Assembly (NCBI RefSeq): GCF_000227685.2
Contig: NZ_CP007029.1
Coordinates: 2,888,501-2,952,500, forward strand
Length of the DNA stretch: 64,000 nt
DNA from: Thioalkalivibrio paradoxus ARh 1
GTDB taxonomy: Bacteria > Pseudomonadota > Gammaproteobacteria > Ectothiorhodospirales > Ectothiorhodospiraceae
Direction: 5' to 3'
Shown here piece after piece: positions 1 through 64,000 of this stretch. The stretch's first letter is position 1, and every line of letters begins with the position of its first letter. Position numbers and translations under genes: made by a program. Below the pieces are notes generated by a model, which saw only the letters and a program-made list of their open reading frames with translations, searched no databases and was not told the DNA's origin.

Positions 1-183
1 CACCACGAAGTCGAACTGGAGAGCGACCTTTCCTCGCAGTCGGCCGAGGTCACCCTGCATAGCGATGAACCGCTGCCCGCGGGGGCCTACGCGGTGGTCT
101 GGCGGGTGCTTTCCGTGGACGGGCACACGACCACCGGCTTTCATGCCTTCGTGCACGCGGGTGGGACCGCCTCGAGCCACTGA
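1..183 (+). CDS. copC: CopC-family copper resistance protein, C-terminal part
   Basis: An open frame enters from the left edge and ends at TGA 181-183. The last 60 residues contain the block WRVLSVDGHTTTGFHAF, characteristic of the end of the CopC/YobA beta-sandwich that binds copper in the periplasm. The N-terminus and signal peptide lie outside the window. The stop is three bases before the GTG of the CopD-like gene, so the two are probably translationally coupled, as copC-copD pairs commonly are. Family assignment is good; which copper state is bound cannot be seen. Confidence 0.8.
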   Translation, partial: HHEVELESDLSSQSAEVTLHSDEPLPAGAYAVVWRVLSVDGHTTTGFHAFVHAGGTASSH

Positions 184-186
184 CCC

Positions 187-1356
187 GTGGAGTTCTTCTG
201 GACGACCCTGGTGCTTGCGGGACTCGTGTTCCTGCTGGCACCGGGGTTTGTGCGCTACGCAATCCTTCCGCCCGCTGCACCGGACCCGGTCATTGGCGGC
301 CGCCGGCTGTTGCCCTGGGCCGGCGTCGCGATGCTCGCGGCGGGCACCGTGGGCGACGTGCTGCAGGTGGTCTGGACTGCGCTCGGCACGCTCGACCCGG
401 AGATGACATCGGCCTATTTCACCGAAACCCGGCACGGCCGGATCAGCCTGGGCCGCCTGGGGTTGCTGGCCGCGTTCCTCGCTGCATGGCAGCTCCTGCC
501 ACGGCGTGCTAGCGCGGTCAGCCACGCGTTTCTCGGCGCTGGCCTGGTGCTGAGCGTCAGCCTCACCAGCCACGCCGCCGGCGACGGCCAGCACCTGCTG
601 GTGGCAGCCGACGCGGTCCATCTCGCGGCGGTCGCTGCGTGGGTCGGGACCGTGGTCTGCCTGGCACTGATGCCCGTATGGAGTCGGAAGCCAGTACCTG
701 CGTGGCTGCCGGAGGCCATGCGCCGGACGTCGGCCGTCGGCCTGGTCGCGGTCGTCGCGGTCCTGGTCACGGGAACGTATGGGATCTGGTCCCACTTCTG
801 GAGCCCGGCGCAGGTGCTGGGCACTCCCTATGGCCAGGCGCTGCTGTTGAAGCTGCTCCTGGTCGCGCTGATCCTCGGGATCGCCGCACTCAACCGCTGG
901 GCACTGGTTCCGGAGGCTGCGCGCACTGGCACAGCGACTCGGCTCGGCTGGTCTGTCCGCGTCGAGGCGGGATTGCTGATCCTGGCGCTGGTCGCCGCCG
1001 GCTACTACGTGACGCGGTCGCCGCCAGGGGAGCCGTCGTCGCTACTCGATCCCGTGGAACTGGCGGAGCAGCTCGGACCCTATCGAATCGACGCGGCCTT
1101 TGTTCCGGCCGACCCGGGCTTTCGCCTGCAGCTGGAGGTCACCGACCTGGAAGCCGTGCCGCTGGCCACAGACCCTGGCGTGCACCTGGTCCTGGACATG
1201 ACGGACCATCGCATGGTGCCGTTGCGCCCCGCGGTGGAACGGATCGGTCCCGGCCAGTACCGCGCCCGTGACGTGTTCACAATGCCTGGCCGCTGGCAGG
1301 CCCGGTTGCAGGTCGGCGACGAAACCATGCTGTTGTTCCTGGATGCGCGGCCGTGA
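187..1356 (+). CDS. copD: CopD-family copper transport membrane protein with YtkA-like C-terminal domain
   Basis: The 389-residue product starts at GTG 187, three bases after the copC stop. About eight hydrophobic segments fill residues 1-280, in the pattern of the CopD copper-transport domain. The last ~90 residues form a soluble beta-rich extracytoplasmic domain (from LEVTDLEAVP onward, with a terminal GRWQARLQV strand) resembling YtkA/FixH-type domains. CopC-CopD pairs move copper across the inner membrane; direction differs among homologues and cannot be decided here. The C-terminal fusion resembles the domain mix of YcnJ-type copper importers, which is why import is slightly favoured. 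Function is inferred from family and adjacency. Confidence 0.78.
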   Translation: MEFFWTTLVLAGLVFLLAPGFVRYAILPPAAPDPVIGGRRLLPWAGVAMLAAGTVGDVLQVVWTALGTLDPEMTSAYFTETRHGRISLGRLGLLAAFLAAWQLLPRRASAVSHAFLGAGLVLSVSLTSHAAGDGQHLLVAADAVHLAAVAAWVGTVVCLALMPVWSRKPVPAWLPEAMRRTSAVGLVAVVAVLVTGTYGIWSHFWSPAQVLGTPYGQALLLKLLLVALILGIAALNRWALVPEAARTGTATRLGWSVRVEAGLLILALVAAGYYVTRSPPGEPSSLLDPVELAEQLGPYRIDAAFVPADPGFRLQLEVTDLEAVPLATDPGVHLVLDMTDHRMVPLRPAVERIGPGQYRARDVFTMPGRWQARLQVGDETMLLFLDARP

Positions 1357-1559
1357 GCTGCGGCGGAAGAACGCGGCCAGCGCGGCTGCAGACCGGCACG
1401 GGAGTTGCAGCATTTCCCCCACCTGGGACGGGCCGCGATGCCGCGGCCCGTCGGTCAGGGCAGCCGCGGCCACCGTTCATGGGTTAGACTCGGGATCCTG
1501 CGGGCGCCCCCGGCATCCACTACTGCAAGCCAACCCTCTGACATTCTGGAGAATCCACT

Positions 1560-1823
1560 ATGGGAATCGGCGGTATCAGCATCTGGCAACTGGCCATCAT
1601 CCTCGCGATCGTGGTGCTGCTGTTCGGCACCAAGAAGCTGCGCAACGTCGGCGGCGATCTGGGCAGCGCTCTGCGGAACTTCCGCAAGTCGGTGAAGGAA
1701 CAGGAAGACGGCCCGGACTCCCTGGCCACCGAGCAGGAAACGAAAGGCGACGACGCTGCACGCCCGGTGGTCCTCGCCCAAGCCGGTGCCGATGCGCCGG
1801 GCCGGGCTGGCGATCGTCCCTGA
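1560..1823 (+). CDS. tatA: Sec-independent (Tat) translocase protein TatA/E
   Basis: The 87-residue protein has one N-terminal membrane helix (residues ~6-21, [16 protein letters not shown]) followed by the hinge [20 protein letters not shown] and an amphipathic helix, the standard TatA/E plan. The tail is acidic and unstructured. GGAG lies about 9 bases before ATG 1560. TatA oligomers form the pore that moves folded twin-arginine proteins across the inner membrane. No tatB or tatC is adjacent, so this is an orphan tatA, or the rest of the system is elsewhere. The Tat-type signal on the AmiC-like amidase at 25.4 kb is a possible client. Confidence 0.88.
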
Positions 1824-1911
1824 CCCGCCGCTCCCCTGAAGCCGCCCCCGGGACGCTGCGCGGATCCAGGGAGCGGCCCAGCGACGTGTCCGCACGGATG
1901 CCGATCCCGCG

Positions 1912-2538
1912 ATGATCGACGTCGCCATCGTCGCCTTCGCCACCTTCTTCGTGACGGTGGGGCCGGTGGATGTGGCGGTGGTCTATGCCGCGCTGACCCC
2001 GCATCACCCGGAGTCCGCGCGGCGGACCATGGCCATTCGCGCGACGCTGGTGGCGACCGGAATCCTGCTTACCTTCGCGCTGGTCGGTGAAACGCTGCTC
2101 GGCTGGCTGGGGATCTCGCTTCCGGCGCTGCGCACTGCGGGCGGCATACTGTTGCTGCTGATCGGGATCGACATGGTATTCGCGCGCCAGTCCGGCGGCG
2201 TTTCCGCAACGCCCAGCGAAACCCGGGAGGCCTCGCGGCGGACGGACATCTCGGTGTTTCCACTGGCGACACCGCTGATTGCTGGCCCGGGCGCGATGGG
2301 CGCAGCGATCCTGCTGATGGCCGGCGCCGCCGACTGGCGGCACCAGGCCACGGTGCTGGCCATGCTGCTGCTGGTGTTGCTGCTTACCCTGGTCTGCCTG
2401 CTGGCCGCCGTGCGCATCCAGCGGTTTCTCGGCGTCATTGGTGCCCAGGTGCTCACCCGGATACTCGGTGTGCTGCTGGCCGCACTGGCCGTGCAGTTCA
2501 TCTTCGACGGAATCATGGCCAGCGGCCTGCTCTCCTGA
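1912..2538 (+). CDS. MarC family (UPF0056) integral membrane protein
   Basis: A 208-residue polytopic protein with about six hydrophobic segments. The segment ATFFVTVGPVDVAVVYAAL, the LRTAGGILLLLIGIDMVFA stretch and the PLATPLIAGPGAMGAAIL block match the MarC/YchE/SNARE-like family signature, in which the paired TP-x-x-A-GPGA motif is typical. The role of the family is unknown; an older link to multiple antibiotic resistance was not upheld. The ATG at 1912 follows tatA by 88 bases on the same strand, so the two may be co-transcribed, but nothing shows a functional tie. Confidence 0.8.
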   Translation: MIDVAIVAFATFFVTVGPVDVAVVYAALTPHHPESARRTMAIRATLVATGILLTFALVGETLLGWLGISLPALRTAGGILLLLIGIDMVFARQSGGVSATPSETREASRRTDISVFPLATPLIAGPGAMGAAILLMAGAADWRHQATVLAMLLLVLLLTLVCLLAAVRIQRFLGVIGAQVLTRILGVLLAALAVQFIFDGIMASGLLS

Positions 2539-2540
2539 GC

Positions 2541-2936
2541 GTCGCACGGTCCCACGCCCCGAACGTTTCACAACGAAACGTTCCGTCCCGATCCCGAAAC
2601 ACTGTCCGCGCCAGGCCGCCGCAGGAATCGGCCCTGGCCTGCGCGTCCGCGTCGGGCACGTCGTTTGCTTGTTTCCTGGTCGAGCGGCCCGCCGCGGCAG
2701 GCCCTGCCAGCAGACGCCCAGCGTACATCTCTCATGCGCCGGTGCGCCTCGGGACAGGGCCACCGGGGGTGCCCGGGTCGGCAGCGGCCTGGGCCAGTGC
2801 CCGTTGTCCCGGGTCGTGGCAGCGGGTCCGGGGCTCTGCTCACCCTGTTGCCCCGAGCGCCTGCGATCACACGCTGCGCCGCCGCGGTGCCGTACGCATC
2901 ACGCAGCCCTGAACGAGAAACGAGACGGAGAATTCC
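2541..2936. other. Intergenic region upstream of the sigma-54 activator
   Basis: About 395 bases with no convincing gene on either strand; possible frames are rich in Arg/Pro and lack family resemblance. The one clear structure is the 9-bp inverted repeat at 2561-2583. A long leader may carry the promoter of the downstream regulator. Confidence 0.5.
2561..2583. promoter_or_regulatory. Perfect 9-bp inverted repeat, possible operator
   Basis: GAACGTTTC, a 5-base spacer ACAAC, then GAAACGTTC: a perfect dyad 22 bases after the marC stop. It is AT-richer than its surroundings and not followed by a T-tract, so a protein-binding site is as likely as a terminator. No binding protein can be assigned. 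Confidence 0.45.
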
Positions 2937-3893
2937 ATGGCCAGTGACTTCGATGATCTGCTGATTGGCGAGTCCCCGGAGCTGCGGGCGGTGGTGAACG
3001 CGGCCCGTATCGTGGCCGAGGTGGACGTGACCGTACTGGTTCACGGGGAGAGCGGGACCGGTAAGGAATTGCTTGCACGCGCGATTCACGGCAGCAGCCG
3101 GCGCAGCCACGCACCGATGGCGACGATCAACTGCGCCGCGTTGCCGGAACAACTGATCGAGTCCGAGCTGTTCGGTCATCGACGCGGCGCCTTCACCGGT
3201 GCGACTGCTGACCAGCCGGGACGCATCCGCAATGCCGCCGGGGGTACGCTGTTTCTCGACGAGATCGGCGAGATGCCACTTGCGAGCCAGGCCAAGCTGC
3301 TGCGCTTCCTCGAAACCGGCGAATGCCAGGCGATCGGCCAGCCCAAACCCGAAAAAGTGGACGTACGCGTGGTCGCCGCCACGAATCGCGACCTGCTCAC
3401 CGAGGCGCGCAAAGGCCGGTTCCGGGAAGACCTCTACTATCGTCTCCACGTGGTGCCGCTCGAACTTCCACCACTGCGCGAACGTCGGGGCGATGTTCCG
3501 ATCCTGATCGAACACCTGACGCGCACGCTGGCACGGCAGCACGGCCTCCCTCCACCGAGTTATCGGGCCGATGCGCTGCAGATCCTGTCTCGATACCACT
3601 GGCCAGGCAACGTACGCGAACTTCGCAATTTCTGCGAGCGCACGCTGATCCTGCTGAAGGGTCAACCCGTTCACGCCGGCAACCTGCCCCGGGAGTTCAC
3701 GGAACCCGTGGGTGGAGCACCCGCCGGCGGCTATGCACTGCCTGACCAGGGGGTACACCTCGAGACGTTCGAGGTCGACCTGATCCGCCAGGCCCTGCGG
3801 AAGACGCAGGGCAACCGGACGCGTGCCGCACAACTCCTGGGGCTGAGCCGCGATACTCTGCAGTATCGCCTGAAGAAATACGCGATCGCTTAG
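2937..3893 (+). CDS. Sigma-54-dependent transcriptional activator without receiver domain
   Basis: The 318-residue protein begins almost directly with the AAA+ domain: Walker A GESGTGKE (~residues 38-45), the sigma-54 contact loop RRGAFTGAT (~80-88), Walker B GGTLFLDEIGE (~102-112) and the arginine-finger region RFREDLYYRL. The C-terminus is a Fis-type helix-turn-helix (NRTRAAQLLGLSRDTLQYRLKKY). There is no N-terminal receiver, GAF or PAS domain, as in PspF, so activity must be controlled by a partner protein, by abundance, or not at all. GGAG precedes ATG 2937 by six bases. It stands alone between two gene-poor stretches and its targets are not evident. Confidence 0.9.
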   Translation: MASDFDDLLIGESPELRAVVNAARIVAEVDVTVLVHGESGTGKELLARAIHGSSRRSHAPMATINCAALPEQLIESELFGHRRGAFTGATADQPGRIRNAAGGTLFLDEIGEMPLASQAKLLRFLETGECQAIGQPKPEKVDVRVVAATNRDLLTEARKGRFREDLYYRLHVVPLELPPLRERRGDVPILIEHLTRTLARQHGLPPPSYRADALQILSRYHWPGNVRELRNFCERTLILLKGQPVHAGNLPREFTEPVGGAPAGGYALPDQGVHLETFEVDLIRQALRKTQGNRTRAAQLLGLSRDTLQYRLKKYAIA

Positions 3894-4584
3894 CCTCCTG
3901 CACCCCGGCGGGGCACGCTGAATGGACCGTTTTCCTGGATACCGCAGCACCGCGTCCTGTCGCTGGGAACGCGCCCGATCGGGGCTTGGTCGGCAATCCG
4001 GCGCTCACAATCTGCGCTCGGAGAGCCGAAGACCGTCTGCCTCGCAATGGTGTGCGGTTCACGTCTCTACTCGCTCATCGGCCGATCGAAACGGCCTATG
4101 CCTGCTTTCACTGCCCGCGGCCACTCGACCGCCATGAAACGGCGGTCCGGAATGCGAGTGGCCAGCGGATTTCGGTAATCACCTGGAGAATGTGCTGTCG
4201 TTGTCGGTATTCCCTCCGCTTCGTCTGGATTGCGACAGGTCAAGCAGGCTGCGTGCCAACTCGCACCAAGACCCAATATCAGTGACTTAGAAACGCGCGA
4301 CTGGCCGACTGCCGGCGGACCGTGTCTTTTCACACACCTTGGGGCGCGCCAGATCCCACACCTGCAGGCACCCCCACACCCGGCTTCGCCGGCATGGTGA
4401 CCGATTCACTGCGTCACCCCAGGCCGGGCTGTCTCCCCGCCGCCGATGCCCCTAGAATGGCGCACACGGGAGACGCCGCACGGCTTCGAACGCCGCACAC
4501 CTCGTCTTGGTGGCTCCCGCAGCGGTCTCCCCGGGACGACACTCGCCCGCTGCGGCATCGTCGGCAAGCCATTAGGAAGGAGTC
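3894..4584. other. Long intergenic region, no recognisable gene
   Basis: About 690 bases without a supportable gene. Short frames exist on both strands but have no domain or usual codon pattern. Part of it (about 4130-4300) looks AT-richer than the flanks. A 7-bp perfect hairpin (GACCGCC / GGCGGTC, loop ATGAAAC) sits at 4127-4147 without a T-tract. It may hold decayed sequence or a small RNA; nothing specific can be claimed. Confidence 0.45.
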
Positions 4585-5283
4585 TTGGAACACAGCATCG
4601 CCATAGCGTTCCTGATCGGGCTCGCCAGCACCCTGCACTGCGTCGGCATGTGCGGGGGAATCAGCGGCGCACTGACACTGAGCCTCCCGGAGGACGTGCG
4701 AAAGCGACGGACGCGTCTATTCACCTTCGTCCTCGCCTACGGCCTCGGGCGCATCGGAAGCTACGCGCTGGCAGGCGGCATCGCGGGTGTGGTTGGCGCC
4801 ATCCTGCTGCGCGGTGGCGGCGACACCGGCGCGCTCCACCTCATTGCCCAGCTGTTCGCGGCCACGATACTGGCCGGCATCGGCCTGTATCTTGCCGGGT
4901 GGTTCCCGGGATTCGCGCAGTTGGAACGCCTGGGCGCACCGGCCTGGCGTCGAATTGAACCTTGGGGCCGCCGCCTGCTGCCGGTGTCGTCGCCGCTGCA
5001 GGCCCTGCTGTTCGGGGCCGCCTGGGGCTGGCTGCCATGCGGTCTCGTCTACTCGATGCTGATCTGGACCCTGGCCACTGCGGACGCCCTGCAAGGAGCC
5101 CTGCTGATGCTCGCATTCGGCGCCGGCACTCTGCCCGGCGTGATGGCCGCAGGAATCTTTGCCGCCTGGCTGGTCCGGCTGGCACGGGCGCCACATCTGC
5201 GCCAAGCCATCGGTCTGCTGATCGTGATCGTCGCGCTTGCCACCATCGTCTATTCGCTAACGGGCAGCGTGAACCACCACTAG
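4585..5283 (+). CDS. TauE/SafE-type (DUF2-like, UreH-like) transmembrane protein
   Basis: The 232-residue membrane protein has about six helices. The N-terminal motif LASTLHCVGMCGGISGAL (H-C-x-G-M-C-G-G) is diagnostic of the sulfite-exporter/UreH-like family often found beside ccoGHIS and copper-handling genes; a second matching block is GWLPCGLVYSML. The paired Cys-containing half-domains resemble the DsbD transmembrane fold. The start is TTG at 4585, with AAGGAG only two bases before it and overlapping GGAAGG slightly further off. Substrate is unknown. The nearby copC-copD makes metal or thiol traffic plausible, but the genes are separated by several kilobases. Confidence 0.75.
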   Translation: MEHSIAIAFLIGLASTLHCVGMCGGISGALTLSLPEDVRKRRTRLFTFVLAYGLGRIGSYALAGGIAGVVGAILLRGGGDTGALHLIAQLFAATILAGIGLYLAGWFPGFAQLERLGAPAWRRIEPWGRRLLPVSSPLQALLFGAAWGWLPCGLVYSMLIWTLATADALQGALLMLAFGAGTLPGVMAAGIFAAWLVRLARAPHLRQAIGLLIVIVALATIVYSLTGSVNHH

Positions 5284-5505
5284 CCAGGATCAACCCGGCC
5301 CCTGTCTGGGCACCTCGCAGCGCATCCCGGCATCCCGCGCGGGCGATACCCAGCCCCGGCCCGGAGCCGATGGCCGATACCGCTGGTCAGCCCTGGCCTC
5401 GGCTGCCGCAGGCGAGATTGGCCAACCCCAACTGCTGGACCGGCCAGCACCCAGGGTCGCACTGAAACGCCACGAGTCGCCCACGTACTCAGGCAGCCGG
5501 GAACC

Positions 5506-5958
5506 TTACTGGTTGACCCAGCGGCCCTGTGCGTCGCGGCACGCGGTGCCGACGATGGTTTCGGGCCGGCCATCGATCTCACCGTGGATGCGGTACTCCC
5601 GGCAGTCCTGCCCGGCAGACTGGTACGTCCGCACCGGAGTCGCCTGGTACTGGTGGCCCGTGTTCGGGTTGTTCCAGGCCACCGTTCGGTTATCGGGAAC
5701 GGTCTCGAGCGTATGGTAGACTTGGCGCTGGTCGGTCGCATCCATGCTGCGGCCAATGGCGCCGCCGATCATCGCACCGGCAAGCGTGCCGGCAATGATC
5801 GCCGCGGTGCGACCGCTTCCGGCCCCCACCTGGGTTCCCAGCAACCCCCCCAGCACACCGCCAACGGCGGCCCCGGTCTGCTGCTGTGTCGGCTGAGTGG
5901 CGCAGCCCCCCAGACTTACTGCGAGTATTGCCAGTACTCCGGCATGCATGAGCTTCAT
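5506..5958 (-). CDS. Glycine-zipper surface-antigen-type lipoprotein
   Basis: The 150-residue product has a lipoprotein signal with lipobox VSLGGC (Cys ~19), so it should be anchored in a membrane facing the periplasm or surface. Residues ~28-70 are glycine/alanine rich with GxxxG repeats (GGVLGGLLG, GTLAGAMIGGAIG), the glycine-zipper domain of the rickettsial 17-kDa antigen family. The C-terminal half (RTYQSAGQDCREYRI...GTACRDAQGRW) matches the RT0821/Lpp0805-like surface domain with two conserved Cys. Function in the family is unclear; envelope integrity is often suggested. It is transcribed alone. Confidence 0.85.
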   Translation of the reverse strand: MKLMHAGVLAILAVSLGGCATQPTQQQTGAAVGGVLGGLLGTQVGAGSGRTAAIIAGTLAGAMIGGAIGRSMDATDQRQVYHTLETVPDNRTVAWNNPNTGHQYQATPVRTYQSAGQDCREYRIHGEIDGRPETIVGTACRDAQGRWVNQ

Positions 5959-6387
5959 ATCGTCACCTCGTTGTACCTACCGTATCGGCACGAAGGTCCA
6001 GTCGCCGTCGTTGCCAGAGAGCGTAGTCGAAACTCCCTGAACGGGAGGTGAAGTCCCCTGAAGTTTCGGACATTATCCGTTCGGGCACGGTCGCGGTCGC
6101 CCAGGTCTTCCGGGACTTGGCCACCTTGGTAGGGGTCGGCCCATAGCGGGCAACAACCGCACGCACAGTTCTGTCCGCAACCTGCTCGAATGTGAACCCC
6201 CGCGGCACCGTGGCGACACTGCGCAGCGCACCACGAAATCAGTTGCCCGGGGCATCATGCTCTCACCCGAGACCTGAACCGGGGCCGCGACGTTGGTCGC
6301 CAGGCTCGCGACGGCCGGGGCGGCTCCGCCACAGCTGTGCCCTGCAGACCCGGTGCGCGGGATTGCCCTGGATCGTACCAGCATTTC
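5959..6387. other. Intergenic region between lipoprotein and PIN toxin genes
   Basis: About 430 bases with no supportable gene. A partly paired stretch at 6028-6068 (outer arms CGAAACT / AGTTTCG) lies about 70-110 bases upstream of the lipoprotein start and may belong to its leader. It marks the start of the accessory region. Confidence 0.4.
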
Positions 6388-6768
6388 CTACCGAAGAACC
6401 CGAATCTCGATACCGAGATTGAGCCGGGCCCACGCCCGGTCGGCAGTAATCACCGGCAACCCCTTGTCCATCGCCAGCGCCAAACACGCCCGGCCGGCAA
6501 GCGACAAACCATGATTCCGGGTATGGGACCAGAGCCATGCAGCCGTCTCGGCCTGCTGCGACGTGAAAGGCTCGAATCTCACCCCCACCTCGGTGAATTC
6601 CTGCCCCATCCCTGCGACATCCACGCCTTGTCGTAGCGATTTCTGCAGGAGCTCAGACCAATTCACCACAGAGACGCGGGCACCCTCCAGGGCTGGAGAA
6701 ACCTTCTCCCCACCCGGTTCATCATGCAGGAACGCCAGCAGAGCCGAGGCATCGAGGACCACGCTCAC
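6388..6768 (-). CDS. PIN-domain (VapC-like) toxin, probably catalytically altered
   Basis: A 126-residue single PIN domain. Asp6 (VVLDASALLAF), Glu39 (VVNWSELL) and Asp110 (LPVITADRAW) fit three of the metal-binding acidic residues of PIN ribonucleases. In relatives the third motif reads L-G-D-R-A-C-L-A; here it reads LAGRACLALA, so the expected Asp is Gly92. VapC toxins cleave specific RNAs, usually tRNA or rRNA loops; loss of one acidic residue should weaken or abolish this. The start codon overlaps the stop of the upstream AbrB-like gene by four bases, a standard toxin-antitoxin layout. Confidence 0.8.
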   Translation of the reverse strand: MSVVLDASALLAFLHDEPGGEKVSPALEGARVSVVNWSELLQKSLRQGVDVAGMGQEFTEVGVRFEPFTSQQAETAAWLWSHTRNHGLSLAGRACLALAMDKGLPVITADRAWARLNLGIEIRVLR

Positions 6769-7034
6769 CGCTCCCGGTCCTCCCGCGCTGCTTCCGCACG
6801 CCGTTCGGCGATCAGTTCCTCGGCCAGTCGGACATCCCCCGATATGTGCCGAAACCGGTCGCGCAATCTCTTTTCGACGGTCTCTCGACGTTCCAGTACC
6901 AGACTTTCACCGACTGCTCGGGCAACCAATCGGTCTCCGGGCTTCAGCTTCAGCGCCTTGCGTAGGCCGGCCGGTATCACGATCCGGCCTTGGGCACCAA
7001 CCTGAACCTCGTTCTCACCGACTGCCATGCGCAT
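6765..7034 (-). CDS. AbrB/MazE-type antitoxin
   Basis: The 89-residue protein opens with a swapped-hairpin AbrB domain (residues ~8-50: VQVGAQGRIVIPAGLRKALKLKPGDRL), which binds DNA as a dimer. A charged C-terminal helix (residues ~52-89) is the usual toxin-wrapping tail. Starts at ATG 7034 or ATG 7028 are both possible. It is the first gene of a two-gene operon with the PIN protein and should repress that operon; an 8-bp inverted repeat just upstream is a candidate operator. The partner's altered active site suggests that the antitoxin may be kept mainly as a regulator. Confidence 0.82.
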   Translation of the reverse strand: MRMAVGENEVQVGAQGRIVIPAGLRKALKLKPGDRLVARAVGESLVLERRETVEKRLRDRFRHISGDVRLAEELIAERRAEAAREDRER

Positions 7035-7044
7035 GACCTACGTT

Positions 7045-7064
7045 CCACGCTTGACGAAGCGTGG
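7045..7064. promoter_or_regulatory. Perfect 8-bp inverted repeat upstream of the antitoxin gene
   Basis: CCACGCTT-GACG-AAGCGTGG begins 11 bases upstream of the antitoxin start at 7034. AbrB-type antitoxins normally autoregulate through such palindromes, so this is the natural candidate operator; binding itself is inferred. Confidence 0.5.
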
Positions 7065-7201
7065 CACCCCCTCGTTCTGATGTCCACTCGCAAGCCATCC
7101 GGCCACCTCGTTTGGAAATTTCGCGCAGTTCAAAGTATCGTCCACTCATCTACTAACTGTCATGGCGCGGGCAGCCACCCCATGAGGATGAAAGTGGCGT
7201 A

Positions 7202-7355
7202 GGCGTAGGGCGGAAAAGGCCGAAGGCCGTCATCCGCCATCCGGCGCCCGGGTTGCCGCAGGCGCCGGGGAGGCGCGAACGCCGAGCGGCGGATGACGCT
7301 GCGCTTTTCCGCCCTACGGGTCGCCCGGGACACGAGACAGGCCGTGACTTTCACG
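7202..7355 (+). repeat. Palindromic element, copy 1
   Basis: 154 bases, preceded by a type A spacer at 7154-7201 and followed by a type B spacer. Ends GGCGTAGGGCGG and TTTCACGC are intact. Confidence 0.88.
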
Positions 7356-7397
7356 CTAACTGTCATGGCCTATGTGGCCACCCCCGATGATGAAAGA

Positions 7398-7542
7398 GGC
7401 GTAGGGCGGAAAAGGCCGAAGGCCGTCATCCGCCAGCTGGCGCCCGGATTGCCGCAGGCGCCAGGGAGGCGCGAACGCCGAGCGGCGGATGACGCTGCGC
7501 TTTTCCGCCCTACGGGTCGCCCGAGACACGAGACAGGCCGTG
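7398..7542 (+). repeat. Palindromic element, copy 2 (split by the group II intron)
   Basis: Runs as in the other copies to ...ACAGGCCGTG. The last ten bases, ACTTTCACGC, are found beyond the intron at 9424-9433, so this copy is the intron's insertion site. Confidence 0.88.
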
Positions 7543-7582
7543 GGTGAGTCGGCCACGGGAACTGCCCCCATGGCCGCTCGCA

Positions 7583-7616
7583 GAACCCGGCGTGAGCCTC
7601 TCGACTCACCGGGCTC
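7583..7616 (-). ncRNA. Group II intron domain V
   Basis: On the minus strand a 34-nt hairpin opens GAGCCCGGTGAGTC, closes on a GAGA tetraloop and returns GGCTCACGCCGGGTTC, with the internal bulge and near-AGC triad position expected of the catalytic domain V. The RT stop codon TGA lies inside its left strand. Confidence 0.9.
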
Positions 7617-8868
7617 CCATTGTTCCGACCACGAACGCCCCGCGCCCGCACCAATGCGGAAACAACGCGGGGAATCGGCGCTTGACGCGCGCAAGCCAGG
7701 CAAACGCCCGGTGCTTATGCCCGCGCAAGCGTTTGTATTTCCTCATGGCCCAACGAACAATCACCCGGTCGATATGAGCCGCGACCGGCTGAAATTCGGA
7801 TCCACGAAACCGACAGTAGTACGCCATCCAGCCACGAATGCGAGGAGCCAGATACTCCGCGAGAGACCCAAGAGACAGGTCACTTCGCAGCGAAAGTCGA
7901 CGCCGCCGCAAAGACTGGCGCATCGCGGTCATCGACTGGCGACTGACCGCAGGCGTAAACCCAGTGCGGACCTTGCCATGACGAGTTAGGATGCGCCGGG
8001 GCCTAAACGTGTAGCCCAGGAAGTCGAACTGTATATGGTCGTGGGTTCCGGTTCGCCTGCTGTCCTTGCAATACACCACCCGGGTCTTGTCCGGGTGCAT
8101 CTCCAGTCCGACCGCGGCCAGCCGCTCCTCCAAATGCGTCCGCATTTGCAGCGCTTCGGCCTCCGTTCGGCAGTGCAAGATGCCATCATCCGCGTAGCGG
8201 CAAAACGGGATATCGGCGTGGAAGCGTGATAGCCAGTGGTCCAATGCGTAATGCAGAAACAGGTTGGCAAGAATCGGCGATAGCGGCCCGCCTTGCGGCG
8301 TACCCATCGTCCGCGCCTGCCCCGACCCGTCCCGCATCTGCATCGGCGCCGCCAACCAACGCTCCACGTACAGCAAAACCCATTTTTCCGAGCAATGATA
8401 CCTGAGTGCTTTCAGGAGAAGGCCGTGGTCGATGTTGTCAAACAGGCCGCGAATGTCATATTCCAGCACCCAGTCGCGCTCCCAGCACCGTTTGCGGGTG
8501 ATGGCAAGCGCATCGTGCGCTGATCTACCGGGCCGGTAGCCGTAGGAGTCCGCATGAAAAACGGGCTCCAGGATCGGCTCCAACACGAGCGCCACCACAG
8601 TCTGGGCGATGCGATCGCCGACCGTCGGGACGCCCAACATCCGCTCACCTCCAGATTTCTTGGGAATCGGTACCGCTTTCACCGACGGCGGAAAATAACT
8701 GCCCGATGACATCCGATTCCAGATCCGGTAGAGATTCCTGCTGAGGTCACGATCAAACTCCGCGATCGTTTCCCCATCCACACCGGCCGCTCCTCGATTG
8801 GCCTTTACGCGCTGGTATGCCTCCCACACCAGCATCTTGGAAATATCAAACGGTCTCATTGGTGCCAC
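7606..8868 (-). CDS. ltrA: Group II intron reverse transcriptase/maturase
   Basis: The 420-residue protein carries RT blocks in order: GVDG near residue 30, YRPGRSAHDAL (~111), the palm motif YDIRGLFDNIDH (~137), TPQGGPLSPILANL (~190) and the catalytic YADD at 225-228. A maturase X domain follows (FLGYTF, then RIRGWMAYY...). There is no C-terminal H-N-H endonuclease, so mobility would rely on RNP-only target pairing at single-stranded or hairpin DNA. GTG 8868 is chosen because GAGGAGG sits eight bases upstream; ATG 8859 is an alternative. The frame appears intact. The stop codon overlaps domain V, which is unusual for an intron ORF. Confidence 0.92.
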   Translation of the reverse strand: MAPMRPFDISKMLVWEAYQRVKANRGAAGVDGETIAEFDRDLSRNLYRIWNRMSSGSYFPPSVKAVPIPKKSGGERMLGVPTVGDRIAQTVVALVLEPILEPVFHADSYGYRPGRSAHDALAITRKRCWERDWVLEYDIRGLFDNIDHGLLLKALRYHCSEKWVLLYVERWLAAPMQMRDGSGQARTMGTPQGGPLSPILANLFLHYALDHWLSRFHADIPFCRYADDGILHCRTEAEALQMRTHLEERLAAVGLEMHPDKTRVVYCKDSRRTGTHDHIQFDFLGYTFRPRRILTRHGKVRTGFTPAVSRQSMTAMRQSLRRRRLSLRSDLSLGSLAEYLAPRIRGWMAYYCRFRGSEFQPVAAHIDRVIVRWAMRKYKRLRGHKHRAFAWLARVKRRFPALFPHWCGRGAFVVGTMGAR

Positions 8869-9474
8869 GGACTCATCCTCCTCTCGAAGTTGGTTCGTGA
8901 CCCAATCGGAACAACTCGATCCCTTCGCTCGGCGGCCATTACAGACGCTTCGTCGCTCGTACGGATCGATCCGTCCTCGGCTCGTGCATCGGTACTCTCC
9001 GTCTCGCTTTTCTTCACTTGACGTTCTCCCTTCACATCACGATCCCGAGTTCCCGCAGTTCCACTCAAGCGCCTGAATCAAACTCGCGCCATCTCTATGC
9101 CGGACATCATCCACCCAGTAAACAGGTTTCCGGTGGATTGCTCCCAAAAGTAAAAGTGGCCTTTGGTTTTGATGTCACCTATCAGTTTCGACACCTCGAC
9201 GATGGTTCGTGGTCACTCGCCTTCTTGATTCGTACCTGACATACCACGTGGGTATGCCTTTTCCCTCGATGCTCACGACAACGGTCTTCAGCCAATGCCG
9301 CTCGGGGCGGTTTGGAGCCGGCCCCTGTAGGCAGACTCCGGAGGGTCGGTCCCTCCATCACTTGAGCAGCTTCTAGTGCTTCATGGCAGACTCCTGTCAT
9401 CCAATCCGCACGCTGCGGCACACACTTTCACGCTAACTGTCATGGCCTATGTGGCCACCCCCGATGATGAAAGA

Positions 9475-9629
9475 CGCGTAGGGCGGAAAAGGCCGAAGGC
9501 CGTCATCCGCCAGCTGGCGCCGGGGTTGCCGCAGGCGCCAAGCAGGCGCGAACGCCGAGCGGCGGATGACGCTGCGCTTTTCCGCCCTACGGGTCGCCCG
9601 AAACACGAGACAGGCCGTGACTTTCACGC
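9475..9629 (+). repeat. Palindromic element, copy 3
   Basis: 155 bases after a type B spacer (9434-9474). The left end reads CGCGTAGGG instead of GGCGTAGGG; otherwise nearly identical to copy 4. Confidence 0.88.
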
Positions 9630-9670
9630 TAACTGTCATGGCCTATGTGGCCACCCCCGATGATGAAAGA

Positions 9671-9825
9671 GGCGTAGGGCGGAAAAGGCCGAAGGCCGTC
9701 ATCCGCCAGCTGGCGCCGGGGTCGCCGCAGGCGCCAGGGAGGCGCGAACGCCGAGCGGCGGATGACGCTGCGCTATTCCGCCCTACGGGTCGCCCGGGAC
9801 ACGAGACAGGCCGTGACTTTCACGC
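9671..9825 (+). repeat. Palindromic element, copy 4
   Basis: 155 bases after a type B spacer (9630-9670). One arm base differs (CTATTCCGCC for CTTTTCCGCC). Confidence 0.88.
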
Positions 9826-9873
9826 TAACTGTCATGGCGCGGGCAGCCACCCCATGAGGATGAAAGAGGCGTA

Positions 9874-10028
9874 GGCGTAGGGCGGAAAAGGCCGAAGGCC
9901 GTCATCCGCCATCCGGCGCCGGGGTTGCCGTAGGCGCCGGGGAGGCGCGAACGCCGTACGGCGGATGACGCTGCGCTCTTCCGCCCTACGGGTCGCCCGG
10001 GACACGAGACAGGCCGTAACTTTCACGC
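9874..10028 (+). repeat. Palindromic element, copy 5
   Basis: 155 bases after a type A spacer (9826-9873), with a short GGCGTA duplication at the junction. The central part reads GCGAACGCCGTACGGCGG, differing from copies 1-4. Confidence 0.88.
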
Positions 10029-10069
10029 TAACTGTCATGGCCTATGTGGCCACCCCCGAGGATGAAAGA

Positions 10070-10224
10070 GGCGTAGGGCGGAAAAGGCCGAAGGCCGTCA
10101 TCCGCCATCCGGCGCCCGGATTGCCGCAGGCGCCTGGGCGTTACGAACGCCGTACGGCGGATGACGCTGCGCTATTCCGCCCTACGGGTCGCCCGGGACA
10201 CGAGACAGGCCGTGACTTTCACGC
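10070..10224 (+). repeat. Palindromic element, copy 6
   Basis: 155 bases after a type B spacer (10029-10069). The array ends after it with TAAC and then unrelated sequence. Confidence 0.88.
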
Positions 10225-10291
10225 TAACAGGCGGTTGAACCCCCTCGCCGTTCGCGATCTTGGTCGGAGTGCGGAGACAGGAGAGGGAACG

Positions 10292-10465
10292 TCAATGCGC
10301 GGGAAGCGCGGCACGCAGGTCGATGTCGAGATCCCGATCCGATGCACCGATCTGGGCATGGGGGTCGTACTTGTCCGGGCAGAACGGGAGCCCCAGCCGG
10401 CCGCGCTCCACCGGCCCCAGGGTGTCGATCTGCAGCGGGTGGCTCTGGCTCGTGCGCGCATGCAT
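10292..10465 (-). pseudogene. Truncated CDKN3-like dual-specificity phosphatase
   Basis: An open frame of about 57 residues begins MHARTSQSHPLQIDTLGP and continues RGRLGLPFCPDKYDPHA and DRDLDIDL before an early stop. The string TSxSHPLQI...GxxGLxFCPxKxDPxA...DRDLxxDL is, as I recall it, the N-terminal signature of bacterial CDKN3-like phosphatases; the catalytic Cys-Arg loop, normally further on, is absent. The homology ends about 60 bases before the repeat array, so array growth or a deletion may have removed the rest. Assignment rests on motif memory only. Confidence 0.45.
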
Positions 10466-10584
10466 GACGCTGTCTCTCCCGTTACCGATGCCCTGCCTGC
10501 TCTCCAGCATACGGGGACTGGCTCAGGAAGTGAGCCAGCCCGTGCGCCCAGTGCAATTCTCGAGCGCAAGCACAGGGTCACTCT

Positions 10585-11133
10585 GTGAGCCACCGGCCCG
10601 ACCATGCTGGTAGCTCCACCGGGTCGCTGACCGGAGGGGTGCTGGCGGTACTGGTTTCAGCGCTCGCCGAGGGGCGCACGCTCACTCAGGGACTGGCGGA
10701 TGCCAAGGACTGTCCGGTCCAGAGAGCCGGTCACGAGGAGACCCTCGGGGCGCTCGAGCAGGCGGAACGGCTGGCGGCATCGACGAGCGCTCCGGCAGCC
10801 GCGATCGCCGAGCTCGGCGAGGGCTGGATCGCCGAAGAGGCGCTGGCCATCGCGGTCTACTGCGCGCTAGTCGCCCGCGACTTCCGCCACGGCGTGGTCC
10901 TGGCCGTGAACCACGACGGCGACTCCGATTCCACCGAGGCCATCACCGGCAACCTGCTGGGGGCCCGGTACGGAGTGAGCGCGATTGCGGCCGAGTGGCT
11001 CGAGCCGCTCGAGTTGCGGGAGGTGATCGCCAAGATCGCGGAAGACCTGTTCGCGTTCCGGGAGTGGCAGTTGGGCGCGTCCAGCGAAGACGACGATCGG
11101 AACCGGCGGATCCGGGACAAGTATCCAGAATAG
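10585..11133 (+). pseudogene. N-terminally truncated ADP-ribosylglycohydrolase
   Basis: A 182-codon frame from GTG 10585. From about residue 13 it matches the C-terminal half of the ADP-ribosylglycohydrolase (DraG) fold: GSLTGGVLAVLVSAL, GWIAEEALAIAVYCALVA, HGVVLAVNHDGDSDSTEAITGNLLGA and EWLEPLELREVI. The motif DGDSDSTEAITGN provides one Mg-binding half-site, but the N-terminal half with its DDT/TD motif is missing. The fragment could be translated but should not be active. It lies back to back with the phosphatase remnant, and both stop at broken ends, so a single deletion/rearrangement may have hit a former phosphatase/ADP-ribose-hydrolase pair. Confidence 0.8.
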
Positions 11134-11558
11134 TGGAACGGGCTGTCGGAGCGACCGTGACATGGGAGCTTGGCGGGGCTTGGCAAGCATTGTCACTCCT
11201 GACTATCACGCAACCGCCGCAAACTGGAACCGGCCGTCTTCGAAAACACCGTCATCGCGAGAAGCGAAGCCTTTGGCCGCGAGCGAAGCGTGGCGGGAAG
11301 TGGCGACCCAAACGGCGTTAGTCCTCCCGACGCCGCCTGGATTGCTTCGCTACGCTCGCAATGACGACCTACGCAGAGCGGTGCCGCACTCGCTGTGGAG
11401 GTTTCGTGATAATCAGCTTCCCAACCCCGGCCGTGCCGGGGCAGGCGTTCACGGAAAAACGGGGCTGGGGTGCGGCACATTGGCGATCTCGTACCCCATT
11501 GATTTCACAACAAGTATGTCGTTTGTTTCTCAAGAGCTGGTCACTTGGAGGCGCGATC
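11134..11558. other. Intergenic region between the two ADP-ribosylglycohydrolase genes
   Basis: About 425 bases without a supported gene. It contains the palindromic repeat at 11250-11366 and the ribosome-binding site of the next gene (GGAGG at 11547-11551). Confidence 0.5.
11250..11366. repeat. Second type of palindromic intergenic repeat
   Basis: The left arm CGTCATCGCGAGAAGCGAAGC (minus strand: GCTTCGCTTCTCGCGATGACG) pairs with the right arm GCTTCGCTACGCTCGCAATGACG about 70 bases on. Sequences of the form ATTGCTTCGCT...CTCGCAATGACG are a familiar intergenic repeat type in many proteobacterial genomes. It is unrelated to the 155-bp elements. Confidence 0.7.
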
Positions 11559-12389
11559 ATGATTGGGGCCATCGCAGGGGACATCATCGGATCCGTGTAC
11601 GAACACCGTCCGATCAAGTCGAAGGCGTTCAACCTGTTTGATCCGCGGTGCCGGTTCACGGACGACACCGTGCTCACGGTGGCGCTCGCTGACACCCTGC
11701 TGACGGGCACGCCGTACGTGGACAACCTGAGAATTTACCATGACCGGTATCCGGACCGCGGCTACGGCCGCAGCTTTCGCCGCTGGGCGCGCAGCCCTTC
11801 CCCGGCGCCCTATGGCAGCTGGGGCAACGGCGCGGCCATGCGGATCAGTCCGGTCGGCTACGCCTTCGATGATCTCGACACGGTGCTTCGGCAGGCCGAG
11901 GCATTCACCGTCGTCACGCACAACCATCCCGAGGGGATCAAGGGCGCGCAGGCGGTGGCTGCCGCCATCTTCCTGGCCCGCACCGGGGAGACCCGGGACG
12001 CCATTCGCGACACCATCGAAACGCGCTTCGGGTACGATCTGAACCAGCACACGGACGCGATCCGGCCGGGCTACACGTTCGACGTGTCGGCGGCAGGTAC
12101 CGTCCCGCAGGCGATCCGCGCCTTCCTCGATTCCACAGACTTCGAAGATGCGATCCGCATCGCGATCTCCCTGGGCGGCGATGCCGACACGCTCGCGTGC
12201 ATCACCGGAGGGATCGCGCAGGCGTTCTACCGCAACGTTCCGAATAGGATCCAGGTGCCGGTCTACCGGATCCTGGACGACCGGCTCGGGCAGACCGTGC
12301 TCCGGTTCATGCAGCGCTACGCTGAGTTCTGCCGCGAAACTTCGGCAGGCAACCAGAAAGGAAAAAGCCCGTCAGAACATGGAGCATAA
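11559..12389 (+). CDS. ADP-ribosylglycohydrolase family protein
   Basis: A 276-residue DraG-type enzyme. MIGAIAGDIIGSVYE opens the fold; FTDDTVLTVALAD (~residues 33-45) gives the N-terminal Mg-binding acidic motif, and SLGGDADTLACITGGIAQAFY (~205-225) gives the C-terminal one. Such enzymes remove ADP-ribose from arginine or other residues, or from nucleic acid bases or free ligands; the substrate here is not visible. ATG 11559 is chosen over upstream in-frame codons because GGAGG stands seven bases before it. A long hairpin spans the stop codon. No ADP-ribosyltransferase is seen in the window. A second, truncated paralogue lies just upstream. Confidence 0.88.
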   Translation: MIGAIAGDIIGSVYEHRPIKSKAFNLFDPRCRFTDDTVLTVALADTLLTGTPYVDNLRIYHDRYPDRGYGRSFRRWARSPSPAPYGSWGNGAAMRISPVGYAFDDLDTVLRQAEAFTVVTHNHPEGIKGAQAVAAAIFLARTGETRDAIRDTIETRFGYDLNQHTDAIRPGYTFDVSAAGTVPQAIRAFLDSTDFEDAIRIAISLGGDADTLACITGGIAQAFYRNVPNRIQVPVYRILDDRLGQTVLRFMQRYAEFCRETSAGNQKGKSPSEHGA

Positions 12390-12411
12390 GCGCCTGTTCT
12401 GACGGGCTTTG
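12362..12411. terminator. Bidirectional terminator with perfect 16-bp stem
   Basis: AAAGCCCGTCAGAACA (12364-12379) pairs perfectly with TGTTCTGACGGGCTTT (12395-12410) around a 15-base loop. A-runs and T-runs flank the stem, so it can terminate the hydrolase gene on the plus strand and the tRNA transcript on the minus strand. The hydrolase stop codon TAA (12387-12389) lies in the loop. Confidence 0.85.
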
Positions 12412-12430
12412 ACTTGCTGTTACAGTGAAA

Positions 12431-12507
12431 TGGCGGAGCGGACGGGACTCGAACCCGCGACCCCCGGCGTGACAGGCCGGTATTCTAACCAACTGAACTA
12501 CCGCTCC
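12431..12507 (-). tRNA. tRNA-Asp (anticodon GUC)
   Basis: A 77-nt cloverleaf: acceptor GGAGCGG/CCGCTCC, anticodon loop CTGTCAC with GTC, T arm GGGTTCGAGTCCC and genomically encoded CCA. It is probably the last gene of a transcript running from lon or hupB through tRNA-Val. The accessory region begins just beyond its 3' end. Confidence 0.96.
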
Positions 12508-12525
12508 AGAAATCGTGATACATGC

Positions 12526-12601
12526 TGGTGGGTGCTGACGGGATCGAACCGCCGACATTCGCCTTGTAAGGGCGACGCTCTACCAGCTGAGCTAAGCACC
12601 C
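12526..12601 (-). tRNA. tRNA-Val (anticodon UAC)
   Basis: A 76-nt cloverleaf: acceptor GGGTGCT/AGCACCC-type pairing, anticodon loop with TAC (CCCTTACAAGG), T arm CGGTTCGATCCCG and encoded CCA. It is 18 bases upstream of tRNA-Asp and 12 bases after the hupB stop. Confidence 0.96.
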
Positions 12602-12613
12602 TGCGAAAGCTCG

Positions 12614-12886
12614 CTAGTTTACTCGATCCTTTAGGGCTTTGCCAGCCTTGAACGACGGTGTCCGCGAAGCCGCGATCTGGATGGCTTCGCCGGTGCGCGG
12701 GTTGCGACCGCTACGCGCCGGCCGCTCGCGGACCACGAAGGTGCCGAAACCGACCAGCGACACCTGGCTTCCATCCGCCAGTTCATCGCCTACCACGTCG
12801 GTTAGCGCGTCGATCACGCGCCCCGCCTGCGCCTTCGGGACATCCGCCCTTTCGGCGATCGCATCAATCAGTTCGGATTTGTTCAT
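12614..12886 (-). CDS. hupB: DNA-binding protein HU-beta
   Basis: The 90-residue protein has the HU length and signature: [14 protein letters not shown] start, [23 protein letters not shown] (beta arm with the conserved GRNP/TGE) and a C-terminal helix ending [14 protein letters not shown] compacts and bends DNA as a dimer. It lies downstream of lon on the same strand, as in E. coli (lon-hupB), separated by 237 bases that probably carry its own promoter. Two tRNA genes follow where other genomes usually have ppiD. Confidence 0.96.
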
Positions 12887-13123
12887 GCACGGATTCCTTG
12901 TTGTTCGTGATTTTTGGGAGTGTGGCCAGGCTGCCCCATCACGAGGACGAACGGCATGGCGCGCTGCAATACACCAGGGTTTTATACGGGATACCGCCTA
13001 TTCTTATATCCTGCCGATGGAATTGGCAAGCGCCGATGCATTGGACCGACTACGATAGCAAAAAACGCGTGTACCGGCGAAGGACGGGTTGCCGGGCTCC
13101 GTGGCAACCCGAATCCCTGCCCG

Positions 13124-15571
<2,448 letters not shown>

Positions 15572-15612
15572 GGGGCCCTCTCGAGGGTCATCGGACAATG
15601 AGTTTGAAAGGA

Positions 15613-15640
15613 GGTTGGGGCATCGGCGGCCATTTTCAAG
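15613..15640 (-). promoter_or_regulatory. Sigma-32 (heat-shock) promoter of lon
   Basis: Reading the minus strand, CTTGAAA (15640-15634) is followed after 13 bases by CCCCAACC (15620-15613). This fits the RpoH consensus CTTGAAA-N11-16-CCCCATNT, 42 bases before the lon start codon. Lon is a classic RpoH-regulated gene, which supports the call. Confidence 0.75.
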
Positions 15641-15831
15641 CTTCGCCGGAGAAATCCGCGGGCGGAACCCCACCGCGTTGCCGGGACCGGCAAGAAGGCT
15701 TGCGCAACGCCACACGGCGCTCCAGCGGCCCGGACGCTGGCGCCCCGTTAAAGCAACCGCTCCTGATGGCACGCCTCAAACGGCACCGCCGATGTTCACG
15801 GCGCGCAGCCCGGCGGGCCGCGTCCCGGCGC

Positions 15832-17109
15832 TCAGGAGTCGGAGGCCGCCTGTTTCGCGAAACCGGTGTTCTCGTAGATCAGGTAGGGCTCGGCGTCGCC
15901 GCGGATCACGGCCTCGTCGATCACGACCTTGCTGACGTTCTCCATCGACGGAAGCTCGTACATGGTATCCAGCAGGATGTTCTCCATGATCGAGCGCAGC
16001 CCGCGCGCGCCGGTCTTGCGGTTCATCGCCTTGCGCGCGATCGCGCTGAGCGCGTCGTCCCGGAACTCCAGATCGACGCCTTCCATCTCGAACAGGCGGT
16101 GGTACTGCTTTACCAATGCGTTGCGCGGCTGGGTCAGGATGGTGACCAACGCAGCCTCGTCAAGTTCTTCCAGCGTCGCCTGAACCGGCAGGCGCCCGAC
16201 GAACTCGGGGATCAGGCCGTACCGCACCAGATCCTCGGCCTCGAGACGCTGCAGCCAGGCGCTGCCCGAGCGATCCTTGTCCTTCGAGCGGACTTCGGCC
16301 GAAAACCCGATGCCGCCCTTCTCGGACCGCTGCTGGATGACCTTTTCCAGCCCGGAGAACGCGCCGCCGCAGATGAACAGGATGTTGCGCGTATCGACCT
16401 GCAGGAATTCCTGCTGCGGGTGCTTGCGCCCTCCCTGGGGGGGCACCGACGCGGTCGTCCCCTCGATCAGCTTCAGCAGGGCCTGCTGCACGCCCTCGCC
16501 CGAGACATCGCGGGTAATCGAGGGGTTATCGGACTTGCGCGAGATCTTGTCGATCTCGTCGATGTAGACGATCCCGGTCTCCGCCTTCTCGACGTCGTAG
16601 TCGCTCTTCTGCAGCAGCTTCTGGATGATGTTCTCGACGTCCTCGCCGACATACCCCGCCTCGGTCAGCGTGGTCGCATCGGCGATCGTGAACGGGACAT
16701 TCAGCACCCGCGCCAGCGTCTCGGCCAGCAGCGTCTTGCCCGAACCGGTCGGGCCGATCAGCAGAATGTTGGATTTCGAGAGTTCGACGTCGTCCTTTCC
16801 GGACTTCGCCTCGAGCCGCTTGTAGTGGTTGTAGACGGCCACCGACAGGATCTTCTTCGCCGAATCCTGGCCGATCACGTACTCGTCGAGGATCGCCCGG
16901 ATCTCCCGCGGCTTCGGCAGCGAGTCGCGCTCCGTGTGGCCGGCCTCCTGCATCTCCTCACGGATGATGTCGTTACAGAGCTCCACGCATTCATCGCAGA
17001 TGAACACCGAAGGCCCGGCGATCAGTTTCCGCACTTCGTGCTGGCTCTTCCCGCAGAAAGAGCAGTACAGCAGCTTGCCGTCGTTGCGGGAGGATTTGTC
17101 GTCGCTCAT
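15832..17109 (-). CDS. clpX: ATP-dependent Clp protease ATP-binding subunit ClpX
   Basis: A 425-residue unfoldase. The N-terminal zinc-binding domain shows C-x2-C...C-x2-C (YCSFCGKSQ and [10 protein letters not shown]). The AAA+ core has Walker A GPTGSGKT, Walker [11 protein letters not shown], the pore loop GYVGED and the ClpP-contact IGF-type loop ([10 protein letters not shown]). ClpX unfolds tagged proteins and feeds them to ClpP. ATG 17109 ([10 protein letters not shown]) is the family start. It follows clpP by 100 bases on the same strand. Confidence 0.97.
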
Positions 17110-17202
17110 CCGTATGCCTCGGTCTGCGATTCGTGATTCATTTGCAACATGCCCCGTTTGCGAATCGGTTGCAAGCTGACCGGCAGTCCGTCGGGTTGCC
17201 GC

Positions 17203-17216
17203 GGGGTGATCACCCC
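17203..17216. promoter_or_regulatory. Perfect 14-bp palindrome at the clpP stop
   Basis: GGGGTGATCACCCC overlaps the clpP stop codon (17212-17210). It could be a weak transcript-end structure or a protein site between clpP and clpX; no T-tract follows. Confidence 0.35.
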
Positions 17217-17851
17217 GATTGCACCTCGCGCTTCTCGAGGACATGGTCGACCAGGCCGTATTCCTTGGCTTCCGGCGCCGTCATGAACCGATCGCGCTCG
17301 GTGTCGTTGCGAATCGTCTCGACCGACTGGCCCGAGTGCCGAGACAGGATCTGGTTGAGTTCCTCGCGGATCTTCAGGATCTCGCGCGCGTGGATGTCGA
17401 TGTCCGTCGCCTGGCCCTGGTAGCCGCCCAAGGGCTGGTGGATCATCACCCGGGAATGCTGCAGGCAGTAGCGCTTGCCGGCGGCGCCACCGGCCAGGAG
17501 CACCGCGCCCATGCTGGCGGCCTGTCCCACGCAGAGGGTACTCACCTCGGGCTTGATGAACTGCATGGTGTCGTAGATCGCCATTCCGGCGGTCACCGCA
17601 CCGCCCGGAGAATTGATGTACAGGCTGATCTCCTTGTCCGGGTTTTCCGACTCGAGAAACAGCAGCTGGGCCACGATCACGTTGGCCATGTAGTCTTCGA
17701 CCGGGCCGACGCAGAAGACGACGCGATCCTTCAGCAGCCTCGAGTAGATGTCGTAGGCGCGCTCGCCGCGAGCGGTCTGTTCCACGACCATCGGTACAAG
17801 ATTCAGGGCCTGGGTGTGCTGCGCCCCGGAAACGTCGGGAATACGGCTCAT
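17210..17851 (-). CDS. clpP: ATP-dependent Clp protease proteolytic subunit ClpP
   Basis: A 213-residue serine peptidase with catalytic Ser113 (GQAASMGA), His138 (SRVMIHQP) and Asp187 (NDTERDRF). It forms a double-heptamer chamber with ClpX. The first ~20 residues form a propeptide-like lead before [20 protein letters not shown]. The start codon ATG 17851 overlaps the tig stop by four bases, so translation is coupled to trigger factor. Confidence 0.97.
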
Positions 17852-19164
17852 GCGGCGCTCTCCAGATTGGGTTGACTGGGCGCCATCAGGCCCTCGAAGG
17901 TATTCGGCTTCTCGGTGACCCGGGCCTGCTCCAGCACCCAAGCGACCACCTGATCCTCGAGCACCAGGGATTCGAGACCGGCCATCGCCTGGGGATGCGT
18001 CCGGTAGTGACGCTTGACCTCCTCGGGGTCCTCATAGGTCTGCGCCAGCGTGTCGAGTTCCGCGTCGAGCCGCGAGCGGTCGATCTCCATCTTCTCGGCA
18101 TCGACGATCGCTCGAACGACCAGCCCCAGGCGCACTCGGCGGGCGGCTTCGTCCTCGAACATCGCGTCCGGCAACGGCTGCGATTTCTCGGGCCCACCGA
18201 AACGCTTCTCGGCCTCGGTGCGCAGGCGATCGACTTCGGCCTGCACCAGGCTTTTCGGGAGTTCGAAATCGTGCCGCGCGACCAGCGCGTCCATCACCTG
18301 CTTCTTCACCCGGCCCTTGATGTTCTGGGCGAGCTCCCGCGTAAGGTTTGCCTTGACTTCCTCGCGCAGTTTCGCCACGTCGCCGTCCTCGACGCCGAAA
18401 CTGCGGGCGAAGTCGGCATCCACGTCTGGCAGGCGCGGCTCTTCGACCTTCTGGATCTTCAGTGCGAACTGGACCGTCTGACCCTTCAGATTCTCCGCCG
18501 GGTAGTCTTCCGGGAAAGTCACGTCGATGTCCTTTTCGGCGCCGGCCTCAAGGCCCACGAGCTGCGATTCGAAATCCGGAAGCAGGCGCCCTGCCCCCAC
18601 TTCGACCGCAAACCCCTCGGCCCGGCCGCCATCGAACGCCTCGCCGTTCAGCGTGCCGGTGAAATCCAGGGTCACCCGGTCGCCATCGGCCGCCGGGCGT
18701 TCGACTGCATGCCACTTGCGCTGCTGCCGGCGCAGCGATTCGATCACCTTGTCCACGTTCTCCGCCTCGACCTCGGCCACGGGCCGTTCGATCTCGACAT
18801 CGGAGAGATCGGCCACGGTCACCTCGGGAAAGACCTGGAACGATGCCACGTATTCGATCGGCTGACCCGGCTCGAGCACGCGGGGTTCGATGCTCGGGCC
18901 GCCGGCCGGCGCCAGGCCCTCCTGATCGATGGCCTCGCGATAGCTCCGCTGCAGCATTTCGCTCAGCACTTCCTGGAAGACACCGGATCCGTAGCGCTGC
19001 TGCACGATCTTCAGCGGGACCTTGCCGGGACGGAAGCCATCGATTCGCACCCGCCGGGTCAGCGCCTTCAGGCGTTTTTCGACCTCGGAATCGACTTGCT
19101 CTCGCGGGAGTTGCACCGTCATCCTGCGGTCCAGGCTGCCGGTGGCTTCAACAGAAACTTGCAT
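17848..19164 (-). CDS. tig: Trigger factor (ribosome-associated chaperone/PPIase)
   Basis: The 438-residue protein has the N-terminal ribosome-binding domain with the signature GFRPGKVP (~residues 43-50), a central FKBP-type prolyl isomerase domain ([19 protein letters not shown]...), and the C-terminal helical chaperone arms. It meets nascent chains at the ribosomal exit tunnel. It leads the tig-clpP-clpX-lon-hupB block. The last residues ([18 protein letters not shown]) are family-typical. Confidence 0.96.
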
Positions 19165-19259
19165 CAGTAGGCCTCGTGTACGATCGGGAAATCAGGAAAT
19201 ACCGGAATGCGCCAGCCGGGCGCGATTGGGTCGGATTTGTAGCACCCGACGCCAGGAAT

Positions 19260-19344
19260 GGTGCGAAAGGAGAGACTCGAACTCTCACGGGTTGCCCCAC
19301 TGGAACCTAAATCCAGCGCGTCTACCAGTTCCGCCACTTTCGCT
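19260..19344 (-). tRNA. tRNA-Leu (anticodon UAG)
   Basis: An 85-nt class II tRNA: acceptor GCGAAAG/CTTTCGC, anticodon stem-loop CTGGA-TTTAGGT-TCCAG with TAG, long variable arm (TGGGGCAACCCGT), T arm AGTTCGAGTCT and encoded CCA. It lies between hflX and tig on the same strand. Confidence 0.95.
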
Positions 19345-19452
19345 CGGTCGCCCTGGACATGACCCCTTAGTTTACTGCGTGCAGGCAGACACGTCACATG
19401 CCCGGCCCTGCGCACGCATTGCCATACTCGGCGCAACGCCCGGGATCCGCCG

Positions 19453-20823
19453 TCAGGAAGCGCGACGCCCGACCTCCGCGAGGTCCGGTTCAACCGGCTC
19501 GGCCGGCTCTGCAACTGTACCTGCGTCTGCCACGATCCGCAGCTGGCCGGGGTCCGGATCGAGCCCGGCTTCGCGCAGCAATGCCCGCAACACCCGCTCC
19601 GGCACATTCAGGCGCAGATGCATATGCCCGTCCGCACCGGTCTGCTCGGCCTCCACCGCGCGCTCCGCGAACAGACGGCTGCGCAGCCGGCCGGCGGCCG
19701 CCGGCAACGCGACCCAACCGCGAAACATGGCCTCGGTGAAATGGTTTGCGAGCCGTGTCTGCAACGCCTCCACGCCGGCACCGGTCACCGCCGACACCCA
19801 AAGGGTGTCGCCCCCGGCCTCGAAACGCCCCGAAACACCGTCACTGGCCGGCGGCATGCGGTCGATCTTGTTGTACACCCGCCAGACCGGCACCTCGCCC
19901 GCCCCGATCTCTGCCAGCACGTCTTCGACCTGCTCGATGTGCGCCTCACGCTCCGGATCCGAGGCGTCGATCACGTGCAGAAGCAACGCAGCCTCGCGGG
20001 TCTCGGTCAGGGTCGCCTTGAATGCCGCGATCAGTTCATGCGGCAGATCGCGAACGAAGCCAACGGTATCGGCCAGGATCACCGACTGGTGCGGAGCGAG
20101 ATCGAGCCGGCGAAGGGTGGGATCGAGGGTGGCGAACAACTGGTCGGCGGCATACACCTGCGCCTCGGTCAGGCAGTTGAACAGGGTCGATTTGCCGGCG
20201 TTGGTGTACCCCACCAGCGCCACCGTCGGCGTCTCGTTACGCCGCCGGGCCTGCCGGCCCTGTTCCCGGGAGCGCTGGACCTTTTCCAAGCGCCGTTCGA
20301 TGTGCTTGATCCGCGCTGCCAGCAACCGCCGGTCGGTTTCGAGCTGGGTTTCACCCGGCCCGCGCAGGCCGATGCCGCCTTTCTGGCGCTCCAGATGGGT
20401 CCAGCCACGGACCAGGCGCGTCGACATGTGCCGCAGTTGTGCCAGCTCGACCTGCAGCTTGCCCTCGTGGGAACGCGCACGCTGGGCGAAGATGTCGAGA
20501 ATCAGCCCCGAACGATCCAGAACCCGGCACTCCAGGTGCCGTTCCAGGTTGCGCTCCTGGCTCGGTGACAGCGGGTGGTTGAAAATCGCGAGATCGGCAC
20601 CGGCATCCGCGACCGCGGCCGCTATCTCGTCGGCCTTTCCGGAACCGACGAAGAAGCGCGGATCGGGGTTACGCCGGCTTCCGGAGATCTGGCCGACCAC
20701 GTCGGCACCGGCAGACTCGGCCAGATCACGGAATTCCCCGATCTGGGCTTCGATATCGGCCACCTCGCCCATCGCGAGTGCAACCAGCAGGGCGCGATCC
20801 CCGCTCTCAGGACGCTCAAACAA
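19453..20823 (-). CDS. hflX: GTPase HflX, ribosome-splitting factor
   Basis: The 456-residue protein has the HflX N-terminal domain (FFVGSGKADEIAAA; LERQKGGIGLRGPGETQLETDRR), a coiled-coil linker, and a G domain with P-loop GYTNAGKST (~residue 203), switch TLDPTLRRLD, DTVGFVRDLP and NKID. HflX rescues stalled or heat-damaged ribosomes by splitting subunits. It follows hfq by 23 bases in the conserved miaA-hfq-hflX order. The C-terminal ~60 residues are an extra acidic extension. Confidence 0.95.
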   Translation of the reverse strand: MFERPESGDRALLVALAMGEVADIEAQIGEFRDLAESAGADVVGQISGSRRNPDPRFFVGSGKADEIAAAVADAGADLAIFNHPLSPSQERNLERHLECRVLDRSGLILDIFAQRARSHEGKLQVELAQLRHMSTRLVRGWTHLERQKGGIGLRGPGETQLETDRRLLAARIKHIERRLEKVQRSREQGRQARRRNETPTVALVGYTNAGKSTLFNCLTEAQVYAADQLFATLDPTLRRLDLAPHQSVILADTVGFVRDLPHELIAAFKATLTETREAALLLHVIDASDPEREAHIEQVEDVLAEIGAGEVPVWRVYNKIDRMPPASDGVSGRFEAGGDTLWVSAVTGAGVEALQTRLANHFTEAMFRGWVALPAAAGRLRSRLFAERAVEAEQTGADGHMHLRLNVPERVLRALLREAGLDPDPGQLRIVADAGTVAEPAEPVEPDLAEVGRRAS

Positions 20824-20846
20824 TCGTGTGTAACTCCTTCATGAAC

Positions 20847-21098
20847 TCAGGAATCCTTGGTGTCGGCAGGCTCCTCGCCCTCGATGTTCAGGCGCACCTG
20901 ACGTGCCGGAACAATCGTCGAGATCGCGTGCTTGTACACCATCTGTGACACCGCGCTCTTCAGCAGCACGACAAACTGGTCGAAGGACTCGATCTGCCCC
21001 TGCAGCTTGATGCCGTTGACGAGATACACCGAGACCGGAATGCGGTCGCGGCGCAACGCGTTGAGGAAGGGTTCTTGTAGCATCTGCCCTTTTGCCAT
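20847..21098 (-). CDS. hfq: RNA chaperone Hfq
   Basis: The 83-residue protein has the Sm1 motif ([28 protein letters not shown]) and Sm2 motif with [12 protein letters not shown]. The hexamer pairs small RNAs with mRNAs. The C-terminal tail is short (about 15 acidic residues) compared with E. coli Hfq. An AT-rich patch at 21143-21170, 45-70 bases upstream and rare in this genome, may be its promoter. Confidence 0.97.
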
Positions 21099-21200
21099 GA
21101 TCGGTCATCCTTTTGTCTGTCGTCATCGGGAGCCGGCGCCCCCTTATATTTTTGAAGACTAGCATATCGTCGAACCGGTTCCGCGCGGTGCCGCGCGAAA

Positions 21201-22112
21201 TCAGCGCGCCAGGCGCGCCAGCACCGCGCCGACGTCTGCAGTCTCGGCGCAGAGCCGTTCGATTCCCTGCTGGCCGCGCAGCCAGGTCAGCTGCCGCTTG
21301 GCAAGCTGGCGGGTGGCATCGATGCTGCGCTGGCGAAACTCATCCAGGCCATAGAACCCCGAAAGCCACCGCCAGCCCTGGCGATATCCGACCGCGCGTT
21401 GTGAAACATGTTCCGCAGTCAAGTGCGGACGCGCGGCGAGCCGCTCCAGTTCCTCGGTGAACCCCGCGTCCAGCATCGCGTCGAAACGCTCGGCGATACG
21501 CCTGCGCAGCCGGGCCCGGTCCTCGGGCCACAACGCCAGGCTGCGCCAGTGCGCAGGCGGGCGGCGGCGCTCCCCGGACTGGAACGACGACAGCGGACGC
21601 CCGGTACTGAAGAACACCTCGAGTGCACGCAGAATACGCTGCGGATCGTTCGGGTGGATGCGCGCCGCCGCGGCCGCATCCACCGCGGAAAGCTCCCGAT
21701 GCAGCCCCTGCGCGCCGACCTCGGGCAAACGGGCGCGCAGCGCGGCGCGCACCGCCGGGTCGATCTCGGGCATCGGATCCAGCCCTTCCAGCAGCGCGCG
21801 GAAATACAGCATCGTGCCGCCCACCAGCAGCGGCGTACGCCCGCGAGCAATGATCTCCCGCATCCGGCACGCGGCCAGCTCGGCGAAGTCGGCGGCCGAG
21901 AAGCTCTGCTCGGGGTCGCGGACATCGATCAGGTGATGCGGGACTCGCCGCCGCTCCGCGGCATCGGGCTTGGCCGTGCCGATATCCATGCCGCGGTATA
22001 CCTGCGCCGAATCCACGCTGATGATCTCGGCCCCGATCGCCTCGGCCACGTCCAAGGCCAGCGCCGACTTGCCGCTGGCCGTCGGCCCCATCAGCAGAAT
22101 GACCTGGCGCAC
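21201..22112 (-). CDS. miaA: tRNA dimethylallyltransferase MiaA
   Basis: A 303-residue enzyme that adds the isopentenyl group to A37 of tRNAs reading U-first codons. It shows the P-loop GPTASGKSALALD, the substrate motif ISVDSAQVYRGMDIGTAKP, LVGGTMLYFRAL and the tRNA-contact block RAVGYRQGWRWL. GTG 22112 is chosen because it lies four bases after the mutL stop with GAGG close by and matches the family start (VRQVILLMGPTASGKS). An ATG at 22169 would overlap mutL by 53 bases. Order mutL-miaA-hfq-hflX is conserved in gammaproteobacteria. Confidence 0.95.
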   Translation of the reverse strand: MRQVILLMGPTASGKSALALDVAEAIGAEIISVDSAQVYRGMDIGTAKPDAAERRRVPHHLIDVRDPEQSFSAADFAELAACRMREIIARGRTPLLVGGTMLYFRALLEGLDPMPEIDPAVRAALRARLPEVGAQGLHRELSAVDAAAAARIHPNDPQRILRALEVFFSTGRPLSSFQSGERRRPPAHWRSLALWPEDRARLRRRIAERFDAMLDAGFTEELERLAARPHLTAEHVSQRAVGYRQGWRWLSGFYGLDEFRQRSIDATRQLAKRQLTWLRGQQGIERLCAETADVGAVLARLAR

Positions 22113-22116
22113 CGCC

Positions 22117-23922
22117 TCAGCGTCCGCGCAGGAACAAGCGGTCCAGCGCCTGCCGGTCCAGCTCGACATAGGTCGGCCGGCCGTGGTTGCACTGCGCGCT
22201 GTGCTCGGTCGCCTCCATGTCCCGCAACAGGCGGTTCATCTCCGGCAGCGTCAGCTTGCGGCCGGCGCGAATCGCGCCGTGACACGCGATCGTACTGAGC
22301 ACCCCGTCCAGCGCCGCCTCCGCCCGGTCCGCATGGCTCAGTTGCTGCAAGTCGGCGAGCACATCCCGCAGCAACTGCGTCAGATCCCGGCCCTGCAGCA
22401 ACGCCGGCCCGGCGCGCAGGGTCACCGATTCGGGCCCGGAACGGTCCACCTCGAAGCCCAGGCCGCGCAGCAGCTCGGCCGAGGCCTCCGCCAGATCGGC
22501 CTCCGCTCGGGTCACCTGAAGCGTTTCCGGCACCAGCAGTGGCTGGCGGATCATGCGGGCCTCGCGCCAGTCCCGTTTCAGCCGCTCGTAGGTAATGCGC
22601 TCGTGCGCCGCGTGCATGTCCACCAGCACCAGGCCGCGGGCGTTTTCCGCCAGCACGAAGGCATCGGCCACCTGCCCGATCGCAAACCCGAGCGGTGGCA
22701 TACCCGCCGGCTGCGCGGGGCCGGCGGGCTCGCGTACAGCCGGGTGGGGCTCGGGCTCGACCGCCTCCGTGACCTGGGGCAGCGGCAATTCCCAGCGCGT
22801 ATCCCGTGCCGGCTCGCCGGATGAACCGTTCCGACGCGCCGGTGCATCCGAAAACGCGCGGCCGGACCCGAACCTGGCGTCGTTGGCGGTCGGCACGGGC
22901 CCCGTTCCGGCAGGACCGTCTCCGGGTCGCAGGTCGGCAAGGGCGCGATGCAGCGCCCGGAACACGAAATCGTGCACCAACCGCCCGTCGCGGAAGCGGA
23001 CCTCGTGCTTGGCGGGGTGAGCGTTCACATCCACGGTCGCGGGATCCAGATCCAGGAACAGCACGAACACCGGATGCCGCGCCTGGTACAGCACGTCGCG
23101 GTAGCTGCGCCGCACCGCCGCCGCGAGCACGCGGTCGCGCACCGGCCGGCCGTTCACGAAGAAATGCTGCTGATCGGCCTGGGCGCGCGAATGCGTCGGC
23201 GCGCCAAGCCAACCACACAGGCGCAGGCCGGAGCCTTCCTCCTCCACTTCGAAGGCATGGCGCAGGAACTCCTCGCCGAGTAGCGCTGCGACGCGGCCCG
23301 CGGCCGCCGCCGCGCCGACCGCCGGCAAATCCAGCACCGCGCGCCCGTTGTGGCGCAGTTCGAACGCGATGTCCGGACGCACGGCCGCGTGTGTCCGGAC
23401 CACGTCTTCGCAATGGAGGTACTCGGTACGCTCGGTGCGCAGGAACTTGCGCCGGGCCGGCACATTGAAGAACAGGTCGCGGACCTCGACCGTCGTGCCC
23501 CGGGGGTGCGCCGCCGGCGCCACCTCGCCGAACGCGTCCGAGCCATCGCCCGCCAGGCGCCAGCCGCTGCGCTCCCCGGCCACCCCCGAGGTCAGGACCA
23601 GCCGGGCCACCGAAGCGATCGAGGGCAGCGCTTCGCCGCGAAACCCGAGCGTCTGCAACGCTTCGAGATCGCCCAGTTCGCTCACCTTGCTCGTCGCGTG
23701 CCGCGACAGCGCCAGCGGCAGTTCGTCCCGCGCGATGCCGGAACCGTCGTCGGTCACCCGGATCAGGCGCATCCCACCCTGCTCGAGATCGACCTGGATG
23801 CGCCGCGCCCCGGCGTCGATGCTGTTCTCGATCAGTTCCTTGATCACCGAGGCGGGACGCTCGATCACCTCGCCGGCGGCGATCTGACTGATCAGTTGCG
23901 GTGGGAGTTTCTGGATCGGCAC
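22117..23922 (-). CDS. mutL: DNA mismatch repair protein MutL
   Basis: A 601-residue protein. The N-terminal GHKL ATPase shows IAAGEVIERPASVIKELIENSIDAGA, DDGSGI and GFRGEALPSIASV. A proline-rich linker (~350-410) leads to the C-terminal dimerisation domain, which contains DMHAAHERITYE (~434-445), the metal-binding endonuclease motif (D-x-H-A-x2-E-x4-E) of MutL proteins from bacteria that lack MutH. It would therefore nick DNA itself after mismatch recognition by MutS. It sits between amiC and miaA in the conserved order. Confidence 0.96.
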   Translation of the reverse strand: MPIQKLPPQLISQIAAGEVIERPASVIKELIENSIDAGARRIQVDLEQGGMRLIRVTDDGSGIARDELPLALSRHATSKVSELGDLEALQTLGFRGEALPSIASVARLVLTSGVAGERSGWRLAGDGSDAFGEVAPAAHPRGTTVEVRDLFFNVPARRKFLRTERTEYLHCEDVVRTHAAVRPDIAFELRHNGRAVLDLPAVGAAAAAGRVAALLGEEFLRHAFEVEEEGSGLRLCGWLGAPTHSRAQADQQHFFVNGRPVRDRVLAAAVRRSYRDVLYQARHPVFVLFLDLDPATVDVNAHPAKHEVRFRDGRLVHDFVFRALHRALADLRPGDGPAGTGPVPTANDARFGSGRAFSDAPARRNGSSGEPARDTRWELPLPQVTEAVEPEPHPAVREPAGPAQPAGMPPLGFAIGQVADAFVLAENARGLVLVDMHAAHERITYERLKRDWREARMIRQPLLVPETLQVTRAEADLAEASAELLRGLGFEVDRSGPESVTLRAGPALLQGRDLTQLLRDVLADLQQLSHADRAEAALDGVLSTIACHGAIRAGRKLTLPEMNRLLRDMEATEHSAQCNHGRPTYVELDRQALDRLFLRGR

Positions 23923-23997
23923 GGGGGCGGACGACTGGACAAAGGCAGCAGCCTAGCCCAGAAGGGCCTGCGACCGGAAGGCCCGCGTTCCCGGGAC

Positions 23998-25362
23998 TCA
24001 GCTGCCCTGGTACGGAATCTGCAGCACCTGCCCCGCAAAAATGCGGTCGTTCGGCAGGTCGTTGACCGCCCTCAGATCCGCAACCGACATCCGGTACCGC
24101 TCCGCGATCGCGGACAGCGTCTCCCCAGGCCGGATGATGTGCCGGTCGCGGCGGCCTTCGGCGATCAGCGTTCCCGGCGGAGCGTGGGTCGAGAAATAGG
24201 CACGCAAGCCGGTGAGAATCGCATCGGCGAGCGAGTTCTGGAAGCTCTGGGTGCGCAGCTTCCGCTCCTCGGACGGGTTGGAGATGAACGCCGCCTCGAT
24301 CAGCACCGAGGGCACGTCGGGCGAGCGCAACACCGCGAAGTTCGCGCGCTCCACCTCCGCCTTGCGCACCTTGCCGACCCGGTGCATCTCGGAAATCAAC
24401 CGCTGCGCAAGCGAATGACTGGCCTCGATCGTGCCGCTCTGCGCGAGATCCAGCAGCACACTGGTCAGGGAATCGTCCTTGCTCTCGATCGGTACGCCCC
24501 CGAGGCGCAGATCCGCGCTGTTCTCGCGCTGCGCGAGGAAACGCGCGGCTTCGCTGGAGGCACCGCGGTCGGACAGGATATAGACCGACGACCCCTGCAC
24601 CCGGCGATCGTGGATCGCATCGGCATGAATGGAGAGGAACACGTCGGCCTGTGCCGCCCGGGCGCGATCGATGCGCTCGCGTAGCGGGAGGAAGTAGTCG
24701 CCGGTGCGGATCATCACCGGGCGCATCCCCGGCTCGCGCTCGACCCGTTCGGCCAGACGCCGCGCGATCTGCAGCACCACGTCCTTCTCGCGGGTGCCGC
24801 CGGGGCCGATCGCGCCCGGATCGTGGCCACCGTGGCCTGGGTCGATCGCGACGATGACCTCGCGCAACGGCTCACGCGGCCGATTTTCCGGCTTCGCCGA
24901 CGTCTCCGGCGCGATCCGCGCCACCGCAACCGGTTCCGCGCGCTCGGTCAAATCCAGCACCAGCCGGTGCGGCGAGCCCTGCGCCGGCAACAATACGAAG
25001 CTGTGCGGCTCGACCGGGGAGCGCAGATCCAGCACCACGCGCAGGTCGGTCCCGTTGCGCTGGGCATAGCGCACGCCCGCGACCAGCGACCGCGGGTTGG
25101 ACGCGACCTCCAGTGAGTTCAGCGCGCGCGCGCCGGCAAGGTCGACAACCACCCGATGCGGCGAGTCCAGCGCAAAAATGTCGTAGTCGGCGGGCCCGTC
25201 CATGTCGAACACCAGCCGCGTCGTCGACCCATCCACCGACATGCGCAGCCGCTGCACCCCGGAGCGCGCCCACAGCGAAAGGGGGGCAACTCCCAGGCCC
25301 AGTCCCGCCAGGCCTTGCAGGAGCCGGCGTCGGAGCAGATCGGGCTGATGCATTCCGGCCAC
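23998..25362 (-). CDS. amiC: N-acetylmuramoyl-L-alanine amidase, AmiC/AmiB type
   Basis: The 454-residue protein begins with a twin-arginine-like signal (RRRLLQGLAGLGLGVAPLSLWA), then an AMIN septal-targeting domain (~38-140), a zinc amidase domain (DPGHGGHDPGAIG, REKDVVLQ, SIHADA, VLIEAAFISN; ~165-390) and a C-terminal LysM domain (HIIRPGETLSAIAERYRMSVADLRAVN). It splits septal peptidoglycan during cell separation. The mixture of a Tat signal as in E. coli AmiA/AmiC with a LysM as in AmiB is noteworthy. It lies at the amiB position between tsaE and mutL. Confidence 0.93.
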   Translation of the reverse strand: MAGMHQPDLLRRRLLQGLAGLGLGVAPLSLWARSGVQRLRMSVDGSTTRLVFDMDGPADYDIFALDSPHRVVVDLAGARALNSLEVASNPRSLVAGVRYAQRNGTDLRVVLDLRSPVEPHSFVLLPAQGSPHRLVLDLTERAEPVAVARIAPETSAKPENRPREPLREVIVAIDPGHGGHDPGAIGPGGTREKDVVLQIARRLAERVEREPGMRPVMIRTGDYFLPLRERIDRARAAQADVFLSIHADAIHDRRVQGSSVYILSDRGASSEAARFLAQRENSADLRLGGVPIESKDDSLTSVLLDLAQSGTIEASHSLAQRLISEMHRVGKVRKAEVERANFAVLRSPDVPSVLIEAAFISNPSEERKLRTQSFQNSLADAILTGLRAYFSTHAPPGTLIAEGRRDRHIIRPGETLSAIAERYRMSVADLRAVNDLPNDRIFAGQVLQIPYQGS

Positions 25363-25474
25363 GGGTATTCCCTTTTCGATCAGGGGCTCTGCTTACATTG
25401 TGGACCTTTCGCATCAAAATGCAAGACAGAAATGCTTTCTTTTGAGAGAGATACCCGCTGTTCTGATTGCACCC

Positions 25475-25939
25475 TCACAAGTCCCTCATTTGCCTGGAGA
25501 TCGCTGCAGCCAGCGGCCCGGAGAATGACAGCCGGCGACCGGTGCCCTCGTGCACCAGCGTTGCGACCAGATCCGGCGGCGGCAGCCAGCCCGCACCGCG
25601 ATCCGGCCACTCCACCAGCCAGAGGGTGCGCGCGTCGCTTTGTTCCCGCACACCGAGGTACTCGAGTTCGTCCGCATCGCCGACGCGGTACAGGTCGAAA
25701 TGCAGCACGGTCAGCCCGGCGAACTCGTAAGGCTCGAGCAGCGTGTAGGTGGGGCTGCGCACCGCGCCGCGATGCCCCAGCGCACGCAACAGCCCGCGCA
25801 CCAGCGTCGTCTTGCCTGCCCCGAGGTCGCCCTGCAGGTGGATCTGGCGCAGCTGCGCGAACGCCGGGCACCGGGCCAGCGCCGCCCCCGCCTGCTCGGT
25901 CGCTTCGGCATCGGGCAGCCACCGGCCCGCGTCGCTCAT
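25475..25939 (-). CDS. tsaE: tRNA threonylcarbamoyladenosine biosynthesis ATPase TsaE
   Basis: A 154-residue P-loop protein with Walker A LQGDLGAGKTTLVRGLL, SPTYTLLEPY and HFDLYRVGDADELEYLG, all TsaE hallmarks, and LVEWPDR near the end. It works with TsaB and TsaD to make t6A37 in ANN-decoding tRNAs. ATG 25939 overlaps the nnrD stop by four bases. Confidence 0.95.
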   Translation of the reverse strand: MSDAGRWLPDAEATEQAGAALARCPAFAQLRQIHLQGDLGAGKTTLVRGLLRALGHRGAVRSPTYTLLEPYEFAGLTVLHFDLYRVGDADELEYLGVREQSDARTLWLVEWPDRGAGWLPPPDLVATLVHEGTGRRLSFSGPLAAAISRQMRDL

Positions 25940-27450
25940 GCGCCACCTCCGGCGCCGCTTTGCGGCAGCGCCTCGATCACATCGCCCGCGAGCATGCCGC
26001 GTTCCCCGCCGATGCGGTCCGCCGCCAGCCGCGCCGCCGCAACATGCCAGGCAGCCCCTGCCGCCGCCGCCTCGCCTGCCCCGAGCCCCTGTGCCCGAAG
26101 GGCCGCAACGATGCCGGTCAGCACGTCCCCCATTCCGGCGCTGGCCATCCCCGGGTGCCCGCCGGTGATGCAGGCCATTCCGCCTCCCGGCGCCAGCGCG
26201 ACCAATGACCCCGCCCCCTTCAGCAACACTACACCGCCGAAGCGGCGGCGGATCGCACCGACTGCGGCGACACGATCGGCGTTGACCACAGAGGTCGTGA
26301 CCGCAAGCAGCCGCGCCGCCTCGCCAGGATGCGGCGTCAACACCCAGTCGCCGCGCTGCCGCGGCGCCTGCGCCAGCAGATTCAACGCATCGGCATCGAC
26401 CACCAGCGGCCCCGGCCAGTCGGCAACCGCCGGCCACAGCGCCCGGCCCCAGGCCTGCTGCCCGAGGCCCGGCCCGACCGCGACGGCATCGGCCCCCGCC
26501 AGCAGCGCCTGCAGATCCTGCGCCGATGCGGCCGGGCGCACCATCAGTTCGGGCCGTTCGAGGTTCGCCAGCGCCGCGTGCTCCGGGTGGGTGACCAGCG
26601 TCACCCGTCCTGCCCCGGCACGGAGGGCCGCGATTCCCGCCAGCCGCCCGGCCCCGGAGTAGCCCGGCGCTCCGCCGATCACGACGACATGCCCGCAATC
26701 GCCCTTGTGCGCGCCGGGACGGCGCCTCGGCAGCCACCGCGACACCGCCTCCGGCCGCCAGCGCACGGCCGGAAACGGCACATCCTGGAACACCTCGTCC
26801 GGAACGCCCAGGCCGGCGACCCGGACTGTGCCGACGAAGTCGACCGCCGACCCGGTGTGCAGGCCCAGCTTGTCCGCGATCATCGTTACGGTGACCGCCG
26901 CCCGAACTGCCACGCCCTGCACCGCACCGGTGTTCACGTCGATGCCGGACGGCACGTCCGCCGCCAGTACCGGCTGCCCGGAGGCGTTCAGGCGCTCGAT
27001 CAGCACCGCCAGTTCCCCGCCGATCGGGCGCCCGAGGCCGATTCCGAACAGGCAATCGGCCCAGACATCGGCGGCGCCGGGTGCAAAGTCCTCGAGCGGC
27101 TCGACAGCGCCCCCGCCAGCGCGCCAGGCCTCGGCCGCACGTGCACCGTCACTGGCAGCGTCGGCGCCGCCGGCGCTGCCGTGGACGGTCACCGCCCAAC
27201 CCGAGGCGGCGGCGAGCCGGGCGAGCACATAGCCGTCGCCGCCGTTGTTGCCCGGACCGCAGAGCACGCCGAGACGGCGCGCGCCCGGAAACGCGTCGGT
27301 CAGCGCATCGAGCAGCGCCGCGCCGGCGCGTTCCATCAGCGCACCGCCGCCCATTCCCGGCCGGGCCATCGCCCGGCGGTCGAGTTCACGCATTCCGGAC
27401 TCGTCGTAGAGGCGGTTGGCAACAGGCACCGCCGTCGGGTCATCATTCAC
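25936..27450 (-). CDS. nnrD: Bifunctional NAD(P)H-hydrate epimerase / ADP-dependent dehydratase
   Basis: A 504-residue fusion that repairs damaged NAD(P)H. The N-terminal YjeF_N epimerase domain (~20-215) shows CGPGNNGGDGYVLAR and DVPSGIDVNTG. The C-terminal ribokinase-like dehydratase (~230-500) shows HKGDCGHVVVIGGAPGYSGA, VGPGLGQ, TPHPGEAARLL and GMGDVLTG. GTG 27450 (VNDDPTAVPVANRLYDE) is chosen because an upstream start would overlap divergent queG; no strong ribosome-binding site is seen. It leads the nnrD-tsaE-amiC-mutL-miaA-hfq-hflX run, 35 bases from queG. Confidence 0.93.
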   Translation of the reverse strand: MNDDPTAVPVANRLYDESGMRELDRRAMARPGMGGGALMERAGAALLDALTDAFPGARRLGVLCGPGNNGGDGYVLARLAAASGWAVTVHGSAGGADAASDGARAAEAWRAGGGAVEPLEDFAPGAADVWADCLFGIGLGRPIGGELAVLIERLNASGQPVLAADVPSGIDVNTGAVQGVAVRAAVTVTMIADKLGLHTGSAVDFVGTVRVAGLGVPDEVFQDVPFPAVRWRPEAVSRWLPRRRPGAHKGDCGHVVVIGGAPGYSGAGRLAGIAALRAGAGRVTLVTHPEHAALANLERPELMVRPAASAQDLQALLAGADAVAVGPGLGQQAWGRALWPAVADWPGPLVVDADALNLLAQAPRQRGDWVLTPHPGEAARLLAVTTSVVNADRVAAVGAIRRRFGGVVLLKGAGSLVALAPGGGMACITGGHPGMASAGMGDVLTGIVAALRAQGLGAGEAAAAGAAWHVAAARLAADRIGGERGMLAGDVIEALPQSGAGGGA

Positions 27451-27485
27451 GCTATCCGCACCCAGGAAGAGGCTGTCCGTCGATC

Positions 27486-28571
27486 GTGCCGCAAACCCTG
27501 ACTCCAAGCCAATGCCGTGAGCTGGCCGCCCGGATCCGCGAGTGGGGGCACGCCCTCGGCTTCCAGGCCGTGGGCATCACCGACGCGTCGGTCGGCGTCC
27601 ACGCGGAGCACCTCGATGCCTGGCTCGCGCAGGGTTCGCATGGCGCGATGCGCTGGATGGCGGACCGCGCCGAGCTGCGGCGCGACCCCGCGCAACTGCT
27701 TCCGGGCGTGCAACGCATCGTCAGCCTGCGCATGGACTATCTGCCGCCGGACTGCGCGCGGCCCGAGACGATCCTCGGCGATTCCACCCGGGCCTATGTC
27801 TCGCGCTACGCGCTCGGGCGCGACTACCACAAATTGATCCGCCGGCGGATCCAGACGCTCGCCAACCGGATCGAGACCGCGGTCGGCCCCTTCGGCTACC
27901 GTGCCTTCACCGACAGCGCACCGATCCTCGAGAAGGCGCTCGCCGAACGCGCCGGGCTGGGCTGGATCGGCAAGCACACCAACCTGCTGGCGCGGGAAGC
28001 GGGTTCCTGGTTCTTCCTCGGCGAGCTGTTCACCGACCTGCCGCTGCCGGTGGACGCGCCAACCGAGGCGCACTGCGGCAGCTGCCGGGCCTGCCTCGAC
28101 ATCTGCCCGACGCAGGCCTTTCGGGGACCGTACGACCTCGATGCCCGCCGTTGCATCTCCTACCTGACCATCGAACACCCGGGCGCGATCCCGGAACCCC
28201 TGCGGCCGATGCTCGGCAACCGCGTCTACGGCTGCGACGACTGTCAGCTGGTCTGCCCCTGGAATCGCTTCGCAAGTCTCAGCGTCGAACCGGATTTCGC
28301 TGCGCGTCACGGGCTGGACTCGGCGGGGCTGATCGAGCTCCTGGCCTGGGACGAACCGACGTTCCTGGAGCGAACCGCCGGCATGGCGATCCGCCGCATC
28401 GGCCACCCGCGCTGGCTGCGCAATGTCGCGGTGGCACTGGGCAACGGCCCGGCGACACCCGAGGCGATCGCGGCGCTCGAGCGCCGCGCCGGGCATCCGT
28501 CCGCGCTGGTTCGCGAACATGTGGGCTGGGCACTCGAGCGACTGCGGCTGCGGAAGCGACCGGCGCGGTAA
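27486..28571 (+). CDS. queG: Epoxyqueuosine reductase QueG
   Basis: The 361-residue enzyme reduces epoxyqueuosine to queuosine in tRNA using cobalamin and two 4Fe-4S clusters. Cluster motifs are CGSCRACLDICPTQAF and CDDCQLVCPWN with the extra Cys in ARRCISYL. The N-terminal cobalamin-binding part includes MRWMADRAELRRDP and the C-terminus a HEAT-like helical domain. It starts at GTG 27486 (VPQTLTPSQCRELA), divergent from nnrD exactly as yjeS/yjeF in E. coli; the two promoters must share about 35 bases. Confidence 0.94.
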   Translation: MPQTLTPSQCRELAARIREWGHALGFQAVGITDASVGVHAEHLDAWLAQGSHGAMRWMADRAELRRDPAQLLPGVQRIVSLRMDYLPPDCARPETILGDSTRAYVSRYALGRDYHKLIRRRIQTLANRIETAVGPFGYRAFTDSAPILEKALAERAGLGWIGKHTNLLAREAGSWFFLGELFTDLPLPVDAPTEAHCGSCRACLDICPTQAFRGPYDLDARRCISYLTIEHPGAIPEPLRPMLGNRVYGCDDCQLVCPWNRFASLSVEPDFAARHGLDSAGLIELLAWDEPTFLERTAGMAIRRIGHPRWLRNVAVALGNGPATPEAIAALERRAGHPSALVREHVGWALERLRLRKRPAR

Positions 28572-28683
28572 CGCCATGCCCGGCGGAACAGCCTGCGGCG
28601 CAGGAACCGCAGGCGGCAGACACCGACCCCTGAGGCTCGCCCCCGCGCTGCGCGCCGCGCGCCGGCGGCGCTCCGTCCAGGCG

Positions 28684-31590
<2,907 letters not shown>

Positions 31591-31593
<3 letters not shown>

Positions 31594-31620
31594 TGCAGCG
31601 GGCACCGTTGCCGGGGCTTA
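31591..31620 (+). repeat. 30-bp direct repeat, left copy
   Basis: Identical to 31777-31806. It begins with the cnoX stop codon TGA and ends ...CCGGGGCTTA, the left arm and half-loop of the cnoX/dsbC terminator. The pair brackets the palindromic element. Confidence 0.9.
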
Positions 31621-31776
31621 GCGTGCAAGTCACGGCCTGTCTCGTGCCCCGGGCGACCCGTAGGGCGGAAAAGCGCAGCGTCATCCGCCGCTCGGCGTTC
31701 GCGCCTCCCCGGCGCCTGCGGCAACCCCGGCGTGGGAATGGCGGATGACGGCCTTCGGCCTCTTCCGCCCTACGCC
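31621..31776 (-). repeat. Palindromic element, copy 7 (solitary, reversed)
   Basis: 156 bases. Read on the minus strand it runs from GGCGTAGGGCGG to GACTTGCACGC and matches the six array copies at 7.2-10.2 kb in length and sequence, including the GTAGGGCGGAA / TTTTCCGCCCTAC arms. It has no coding capacity. Confidence 0.9.
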
Positions 31777-31806
31777 TGATGCAGCGGGCACCGTTGCCGG
31801 GGCTTA
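31777..31806 (+). repeat. 30-bp direct repeat, right copy
   Basis: Identical to 31591-31620; continues into the intact terminator hairpin. Confidence 0.9.
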
Positions 31807-31818
31807 TGGCCCCGGCAA
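31794..31818. terminator. Shared terminator hairpin of convergent cnoX and dsbC
   Basis: TTGCCGGGGC-TTATG-GCCCCGGCAA, a perfect 10-bp stem between two convergent genes. The right-hand direct repeat ends in its loop, implying that the palindromic element entered this loop. Confidence 0.75.
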
Positions 31819-31835
31819 ACGGCGCCCCGGGGTGC

Positions 31836-32543
31836 CTACTGCGCGCTGTTCAGCGTCTGGATGATCTCGATCGCCGGCCGGTACCCGGAGATCTGGTGTC
31901 CACTGTCGGTGATGGTTGCCGGGGTTCCGCTGATCCCCAGTTCCCGGCCCAGCGCCAGATGTTCGTCGGCGGGCGTGTCGCAATGTGCCTCGGGAACCGG
32001 TTTGCCTTCCTTCGCGAGATCCATCGCGGCGTTGCGGTCGTCCGCGCACCAGATGTTGCGCATCACGTCGGGGGACTCGCGCCCCAGCACGGGGAACATG
32101 AAGTAGCGGACCTTCACCCCGGCATCCAGGTATGTCTGCATCTCCTGGTGCTGGCGCCGGCAGTACGGGCAGTTGGGGTCGGTAAACACGTTCATCACGT
32201 GCCGCACTTCGCGCTCGGGCACGTAGACCGTGAGTTCGGAATCGGGGATCTCGGAAAAGACGTCGGCACGCGCCTGCTGGCGCGTCTCCTCGGTCAGGTT
32301 CTTCCGCGTTTCCAGGTCGATCAGGCTGCCCTGGAGCAGGTACCGGCCATCCTCGGATACGTAGAACACGTCCGCGCCGTAGCGCACCTCGAACAGGCCC
32401 GGGATGGCGGTGGGCTCGATCGCGTCGGGCGCGACCGTCGGCACCACCTCGGCCAGGCGTTGCTCGATCGCGTCGCTGGCGGCTGCCGGGGCCGCGATCA
32501 GCAGGGTCAACAGCGGGATCAGGAATCTGCGGGGTCGTAGCAT
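31836..32543 (-). CDS. dsbC: Thiol:disulfide interchange protein DsbC
   Basis: A 235-residue periplasmic disulfide isomerase. Signal peptide (residues 1-22, cleavage after AAPAAA), an N-terminal dimerisation domain, and a thioredoxin-fold domain with active site CPYC (Cys125, Cys128) and a structural Cys pair (IWCADD...EAHCDT). It reshuffles wrong disulfides and is kept reduced by DsbD. ATG 32543 is chosen for the signal peptide. It follows xerD, as in the E. coli xerD-dsbC order. Confidence 0.94.
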   Translation of the reverse strand: MLRPRRFLIPLLTLLIAAPAAASDAIEQRLAEVVPTVAPDAIEPTAIPGLFEVRYGADVFYVSEDGRYLLQGSLIDLETRKNLTEETRQQARADVFSEIPDSELTVYVPEREVRHVMNVFTDPNCPYCRRQHQEMQTYLDAGVKVRYFMFPVLGRESPDVMRNIWCADDRNAAMDLAKEGKPVPEAHCDTPADEHLALGRELGISGTPATITDSGHQISGYRPAIEIIQTLNSAQ

Positions 32544-32636
32544 CGGGGCTCTCGTCGGTTTGAAGAAAACGGGCGGCAGTGTACCACTGCCAACGCGCGC
32601 TTCGACCTGCGGGGTCGCGCGTAGTTGCATCGCGTG

Positions 32637-33605
32637 TCAGCCGCGCGGATGGTGACGCGCGTGCAGAGCCTGCAGGCGCGCGCGGGCAACATGCGTGTAG
32701 ATCTGCGTCGTCGACAGGCTGCTGTGACCGAGCAGCATCTGCACCACGCGCAGGTCGGCGCCATGATCGAGCAGATGCGTCGCGAACGCATGGCGCAGCG
32801 TGTGGGGCGACAACTCAGCGGTGATCCCGGCTGCCGCTGCGTAGGCCTTGATGCGGTACCAGAACGCCTGCCGGGTCATGGCCCGGCCGCGCCGCGTCAC
32901 GAACACCGCCTCGGCGGGCGGATGGCCCTGCATCAGTGCCGGGCGGCCTCGCGCCAGGTACTCCGCCAGCCAGTCTCCGGCGACCTCGCCCAATGGCACC
33001 AGCCGTTCGCGCGACCCCTTGCCGGTGACGCGGAGCACACCCTGCCTGGGATTCACCTGCGATTGTTCCAGCGTGACGAGCTCGGACACGCGCAGCCCTG
33101 TCGCATACAAGAGTTCGAGCATCGCGCGGTCGCGCAGGCCCAGCGGATCCTCCGGATCGGGCGCTGCCAGCAGGGCCTCGACCTGGATCTCGGAAACACT
33201 ACCGGGCAACGGCCGCCCAAGACGCGGCGCATCGATATGGGCAGTCGGGTCGTCACGGCGCAGGCCGGCGGCAGCGAGAAAGCGATAGAAGCGGCGCAGA
33301 CTCGACAGCCAGCGCGCAACCGAGCGCGGCCGCGCACCCGCGCGCATGCGCGAGCCGAGGAAGTCGAGCAGATCCGCGCGACTCGCGTCAGCCAGCCCCA
33401 CCCCGCGGGGTTGCAGCCACCGGGCCAGCGCGGTCAGGTCGCGGCGGTACGCTTCGAGGGTTAGATGTGCCAGTCCCTCGACCGCCCAGAGTTCCTCCAG
33501 GAAACGGTCGAGGACCGGATCCGGGTGCGAGGACCCGGCATCGGGCCCCGCCCCCGGTTCCGCCTGGGCGGCCTCAGTCCTTCGCGGCACCGGCTGCGGT
33601 GCCAT
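32637..33605 (-). CDS. xerD: Site-specific tyrosine recombinase XerD
   Basis: A 322-residue recombinase with an N-terminal SAM-like core-binding domain (~30-115) and a catalytic domain with Arg in ATGLRVSEL, Lys in [36 protein letters not shown] and nucleophile Tyr in TQIYTHV. With XerC it resolves chromosome dimers at dif. XerD rather than XerC is inferred from the adjacent dsbC. ATG 33605 overlaps the end of the upstream stomatin gene by 32 bases; ATG 33632 is also possible, and core homology starts only ~28 residues in. Confidence 0.9.
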
Positions 33606-34365
33606 GGGCCCCGAACTTCGCGGCGACGGCATCGAAGACCTTGGTCAGTTCCATCGGCAGCGGGAAGAAGATGGTGTTGCTCTGGCCTGCGTTGGACATG
33701 TCGGCCATGGTCTGCAGGTAGCGCAGCTGCAGCGCCGCCGGACTCTGGCTGATGATGTCGGCCGCCTGGGACAGCTTCTCGGCCGCCTGCAGTTCGCCCT
33801 CGGCGTGGATGACCTTCGCGCGCCGCTCGCGCTCGGCCTCGGCCTGCCGCGCGATCGCGCGAATCATCGACTCGTTCAGGTCCACGTGCTTGATCTCGAC
33901 GTTGGTGACCTTGATGCCCCAGGAGTCGGTCTGGGCATCGAGAATCTCCTGAATATCGCTATTGAGCTTGTCTCGCTCGGAGAGCATCTCGTCGAGATCG
34001 TGTTTACCGAGCACCGAGCGCAGCGTCGTCTGCGCCAGCTGGCTGGTGGCAGCGAAATAATCCTCGACCTGGATCACCGACTTGGCCGAGTCGACCACGC
34101 GGAAGTAGAGCACCGCATTCACCCGCACCGTGACGTTGTCCTGGGAGATCACGTCCTGGCTGGGCACGTCGAGCGTAATGATGCGAAGGTCCACCTTCAC
34201 CATCTGCTGGATGCCCGGGATGATGATGATCAGACCGGGACCCTTCACTGACTGGAAGCGCCCCAGAAAGAACACCACGCCACGCTCGTACTCGCGTAGC
34301 ACCTTGATCGACATCGCGATCAGCGCGACGACGACCACCAACGGGAACAGATATGCACCGGTCAT
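33574..34365 (-). CDS. SPFH-domain membrane protein (slipin/stomatin-like)
   Basis: A 263-residue protein with one N-terminal membrane segment (~5-20) and a prohibitin-fold domain ([47 protein letters not shown]). The C-terminal helix ([23 protein letters not shown]) is the usual oligomerisation part. It is the partner of the upstream NfeD protease; such pairs form membrane microdomain or protease-regulator complexes. The gene is 55 bases after nfeD and overlaps xerD. Confidence 0.92.
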
Positions 34366-34420
34366 TGCGTGTACTCCTTCACTTGGGTTGTTCTATCTGC
34401 GTTGTTCTGGGCGCGCGCTG

Positions 34421-35926
34421 TCAGGACGCCGGACGCGCGGCACCGGCGGACTCCTCGGCAACCGGCTCGACCTTCAGCCGCATTCCGTCGACGGCAACGA
34501 CGCGGACCCTCTGCCCCCGTTCCACCGGCGCGGTGGTTTCGGCGGTCCACAGCTCGCTATGCACGAACACCTGGCCGCTACGGTCGAAGTCCTCGCGCGC
34601 CTCGCCGACCATGCCGACCATGTGATCCTGGCCGATCGTCGGCTTGACCCGGCGCAGGCGGAACAGACGCCCGAGCACCCAGATCGAGAACACGGCGACG
34701 ACCAGCGCCGTCCCGACCACCAGCGGCAACGAAATGTTCAGGTTTGGATCGTCCCACAAGATGATGGACCCCGTAATGAATGCGATGATGCCGCCGATGC
34801 CGAGCACCCCGAAACTCGGCAGAAACGCCTCGGCGACCATGAAGATCAGGCCCAGCAGAATCAGTGCGAGCCCCGCATAGTTTACCGGCATCACCTGCAA
34901 TGCATAGAACGCCAGCACCAGCGAAATCGCGCCGATTACCCCGGGGTAGATCGACCCTGGGTTCGAGAGTTCGAAAATGATCCCATAGATGCCGATCAGC
35001 ATCAGGATGTAGGCGATGTTCGGGCTGGTGATCACCGCCAGCAGGTTGGTGCGCCAGTCGGGATCGACCGTGATCACCTCGATGTTCTCGGTATTCAGGA
35101 CGCGCTCGCCCCAAGGCATGCGGACGCTGTGCCCATGGATCTGCTCCAGCAGATCGTCGAGATTGTCGGCGACGAAATCGATCACGTTCTCTTCCAGAGC
35201 CTCGCGCGCGGTCAGGTTCACCCCTTCGCGCACCGTGAGTTCGGCCCAGTCGGCGTTGCGGTCGAAGCGCTCGGCGAGCCCCCGGATATAGGCGACCGCA
35301 TCCTCGATCACCTTGCGCTCCATCGCGGTGTCGCCGCGGCGCGGTTTTTCCTCTTCGACCTCGTCGTCGTTCGCCTCCGCGCCGTTGGCGTCGGTCTCCT
35401 GCGCATCGTCGCCGTTCGTTGCGTCGTCGTTCCCGTTGCCGCGGTCATCGCCGCGCGACGGCCGGCTGCCGCCGTCGTCCATGCCCGGGAACCCCCCGCC
35501 GCCCATCTGCACCGGCGTCGCCGAACCCAGGTTGGTGGCCGGCGTCATCGCCGCGACGTGGGATCCGTACAGCATATAGGTGCCGGCACTCGCGGCGCGG
35601 GCGCCGGCCGGGTGCACGTAGGTCACGACCGGCACGTCAGAGGCCAACATCGCCTTGACGATGTCGCGCATCGAGGAATCGAGCCCGCCGGGGGTATCGA
35701 GTTGCAGCACCATCAGCTCGGCGCCTTCCCGCTCGGCCCGTGCAATGCCGCGGATGATGTAATCCCCGGTCGCAGGACCGATCGCGTCCGCCACGGTCAG
35801 CAGCAGCGCCTGCGGGCGTTCCTCCTCGTCCCCCGAAGCCGCGAGCAACCAGCCGGCCGCAAACACCAGGCAGGCCGCCCAGAGGATCCAGCGGAGAATC
35901 GGGGTCCTTCTTTTCAGCACGCGCAT
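34421..35926 (-). CDS. nfeD: NfeD-family membrane-bound serine protease with acidic insert
   Basis: A 501-residue protein: N-terminal signal/TM, a ClpP-like protease domain with LQLDTPGGLDSSMRDIV and the catalytic-Ser motif GARAASAGTYM, then four to five membrane helices (~285-420) and a C-terminal OB-fold NfeD domain (GMVGEAREDFDRSGQVFV...GQRVRVVAVDG). Between the Ser motif and the next protease helix there is a ~55-residue insert of Gly/Asp/Asn/Glu (GDDRGNGNDDATNGDDAQ...), low complexity and strongly acidic. Family members cleave the C-terminus of their stomatin partner. The acidic loop would face the periplasm, as expected for salt adaptation. Confidence 0.92.
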   Translation of the reverse strand: MRVLKRRTPILRWILWAACLVFAAGWLLAASGDEEERPQALLLTVADAIGPATGDYIIRGIARAEREGAELMVLQLDTPGGLDSSMRDIVKAMLASDVPVVTYVHPAGARAASAGTYMLYGSHVAAMTPATNLGSATPVQMGGGGFPGMDDGGSRPSRGDDRGNGNDDATNGDDAQETDANGAEANDDEVEEEKPRRGDTAMERKVIEDAVAYIRGLAERFDRNADWAELTVREGVNLTAREALEENVIDFVADNLDDLLEQIHGHSVRMPWGERVLNTENIEVITVDPDWRTNLLAVITSPNIAYILMLIGIYGIIFELSNPGSIYPGVIGAISLVLAFYALQVMPVNYAGLALILLGLIFMVAEAFLPSFGVLGIGGIIAFITGSIILWDDPNLNISLPLVVGTALVVAVFSIWVLGRLFRLRRVKPTIGQDHMVGMVGEAREDFDRSGQVFVHSELWTAETTAPVERGQRVRVVAVDGMRLKVEPVAEESAGAARPAS

Positions 35927-36290
35927 GGTCGAAATCCTGAACGTCACGAATGAAACCGGCAACGGCGGGTGGTTCGGCGGCCTGAGCCGGGCCGGCAGCC
36001 AGGGCCACCGCATCGGCGGAACGGAAACGGGCTGGCACCTCTGGCATGGCCGCCCCCTCATCCTACACGCTATCGAGCCTCTGCGGCCGCAGGTCCAACA
36101 TGTCGCGATCCGCCGTAACACTGCTGTGGACCGTGACCGGAACCGGGGGTTTCCCTTCCCGCGCGGAGCGCCCACCGAACGCCCGGCCACCGGTCGCCGC
36201 GGCCGCACGGATGCCATCGCCACGGCGCTCGGGTATTCTCCGGTCCCGGGACTCTCCCGGAGTCCCCATTCATCGGACCGCGGAAGAATT
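35927..36290. other. Divergent intergenic region between nfeD and mobB
   Basis: About 364 bases without a supportable gene; it must hold the divergent promoters. No clear promoter hexamers or hairpins were recognised. Confidence 0.45.
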
Positions 36291-36848
36291 ATGGACCCTG
36301 AAGAGCGCCCCATCCCCCTGCTCGGCTTTGCCGCCTGGAGCGGCGCCGGGAAGACGACGCTGCTCACCCGGCTGCTGCCGGTGCTGCGCGCCAGCGGTCT
36401 CGAAATCGCGATGATCAAGCATGCCCACCACGACTTCGACATCGACCATCCGGGCAAGGATAGCTACGTACTGCGCCAGGCCGGCGCCTCGCAGATGCTG
36501 GTCGCGTCCAGCCGCCGCTGGGCGCTGATGGTCGAAACGCCCCCGGACCGGGAGAGCGACCCGGCGCTGGGCGAGCTGGTGGCGCGGATCGACCGGCGCC
36601 GCGCCGACCTGATCCTGGTCGAAGGCTTCAAACGCGAACCGATCCCGAAGGTCGAAATCCACCGCCCCGCGCTGGGCAAACCGCTGCTGTGCACCGGTGA
36701 TCCCAACATCATCGCAGTGGCGACCGACCAGCCTGAAGCCGTGCCCCAAGGCATCCCGGTGCTGGCGCTCGGCGAAGTCCGGGAGATCGCCGCCTTCATC
36801 GGCGCGCGCTTCCAATTGCCCGGCCTCGCGAAGCCGCCCGCGCCCTGA
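36291..36848 (+). CDS. mobB: Molybdopterin-guanine dinucleotide biosynthesis adaptor MobB
   Basis: A 185-residue P-loop protein: GFAAWSGAGKTTLLTRLLPVL, IKHAHHDFDIDHPGKDSYVLRQAGA and LILVEGFKREPIPKVEIHR are all MobB signatures. It binds GTP and supports attachment of GMP to molybdopterin by MobA. It precedes moeA by 17 bases, forming a molybdenum-cofactor pair. It starts at ATG 36291 after GGAAG. Confidence 0.94.
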   Translation: MDPEERPIPLLGFAAWSGAGKTTLLTRLLPVLRASGLEIAMIKHAHHDFDIDHPGKDSYVLRQAGASQMLVASSRRWALMVETPPDRESDPALGELVARIDRRRADLILVEGFKREPIPKVEIHRPALGKPLLCTGDPNIIAVATDQPEAVPQGIPVLALGEVREIAAFIGARFQLPGLAKPPAP

Positions 36849-36865
36849 CTGTGAAGGAGACCTGC

Positions 36866-38089
36866 ATGGACGAATCCGATCCGAACGCACTGACCGTCGA
36901 ACAGGCGCTGGAACGGATCCTGGCAACCGCTGACCGGGTCACCGGATCCGAGGCAGCGGCGTTGCCGGATGCGCTCGACCGCGTCCTGGCCGAACCGGTC
37001 ACCGCGCGCATCGACGTCCCGCCGGCGCGCAACGCGGCGATGGACGGCTACGCGCTGGCCGCGCACGCAGGCCAGGCCGGTCGCCGCCTGAGGGTGGCCG
37101 GCGTATCGGCCGCCGGGCATCCATGGGATGGAAAACTGGCTCCTGGCGAATGCATCCGCATCCTGACTGGCGCGGTGGTCCCCGACAGTGCCGACGCCGT
37201 GGTGATGCAGGAGCACGTGACCCTGGCCGGGGAGCACATCACGCTGGCCGCCGATGTCGAGGCGGGTGCCAACATCCGCCATCCGGGCGAAGACACCAGG
37301 GCCGGCACCGTGATCCTCGACCCCGGCCGCCAGCTGACCCCGGCCGACATCGGGCTGCTGGCTTCCCAGGGCATCGGCGAGGTTACGGTGCTGCGCCGCC
37401 CGCGGGTGGCCTTGTTCACCACCGGTGACGAGCTGGTGCCGATCGGACAGCCGCTGCAACCAGGCCAGATCCACGACAGCAACCGCCACACCCTGCGCGC
37501 GCTGTTGAGCCGATACCCAGTGGACTTCGACGATCTGGGCGTGATCGCAGACACCGAGGACGCGGTACGCGCGGCCCTGACCCGCGCCGGGGAGAGCGCG
37601 GACCTGATCCTGACCACCGGCGGGGTGTCGGTCGGCGATGCCGATTTCGTAACCCGCCTGCTGCAGCGCGAAGGCGAGGTCGGATTCTGGAAAGTCGCGA
37701 TGAAGCCGGGACGGCCGCTGGCCTTCGGCCGCTTCGGCCGTGCGCTGTTCCTGGGGCTTCCCGGCAACCCGGTTTCGGTGATGGCGACGTTTTCGCTGTT
37801 CGTACGCCCCGCACTGCTCCGGCTCTGCGGGACCGAACCGGCACCGCCATGGACGCTGCGTGCCCGCCTGCTCGACGATCTGCGCAAGAACCCCGGTCGC
37901 GCCGACTTCCAGCGCGGGATCCTGGAGCAGCGGGACGGCGAATGGGTAGTGCGCTCCACCGGCGGCCAGGGATCGCATCAGCTGCGCTCGATGAGCCTGG
38001 CCAACGCCTACATCGTGCTGTCCCGCGAGAGCCGGGGTGCACGGGCGGGCGAGCAGGTGGACGTGATCCCGTTCCAATCGGTGTTCTGA
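36866..38089 (+). CDS. moeA: Molybdopterin molybdenumtransferase MoeA
   Basis: A 407-residue enzyme that inserts molybdate into adenylylated molybdopterin. Signature blocks: PPARNAAMDGYALAA, GECIRILTGAVVPDSADAVVMQE, NIRHPGEDTRAG, FTTGDELVPIG, DSNRHTLRALL, TTGGVSVGDADFV and FGLPGNPVSVMATF-type LGLPGNPVSVMATFSLF. ATG 36866 has AAGGAG six bases upstream. Co-transcribed with mobB. Confidence 0.95.
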   Translation: MDESDPNALTVEQALERILATADRVTGSEAAALPDALDRVLAEPVTARIDVPPARNAAMDGYALAAHAGQAGRRLRVAGVSAAGHPWDGKLAPGECIRILTGAVVPDSADAVVMQEHVTLAGEHITLAADVEAGANIRHPGEDTRAGTVILDPGRQLTPADIGLLASQGIGEVTVLRRPRVALFTTGDELVPIGQPLQPGQIHDSNRHTLRALLSRYPVDFDDLGVIADTEDAVRAALTRAGESADLILTTGGVSVGDADFVTRLLQREGEVGFWKVAMKPGRPLAFGRFGRALFLGLPGNPVSVMATFSLFVRPALLRLCGTEPAPPWTLRARLLDDLRKNPGRADFQRGILEQRDGEWVVRSTGGQGSHQLRSMSLANAYIVLSRESRGARAGEQVDVIPFQSVF

Positions 38090-38147
38090 GCGTGGCGACG
38101 CACGGCTCCGCTCCGGCGATGCCTCGGCACTGGGCATACCGCGCGCG

Positions 38148-38669
38148 ATGACCAACGCCACGGCCTCCTCGGATCCGATCGGACTGCCGCGCCGCTTTGC
38201 CGCGATGGTCTACGACGGCGTTCTGGTGCTCGCCTTGTGGCTGGTGCTCGGACTGTCGTTCGTGGCGATCGGCGCGCTCACCGGCCCGGTCCCGATCCCG
38301 GTGCTGCTGGCCGCCCAGCTCGTCGCGGCCTGGGCCTTTTTCGTCTGGTTCTGGACCCGAACCGGGCAGACGCTCGGCATGCAGGCCTGGAACCTGCAGC
38401 TGCGCGGCGACGAAGGCGGCCCGGTGCACCCATGGAAGGCAACGCTGCGCTACCTGGTCGCGCTGGCCCAGTGGCTGCTCGTGCTGTTCGGGATATATCT
38501 GGCACGCGAGTACGGCGCGGTGGCCAGCATCGCGGTCACTGCGCTGCTGCTGATCGGCATCGGGCTCAGCCAGCTGCACCCTCGCCGGCTGATGCTCCAC
38601 GACTGGCTGTCGGGAACGGCGTTGGTGCGCATTTCGCGGCAGGCACCGCCGCATCCGCGCCAGCGCTGA
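38148..38669 (+). CDS. RDD family membrane protein
   Basis: A 173-residue protein with three to four hydrophobic segments. The RDD pattern is seen as LPRRFAAMVYDGVLVLALWLV, RTGQTLGMQAWNLQLRG and RRLMLHDWLSGTALVR. Some RDD proteins act in ion transport or salt tolerance, but function is generally unknown. It follows moeA by 58 bases. Confidence 0.85.
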   Translation: MTNATASSDPIGLPRRFAAMVYDGVLVLALWLVLGLSFVAIGALTGPVPIPVLLAAQLVAAWAFFVWFWTRTGQTLGMQAWNLQLRGDEGGPVHPWKATLRYLVALAQWLLVLFGIYLAREYGAVASIAVTALLLIGIGLSQLHPRRLMLHDWLSGTALVRISRQAPPHPRQR

Positions 38670-38898
38670 GGCTCGGCGCGGCCCACGGCCGCAACGGATC
38701 TCCGCACCCCGCCCGGCCGCGTCGCAGCCAGCCCACGCGCATCGATTCCGCTGCCCGGCAGCGGTTGCCTGCGCATTGCCGAGCAGCGGACGCCGCGCGG
38801 TTTGCGATCCTGCGCCCGGTTGTCGATGATGGGCGCCTGCATGCCCCGGGCGCCGGCCGGCTCCCGGCCCACTGTGCCCGACGTCTGCGACGGATCCC

Positions 38899-40860
38899 AT
38901 GTACGAACAAGTCTCCCACTCGCTGCTGAACGAGATCCTGGACGAACTGAAGCCGGAGATCCGGCGCCAGGATCTGCGCTATTTCTACACCCGGCTCGGC
39001 GCGAACTTCTACGCGATCCACTCGCTGTTTCACTCGCTGTACGGCACCCGCGAGGACTTCAAGGAGAAGTCGATCAAATTGGTCGAGGTGATGGCGAGCC
39101 GCTACATCGAGCGCTCGACCGAGCTCGAGACCCAGGACAAGGAACGCGAGCACAACCACAACTGGTTCCTGAGTCAGGAATGGGTCGCGCTGGCGCTGTA
39201 CGCGGACGGCTTCGCCGGCAACCTCGACGGCCTTTGTTCCCGCGTCCATTACTTCCAGGAACTCGGCGTGAACATGCTGCACATCATGCCGATGCTGCTC
39301 TGCCCGGAGGACGCCAGCGACGGCGGCTATGCGGTCAGCGACTTCCGCCGGATCGATCCCCGCGTGGGCAGCCTGGAAGAATTGCGGCAACTGGCCGCGT
39401 CGATGCGCAAGCGCGGCATGCTGCTGACGCTGGACGTGGTCGTGAACCACACCTCCGACGAGCACGAATGGGCGCAGAAGGCGCGCGCCGGCGACAGGAA
39501 ATACCAGGACTACTACTACATCTTCCCGAACCGCGACATCCCGGACATGTTCGAGGAGACCATGCCCGAGATCTTCCCGGAGACCTCGCCCGGCAATTTC
39601 ACCTACGACGAGGAGATGGGCCAGTGGGTGATGACGGTCTTCAACTCGTTCCAGTGGGACCTGAACTACAGCAACCCCGACGTCTTCATCGAGATGCTCG
39701 ACGTGCTGCTGTTCTGGGCGAACCAGGGCGCGGACATCCTGCGCCTCGACGCAGTCGCCTTCCTGTGGAAGAAGATCGGCACGACCAGCCAGAACGAGCG
39801 CGAGGCGCACCTGATCCTGCAGCTGATGAAGGACTGCTGCCAGGTCACCGCCCCCGGCGTGCTGTTCATCGCCGAGGCCATCGTCGCACCGCTCGAGATC
39901 ATCAAGTACTTCGGCGAGGACGCGGTGATCGCGAAGGAATGCGAGATCGCGTACAACGCGACCTTCATGGCGCTGCTCTGGGACGCGATGGCGACGCGCA
40001 ATGCGCGCCTGCTGAATTTCGGCATCAAGAGCTTGCCGAACAAGCTCGACCGCGCGACCTGGCTGAACTACGTACGCTGCCACGACGACATCGGGCTTGG
40101 GTTCGACGACCGCGACATCGTCGCCGCCGGCTATGAGCCCTTCGCCCACCGCAAGTTCCTGGTCGACTACTTCACCGGACAGTACGAGGGTTCGGACGCG
40201 CGCGGCCAGCCGTTCGGCCGCAACGAGAAAACCGGCGATGCGCGCATCTCCGGTTCGCTGGCGTCGCTCGCCGGCCTCGAGAGCGCGCTCGAAGCCGGCG
40301 ACGAGAAGGCGATCGACCGCGCGATTCAGCGCATCCTGCTGCTGCACGGAATGATCATGTCCTTCGGCGGCATTCCACTGCTGTACTACGGCGACGAGAT
40401 CGGCACCCTCAGCGACTACAGCTACCTCCAGGACCCGAACAAGGCCGGCGACAGCCGCTGGATGAACCGGCCGCGCATCGACTGGGAGAAGGCCGAGCGC
40501 CGGCACCAGCACGGAACCGTCGAGCAGCGCGTCTTCGACGGCATCCGCAAGATGATCGCGGCGCGCAAGGGCATTCCCGCGTTTGCGGATTTCAACAACC
40601 GCGAGCTGATCGATCTTGAGAATCCGCACCTGTTTGCGTATCTGCGCACGCACCCGGAACAGCAGCAGTCCTGCGCGGTGCTGGTGGTCGCGAACTTCGA
40701 CGCGAACCCCCAGTACCTGGAGCTGAACCAGATCCGCTACCGCAGCCTGTACCTGCGCGGCACCTTGCAGGATCTACACAGCGGCGAAATCCCCCGTCTG
40801 TTCAACGACCGGCTGGTAATCCCCCCCTATCGCTTCTACTGGCTCGGCCACGCGCGCTGA
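38899..40860 (+). CDS. ams: Amylosucrase (GH13 glucosyltransferase)
   Basis: The 653-residue length and layout match amylosucrase: an N-terminal helical domain (~1-95, GANFYAIHSLFHSLYG), then a (beta/alpha)8 GH13 barrel. Nucleophile Asp284 (ILRLDAVAFLWKK), acid/base Glu326 (FIAEAIVAP) and transition-state Asp396 (VRCHDDIGLGF) fall within a few residues of D286/E328/D393 of the Neisseria enzyme. Amylosucrase turns sucrose into an alpha-1,4-glucan plus fructose, or other glucosyl transfer products. The gene is alone on the plus strand between the RDD gene and the exporter operon. A related alpha-glucosidase or sucrose hydrolase is the main alternative. Confidence 0.87.
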   Translation: MYEQVSHSLLNEILDELKPEIRRQDLRYFYTRLGANFYAIHSLFHSLYGTREDFKEKSIKLVEVMASRYIERSTELETQDKEREHNHNWFLSQEWVALALYADGFAGNLDGLCSRVHYFQELGVNMLHIMPMLLCPEDASDGGYAVSDFRRIDPRVGSLEELRQLAASMRKRGMLLTLDVVVNHTSDEHEWAQKARAGDRKYQDYYYIFPNRDIPDMFEETMPEIFPETSPGNFTYDEEMGQWVMTVFNSFQWDLNYSNPDVFIEMLDVLLFWANQGADILRLDAVAFLWKKIGTTSQNEREAHLILQLMKDCCQVTAPGVLFIAEAIVAPLEIIKYFGEDAVIAKECEIAYNATFMALLWDAMATRNARLLNFGIKSLPNKLDRATWLNYVRCHDDIGLGFDDRDIVAAGYEPFAHRKFLVDYFTGQYEGSDARGQPFGRNEKTGDARISGSLASLAGLESALEAGDEKAIDRAIQRILLLHGMIMSFGGIPLLYYGDEIGTLSDYSYLQDPNKAGDSRWMNRPRIDWEKAERRHQHGTVEQRVFDGIRKMIAARKGIPAFADFNNRELIDLENPHLFAYLRTHPEQQQSCAVLVVANFDANPQYLELNQIRYRSLYLRGTLQDLHSGEIPRLFNDRLVIPPYRFYWLGHAR

Positions 40861-40884
40861 CACGGGCGTCGAACGCCGAACCAC

Positions 40885-40906
40885 GCCCCCGGAACCATCC
40901 GGGGGC
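40885..40906. terminator. Terminator-like hairpin after amylosucrase
   Basis: GCCCCCGGA-ACCA-TCCGGGGGC, perfect 9-bp stem 25 bases beyond the stop, between convergent genes. No T-tract follows. Confidence 0.6.
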
Positions 40907-40970
40907 TGCGCGAACGCCGCACGGCGGACCATGGCCTTTTTCGCCCCACCGGTCGTGTGGGCCGGATGCG
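40907..40970. repeat. Degenerate half of the palindromic element
   Basis: TGCGCGAACGCCGCACGGCGGACCATGGCC followed by TTTTTCGCCCCACCGGTCGTG resembles the right half of the 155-bp element (GCGCGAACGCCG...GGCGGATGAC...TTTTCCGCCCTACGGGTCGC) with several changes. It is a probable decayed copy. Confidence 0.5.
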
Positions 40971-40983
40971 CGCTCGCACCCGA

Positions 40984-42186
40984 TCAACGGCTGGTCTGCG
41001 GTTGCACGCGGACGCCGTCGCGCACCCGGTCACCGGGATGCGTGACCACGACCTCGCCGGGACTCAGGCCGTCGACGATCTGCGAGATCATCCCGCTGCG
41101 CCGCCCGGGCTGCACCAGCCGTTCCCGCGCACGTCCCTCCGCGACCACGAACACCGCCCACTGGCCATCGACCCGGAACAACGCGCTGGTCGGCACCTGG
41201 ATCACGTCCTCTCCCTCCCACAGCACGAACTCGGCGTCGACGCGAAAGCCCACCCCCAGCCGTTCGGTCGCCTGCTGCACGTCGGCGAAATCGACGATCA
41301 CCGGTACCCGCTGCTCGTCGACGCCCAGCGCGGACACCCGCGTGAAACCGGCCGGCTCCACGCGCCGCACTTGCCCGTGCAGCAACTCGTCTCCGCCCCA
41401 GCCTCCGATCCGCACCGGCATTCCCGAACGCACCCGCACCGCGTCCATCGACAGCAAGTCCACCTGGATCTCGAGATCCGCGAGGTCCCCGATCTCGAGC
41501 ACCGGCTCACCGGCATGGATCGCGCCCTCGCAGCAGCGATGACGCGTGAGCACCACGCCCGCCGACGGCGAGCGCACCTCGAGCAGCGGCTGATCGTCGT
41601 CCGGCCGCGTTCCGCTGGCGATGTCGAGCACCGCCCGCGCGCTCTCGACCTCGGAACGCGCGACCTCGACCGAATGTTCGGCCGCCCGGGCCGCGGCCCG
41701 CTGGCGATCCCGCGCGCTGCGCGCCCGTTCCATCTCCGTGGCCGACACCAGTTCCCGCTCGCGCAATTGCCGGTAGCGCTGGAACTCGGACTCGGCAAAC
41801 TGGGCCTCGGCCTGTTCGGTCTCGAGGTTCGCACGCGCGGTCTCGAATCGGGCCCGGGCGGCAGACAAGTTCTCGCGGGCCTGCTCGAGGCTGCGGGCAT
41901 CGAGCGCCGGCGCCGGAAGCGGTTCCATCCGGAACACGACCTGCCCCAGATCCACCGGATCCCCGGCCTCCAGCGCGACCCGCTGCAGGTAGCCTGCGAT
42001 CGGCGCCGACACGGTGAAGGTGTCGCGCAGGCGGGTCCGCCCTTCCTCCTCGACCGACTCGACGAAGGATCCGGAACGCACCTCCGTGGTACTCACCGGC
42101 ACCGGTGCCGGCATCAGCGCCCAGGCGAGCAATCCGGCTGCCACCAGCAACACCAGTGCCCAGAGGATCTTCTTGCGCCATTTCAT
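40984..42186 (-). CDS. HlyD/RND-type periplasmic adaptor (membrane fusion protein)
   Basis: A 400-residue protein: N-terminal anchor (IILWALVLLVAAGLLAWAL region), a split lipoyl domain (VSAPIAGYLQRVALEAGDPV ... VRSPSAGVVLTRH), a ~100-residue alpha-hairpin rich in Ala/Arg/Glu, and C-terminal beta-barrel domains. It would bridge the inner-membrane transporter to an outer-membrane channel. ATG 42186 has GAGGAG nine bases upstream. It is the last gene of an ATPase-permease-adaptor operon. The strongly reduced C-terminal tail is typical of MacA/DevB-like adaptors. Substrate unknown. Confidence 0.88.
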   Translation of the reverse strand: MKWRKKILWALVLLVAAGLLAWALMPAPVPVSTTEVRSGSFVESVEEEGRTRLRDTFTVSAPIAGYLQRVALEAGDPVDLGQVVFRMEPLPAPALDARSLEQARENLSAARARFETARANLETEQAEAQFAESEFQRYRQLRERELVSATEMERARSARDRQRAAARAAEHSVEVARSEVESARAVLDIASGTRPDDDQPLLEVRSPSAGVVLTRHRCCEGAIHAGEPVLEIGDLADLEIQVDLLSMDAVRVRSGMPVRIGGWGGDELLHGQVRRVEPAGFTRVSALGVDEQRVPVIVDFADVQQATERLGVGFRVDAEFVLWEGEDVIQVPTSALFRVDGQWAVFVVAEGRARERLVQPGRRSGMISQIVDGLSPGEVVVTHPGDRVRDGVRVQPQTSR

Positions 42187-42217
42187 TTTGCCACGCTCCT
42201 CCTGCCCCATCGCGCGC

Positions 42218-44581
42218 TCATTCCACCGCCTTCAGCACCGAAACCTTGTCCAGCCGGTGCAGCCGCCGTACCACCAGAACCGCCGCAACCGCGGAGGCCG
42301 CCAGCACCGCAGCGGTGGCAAAGCCGTAGGCGCCCGGCGTCAGCACCAGCGGCACCCGGAACATGTCCATGCTGAACGCCTGGTTCAGTGCCCAGGCGAA
42401 CCCGGTGCCGATCAGCCAGCCGACCGGCAGCGCGACCACCGTCAGTGCCAGGATCTCGCCGACCAGGATGGCACTCACCTCGGCGCGCGAGTAGCCGAGC
42501 ACCTGCAGCGTCGCGAGCTCGCGCGCGCGTTCGGCGAACGCGATGCGGGCATTGTTGTAGACCACGGCGAACGCGATCGATCCCGCGAGCAGCACGAATA
42601 CCAGCGCGAACATCAGAATGGTCTCGCCCATGTACTCCCGGATGTTGCGCTCGGCCTGTGAGATCTGCCCGATCGCGGCCACGCCAGGAATCTCCCGCAG
42701 GCTGGCGAACAGCGCGGTCTCGCGTTCCGGATCGACCAGCAGCCAGGCGCCGGTCACCGCGGGGCCTTCGCGCATCAGCCGGTTCACTGCGTCCCTGCGC
42801 ATGTAGGCGCTGACCCCGAGCGGTTCGTCCACTACCCCGGCCAGCGGCACCGAGACGGTCCGGCGATGGCCTTCCTGGACCTCCACGCGCACCGGGTCTC
42901 CCACCCGCAACCCCAGATCCTTGGCGAGGTAGTCGGTCAACAGCAGGCCCTCGGGAGGCAGGCGCTGGGGCCGCTGCCGGCCATCGAGCAACTGGCGCAG
43001 CTGCGGCTGCTCGTCCAGCCCGAGGATCGCGGTGCGGTACTCGCGGTGTCCCGCCAGCAAGCGCACCGGCACGCTGCGGTAGGTTTCGACCGCGAGCACC
43101 CCGGGCTGGTGGCGCAGTTCGCCGTGGACCCGCGCCGGAGTCGGGTCGGTGAAGGTCAGATGCACGTCCATTCGCAGCACCAGCCGGTACTGGGTGTCGA
43201 GCATGTGATCGACCGCGTTGAGCTGGTAGGCGCCCATCACCAGCAGCCCCACCGACATCGCGATGCCGAGCACCGACAGGCCTGCCTTCACCGGGTGGCG
43301 GCCGATATTGCGCAATACGATCCGCGCGCCCTGGTCCAGCCAGCGGTCGGGAACCGCGCGCTCGATCCAGCCCTTGCGGAACCTCGCGGGCGGTTCCGGA
43401 CGCATCGCCTCGGCGGGCGGCAGACTGACCGCGCGCCAGACCGAGCGCAGCGTTCCAAGCAGCGCGGCGCCGAAGGCAACCGCAACCGCGAGCAACAGCA
43501 CCCAGCCCTGCAGGCGGAAGCGCAGCTCGGGAAACCGGAAGTACTCGGTGTAGATCGCGGCCAGCCCGGTGCCCGCCCAGAGGCCGAGCCCGACGCCCAG
43601 CACGCAACCGACCAGCACGATCAGCCCGGTGAGCATTCCGTAGTGGAGCGCGATGTCGCGATTGCGGTAGCCAAAGGCTTTCAGCACCGCGACCTGCTCG
43701 CGCTGCGCGCGGATGATCCGGCCCATCACCACGTTCAGCAGAAACGCCGAGACCAGCAGGAAGATCGTCGGCAGGATCGCCGCCTGCGCGCGCAACTGCC
43801 GCAGCTCCTCGTACAGGAAGCGGTGCGACGGCTGATCGTCGCGGCCATGAGCGCCGATGCCGCCGTAGCGCGCGAGGATCCGGTCGAGATGCTCGATCAC
43901 CGCGGCCTCGGAGGCCCCGGCCTGCAGGCTTACGACCACGCTGTTGAATGCGCCGTCCATGCCGTAGGCACTGGCCAGCGCGCGCCGGTTCATCCACAGA
44001 ATGCCGTAACGCTCGTAGTCGGGCAGCAGGTCGCTCGGCGCGACCTGGTAGACGAACTCGGGCGACAGCACGATCCCGCTGACGCGCAGCGTCGTCAGCC
44101 GGCCGTTGATGATCGCGCGTAGCGGGTCGCCGGCGCGCAGCCCGTGGGCCTCGGCGAAGGCGTCGCTGACCGCGACCTGGTCCGAACGCCCGGAGTCCGG
44201 CAACCGCCCCTCACGCAAGTAGAGCTGGTTCAGCAAGGGCTGGCGCCCGTCCGGAATCGACACCAGCAGGCCGCGCACCGGCTCGTCGAAGTCGGGAATC
44301 TCGAGCCGCACCGCGGCCTGCACCCGGGTCTCGGCAACGTTGACTCCGGGAATCTCGCGCAGACGCTCGACCAGACCGTCCGGGGCACGCTTCAGGTCGG
44401 CGAACACATCGGCAAAGTGGTAGTCCTGGTAGAAGCGCTGCTGGGTCAGCGACAGCGCATCGAGCGTCGTCACCGCGATGATCAGCGTCATCACCCCCGC
44501 CGCGATCACCACCGCGATCGCCGCCGCCTGCCCCTTCAGCGTCGCAAGGTCGCGCAGCAGCTTGCGGTCCAGGGCACGCAT
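42218..44581 (-). CDS. ABC transporter permease with two FtsX domains
   Basis: A 787-residue protein: one N-terminal helix (~20-40), a large periplasmic domain, a first three-helix FtsX block (~265-390), a fourth helix at ~440, a second periplasmic domain and a second FtsX block (~660-775), ending [16 protein letters not shown]. This fused two-copy plan matches permeases of mechanotransmission ABC systems (LolCDE/MacB/DevC class), which work on periplasmic substrates or lipoproteins rather than moving cytoplasmic cargo. It is 13 bases after the ATPase gene. Confidence 0.88.
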
Positions 44582-44594
44582 CGAGAGGCCCGCG

Positions 44595-45341
44595 CTACCA
44601 GCGCAGTTCGCCCGGAGCGCGCCGCCGCGCGTTTTCGTGTACCTCGGCGACCTGCCCGTCGTGCAGGCGAATCACCCGGTCGGCCATCTCGCCGATCACC
44701 TCGTTGTGGGTAATGATCGCGACCGTGGTGCTCATCTCGCGGTTGATGTGCTCCAGCGCCTCGAGCACCCGAATCCCGGTCTTCGAATCCAGCGCTCCGG
44801 TGGGCTCGTCGCAAAGCAGCACCGCCGGCTGTTTCGCGATCGCGCGCGCGATCGCGACGCGCTGCTGCTCGCCGCCGGAGAGTTGCGACGGGAAGTGGTC
44901 GAGGCGCTCGTCGAGCCCGACCAGGGCCAATGCCTGTTCGGCCGGCATCGGGTTGCGGGCGATGTCGGTGACGATCGTGACGTTCTCGCGCGCGGTCAGG
45001 CTCGCGATCAGATTGTAGAACTGGAACACGAATCCGACGTGCTCGCGCCGGAATGCGGTCAGCACCGGCTCCGAGGCATCGGTCAGATCCTGGTCCCGGT
45101 ACCGCACGCTGCCTTTGGTCGCGGTATCGAGCCCGCCCATGATGTTCAGAAGCGTCGACTTGCCCGATCCCGACGCGCCCAGCAGCACCACCAACTCGCC
45201 CGCGTAGAGCTCCAGGTCCACGCCGCGCAGCGCATGAATCTCGACCTCCCCCATCCGGTACATCTTGGTCAGGCCACGGGTCTCGAACACGACCTGCCGG
45301 TTCCCCGGTCTTGCGGATTCGCTGGCTGCGACAGCCTTCAT
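44595..45341 (-). CDS. ABC transporter ATP-binding protein (LolD/MacB class)
   Basis: A 248-residue ATPase: Walker [20 protein letters not shown]-loop [18 protein letters not shown], signature [15 protein letters not shown], Walker [14 protein letters not shown] and H-loop IITHN. The sequence pattern MGGLD...[15 protein letters not shown] is that of the LolD/MacB branch. ATG 45341 is the first Met before the core. It heads the operon ATPase-permease-adaptor. Confidence 0.92.
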
Positions 45342-45475
45342 GAATCGATGATAGCGCAGCCGGCAGGGCGCGCGGCCATTGGCAATGCGCGAGTGGCAAT
45401 ACGCGAGGCGGGAGCCCCGGCAGCAACGGGCGCTGTGTTGCCGCTCCTGCGGCGGGCACGCCCCGGCCAGGCGGA

Positions 45476-45886
45476 TCAGCGGACCAGCACGGCCCCGCGC
45501 AAGCCACTTCCGGGGTTTCCGGCGACGGTACACAGGATCTCGACGAACACCTCGGCCGCCGCCGGGTCGCGTTCGCGAAACCCCTGAAAGCCGGTGACGA
45601 CCAGCACCCGCTCCGGACCGCTTCGATCCTCGGGATCGAACAGGGCCTCTTCCAGCGCGTCCCAATTGAAGCCGAACCAGGCACCGAAGCCCAGCGCCTG
45701 GTGGAGCTTCTGCAGCAGCATCGCCTTGTCGCCCACGCCGGCCAGGTCCACATGCTGCACGTCCAGCGATTCACCGCGCAGCGCCTCCAGCACCGCGGCA
45801 GGGTCGCCGCCGTCAGACAGTTCGAGCAGCGGCTCCGTGCCGGCCAGCCACTCGGGCAGTGCCGACGGGCCGGCGACGGGCGGCAT
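45476..45886 (-). CDS. Barstar-like ribonuclease inhibitor
   Basis: A 136-residue acidic protein. The barstar fold is recognised in the block [31 protein letters not shown] (~53-83), whose FG-NWDAL pattern carries the Asp that blocks the RNase active site, and in the following strand RVLVVTGF. It should stay in the cytoplasm and protect the cell from the adjacent secreted RNase. Its start shares one base with the RNase stop (TGATG), so the two are tightly coupled with the toxin gene first. Confidence 0.88.
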
Positions 45887-46335
45887 CAGCGGATCCTCCG
45901 AAAACTTCGGTAATGGTCGTGGGTGTAGTAGACCTCGCCGTCCTCCCCGATCACCAGCCGCTGGGGACCGGCATGCGTGATGCCGGACGTGCGGATCACG
46001 TATTCCCGGTAATGCCCGGACGGCCGCGCCGGCAGCAGTCCCTCGCGGTTATGGAACACGCCGCCGTCGTTGCGGTGCGGGTCACGCTCGCCGGCCGCGA
46101 TGCGCTCGAGCGCCGGCGCCAGGTCGACGTCGCCCTGCCAGGCCACTCGGCCGTCCAGGTCGCGCACCTCGACGTCGGGCACCACCAGCCCCTGCGCGTC
46201 GCCGGGGGCCGGTTCCTCGACCTGCGGCGGGGCCGGTGCCGGCTCCGGTCCCAGCCAGGAATTCGGCGCGAACTGCAAGGCCGCGAACGCGACGGCCAGG
46301 ATCAGCAGGGTGAGCAACAACGGTTTCTTCGGCAT
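45886..46335 (-). CDS. Exported guanine-specific ribonuclease (barnase/RNase Sa family)
   Basis: A 149-residue protein with a signal/anchor helix (residues 5-22), a Pro/Glu-rich linker (~29-50) and an RNase N1/barnase domain (~60-149). Catalytic residues aligned with RNase Sa are Glu111 (HYREYVI), Arg126 (GPQRLVIG) and His141 (YYTHDHYRSF). It would cut RNA after guanine outside the cytoplasm. There is no lipobox. The hydrophobic stretch may remain as an anchor, leaving the enzyme tethered in the periplasm. The inhibitor gene follows immediately. Confidence 0.88.
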   Translation of the reverse strand: MPKKPLLLTLLILAVAFAALQFAPNSWLGPEPAPAPPQVEEPAPGDAQGLVVPDVEVRDLDGRVAWQGDVDLAPALERIAAGERDPHRNDGGVFHNREGLLPARPSGHYREYVIRTSGITHAGPQRLVIGEDGEVYYTHDHYRSFRRIR

Positions 46336-46445
46336 CCGGGGATCCTCCGCGGGTTGGAATCAGCGCCTGCAACCATACCCCCTGCGCCCGCGCAGGGAAG
46401 CGGCATCTGCCCGGCACGGCGCGCAGGGACGGTGTTCAGCGAGCC

Positions 46446-46883
46446 TCAGCCGTCGTCGCTCGGCCAGCGCATCCGGCCCCGTCCCTGCTTGCGCTGTCCG
46501 CGGGCCTTCTTGCCGCTCAGGCGGCGTTCCCGCGAGGCGCGGGTCGGGCGCGTCGGGATGCGCGGCGCCGGGGGGCGTTCGGCTTCGCGCAGCAGCTCGG
46601 CGAGCCGCGCGAGCGCGTCCTCGCGGTTGCGTTCCTGGCTGCGGAAACGCTGCGCGTGGATGATCAGCACGCCCTCGCGGGAGATACGCTTGCGGGCGAT
46701 CCGGCACAGACGATCCCGGGTCTCGGGCTTGAGCGCCGCACAGGCGTGGACGCGAAAGCGCAGTTCCACCGCGCTGTCGGTCTTGTTCACGTGCTGTCCA
46801 CCCGGACCGGTCGAGCGCTTGAAACGAAACTCGAGATCTTCGTCGGGCAATTCGAAATCCGGGCCGACCGCGATCAGCGCCAT
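46446..46883 (-). CDS. arfB: Alternative ribosome-rescue factor ArfB (YaeJ)
   Basis: The 145-residue protein has the peptide-release GGQ at residues 28-30 (STGPGGQHVNKTDSAVELRF) and the basic C-terminal tail (PTRPTRASRERRLSGKKARGQRKQGRG) that enters the empty mRNA channel. It hydrolyses peptidyl-tRNA on stalled ribosomes without a stop codon. Length matches YaeJ and excludes RF1/RF2. ATG 46883 has GAGGAA just upstream. Confidence 0.93.
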   Translation of the reverse strand: MALIAVGPDFELPDEDLEFRFKRSTGPGGQHVNKTDSAVELRFRVHACAALKPETRDRLCRIARKRISREGVLIIHAQRFRSQERNREDALARLAELLREAERPPAPRIPTRPTRASRERRLSGKKARGQRKQGRGRMRWPSDDG

Positions 46884-47306
46884 GGGAGTTCCTCGGCACT
46901 CGCGCACGCGGGTGTGGGGATCCCCGCAACGCGGCCGCAGGCGTTCAGACGCTGCCGCAACAGGTGGGCGGTTCGTCGCGCCGGGCGGAATGCAAAACCC
47001 GGGCCGTGCGTTGCGCCATCCTCTGCTCCCACCACCGCAACGGGTTGCCAGGATCCCTTCGCGATCCCGGTCAGGCATCGTGCCGGTTTGTTGTCGGCGC
47101 CGGAAATCCTTAGGCTATGCGCCTTCCCGGTTCGGGTCACCCTGCGGCCGGCGGCCTCGGTCGGACCCGAATCCTCCGGACTCGCGGGCCACACCGCGCC
47201 ACCCCGGCCAGGCCCGCAGCAATCGCTGTGCCTCCGCGCAACCGCGGCATCGCGCGGCATCCGCTGCCGGCCGGCGAATCCGTTCATCCACAACCAAGGA
47301 GTCTCC
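46884..47306. other. Divergent intergenic region between arfB and the PfkB kinase gene
   Basis: About 423 bases. Open frames occur on both strands but have no family resemblance. The plus-strand end has AAGGAG (47297-47302) for the kinase. No clear promoter or terminator recognised. Confidence 0.45.
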
Positions 47307-48239
47307 ATGTCCGCTCTGATCTGCGGTTCCATCGCCTTCGACACCATCATGGTCTTTCCCGATCGCTTCAAGAACCACATCCTGCCGGACAAGGTGCATA
47401 TCCTCAACGTGTCCTTTCTGGTGCCGGAAATGCGGCGGGAGTTCGGTGGCTGCGCCGGCAACATCGCCTACAACCTGAAATTGCTCGGCGGCGAACCGAT
47501 CCCGATGGCCACGGTCGGCTCGGACTTCGGCGTGTACGCGGAATGGCTGGACCAGCAGGGAATCGACCGCCGCCATGTGCGGACGATCGACGGCAGCTTC
47601 ACCGGCCAGGCGTTCATCACCACCGACCAGGACGACAACCAGATCACCGCCTTCCATCCGGGCGCGATGAACTTCTCGCATCACAACCGGGTGCAGGATG
47701 CCGAGGGCGTGCGCCTGGGCATCGTCTCCCCCGACGGCCGCGACGGCATGATCCAGCACGCCGCGCAGTTCGCCGAGGCCGGCATCCCGTTCTTTTTCGA
47801 CGTCGGGCAGGGACTGCCGCTATTCAGCGGCGACGACCTGACACGTTTCCTGGAGCAGGCGACCTACGCTGCCTTCAACGATTACGAGGCGCAGTTGACG
47901 GCCGAACGCACCGGCCTGACGCTGGAACAGATGGCCGAGCGTGTCGATGCGATGATCGTGACCCGCGGCGGCGAGGGATCGGACATCTACACGGCGGGCC
48001 AGCGCATCACCATCCCCGCGGTGCAACCGACTGCGGTGGTCGACCCCACCGGCTGCGGCGACGCCTACCGCGCGGGCCTGCTCTACGGGCTGGAGAACGG
48101 CATGGACTGGGAGACGACGGGGCGGATCGCCTCGCTGCTCGGATCCATCAAGATCGCGACCGCCGGAACCCAGAACCACCACTTCACGCGCGAGCAATTC
48201 GCCGAGCGCTTCCACGAGGCCTTCGGCTACCGGTTCTGA
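47307..48239 (+). CDS. PfkB-family sugar/nucleoside kinase
   Basis: A 310-residue ribokinase-fold kinase: N-terminal ALICGSIAFDTIMVFPDRF, the substrate/lid region FGGCAGNIAYNLKLLGG, and the C-terminal ATP/anion-hole motif VVDPTGCGDAYRAGLLYG with catalytic Asp in GCGDAYRAG. Similar proteobacterial proteins are annotated as adenosine kinase or generic carbohydrate kinase. Fructokinase is worth considering because amylosucrase in the window releases fructose and these genes are linked in other halophilic bacteria. ATG 47307 has AAGGAG five bases upstream. The substrate cannot be read from sequence. Confidence 0.85.
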   Translation: MSALICGSIAFDTIMVFPDRFKNHILPDKVHILNVSFLVPEMRREFGGCAGNIAYNLKLLGGEPIPMATVGSDFGVYAEWLDQQGIDRRHVRTIDGSFTGQAFITTDQDDNQITAFHPGAMNFSHHNRVQDAEGVRLGIVSPDGRDGMIQHAAQFAEAGIPFFFDVGQGLPLFSGDDLTRFLEQATYAAFNDYEAQLTAERTGLTLEQMAERVDAMIVTRGGEGSDIYTAGQRITIPAVQPTAVVDPTGCGDAYRAGLLYGLENGMDWETTGRIASLLGSIKIATAGTQNHHFTREQFAERFHEAFGYRF

Positions 48240-48355
48240 TCGCGCGATCCCGGCCGGCTCCGGCGGGCCGGGGCACCCGAACCGGTGCCCGCGGGCATCG
48301 GGCGGGCACAGTGGACGGCGTAGCGCCCGCTGCCATCCCGGTACATCCCGCAGAG

Positions 48356-48778
48356 TCAGCAGTCGCCGAGGCGGCGCCCTTCGAGCACGATCTCCATCTG
48401 CATCGGTCCCATCGGGGTGTTCATCCGTGCGGACATCGTGCCCTCGGCACGATCACCGAGAAAATGCATCTCGGCATCCATCGTCATGTCCATGCCGTCC
48501 TCGTGCTGGCAGCTCATGGTGTAATTCATCCCGTCGGCGCGAACGTCCTGGGAGGTGATCTCGCATTCCTCGACATCGACGTCGAACAACTGCCCGTCGG
48601 ACAGATCCTCGGCGGTCACGCACTCGCGACTGGTTTCCCGCTGTTCGGGCATCATCCCGTTCGCGAACGTCGTGGTCGTGACCATTTCCCAGTCGCCGGG
48701 TTGCAAATTGGGCTGCGTGGCCGAAACCGCAAGGGGCAATGCAAACAGGGCGACTGCGAGGAGGCTGCGATAAGGCAT
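48356..48778 (-). CDS. DUF3617 family periplasmic protein
   Basis: A 140-residue protein with a signal peptide (residues 1-20, cleavage near AVSATQ). The mature part matches the DUF3617 pattern: LQPGDWEMVTTTTF, RECVTAEDL, CEITSQDVRADGMNYTMSCQ and a C-terminal GRRLGDC. Conserved Cys pairs suggest periplasmic disulfides. Function unknown. It is rich in Met (about ten, many in MDMTMDAEM and MGPMQME), which might suit metal binding, but that is speculation. Confidence 0.78.
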   Translation of the reverse strand: MPYRSLLAVALFALPLAVSATQPNLQPGDWEMVTTTTFANGMMPEQRETSRECVTAEDLSDGQLFDVDVEECEITSQDVRADGMNYTMSCQHEDGMDMTMDAEMHFLGDRAEGTMSARMNTPMGPMQMEIVLEGRRLGDC

Positions 48779-49003
48779 GGCATTTCCTTGTCGTTGGGGT
48801 GGAGGCGGGATTCGATCCGGTCGTCCGCTGGACGGGCGCTGCAGACGGATGCGCATGGAAGGCCGCCACGCTGCCACGCCCGCCCTGGAAGGTCAAACCG
48901 AAGCCGGCCGGCGGGGTGATACCCTGATCGCCTCACACAGACCGCGCCGGTCGGTCGAGCACGATCGCCGCGCCGCGAATCCGCATGGGGAGGAAGCCTC
49001 ACG

Positions 49004-49651
49004 ATGCCGCCGCCCACCCGCCCGCCGCGAATCTCCACCGGCAGCCGACCTGCTGCGATCCTGCTGTTGATGCTCAGCCTGCTGGCCGCCTGCTCGCCGC
49101 GGCCGGAACCCTTGGCACCGCTACGCGGCGACGCGGTGATCCTCGCCTTCGGGGACAGCCTCACCGCGGGTACCGGCGCCAGCGCCGACCGTTCGTTTCC
49201 GGCAGTGCTCGAGCAACGGACCGGGCGCAGCGTGATCAATGCCGGGCGTCCCGGCGAACGCTCGGCCGAAGGCCTGGCCCGTTTGCCAGCGCTGCTCGAC
49301 GAGCACCGGCCCGACCTGCTGATCCTGACCCATGGCGGCAACGATCTGCTGCGGCGCATGGACATCGACCAGACGCGGGACAACGTCGCGGAAATGGTGC
49401 GCCTGGCGCGCTCGCAGGGCGTCGACGTGCTGCTGGTGGCCGTGCCGGCGCCGACCCTGCTGCGGCTGCGCAGCGAACCGATCTACGCCGGGATCGCCGA
49501 CGAATTCCGCATTCCGCTCGAGGAAGGAGCGCTGGCGCACATCCTGGGCCGGGACGCGCTGAAGGCCGACCCGATCCACCCGAATGCCGCAGGCTACCGC
49601 GTACTGGCCGAACGCATTCACGAACTGCTGGTACAGTCCGGAGCGCTTTGA
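49004..49651 (+). CDS. SGNH-hydrolase lipoprotein (TesA/arylesterase-like)
   Basis: A 215-residue protein with lipobox LLAAC (Cys ~30). Blocks of the SGNH fold: GDSLTAG (Ser), the Gly in NAGRPGERSAEGLARL, GGND, and DPIHPNAAGY (Asp and His). TesA-type enzymes act as esterase, thioesterase or lysophospholipase in the periplasm. The lipoprotein signal is a variation on soluble E. coli TesA. The usual divergent ABC partner (ybbA) is not beside it. Confidence 0.88.
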   Translation: MPPPTRPPRISTGSRPAAILLLMLSLLAACSPRPEPLAPLRGDAVILAFGDSLTAGTGASADRSFPAVLEQRTGRSVINAGRPGERSAEGLARLPALLDEHRPDLLILTHGGNDLLRRMDIDQTRDNVAEMVRLARSQGVDVLLVAVPAPTLLRLRSEPIYAGIADEFRIPLEEGALAHILGRDALKADPIHPNAAGYRVLAERIHELLVQSGAL

Positions 49652-49759
49652 TCCTCCGCCGGTTCACGTCCCCGGACGCAGCGGCCGCTGCCGCACTCAC
49701 CGGGGAGCACCAGTGGCCGAGACAACGCGCAGTGCCCGAGAGCGGCCACAGCGGGAACG

Positions 49760-51769
49760 TCAGCGCACCGCGGCGAGGAAATGCATGTGCCGTTCGTAGT
49801 GTTCGAGCACGTCGTTGATCACGTCCTCCCGGGCCCAGCCCATCACGTCGTAGTCCTGCCCGCCCTCCTTCAGGTGGACCTCGGCGCGGTAGAACTTCAG
49901 CGCCTCCAGGCGCTGGTCGCGGGTGTCGCGCATCACGAAGGTCGGGGGTTCGTAGGCGCGCGGTCGCACCGAGTAGAAGAAATCGATCTCGTCGCCGTGG
50001 CGTACCTCCACCCACACCCGGCCGTCTTCACCCTGGCCCATCTCGGCTGCCAGCCCCTGCTTGCGCAGTTCCTCGGCGACCTCGCTCAGCGCCGGCTTGA
50101 CCGACTCGGCGATGTAGCGGATCACTTCCTTGCGCTTGGGCTGGTGAATCAGCGCATGCAGCCGGTTGCGCCAGTTGCGGACGGCATGCGGCCCGCTGGG
50201 CATCACCCGTGCCTCGCGCAGGCTGACGCGCTTCACGCCCTCGATGCGCAATGCGCTGAGTAACCCCCAGCACATCAGGATCATCACGATCGTGAACGGG
50301 AGCGCGCTGGCGATCGTCGCGGTCTGCAGGGCCGCAAGCCCCCCGGCGATCAGCAGCGCCGCGGCGACGACACCTTCGACGATCGCCCAGAAAATGCGCT
50401 GCCAGGTGCGGGACTCGTCCCGCCCGCCGGAGGTCAGGATATCCACCACCAGCGAGCCCGAGTCCGACGAGGTCACGAAGAACGTCACCACCAGGGTCGT
50501 CGCGATCAGCGCCATCAACCCCGACAGCGGCAGGTGTTCGAAGAACTGGAACAGTGCCACCGAAGTGTCGGCGGCCACCGCGTCCGCCAGTTCGGTGATG
50601 CCCTGCACCATGATCATGTGCAGCGCGGTGTTGCCGAAGAAGGTCATCCACATCAGCGTGAAACCCAACGGCACCAGCAGCACGCCGACCACGAACTCGC
50701 GGATCGTGCGCCCGCGCGACACCCGCGCGATGAACATGCCGACGAACGGTGCCCAGGCGATCCACCAGCCCCAGTAGAACAGCGTCCAGCCGCCGATCCA
50801 GCTGGTCGGCTCGTAGGCATAGAGGTTGAAGGTCATGTGGAACAGCTGCGACACGTAATTGCCGGTGTTCTGGACCAGTGTCTGCAGCAGGAACACAGTG
50901 GGTCCGGCGACCAGCACGAAAGCGAGCAGGCCGCCGGCCAGGATCATGTTCAGCAGCGAGATGCGGCGAATCCCGGCGTCGAGGCCAAGGGCCACGGAGA
51001 CCGTCGCGATCGCGGTGATCACCGCGATCAGGATCACCTGGATCGTGATCGTGCTGGGCACGCCGAACAGGTACTCGAGGCCGGAGTTGATCTGGATCAC
51101 GCCGAAACCGAGCGAGGTGGCTACCCCGAAGATCGTCCCCAGCACCGCAAAGATGTCGACGACGTGACCGATCGGCCCGTAAATGCGCTCCCCGATCAGC
51201 GGATACAGCGAGGAACGGATCGTCAGCGGCAGCCCGTGGCGAAACGCGAAATACGCGAGCGCCAGGGCCACCACGGCGTAGATCGCCCAGGCATGCACTC
51301 CCCAGTGGAAGAAGGTGATGCGCATCGACTGCCGCGCGGCTTCCACGGTCTCGGGATCGCCGACCGGCGGTGTCACGTAATGCATGACCGGTTCCGCGAC
51401 ACCGAAAAACATCAGGCCGATCCCCATCCCGGCGGAGAAAAGCATCGCGAACCAGGATCCGTAGCTGTAGTCAGGCTCGCTGTGATCCGGACCGAGCTTG
51501 ATCCGTCCGAAACTCGAGAGCGCCAGTGCGATCACGAACACGATGAACCCGGCGACCGCCAGCACGTAGAACCAGCCCACCGACTCGATGATCCACCCCT
51601 GGACCGCGTCGAACAGGACCCCAGCGGTTTCGGTGAATACCGCCGCGAGCAGCACGAAGACCAGGGTCAGGACCGCTGAAACGATGAATACCGGCGGATT
51701 CATCTGGATCCACGGCCGCGCCCCCTCGGCAGCCCCGACATTCGCCTCGTCACGCTCCGCCATCTGCAT
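49760..51769 (-). CDS. betT: BCCT-family betaine/choline/carnitine transporter (BetT-like)
   Basis: A 669-residue transporter with twelve membrane segments (~residues 20-510). Motifs: SAGMGIGLMFFGVAEPVMHY, TFFHWGVHAWAIYAVVALALAYFAFR, and TLFYWGWWIAWAPFVGMFIARVSRGRTIREF, which forms the substrate box of Trp residues. The cytoplasmic C-terminal tail (~160 residues, VRHGDEIDFFYSVRPRAY) is the BetT-type regulatory extension. It takes up glycine betaine or choline for osmoprotection, supporting a salt-adapted host. ATG 51769 or the third-residue Met are both possible starts. Confidence 0.9.
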   Translation of the reverse strand: MQMAERDEANVGAAEGARPWIQMNPPVFIVSAVLTLVFVLLAAVFTETAGVLFDAVQGWIIESVGWFYVLAVAGFIVFVIALALSSFGRIKLGPDHSEPDYSYGSWFAMLFSAGMGIGLMFFGVAEPVMHYVTPPVGDPETVEAARQSMRITFFHWGVHAWAIYAVVALALAYFAFRHGLPLTIRSSLYPLIGERIYGPIGHVVDIFAVLGTIFGVATSLGFGVIQINSGLEYLFGVPSTITIQVILIAVITAIATVSVALGLDAGIRRISLLNMILAGGLLAFVLVAGPTVFLLQTLVQNTGNYVSQLFHMTFNLYAYEPTSWIGGWTLFYWGWWIAWAPFVGMFIARVSRGRTIREFVVGVLLVPLGFTLMWMTFFGNTALHMIMVQGITELADAVAADTSVALFQFFEHLPLSGLMALIATTLVVTFFVTSSDSGSLVVDILTSGGRDESRTWQRIFWAIVEGVVAAALLIAGGLAALQTATIASALPFTIVMILMCWGLLSALRIEGVKRVSLREARVMPSGPHAVRNWRNRLHALIHQPKRKEVIRYIAESVKPALSEVAEELRKQGLAAEMGQGEDGRVWVEVRHGDEIDFFYSVRPRAYEPPTFVMRDTRDQRLEALKFYRAEVHLKEGGQDYDVMGWAREDVINDVLEHYERHMHFLAAVR

Positions 51770-51935
51770 CCCCCCGAGATCTCAGCTGACCGGCCGACAC
51801 CGGCCCAAAGGCACTTGAGCACGAAGCGCAGCTCGCGGTCAAAAGGCACTTTACGCTGGGGGCGGCTGGAAATGGCGCGCACGTGGCCTATCCTTAAAGT
51901 TCAAAGACCCGAAGTGAAACGACATACGAGTGATC

Positions 51936-52733
51936 ATGATCAGGTTCAGAACTTTCGGACTGCCGGTATTTGCGATGCTGGCGCTGGGCACGAACCAGGC
52001 CGCGTTGGCCGACTCGGAGCAGGAATTGCAGCGCGGTGCCGGCGCAGACGACGCCGGCCTCCTGATGCTGGCGCAACAGACTCCGCGCAGCACGTTCCGT
52101 GGCCAGCCGGAGTATCCGCCGCCCGACTACCTGGCCGAGTTCGAGGAAGGAGAGCAGCGCGAGACCCAGCGGCAGCGGCAGGATTCCGGCCAGCGCTTCG
52201 ACCCGCGCAGTGTGGACCGCGGACAAGCGGCCCCGGAGTTCGCGCCCGGCGGCTACGACCGCAGCCTCCCCGGCCGCGCGGGCGAACGCGCGCAAACGCC
52301 CCGCACCGACTTCGGTTCGGTGACCGGGTACGGCAGCGCACCGGCCACCCCTGGCACGATGCCCCGGCGCGGCGACTACGGTGAGCCCCGGCGCGGCGAC
52401 TACGGTGAGCCCCGGCGCGGCGACTACGGTGACCCGTACCGGCCGGGCGCGGTTCCCGGCGATCGGGGCCGCATGCCGGATCCGCGCGACCGCAGGCCCC
52501 CGACGACCGGCGCCGGCGAATACCCGGGTGACCAACCGCGCTGGCCGGAGCGCCCACCGGCGCCCACCGGCGAACACCAGTGGCCGACCGCACCTGGGGG
52601 CAGCTACCTCACCCGGCCCGAGTTTCCCTCGGCGCAGCGGGAACGCAGCCGACCGGACGCGCCCTCTCGCGACTTCCCGGACGCGCCGGAATTCCCAGCG
52701 CCGGGCCGCGGCAGCTTCGACTGGCAGCGGTAG
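51936..52733 (+). CDS. Exported Pro/Arg-rich protein with tandem repeat, unknown function
   Basis: A 265-residue protein (ATG 51936; GTG 51930 is in frame) with a signal peptide (MIRFRTFGLPVFAMLALGTNQAALA). The rest is low-complexity and disordered, rich in Pro, Arg, Gly, Asp and Glu. Residues ~143-166 hold three perfect tandem copies of PRRGDYGE/D. Paired motifs such as PEYPPPDYLAEFEEGEQRE and ADDAGLLMLAQQ have no known family. No catalytic domain is seen. It could be a periplasmic scaffold or envelope protein. It is divergent from the BCCT gene. The reading frame is supported by the signal peptide and codon pattern. Confidence 0.7.
   Translation: MIRFRTFGLPVFAMLALGTNQAALADSEQELQRGAGADDAGLLMLAQQTPRSTFRGQPEYPPPDYLAEFEEGEQRETQRQRQDSGQRFDPRSVDRGQAAPEFAPGGYDRSLPGRAGERAQTPRTDFGSVTGYGSAPATPGTMPRRGDYGEPRRGDYGEPRRGDYGDPYRPGAVPGDRGRMPDPRDRRPPTTGAGEYPGDQPRWPERPPAPTGEHQWPTAPGGSYLTRPEFPSAQRERSRPDAPSRDFPDAPEFPAPGRGSFDWQR
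52362..52433 (+). repeat. 24-bp tandem repeat, three copies
   Basis: Three head-to-tail 24-bp units (52362-52385, 52386-52409, 52410-52433). They are identical except for the last base of the third, so each adds eight residues in frame. Such repeats change copy number by slippage. Confidence 0.9.
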
Positions 52734-52742
52734 CGCGACCGA

Positions 52743-53345
52743 TCAGCGCTGGCGGCGCCAGATCAGCGTCAGGTTATTGACCGGCATCGCGACCTGGCCG
52801 ACGAGTTCCAGCTCGCAGCGCTGCGCGGCGTTGCGCAGATCGGCCAGGTCGCGCACCCCCATCCCGGGATCGCTGCGGCGCAGTGCCGCATCGAACGCGG
52901 CATTCGACGCCGCGGTTTGCCGGCCATCGACCGAAAAAGGCCCATACATCGCGAATACCCCGCCGCCGCGCAACACCTGCGCGACCCCGGCGAGCATCGC
53001 GAGCACCTCGCGCCAGTGCATGATGTGCGCGGTATTGGCCGTGTAGGCATAGTCGAAGACCTCGTCCGGCCAGGGGCCGGTCGCCACGTCGAGCGCGCGC
53101 GCAGGGCGCAGGTTGGCCAGACCCGCAGCCGCGCGCCAGGCCTCGATGCCCCCGAGATGGGCGGCGACATCGCTCGGCTGCCATTCCAGATGCGGCAGCG
53201 CCGCAGCGAAATGCACCGCATGCTGGCCGGTCCCGCTGCCGATCTCGAGCACGTTTCCCGGAGCGCCGAACCACTCGCGCAGCACCTCCAGAATCGGGCC
53301 CTTGTTCTGCTCGGCCGACTCGGCAAAGGGCCGCTGCATGGTCAT
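52743..53345 (-). CDS. DUF938 SAM-dependent methyltransferase-like protein
   Basis: A 200-residue class I methyltransferase-fold protein. Motif I is VLEIGSGTGQHAVHFA, followed by WQPSDVAAHLGGIEAW and NTAHIMHW. The start FAESAEQNKGPILEVL is typical of DUF938. The substrate is unknown. Its ATG overlaps the pgi stop by four bases, so it is coupled to glucose-6-phosphate isomerase, for no evident biochemical reason. Confidence 0.85.
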   Translation of the reverse strand: MTMQRPFAESAEQNKGPILEVLREWFGAPGNVLEIGSGTGQHAVHFAAALPHLEWQPSDVAAHLGGIEAWRAAAGLANLRPARALDVATGPWPDEVFDYAYTANTAHIMHWREVLAMLAGVAQVLRGGGVFAMYGPFSVDGRQTAASNAAFDAALRRSDPGMGVRDLADLRNAAQRCELELVGQVAMPVNNLTLIWRRQR

Positions 53346-55006
53346 GCCTGCTGCAGCCGCTGACGCAGCCAGTCGATGGTCGCCTGCGTAGCCGCGTCAT
53401 GGGTATGGCCCGCACCCGGTTCGGCGAAATCCTCGAGCACGCGGCCGGCCAGCTGCTTGCCCAGCTCGACGCCCCACTGATCGAAGGCATTGATATCCCA
53501 GAGCGTCGCGAGCAGGTAGATCTTGTGCTCGTAGAGCGCGATCAGCGCACCAAGCGTCTGCGGGTCCAGCCGCTCGAGCAGAATCACCGTGCTTGGCCGG
53601 TTGCCCGGGAAGCTGCGATGCGGCGCCAGCCGCGCCACTTCCGCCTCCGGCAGCCCCTGCGCGGCCATCTCCGCCGTTGCCTCCGCGGCGGTCTTGCCCA
53701 GGGCCAGCGCCTCGGCCTGCGCGACCAGGTTCGCGAGCAGGATCGGATGATGCTCGGGCAGGCCGTGTTCCGGTTGCGCGACCCCGATGAACTCGGCGGA
53801 CGCCCAGCGCGTGCCCTGATGCAGCAACTGGTAGAACGCATGCTGCCCGTCGGTGCCGACCGCACCCCAGACCAGCGCCCCGGTCTCGCGCTCGGCTGCC
53901 CTGCCATCGTGGCGTACGCCCTTGCCCAGGCTCTCCATCTCCGCCTGCTGCAGGTACGACGGCAGCAGTTTCAGCCGTTCGTCATAGGGCAGCACCACCC
54001 GCGCACAGGCGCCCAGCAGGTTGTGGTTCCAGACATCCACCAGCGCCATGCGCATCGCGGCATTCGCGGCGACCGGCGCCTCCAGCACATGCCGGTCCAT
54101 TGCATGGGCGCCGGCCAGAAACGCGCGAAATCCATCCATGCCGAGATACAGCGCGATCGGCAGGCCGATCGCAGACCACACCGAATAGCGCCCGCCAACC
54201 CAGTCCCAGAACCCGAACATGTTGCGCGTATCGATGCCAAACGCGGCGACCCGCTCGGCATGCGTCGACACGGCCACGAAATGCCGGGACACCGCCTCGG
54301 GGTGATCGGTATGGCGCAGCAGCCAGGATCGGGCGGAGCGGGCGTTGGTCAGCGTTTCCTGGGTGCCGAAGGTCTTCGAAGCGACGATGAACAGCGTGGT
54401 CTCGGGATCGACCTGCGCGAGCACCGCATCCAGTGCGGCACCGTCGATGTTGGAGACAAAATGCATGTCCAGCGCACGCCCGTCGGCCGCGGGCACCGCC
54501 AGCGGCGCCAGCGCCCGACAGACCATCCGCGGCCCCAGGTCGGACCCGCCGATGCCGATGTTGACCACGCTGCGGATCGGGCGCCCGGAATACCCGCGGT
54601 GGCTCCCGTCGTGGACCCCACGCACCAGATGGCCGATGGCATCGAGAACGGCGTGCACGTCGCCGACCACGTCGCGGCCGTCGATCATGCATTGGGCCTC
54701 GCGCGGAAGGCGCAGCGCCATGTGCAGCGCCGCCCGATCCTCGGTGGTGTTCACGTGCTCCCCCCGGTTCTGGTGCTCCAGCGCCTGATCCAGCCGCGCC
54801 GCGCCCGCGAGCGCGTACAGCGCCTGCCAGGCCGCTTCGTCCAGACGCTGGCGGGTCCAGTCCAGACGCATGCCCGCCAGGTCGAGCACATCGCGCTCTA
54901 CCCGGCCCGGCTCTTCGGCGAGCAGGTCGCGCAAACGAATGTCGCGGAGGCGGTCGCGCGCTTCGGCCAGTTGCGGCCAGGGCAATGCAGCGTCGGTCTG
55001 GGACAC
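53342..55006 (-). CDS. pgi: Glucose-6-phosphate isomerase
   Basis: A 554-residue enzyme interconverting glucose-6-P and fructose-6-P. Signatures: NTTEDRAALH, VVNIGIGGSDLGPRMVC, VASKTFGTQETLTNA, GGRYSVWSAIGLPIAL (PGI signature 1 includes GxxYS.WS..G), the catalytic Glu in QAEMESLGKG, and the C-terminal GVELGKQLA. It connects fructose released by amylosucrase and glucan synthesis with glycolysis. Divergent from glgA. Confidence 0.96.
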   Translation of the reverse strand: MSQTDAALPWPQLAEARDRLRDIRLRDLLAEEPGRVERDVLDLAGMRLDWTRQRLDEAAWQALYALAGAARLDQALEHQNRGEHVNTTEDRAALHMALRLPREAQCMIDGRDVVGDVHAVLDAIGHLVRGVHDGSHRGYSGRPIRSVVNIGIGGSDLGPRMVCRALAPLAVPAADGRALDMHFVSNIDGAALDAVLAQVDPETTLFIVASKTFGTQETLTNARSARSWLLRHTDHPEAVSRHFVAVSTHAERVAAFGIDTRNMFGFWDWVGGRYSVWSAIGLPIALYLGMDGFRAFLAGAHAMDRHVLEAPVAANAAMRMALVDVWNHNLLGACARVVLPYDERLKLLPSYLQQAEMESLGKGVRHDGRAAERETGALVWGAVGTDGQHAFYQLLHQGTRWASAEFIGVAQPEHGLPEHHPILLANLVAQAEALALGKTAAEATAEMAAQGLPEAEVARLAPHRSFPGNRPSTVILLERLDPQTLGALIALYEHKIYLLATLWDINAFDQWGVELGKQLAGRVLEDFAEPGAGHTHDAATQATIDWLRQRLQQA

Positions 55007-55116
55007 GGGAACTCCTACAGGTCTGCGGGCATGAAAAAGTCGTAGGCCTTACACTACCAGGCACTAAAACTACAATGGCAGCCGCGGCCAGACAACGCGA
55101 CCCCGGAGTCCGCATC

Positions 55117-56571
55117 ATGCGCATCCTCTTTGCGAGCAGTGAAGCCTACCCCCTCGCCAAGACCGGCGGGCTGGGCGATGTCAGCTCGAGCCTGCCCGCC
55201 GCGCTGAAACAACGGCGGCAGGATGTGCGCCTGGTGTTGCCGGCGTATCCGCGGGCGGTCAGCCGGCTGGCGGATCCGACCCGGCTGCCCGGCCCCGCCA
55301 GCGCGCCCTGGAGCCTGATCCAGGGGTATCTGCCGGGCACTTCGGTGATGGTCTATCTGGTCGACTGGCCGATGTACTTCCAGCGCGACGGCGATCCCTA
55401 CCGGGCCACCGATGGCAGTGACTGGCCGGACAACGCGCAGCGATTTGCCGCCTTCGCGCAGGCGGTGGCCGCAATCAGCGTCGACGACGCGCAGCTCGAC
55501 TGGGCTCCGGAAATCCTGCACGTAAACGACTGGCAGACCGGGCTGGTTCCGGTCCTGCTGCGACACCATCCGCAGCGACCGCCAACCCTGTTCACGATCC
55601 ACAACCTCGCCTACCAGGGTCTGTTTCCGGGCGAACTGCGTCACACACTGGGGCTTGCGGAGGACCTCTGGCATTGGGAGGCGCTCGAGTTCCACGGGCA
55701 GCTGTCGTTCATGAAAGGGGGCCTGGTATTCTCCGACGCGATTACAACCGTCTCCCCGACCTACGCGCGCGAGATCCAGACACCGGAGTCCGGAATGGGT
55801 CTCGACGGCCTGCTGCGGGCGCGCTCGGCCCGCCTGCACGGAATCCTGAACGGCGTCGACTACGGCGAGTGGAACCCGGAGAGGGACGGCTACCTGACCG
55901 CGCACTACCATGCCGACGACCTGGCGGGCAAGGGCGCCAACAAGGCCGCGCTGCAGCATGAACTGCAGCTGCCGGAGGCCCCCGATCTGCCGCTGATGGG
56001 CTACGTCGGGCGCATGGTGCCGCAAAAGGGCATCGACCTGCTGCTCGAGGCCTGCGAGCCGTTCCTCGCGGAGCGGCGGATGCAGCTGGCGCTGGTCGGC
56101 AGCGGCGACCGCGTCTTCGAGGAATCGGCGCGCGCGCTCGCGCGTGCACACCCGGACCATTGCAGCGTGGTGATCACCTACAACGAGGGGCTGGCGCACC
56201 AGATCGAGGCTGGGGCCGACGCCTTCCTGATGCCCTCGCGTTTCGAACCCTGCGGCCTGAACCAGATGTACAGCCTGCGCTATGGTACCCCGCCGATCGT
56301 TCACGCCACCGGGGGGCTGGCGGATACCGTGATCGACGCGAACCCGGCAACCCTGGACGACGGCACCGCCACGGGCTTCTGCTTCGTTCCTGCAACCGCC
56401 GCCGCGTTGAGCGAGGCGATCGGGCGCGCCCTGGCCCTGTTTGGCGAACCCGGACAGGAACGCTGGCGGACGATGATCCGCAACGGCATGGCGCGGGATT
56501 TCGGCTGGGGCCAGAGTTCGGCGGCCTACCTGCGACTCTACCGCGAACTGCGCGGATCGAGCCGCGCTTGA
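55117..56571 (+). CDS. glgA: Glycogen synthase GlgA
   Basis: A 484-residue GT5 glucosyltransferase. The N-terminus MRILFASSEAYPLAKTGGLGDVSSSLP has the KTGGLGD ADP-glucose motif. Further blocks: VNDWQTGLVP, TIHNLAYQG, VSPTYAREIQTPESGMGLDGLL, GYVGRMVPQKGIDLL and the C-terminal catalytic region MPSRFEPCGLNQMYSLRYGTPPIVHATGGLADTV. It uses ADP-glucose to extend alpha-1,4-glucan. ATG 55117 has GGAG upstream. Together with amylosucrase it suggests glycogen storage. glgC is not in the window. Confidence 0.95.
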   Translation: MRILFASSEAYPLAKTGGLGDVSSSLPAALKQRRQDVRLVLPAYPRAVSRLADPTRLPGPASAPWSLIQGYLPGTSVMVYLVDWPMYFQRDGDPYRATDGSDWPDNAQRFAAFAQAVAAISVDDAQLDWAPEILHVNDWQTGLVPVLLRHHPQRPPTLFTIHNLAYQGLFPGELRHTLGLAEDLWHWEALEFHGQLSFMKGGLVFSDAITTVSPTYAREIQTPESGMGLDGLLRARSARLHGILNGVDYGEWNPERDGYLTAHYHADDLAGKGANKAALQHELQLPEAPDLPLMGYVGRMVPQKGIDLLLEACEPFLAERRMQLALVGSGDRVFEESARALARAHPDHCSVVITYNEGLAHQIEAGADAFLMPSRFEPCGLNQMYSLRYGTPPIVHATGGLADTVIDANPATLDDGTATGFCFVPATAAALSEAIGRALALFGEPGQERWRTMIRNGMARDFGWGQSSAAYLRLYRELRGSSRA

Positions 56572-56607
56572 CCGGCCGGTCATTCCGGGCGCCACCAGTG
56601 CCTGGGG

Positions 56608-56613
56608 TATAAT
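56608..56613 (+). promoter_or_regulatory. Probable -10 box of ppc
   Basis: TATAAT, a perfect sigma-70 -10 hexamer, 75 bases before the ppc start; rare in this GC-rich DNA. No good -35 is seen at 17 bases, so the promoter may depend on an activator. Confidence 0.5.
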
Positions 56614-56637
56614 GCGCGCCCTTCAACCCGAACAGGC

Positions 56638-56667
56638 AACGAGGCCGGCCTTCACGCCGGCCTCGTT
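56638..56667 (+). promoter_or_regulatory. 12-bp perfect hairpin in the ppc leader
   Basis: AACGAGGCCGGC-CTTCAC-GCCGGCCTCGTT ends 15 bases before the ppc ATG. Its position after the likely -10 box puts it near the start of the ppc mRNA, where it may act as an attenuator, translation-limiting or mRNA-stabilising stem. It could also terminate glgA transcription (followed only by CG, no T-tract). Confidence 0.6.
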
Positions 56668-56682
56668 CGTGCAGGCGCTACC

Positions 56683-59526
56683 ATGATCCAGAACCGCATC
56701 GACGAACGCTTTCGGCCCAAGGACAAGGAGCTGCGCGCCCGCGTCCGGCTGTTCGGCGAACTGCTGGGCAACGTGATCCGCCGGCTCGAGGGCGAAGCGG
56801 TGCTGAACGCGGTCGAGACGCTGCGCAAGGGCTTCGTGACCCTGCGCAAGCGCGAGGATCCGAGGCTGCGCGAGCGCATGATGCGCTGCATTGTGCACCA
56901 GACACCCGAGATGACCGAGCGCATCATCCGGGCTTTCAGCATCTACTTCAGCCTGGTCAACATCGCCGAGGAGGACCTGTTCTACCGCTGGCGCCGTGCC
57001 CAGGTCAGCAGCGGCGAACCGCTCTGGACCGGTTCCTTCGACCGCACCCTGCGCCAACTGCACGAGGAGGGAATCTCCGCCGCGGAACTGGAACGGCTGC
57101 TGGAGGAACTCAGCTACATGCCGGTATTCACGGCCCATCCCACCGAGGCGCGCCGGCGCACGACGATGCAGAACCAGCGCCGTGTATTCCGGACCGCGGA
57201 TCGGCTCAACCAGCCGCGGATCGGCGCCGAGGAGCGCCGGTCGCTGATCGCGGAGCTCGAGGCACAGATCCAGATCCTCTGGCGCACCAACGAGGTACGG
57301 GTAAAGAAGCCGCAGGTGCGCGACGAGATCAAGTACGGGCTGTTCTATTTCGAGGAAAGTCTGTTCGAAGCGATCCCGCAGACCTACCGCTACCTTGAGA
57401 ACGCGGTACGGCGCACCTACGGCATCCGGCCCGACGGGAGCCTGCCCATCCGGATACCGGCGTTTCTGCGCTTCGGCTCGTGGATCGGCGGTGACCGCGA
57501 CGGCAACCCGAACGTGACGCCGGAAGTCACCGCGCTGGCCTGTCGCCTGGCGATGCAGCAGGTGCTCCGGGAATACCTGCGCCGCGTTGCGGAACTGCGC
57601 AACGTGCTCACACATTCCTCGCTGATGTGTCAGCCTTCGGCCGATTTCCTGGCCAGCCTCGAGGCCGACAACAGCATCGCGCCCGCGGTGTTCCAGGGCC
57701 ACATGGATCGCTACGAGACCGAGCCCTACCGGCGCAAGCTGCAGATCATGGCGTATCGCCTGAAAGAGACGCTGGCGACGGTGGAACGGCGCCTGTCCGG
57801 CGAGAGCGCGGTGCTGCCGGTGGCGTCGGCCTATGCCGGCGCCGACGCCTTCGTCGCGGACCTGCGCGTGATGCACGACTCGCTGGTCAGCCATGGCGAG
57901 CGCAACATCGCCGCAAGCGAACTGACCGACTTGATCCGCCTCGCCGAAACCTGCGGCTTTCACCTGCATCACCTCGACGTGCGCCAGGAATCGACGGTGC
58001 ACAGCGCGGCGGTTGCGGCCATCCTGGCCCAGACCGGACTGTCCGCCGACTATGAAACGCTGGCCGAACCCGAACGCATCGCGCTGCTGAGCGAACTGAT
58101 CGACCGGACCGAACTGCCCGATCCGGATCCCGAACAGCTGGATGCCGCTGCGCACGAAACCCTGCGCGTGTTCGAAGTGATCCGCGACATGCGCCAGGAG
58201 GTCGGCTCCCAGGGCATCGGCACCTACGTGATCTCGATGACCCACGCCGCCTCACATGTGCTCGAGGTCCTGTTCCTCGGCCGCCTCACCGGGCTGGCGG
58301 GCAAGACCGCCGACGGCCCGTTCTGCCATCTGCGCATCACTCCGCTGTTCGAGACGATCGAGGATCTGCTGCACGTGGAGGACGTGCTCAATGGCCTGCT
58401 CGGCACTCCGACCTATGCGCGCATGCTCGCCGCGGGCGGCAACCTCCAGGAAGTCATGCTTGGCTACTCGGATTCCTGCAAGGACGGCGGCATCCTGGCC
58501 TCGAGCTGGAACCTCTACGAGGCGCAGAAAAAGATCGTCGCGATCACCACGCGCTTCGGTGTGCGCTGCCAGCTGTTCCATGGCCGCGGCGGCACCGTCG
58601 GCCGCGGCGGCGGCCCGACTCACGAGTCCATCCTGGCCCAGCCACCGGCCACGGTGCAGGGCCGGATCAAGTTCACCGAACAGGGCGAGGTGCTGTCGTA
58701 CAAATACAGCAACGTCGAAACCGCCGTGTACGAAATCGGCGTCGGTGCCACCGGACTGATCCTTGCGAGCCGCGGACTGATCCGCGCGCCAACCCACGAC
58801 CGCGACGCAGACATGGCGACGATGCACGAGCTCGCGCAGCTCGGCGAGGACGCCTACCGGGAACTGGTCGACCGCACCCCCGGAGTACTCGATTACTTCT
58901 ACGAAGGCACGCCGGTGCAGGAAATCGGCTTTCTGAACATCGGGTCGCGCCCCTCGCACCGGCGCAAGAGCGACCGCTCGAAGAGCTCGATCCGTGCAAT
59001 TCCCTGGGTTTTCGGCTGGGCCCAGTCGCGTCACACCCTGCCCGCCTGGTACGGCATCGGGTCGGCGCTGGCCGCCTGGCGCGGAGAGGATCCGGCCCGG
59101 CTGGAGCTGCTGCAGCAGATGTACCGCGACTGGCCGTTCTTCCGCTCGCTGCTGTCCAACACCCAGATGGCGCTGACCAAGGCCGACCTGCGCATGGCCG
59201 CCGAGTACGCGAAACTGTGCAGCGACCAGGAACTGGCGGAGCGAGTGTTCGGGAAAGTGCGCGACGAGTACGCACGCACGGTGCGCGAGGTGCTGCTGGT
59301 GGCCCAGCTCGAGGCGCTGATGGACGAAACGCCGCTGCTGGCGCTGTCGCTGCAGCGGCGCAATCCCTACCTGGATCCGCTGAACAGCATCCAGATCCAC
59401 CTGCTGCGCGAATCGCGGGCGCTGGAGGCCGGACAGCCGGAAGACGAGGAAATAGACAACCCCTGGATGTCGCCGCTATTGCGTTCGATCAATGCCATCG
59501 CGGCGGGGATGCGCAACACCGGTTGA
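56683..59526 (+). CDS. ppc: Phosphoenolpyruvate carboxylase
   Basis: The 947-residue enzyme carboxylates PEP to oxaloacetate, refilling the TCA cycle or serving carbon fixation. Catalytic blocks: VFTAHPTEARRRT (His), GSWIGGDRDGNPNVT, LDVRQES, GYSDSCKDGGILAS, FHGRGGTVGRGGGPTHESILAQP and SRPSHRR with a C-terminal NTG. It is slightly longer than the E. coli enzyme (883). Start ATG 56683 has only a weak AGG ahead. Stop TGA 59524-59526 is followed by a long hairpin. Confidence 0.96.
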   Translation: MIQNRIDERFRPKDKELRARVRLFGELLGNVIRRLEGEAVLNAVETLRKGFVTLRKREDPRLRERMMRCIVHQTPEMTERIIRAFSIYFSLVNIAEEDLFYRWRRAQVSSGEPLWTGSFDRTLRQLHEEGISAAELERLLEELSYMPVFTAHPTEARRRTTMQNQRRVFRTADRLNQPRIGAEERRSLIAELEAQIQILWRTNEVRVKKPQVRDEIKYGLFYFEESLFEAIPQTYRYLENAVRRTYGIRPDGSLPIRIPAFLRFGSWIGGDRDGNPNVTPEVTALACRLAMQQVLREYLRRVAELRNVLTHSSLMCQPSADFLASLEADNSIAPAVFQGHMDRYETEPYRRKLQIMAYRLKETLATVERRLSGESAVLPVASAYAGADAFVADLRVMHDSLVSHGERNIAASELTDLIRLAETCGFHLHHLDVRQESTVHSAAVAAILAQTGLSADYETLAEPERIALLSELIDRTELPDPDPEQLDAAAHETLRVFEVIRDMRQEVGSQGIGTYVISMTHAASHVLEVLFLGRLTGLAGKTADGPFCHLRITPLFETIEDLLHVEDVLNGLLGTPTYARMLAAGGNLQEVMLGYSDSCKDGGILASSWNLYEAQKKIVAITTRFGVRCQLFHGRGGTVGRGGGPTHESILAQPPATVQGRIKFTEQGEVLSYKYSNVETAVYEIGVGATGLILASRGLIRAPTHDRDADMATMHELAQLGEDAYRELVDRTPGVLDYFYEGTPVQEIGFLNIGSRPSHRRKSDRSKSSIRAIPWVFGWAQSRHTLPAWYGIGSALAAWRGEDPARLELLQQMYRDWPFFRSLLSNTQMALTKADLRMAAEYAKLCSDQELAERVFGKVRDEYARTVREVLLVAQLEALMDETPLLALSLQRRNPYLDPLNSIQIHLLRESRALEAGQPEDEEIDNPWMSPLLRSINAIAAGMRNTG

Positions 59527-59535
59527 GGCACCGGG

Positions 59536-59580
59536 CTCCGCCCCGCTGGGTTGCGGTAGACAACTCAGCGGGGCGCGGAG
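59536..59580. terminator. Bidirectional hairpin between ppc and panD
   Basis: CTCCGCCCCGCTGGGTTG and CAACTCAGCGGGGCGCGGAG pair with one mismatch and one bulge around a CGGTAGA loop. It lies between convergent genes, 8-10 bases from each stop, so it is the likely shared terminator although no T-tract is present. Confidence 0.65.
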
Positions 59581-59587
59581 CGCCGCG

Positions 59588-59968
59588 TCAGGCCGCCTGA
59601 ACGGGGATCTCGTGACCGGTGCGGGTGATCGCGTTGCCCGGGCCCAGGTAGACCAGGTTCGGCATGAAGCGGCTGGCCTCGGCAGCATCGAGTTGCGCGT
59701 AGGCACAGATGATCACCCGGTGCCCGACCGCGGCCTTGTGCGCCGCGGCTCCGTTCACCGACACCACGCCGGAGCCGGGTTCGGCCTCGATCGCGTAGGT
59801 GGTGAAGCGTTCGCCATTGTCGATGTTGTAGATCTGGATCTGCTCGAACGGCAGCATGCCCGCGGCCTGCAGCAGGTGCGTGTCGATCGCGCACGAGCCT
59901 TCGTATTCGAGCTCGCAGTGCGTGACTCGCGCCTGGTGCAGCTTGCCCTTCAGTAGCGTAATCATCAT
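59588..59968 (-). CDS. panD: Aspartate 1-decarboxylase (pyruvoyl enzyme)
   Basis: A 126-residue proenzyme that makes beta-alanine for pantothenate. It self-cleaves at Gly24-Ser25 (EYEGSCAID) to form the pyruvoyl group when the first of two adjacent Met codons (59968) is used, which fixes the start. Other blocks: [14 protein letters not shown] and GDxVII-type [12 protein letters not shown]. It lies 86 bases after panC and closes the operon. Confidence 0.96.
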
Positions 59969-60054
59969 AGACGGCGTTCCGTTGGCACTGACGACCAGAC
60001 GTGATTTGTGCGGCGCATTATGAGGGAAACACCCGCATCGGTAAACTTCCCCCA

Positions 60055-60909
60055 TCACAAGCGCAGGTTGTCAATCAGCCGAGTGCCATCGAGCCAGGCC
60101 GCTGCCAGCAGGATCAATTCCCGGTCATCTGCAGCCGGTTCCTGCAAATCGCTGCGGCGTCGAACTTCGACATAATCCGGTTCGAAACCGGCCTCGCGCA
60201 GCCGTTCCCGAGCCTGCGCGGTCGCTTCCGCAAACACCGCCGGCCACCGGTCGGGCGCTTCCAGACAGACCGCGGCGGCCTCCTGCAGGCTGCGGTAGAG
60301 TTCCGGCGCACGCCCCCGAGCTGACTCGGACAGCTGACCATTGCGCGAACTCAGCGCCAGGCCGTCCGGCTCGCGCACGGTGGGCACCGCGTCGATCAGA
60401 ACCGGGAAATTCAGCGCCGCCACCATGGCCTCGATCAGCTTCAACTGCTGATGGTCCTTTTCCCCGAAGACCGCGACGTCCGGCTGCACCAGGTTGAACA
60501 ACTTGGCCACAACCGTCGCGACGCCATCGAAATGTCCGGGGCGGGACGCGCCCTCGAGAATCCCGGACAGCTGCGGCACCGTCACCCGTGCCGGCGGATG
60601 TCCCTGCGGGTACATCTCGGCCGGCTCCGGGCAGAACAACGCATCGACCCCGGCCTCGGCGAGCTTCTTCGCGTCGGCGTCGAGCGTGCGCGGGTAGCGT
60701 TCCAGGTCATCGGAGCGGTCGAACTGCATCGGATTCACGAACACACTGACGAGCACCCGATCGCCGCGCTCCCGGGCATGACGCACCAGCGCCAGATGTC
60801 CGGCGTGCAGGTTGCCCATCGTCGGCACGAACGCCAGCACCTGCGAATCGCGCCGCCGCCACTCGCGACAGAGAGCCGCCACCTGTCTCCGGTCGTAGAC
60901 GATGCGCAT
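60055..60909 (-). CDS. panC: Pantothenate synthetase
   Basis: A 284-residue ATP-dependent ligase joining pantoate and beta-alanine. Signatures: [18 protein letters not shown] (HxGH), [67 protein letters not shown] (KxQQ-like DHQQ) and LALSSRN. Starts at ATG 60909, five bases after panB. Confidence 0.96.
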
Positions 60910-60914
60910 CGCCG

Positions 60915-61706
60915 TCAGTCGAACGTATGGACGCCGGAGACCGGGAATCGGCGCGAGCGCACCGCGTCGGCGTAGGCCGCGACCGCCGCCGCGAGACTGC
61001 CGGCGCCGGCCAGGAAATCCTGCGCGAAGCGCGGTGGCTTGGGTGTCAGGCCGATCACGTCCTGCAGCACCAGCACCTGGCCGTCGCATTCCGGGCTGGC
61101 ACCGATCCCGATCACCGGAACCCCGGCCGCATGCGTGATCCGCGTCGCCAGCAACTCGGGCACGCTCTCGAGCAAAAGGCATTGCGCACCCGCGACCTCG
61201 AGCGCACGCGCCTCGGCCTGCATCTGCTCGGCCGCCACGACGCCGCGCCCCTGCACACGGTAGCCGCCGTACTGGTGCACCGCCTGGGGCGTCAGCCCGA
61301 GGTGCGCACACACCGGGATGCCCGCGCCGACCATGCGCTGCACGAGATCGGCATGCCCGCCGCGGCATTCGACCTTGATCATCTGCGCACCCGCACGCAT
61401 CAACGCGCCGCCCTGCTCGACTGCGGTCGCGGCATCGCGGTCGCCCAGGAACGGCAGATCGGCCATCAACAACGCGCGCCGCGCGCCCCGCGCAACGGCT
61501 TCGAGATGGTAGATCATCTGTTCAATGGTCACCGGCAGCGTCGTGTCGTGGCCCTGGACGACCATACCCAGCGAGTCCCCGACCAGGATCACATCGATGT
61601 CTGCAGCATCCAGCAGGCGGGCGAAACTCGCGTCGTAGGCGGTCAGACAGGTGATCGGCCGATGCTCGTGCTTGTATTTCTCCAGCGTTCGGATAGTCGT
61701 GCGCAT
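60915..61706 (-). CDS. panB: 3-methyl-2-oxobutanoate hydroxymethyltransferase
   Basis: A 263-residue TIM-barrel enzyme, the first step to pantoate. Blocks: ITCLTAYDASFARLLDAADID, LVGDSLGMVVQGHDTTLPVT, IKVECRGG-type, HLGLTPQAVHQYGGYRVQGR, and VIGIGASPECDGQVLVLQD. ATG 61706 is preferred because GGAGG lies four bases before; ATG 61727 would overlap the upstream kinase gene by four bases. Confidence 0.96.
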   Translation of the reverse strand: MRTTIRTLEKYKHEHRPITCLTAYDASFARLLDAADIDVILVGDSLGMVVQGHDTTLPVTIEQMIYHLEAVARGARRALLMADLPFLGDRDAATAVEQGGALMRAGAQMIKVECRGGHADLVQRMVGAGIPVCAHLGLTPQAVHQYGGYRVQGRGVVAAEQMQAEARALEVAGAQCLLLESVPELLATRITHAAGVPVIGIGASPECDGQVLVLQDVIGLTPKPPRFAQDFLAGAGSLAAAVAAYADAVRSRRFPVSGVHTFD

Positions 61707-61723
61707 GGCTCCTCCGTTACCGC

Positions 61724-62374
61724 TCACAGATGGATCGGGAGCGGATTGAAGTAATGCCGGCCGCCGGGAACCTGCTCCAGGAACTGCAGCAGCTGCCGAA
61801 AATCCGCGTCGCTGTTCACCCAGTCGATCTCGGCGGCGTTCACGATCACGAGTGCGGCCGAATCGAAATGGTAGAAGAAGTCGGTGTAGGCCGCATTCAG
61901 ACGCTGCAGGTAGGCGGCGTCGATATGACGCTCGTACGACCGCCCCCGACGCCGGATCCTTTCCAGCAGCACGTCGACCGGGGCCTGCAGGTAGACGACC
62001 AGGTCCGGACTCGGAAGCTGCGGGCGCAGCTGGCGATACATCTCGTGGTAGATCCCGATCTCGTCGGACGACAGGTTCAATTCCGCGAACAGCGGATCCT
62101 TGTCGACCAGGTAATCCGCCACATGGAGGCGCTCGAACAGCCGCATCTGCGCAACCGGCTTGAGCTGGCGCACCCGCTGCACCAGAAAATGGAGCTGCGT
62201 GGCGAGCGCGTAGCGGGAACGGTCGACATAGAAACGCTCGAGGAACGGATTCTCATCGGGCTCCTCGAACAGCGCCTCGGCCCGCAGATGCTGCACCAGC
62301 ATCCGCGCGAGGCTGGACTTGCCCACGCCGATCGGCCCTTCGACCGCCACGAAACGGAAGTTGCCCAGGCTCAC
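61724..62374 (-). CDS. Deoxynucleoside kinase family protein
   Basis: A 216-residue P-loop kinase with Walker A AVEGPIGVGKSSLARML, the ERFYVDRSRYALATQLHFLVQRVRQL region, and the dNK lid RRRGRSYERHIDAAYLQRLNAAY. It resembles deoxyadenosine/deoxycytidine/deoxyguanosine kinases of salvage. It starts at GTG 62374, overlapping the folK stop as GTGA. In many gammaproteobacteria this gene lies between folK and panB; its true substrate in these bacteria is poorly known. Confidence 0.88.
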   Translation of the reverse strand: MSLGNFRFVAVEGPIGVGKSSLARMLVQHLRAEALFEEPDENPFLERFYVDRSRYALATQLHFLVQRVRQLKPVAQMRLFERLHVADYLVDKDPLFAELNLSSDEIGIYHEMYRQLRPQLPSPDLVVYLQAPVDVLLERIRRRGRSYERHIDAAYLQRLNAAYTDFFYHFDSAALVIVNAAEIDWVNSDADFRQLLQFLEQVPGGRHYFNPLPIHL

Positions 62375-62892
62375 GCGCTGATCCCCGCTTCCCGGCAATC
62401 GTCGATCGGCACGAGCCCGGACGCCATCCGGCTGCACAGCTCGGACAATGCGCCGTGTCCGGGAATCCGCAGCTCCGGCGCGAGTTCCTGCAGCGGGAAC
62501 AGCACGAAGTCGCGCTCGGCGATCCCGGGGTGAGGCACGCGCAAACCCGGTGCATCGATCACGCAACCGCCGTACAGCAGGATATCCAGATCCAGCAGCC
62601 GGGGACCCCAGCGCTGGCCGTCGCGGCGGCGGCCGAAGGCGCGTTCGATGCGCTGCAGCTCGCGCAGCAGCTCGGCCGGCGCGAGTGCGGTCCGGATCCG
62701 GGCCACTGCGTTCACGTAGTCGGGCTGATCCTGCGGACCCATCGGCGGATTGCGGTACCGGCGCGAACACGCGACCAGCCGGCTGTCCGGAATGTCCCGG
62801 GACAGCCGGACACAGGCCCCCGACACCTGTGCCGCAGGATCTCCGAGGTTGGCGCCGATCCCAACATAGGCGTCTACTACCGCCGCGCTCAT
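62371..62892 (-). CDS. folK: 2-amino-4-hydroxy-6-hydroxymethyldihydropteridine pyrophosphokinase
   Basis: The 173-residue enzyme transfers pyrophosphate to the pterin in folate synthesis. Motifs: YVGIGANLGDPAAQV, RYRNPPMGPQDQPDYVNAVARI, ERAFGRRRDGQRWGPRLLDLDILLYG and VPHPGIAERDFVLFPLQELAPEL. ATG 62892 overlaps the pcnB stop by four bases. Confidence 0.96.
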   Translation of the reverse strand: MSAAVVDAYVGIGANLGDPAAQVSGACVRLSRDIPDSRLVACSRRYRNPPMGPQDQPDYVNAVARIRTALAPAELLRELQRIERAFGRRRDGQRWGPRLLDLDILLYGGCVIDAPGLRVPHPGIAERDFVLFPLQELAPELRIPGHGALSELCSRMASGLVPIDDCREAGISA

Positions 62893-64000
62893 GACGCCGG
62901 CCGCGCCTTGCGCCTGCGACGGCGCCTCGGCCGGGAACCCACGGGCGCCGGTTCGGTGCCGGATGAAGCCCAGACCGCGTCCTGCTGGCGCGCCTCGTCG
63001 CTGTCCTGGAATCGCGTCCACCAGTCGCAGAGATCGGGATCGGCCTGCCCCGCGCGCGCGCGCAGACACAGGAAGTCGTAGCCCGCCCGGAATCGGGGAT
63101 GGGTGAGCAGCCGCGCCGCGCGGGCACCCTGGCTGCGCGGGAGCCGCTGCTGCAGCTCCCAGATCTCGCGCACCACCAACGCGTGGCGCCGGGGGATCGA
63201 CACCCGCTGCGCCTGGCGCTCGAGTACCGCCGACGCTGCCTGCTGCCACGCCAACGCCGGCTCCTCGCCAGCGTCGAGGCGCGCCTGCGCCTCGCGCTGC
63301 ACCGGCGCCCAGAGCAGGGCGGCGTACAGAAAAGCCGGATGCACACCCAGCCCATCCTGGATCCGGCTGTCGGTGTTGGTCAACGCTTCGACCAGGAACG
63401 CACGCACGCCGGAACCGCTGTCCGGTTCGCCGAAGCATTCCGCGGTCTGCGGGAACATGATGGCGAAAAGCCCGAAACGTTCGAGTTCGTCCAGGCAGGT
63501 CACTGCGGCCCCGCTGTGGAAGAGCTTCAGAACCTCGTCGAACAGCCGTGCAGGCGCGGCCGTGGTGAGCAGATCGGAGTGCCGGTGCAGCGCGTCGTCG
63601 ACCTCAGGGGCCAGACGCAGACCCAGCTTCGCCGCGAAGCGAACGGCACGCAGCATGCGCACCGGGTCCTCGCGCAGGCGCTGCTCCGGGTCGTTGCCGA
63701 TCAGTCGCAGCACGCCCTCGTGCAAGTCCTTCACGCCGTTGGTGAAGTCCAGTACCGAATAGTCGGCGATGTCGTAGTACAGCGCGTTGACGGTGAAGTC
63801 GCGGCGCCGGGCATCCTGCTCGATGGTGCCATAGCAGTTGTCGCGCAGGATGCGCCCGTCTTCGCTCAGTTCGACATTGCCGTCGTCCTCCTCCTCGGCC
63901 CCGATCGGCGCACGGAAGGTCGCGACCTCGATGATCTCGCGCCCGAAGGTTACATGCGCCAGACGGAAGCGGCGCCCGATCAGACGGCAGTTCCGGAACA
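62889..64000 (-). CDS. pcnB: Poly(A) polymerase I, C-terminal part
   Basis: The gene enters from the right edge; about 370 codons are inside the window. It shows the nucleotidyltransferase segment VTFGREIIEVATFRAP and DARRRDFTVNALYYD, the neck LREDPVRMLRAVRFAAKLGLRL, RLFDEVLKLFHSG and a very basic tail (GSRPRRRRRRKARPAS) typical of PcnB. The metal-binding DxD and the N-terminus lie outside. It adds A-tails that mark RNAs for decay. It leads the pcnB-folK-dNK-panB-panC-panD operon. Confidence 0.93.
   Translation of the reverse strand, partial: FRNCRLIGRRFRLAHVTFGREIIEVATFRAPIGAEEEDDGNVELSEDGRILRDNCYGTIEQDARRRDFTVNALYYDIADYSVLDFTNGVKDLHEGVLRLIGNDPEQRLREDPVRMLRAVRFAAKLGLRLAPEVDDALHRHSDLLTTAAPARLFDEVLKLFHSGAAVTCLDELERFGLFAIMFPQTAECFGEPDSGSGVRAFLVEALTNTDSRIQDGLGVHPAFLYAALLWAPVQREAQARLDAGEEPALAWQQAASAVLERQAQRVSIPRRHALVVREIWELQQRLPRSQGARAARLLTHPRFRAGYDFLCLRARAGQADPDLCDWWTRFQDSDEARQQDAVWASSGTEPAPVGSRPRRRRRRKARPAS

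Follow-up and report, generated by a model that had tools for sequence, protein, structure and literature searches.

Background

REPs carrying a GTAG tag have been reported in Thioalkalivibrio, and both REP doublets and tandem clusters of REPINs together with their flanks are in print, according to the accessible parts of three sources (PMC3733652, PMC3116915, PMC2817692). One of these, in the portion available, also speaks of clusters without order, in which unrelated REPINs had inserted into older ones or beside them (PMC3116915), and an excerpt of another paper describes mobile elements inserting in REPs (PMC1525189). Ordered tandem clusters of REPs or REPINs are usually read as duplications. 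No description of the 196-bp frame or of the mixed-cargo arrays presented below was found in the open-licence literature.

The stretch of DNA that was analysed (the window) comprises 64,000 nucleotides of the Thioalkalivibrio paradoxus ARh 1 chromosome and contains an array of hairpin-forming repeats. On balance we favour the view that this array consists of six stacked members of a family of short non-coding mobile units in Thioalkalivibrio, whose arrays probably lengthen, for the most part, as units that are not sisters stack onto one another in a fixed orientation.

Results and discussion

A six-unit array interrupted by a group II intron

Six repeat copies, all in a single orientation, were found at window positions 7153–10228 (Table 1). 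Between units 2 and 3 lies a group II intron, which accounts for their distance of 2077 bp, and when it is taken out the units are spaced 196–203 bp apart; the register being intact without the intron, the copies therefore belong to one six-unit array. The original prediction of six copies with palindromic cores and two types of spacer agreed with this, but the intron splitting the array had gone unnoticed. The palindromic core of 119 nt folds with -46.8 kcal/mol (DNA parameters, no shuffled control). The spacers are the left arms of the units and fall into types A and B, and since copies that stand alone at other loci end on both sides as the stacked ones do, the repeat unit is the whole of ~196 bp including the spacer. 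An assembly artefact is unlikely, as the chromosome is single and finished according to the part of PMC4653848 available (here one contig of 3,756,729 bases) and there are many array loci, some of them common to a relative.

The intron has catalytic RNA domains, with Rfam matches on the minus strand to RF01999 (9234–9356, 90.7 bits) and RF00029 (7543–7618, 50 bits), and encodes a reverse transcriptase with a maturase domain; an endonuclease domain was absent from the Pfam matches of this reading frame. A single extra G, base 7543, lies between unit 2 and the intron. Two further intron copies show 100% reported identity over 1883–1886 bases, and a reading of their flanks suggests that they sit in the same end of an IS-like element. 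The 5' exon ends in GGAAGT or AGAAGT at the other copies, compared with GAAAGT in the array. The divided unit shows that the intron inserted into unit 2, at its right end, later than the array.

Table 1. Positions of the array units and of the group II intron (window coordinates unless a locus is given)
Feature	Position	Strand	Remarks
Unit 1	7153–7354	+	left arm type A
Unit 2	7355–7542	+	left arm type B; cut by the intron, final 8 bases (ACTTTCAC) at 9424–9431
Unit 3	9432–9627	+	left arm type B
Unit 4	9628–9823	+	left arm type B
Unit 5	9824–10026	+	left arm type A
Unit 6	10027–10222	+	left arm type B, differing middle
Closing core GCTAAC	10223–10228	+	at the right-hand edge
Group II intron, 1880 bp	7544–9423	-	5' end GTGTGCCG at 9423; ends from the sequence and from other copies
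Intron-encoded reverse transcriptase/maturase, 420 aa	7606–8868	-	RVT_1 and GIIM over cut-off (Pfam)
Further intron copy, L010	G000:C1:843901-845786		
Further intron copy, L011	G000:C1:709420-711302		

Anatomy and size of the family

From left to right a unit consists of the left arm (made up of YTAACTNNCATG, a short hairpin whose loop varies, and GATGAAAG), a pair of inverted GTAG REPs and the right end TTTCACG, after which comes YTAA, and a YTAAC core is present at every junction between units. Like REPINs/BIMEs the units contain inverted GTAG palindromes, GTAGGGCGG...CCGCC and its inverted partner, which were read directly, and they are dispersed in high copy number. The right REP half has 188 matches in the genome (91 forward and 97 reverse, with at most 3 mismatches), and the reversed pattern used as control has none in either direction. 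The catalogue comprises at least 140 units, 83 of them full length, at no fewer than 95 loci. A model of the left arm found at least 146 arms at E ≤0.1 (150 of 4090 candidates scored), 65 on the plus and 81 on the minus strand; as a check on replication-strand bias, the difference between genome halves gave p=0.046 when the origin is assumed to be at the contig start. Covariation in the hairpin is weak, with a double change in 8 of 40 sequences, all at one base pair. Matches to the unit were obtained in 20 of the 58 genomes searched, including its own, and every genome with E <1e-8 is a Thioalkalivibrio.

Among 25 newly read left arms, which are a subset of all arms, 19 run into a unit with a REP core and six are truncated, interrupted or followed by other cargo; a gene-bearing unit was looked for and none of the 25 proved to be one. 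At L248, near G000:C1:1371151, the left arm is broken a short way into the REP core, apparently by an insertion sequence, and the insertion at L047 seems to be close to a gene start. The window holds an extra truncated copy on the minus strand (31622–31777) and, separately, a 24-bp tandem repeat in three perfect copies (52361–52432).

For the 95 loci among the matches listed, in which the window array enters as two loci of 2 and 4 units, 59 have one unit, 30 have two, three have three and three have four. With 36 of these 95 loci being multi-unit, regular arrays are not unusual in this genome.

Orientation and kinship of neighbouring units

Neighbours at a distance of up to 60 bp have the same orientation in 45 cases and the opposite in none, and wherever two full ends meet, at 29 junctions, the register is kept to within 1 bp. 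Kinship was compared for 100 of the 140 units (model start ≤8, end ≥160). Outside the window, none of 38 array units has its nearest relative in its own array, and the mean identity within arrays is 0.885 (19 pairs) against 0.879 between loci (4352 pairs), a within-array value reached in 24.9% of 2000 permutations. In the window array, five of six units are nearest to an array mate (units 1 and 5, and units 2, 3 and 4), with a mean identity of 0.931 and margins over outside units of 0.002 to 0.009. Taken over all arrays the count is 5 of 44, the mean of 1000 shuffles being 0.70 and their maximum 5. The difference between the window array and the other arrays suggests that in the former both A and B units were probably amplified locally, and the latter look like stacks of non-sister units.

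The two spacer types are left-arm subfamilies which are present at other loci as well, and together with the apparently non-sister neighbours in other arrays this upholds the earlier argument that simple local duplication is insufficient to give two spacer types. A more elaborate alternative is that a REPIN and its flanks were duplicated in tandem on the spot, or multiplied by unequal crossing-over, followed by gene conversion from dispersed copies that masks the kinship. The published ordered REPIN clusters are near-identical repeats with flanks, in the part of PMC3116915 available, and the mutual nearness of units within the window array fits this, as do the middle variants common to units 1 and 2 of L041 within each species. 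So does the pair at L035, where the units are 95.7% identical over 162 bp and ~25 bp of outside flank is repeated with the unit, a local duplication that includes the flank; unequal recombination, or copying that takes one flank with it, as originally suggested, has one example but is not supported as a general rule. Against such duplication stand the absence of array-mate kinship in all 38 units of the other arrays, mixed-cargo junctions falling at the exact core, and the two units of L038, which are only 0.809 identical to each other and yet occupy a site that is empty in the relative. Duplication masked by conversion is hence judged unlikely as the general explanation, and stacking of non-sister units is preferred.

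When arrays were compared pairwise, the similarity between first units and that between second units gave r=0.32 (153 array pairs), and some dimers may move as one. The left arm contains GTCA in 20 of 31 downstream units, as against 25 of 69 that stand alone or come first in their array (p=0.01), which is no more than suggestive of a junction-specific left arm.

Comparison with a related genome

A closed genome of 4,002,350 bases from the same genus (G010), which we take to be T. nitratireducens, was used for comparison. Both flanks of 18 loci were found in the stretches fetched from it, some of them paralogous, and three loci gave base-exact empty sites, CTAAC (L026), CTGAC (L035) and ATAAC (L038), several others being too diverged to call. 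These three sites show that units inserted at NTRAC, and the earlier suggestion that a mobile system is involved finds its support here.

Array length also differs between the relatives, in line with a comparison originally proposed: at L054 and L058b there are two type I units (the kind described above) in T. paradoxus and one in the relative. The single unit of the relative matches neither of the T. paradoxus units best, which is not predicted by simple stacking and is a weak point of that model; another is that conversion could hide old duplications. The second units of L041 seem to be orthologues in the two species, and the agreement of the middles of units 1 and 2 within each species points to gene conversion that homogenises neighbouring units.

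The window array has no counterpart at the corresponding location, window positions 4500–6073 and 12431–12650 being 61 bases apart in the relative, beside tRNA-Asp. The ~6.4 kb in between (6074–12430), with a PIN-domain gene, the array, the intron and ADP-ribosylglycohydrolase genes, are missing at the matching place and look like an island or a deletion. Positions 6120–7105 match the relative at another location, and no unit was found beside the PIN-gene region there. Within the same segment two adjoining reading frames (10585–12389) match ADP_ribosyl_GH, one over its C-terminal half only, and on their sequence the pair appears to be a partial duplicate.

Units with other cargo

Two other palindromic units have the same ends, type II (a model of 134 bp) and type III (162 bp, from three copies), and GTAG was not seen in the printed copies of either. 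Type II has 23 matches genome-wide with E 2e-8 or better, and in the loci that were fetched eight of its matches lie directly against a type I unit. The junctions were read solely at loci chosen for the presence of type I, and at those in T. paradoxus there are 56 neighbour pairs within 30 bp, none in opposite orientation and 11 of mixed type. Nine of these 11 are joined within 1 bp. Partial matches (scores 66 and 37) are involved in two of the 11. In the relative all eight neighbour pairs have the same orientation and six are of mixed type. One locus, L050, has the order I-II-III.

In integron arrays, too, cassettes with different cargo follow one another head-to-tail, joined at a core that all of them have, and the attC sites of their cassettes have the paired core motif RYYYAAC...GTTRRRY. 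Units of this kind moved by a tyrosine recombinase were considered, also since a match to an integron integrase that exceeds the NCBIfam cut-off, spread over two reading frames and so probably frameshifted, is present at G000:C1:2413512-2414454 (L265, L266, L269). However, the junction (CG)CTAAC does not fit RYYYAAC/GTTRRRY, the 29 kb around the integrase hold no strict attC and, of the unit, a weak partial REP core alone, and the exchange at L035 falls to the left of the third core base (one case), which together make an integron-like origin improbable.

What the mixed-type arrays might represent instead, tentatively and with more doubt than confidence, is a class of gene-free mobile cassettes in which at least three interchangeable palindromic cargoes are carried by a common frame (left hairpin arm, YT/RAC core and TTTCACG) and stacked head-to-tail, much as integron cassettes would be if they lacked genes and a platform. 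If so, the REPIN-like repeats in Thioalkalivibrio would be passengers of a separate recombination system, because types II and III are without GTAG in the printed copies.

Ends of the units and a candidate enzyme

At the left end the core has an invariable fifth base (C in 65 of 67), which at the right end varies more (C in 40 of 59), and in 19 of 44 copies the tetramers of the two ends agree, as compared with 17.4 after shuffling. These figures suit an exchange inside YT/RA, with one half from each partner, better than a target duplication, the empty sites being few. Each of the three filled sites has two cores and the corresponding empty site one, which taken alone is compatible with a target duplication, and YTAA flanks most copies on both sides; a miniature inverted-repeat element with a DDE transposase and a target duplication of 4–5 bp (YTAA/YTRAC) would account for both, and for the one NTRAC in each empty site. 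The tetramer agreement at shuffled level and the unequal fifth base speak against it, as do the two ends, which in the sequence do not form a matching inverted repeat, and we regard such an element as very improbable.

With stacking through exchange at the core as the preferred reading, the process may be pictured as follows. A unit would enter the chromosome at an NTRAC site, as seen at the three empty sites, and since a resident unit has the core at both ends, later units would tend to insert at these ends, oriented as the resident is. Units that are not sisters would in this way come to form head-to-tail arrays in exact register, as the kinship and the mixed-cargo junctions suggest, and gene conversion and some local duplication, the latter probably in the window, would rework them.

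TnpA_REP nucleases cleave at CT (PMC8266576, in the excerpt available), and judged by its position in the sequence the core is compatible with CT processing. Our best guess for the enzyme, and a tentative one, is an HUH nuclease that acts on single strands and cuts at CT as TnpA_REP does. The unit was absent from the 32 Y1-transposase loci read (~1.6 to 3.4 kb), which were taken from 77 listed across 30 Thioalkalivibrio genomes. A cognate RAYT flanked by the REP of the unit was seen at none of these 32 and at none of the three Y1_Tnp loci of T. paradoxus read with wider flanks; a cognate RAYT is not required in every REP family. At L061, near G000:C1:2073295-2073510, there is a short Y1-transposase reading frame, and the adjoining repeats seem, from translated reading frames, to be of another GTAG type.

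Comparison with known systems

The empty sites, the differences in array length and the mixed-cargo junctions, from two closely related finished genomes, point to self-targeted, orientation-specific insertion. If this is true, the frame that moves and the REP core are distinct things, and the precisely defined ends of the frame enable a search for the enzyme.

Unlike integron cassettes the units are gene-free and without an attC consensus, and no attI platform was seen beside the arrays read. With the TnpA_REP and IS200-IS605 systems they have in common terminal hairpins and orientation-specific behaviour, and a putative exchange inside YT/RA would fit cutting at CT (PMC8266576, as far as available), but no unit-linked enzyme was found in the loci read, types II and III are without GTAG in the printed copies, and the unit is known here from its sequence alone. 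In structure the units resemble REPINs/BIMEs, in which, according to the available parts of the sources, two inverted GTAG-tagged palindromes around a linker occur in high copy number, as singles and in tandem clusters (PMC3116915, PMC3733652, PMC2817692). The units differ from these by the larger frame of ~196 bp with conserved ends, by the ordered arrays of non-sisters and by other cargo between the same ends, and no linked RAYT was found in the loci read. Finally, a mobile element lies within a REP-type array, as in the excerpt on elements inserting in REPs (PMC1525189), but the element here is a group II intron, with two other copies in the end of an IS-like element.
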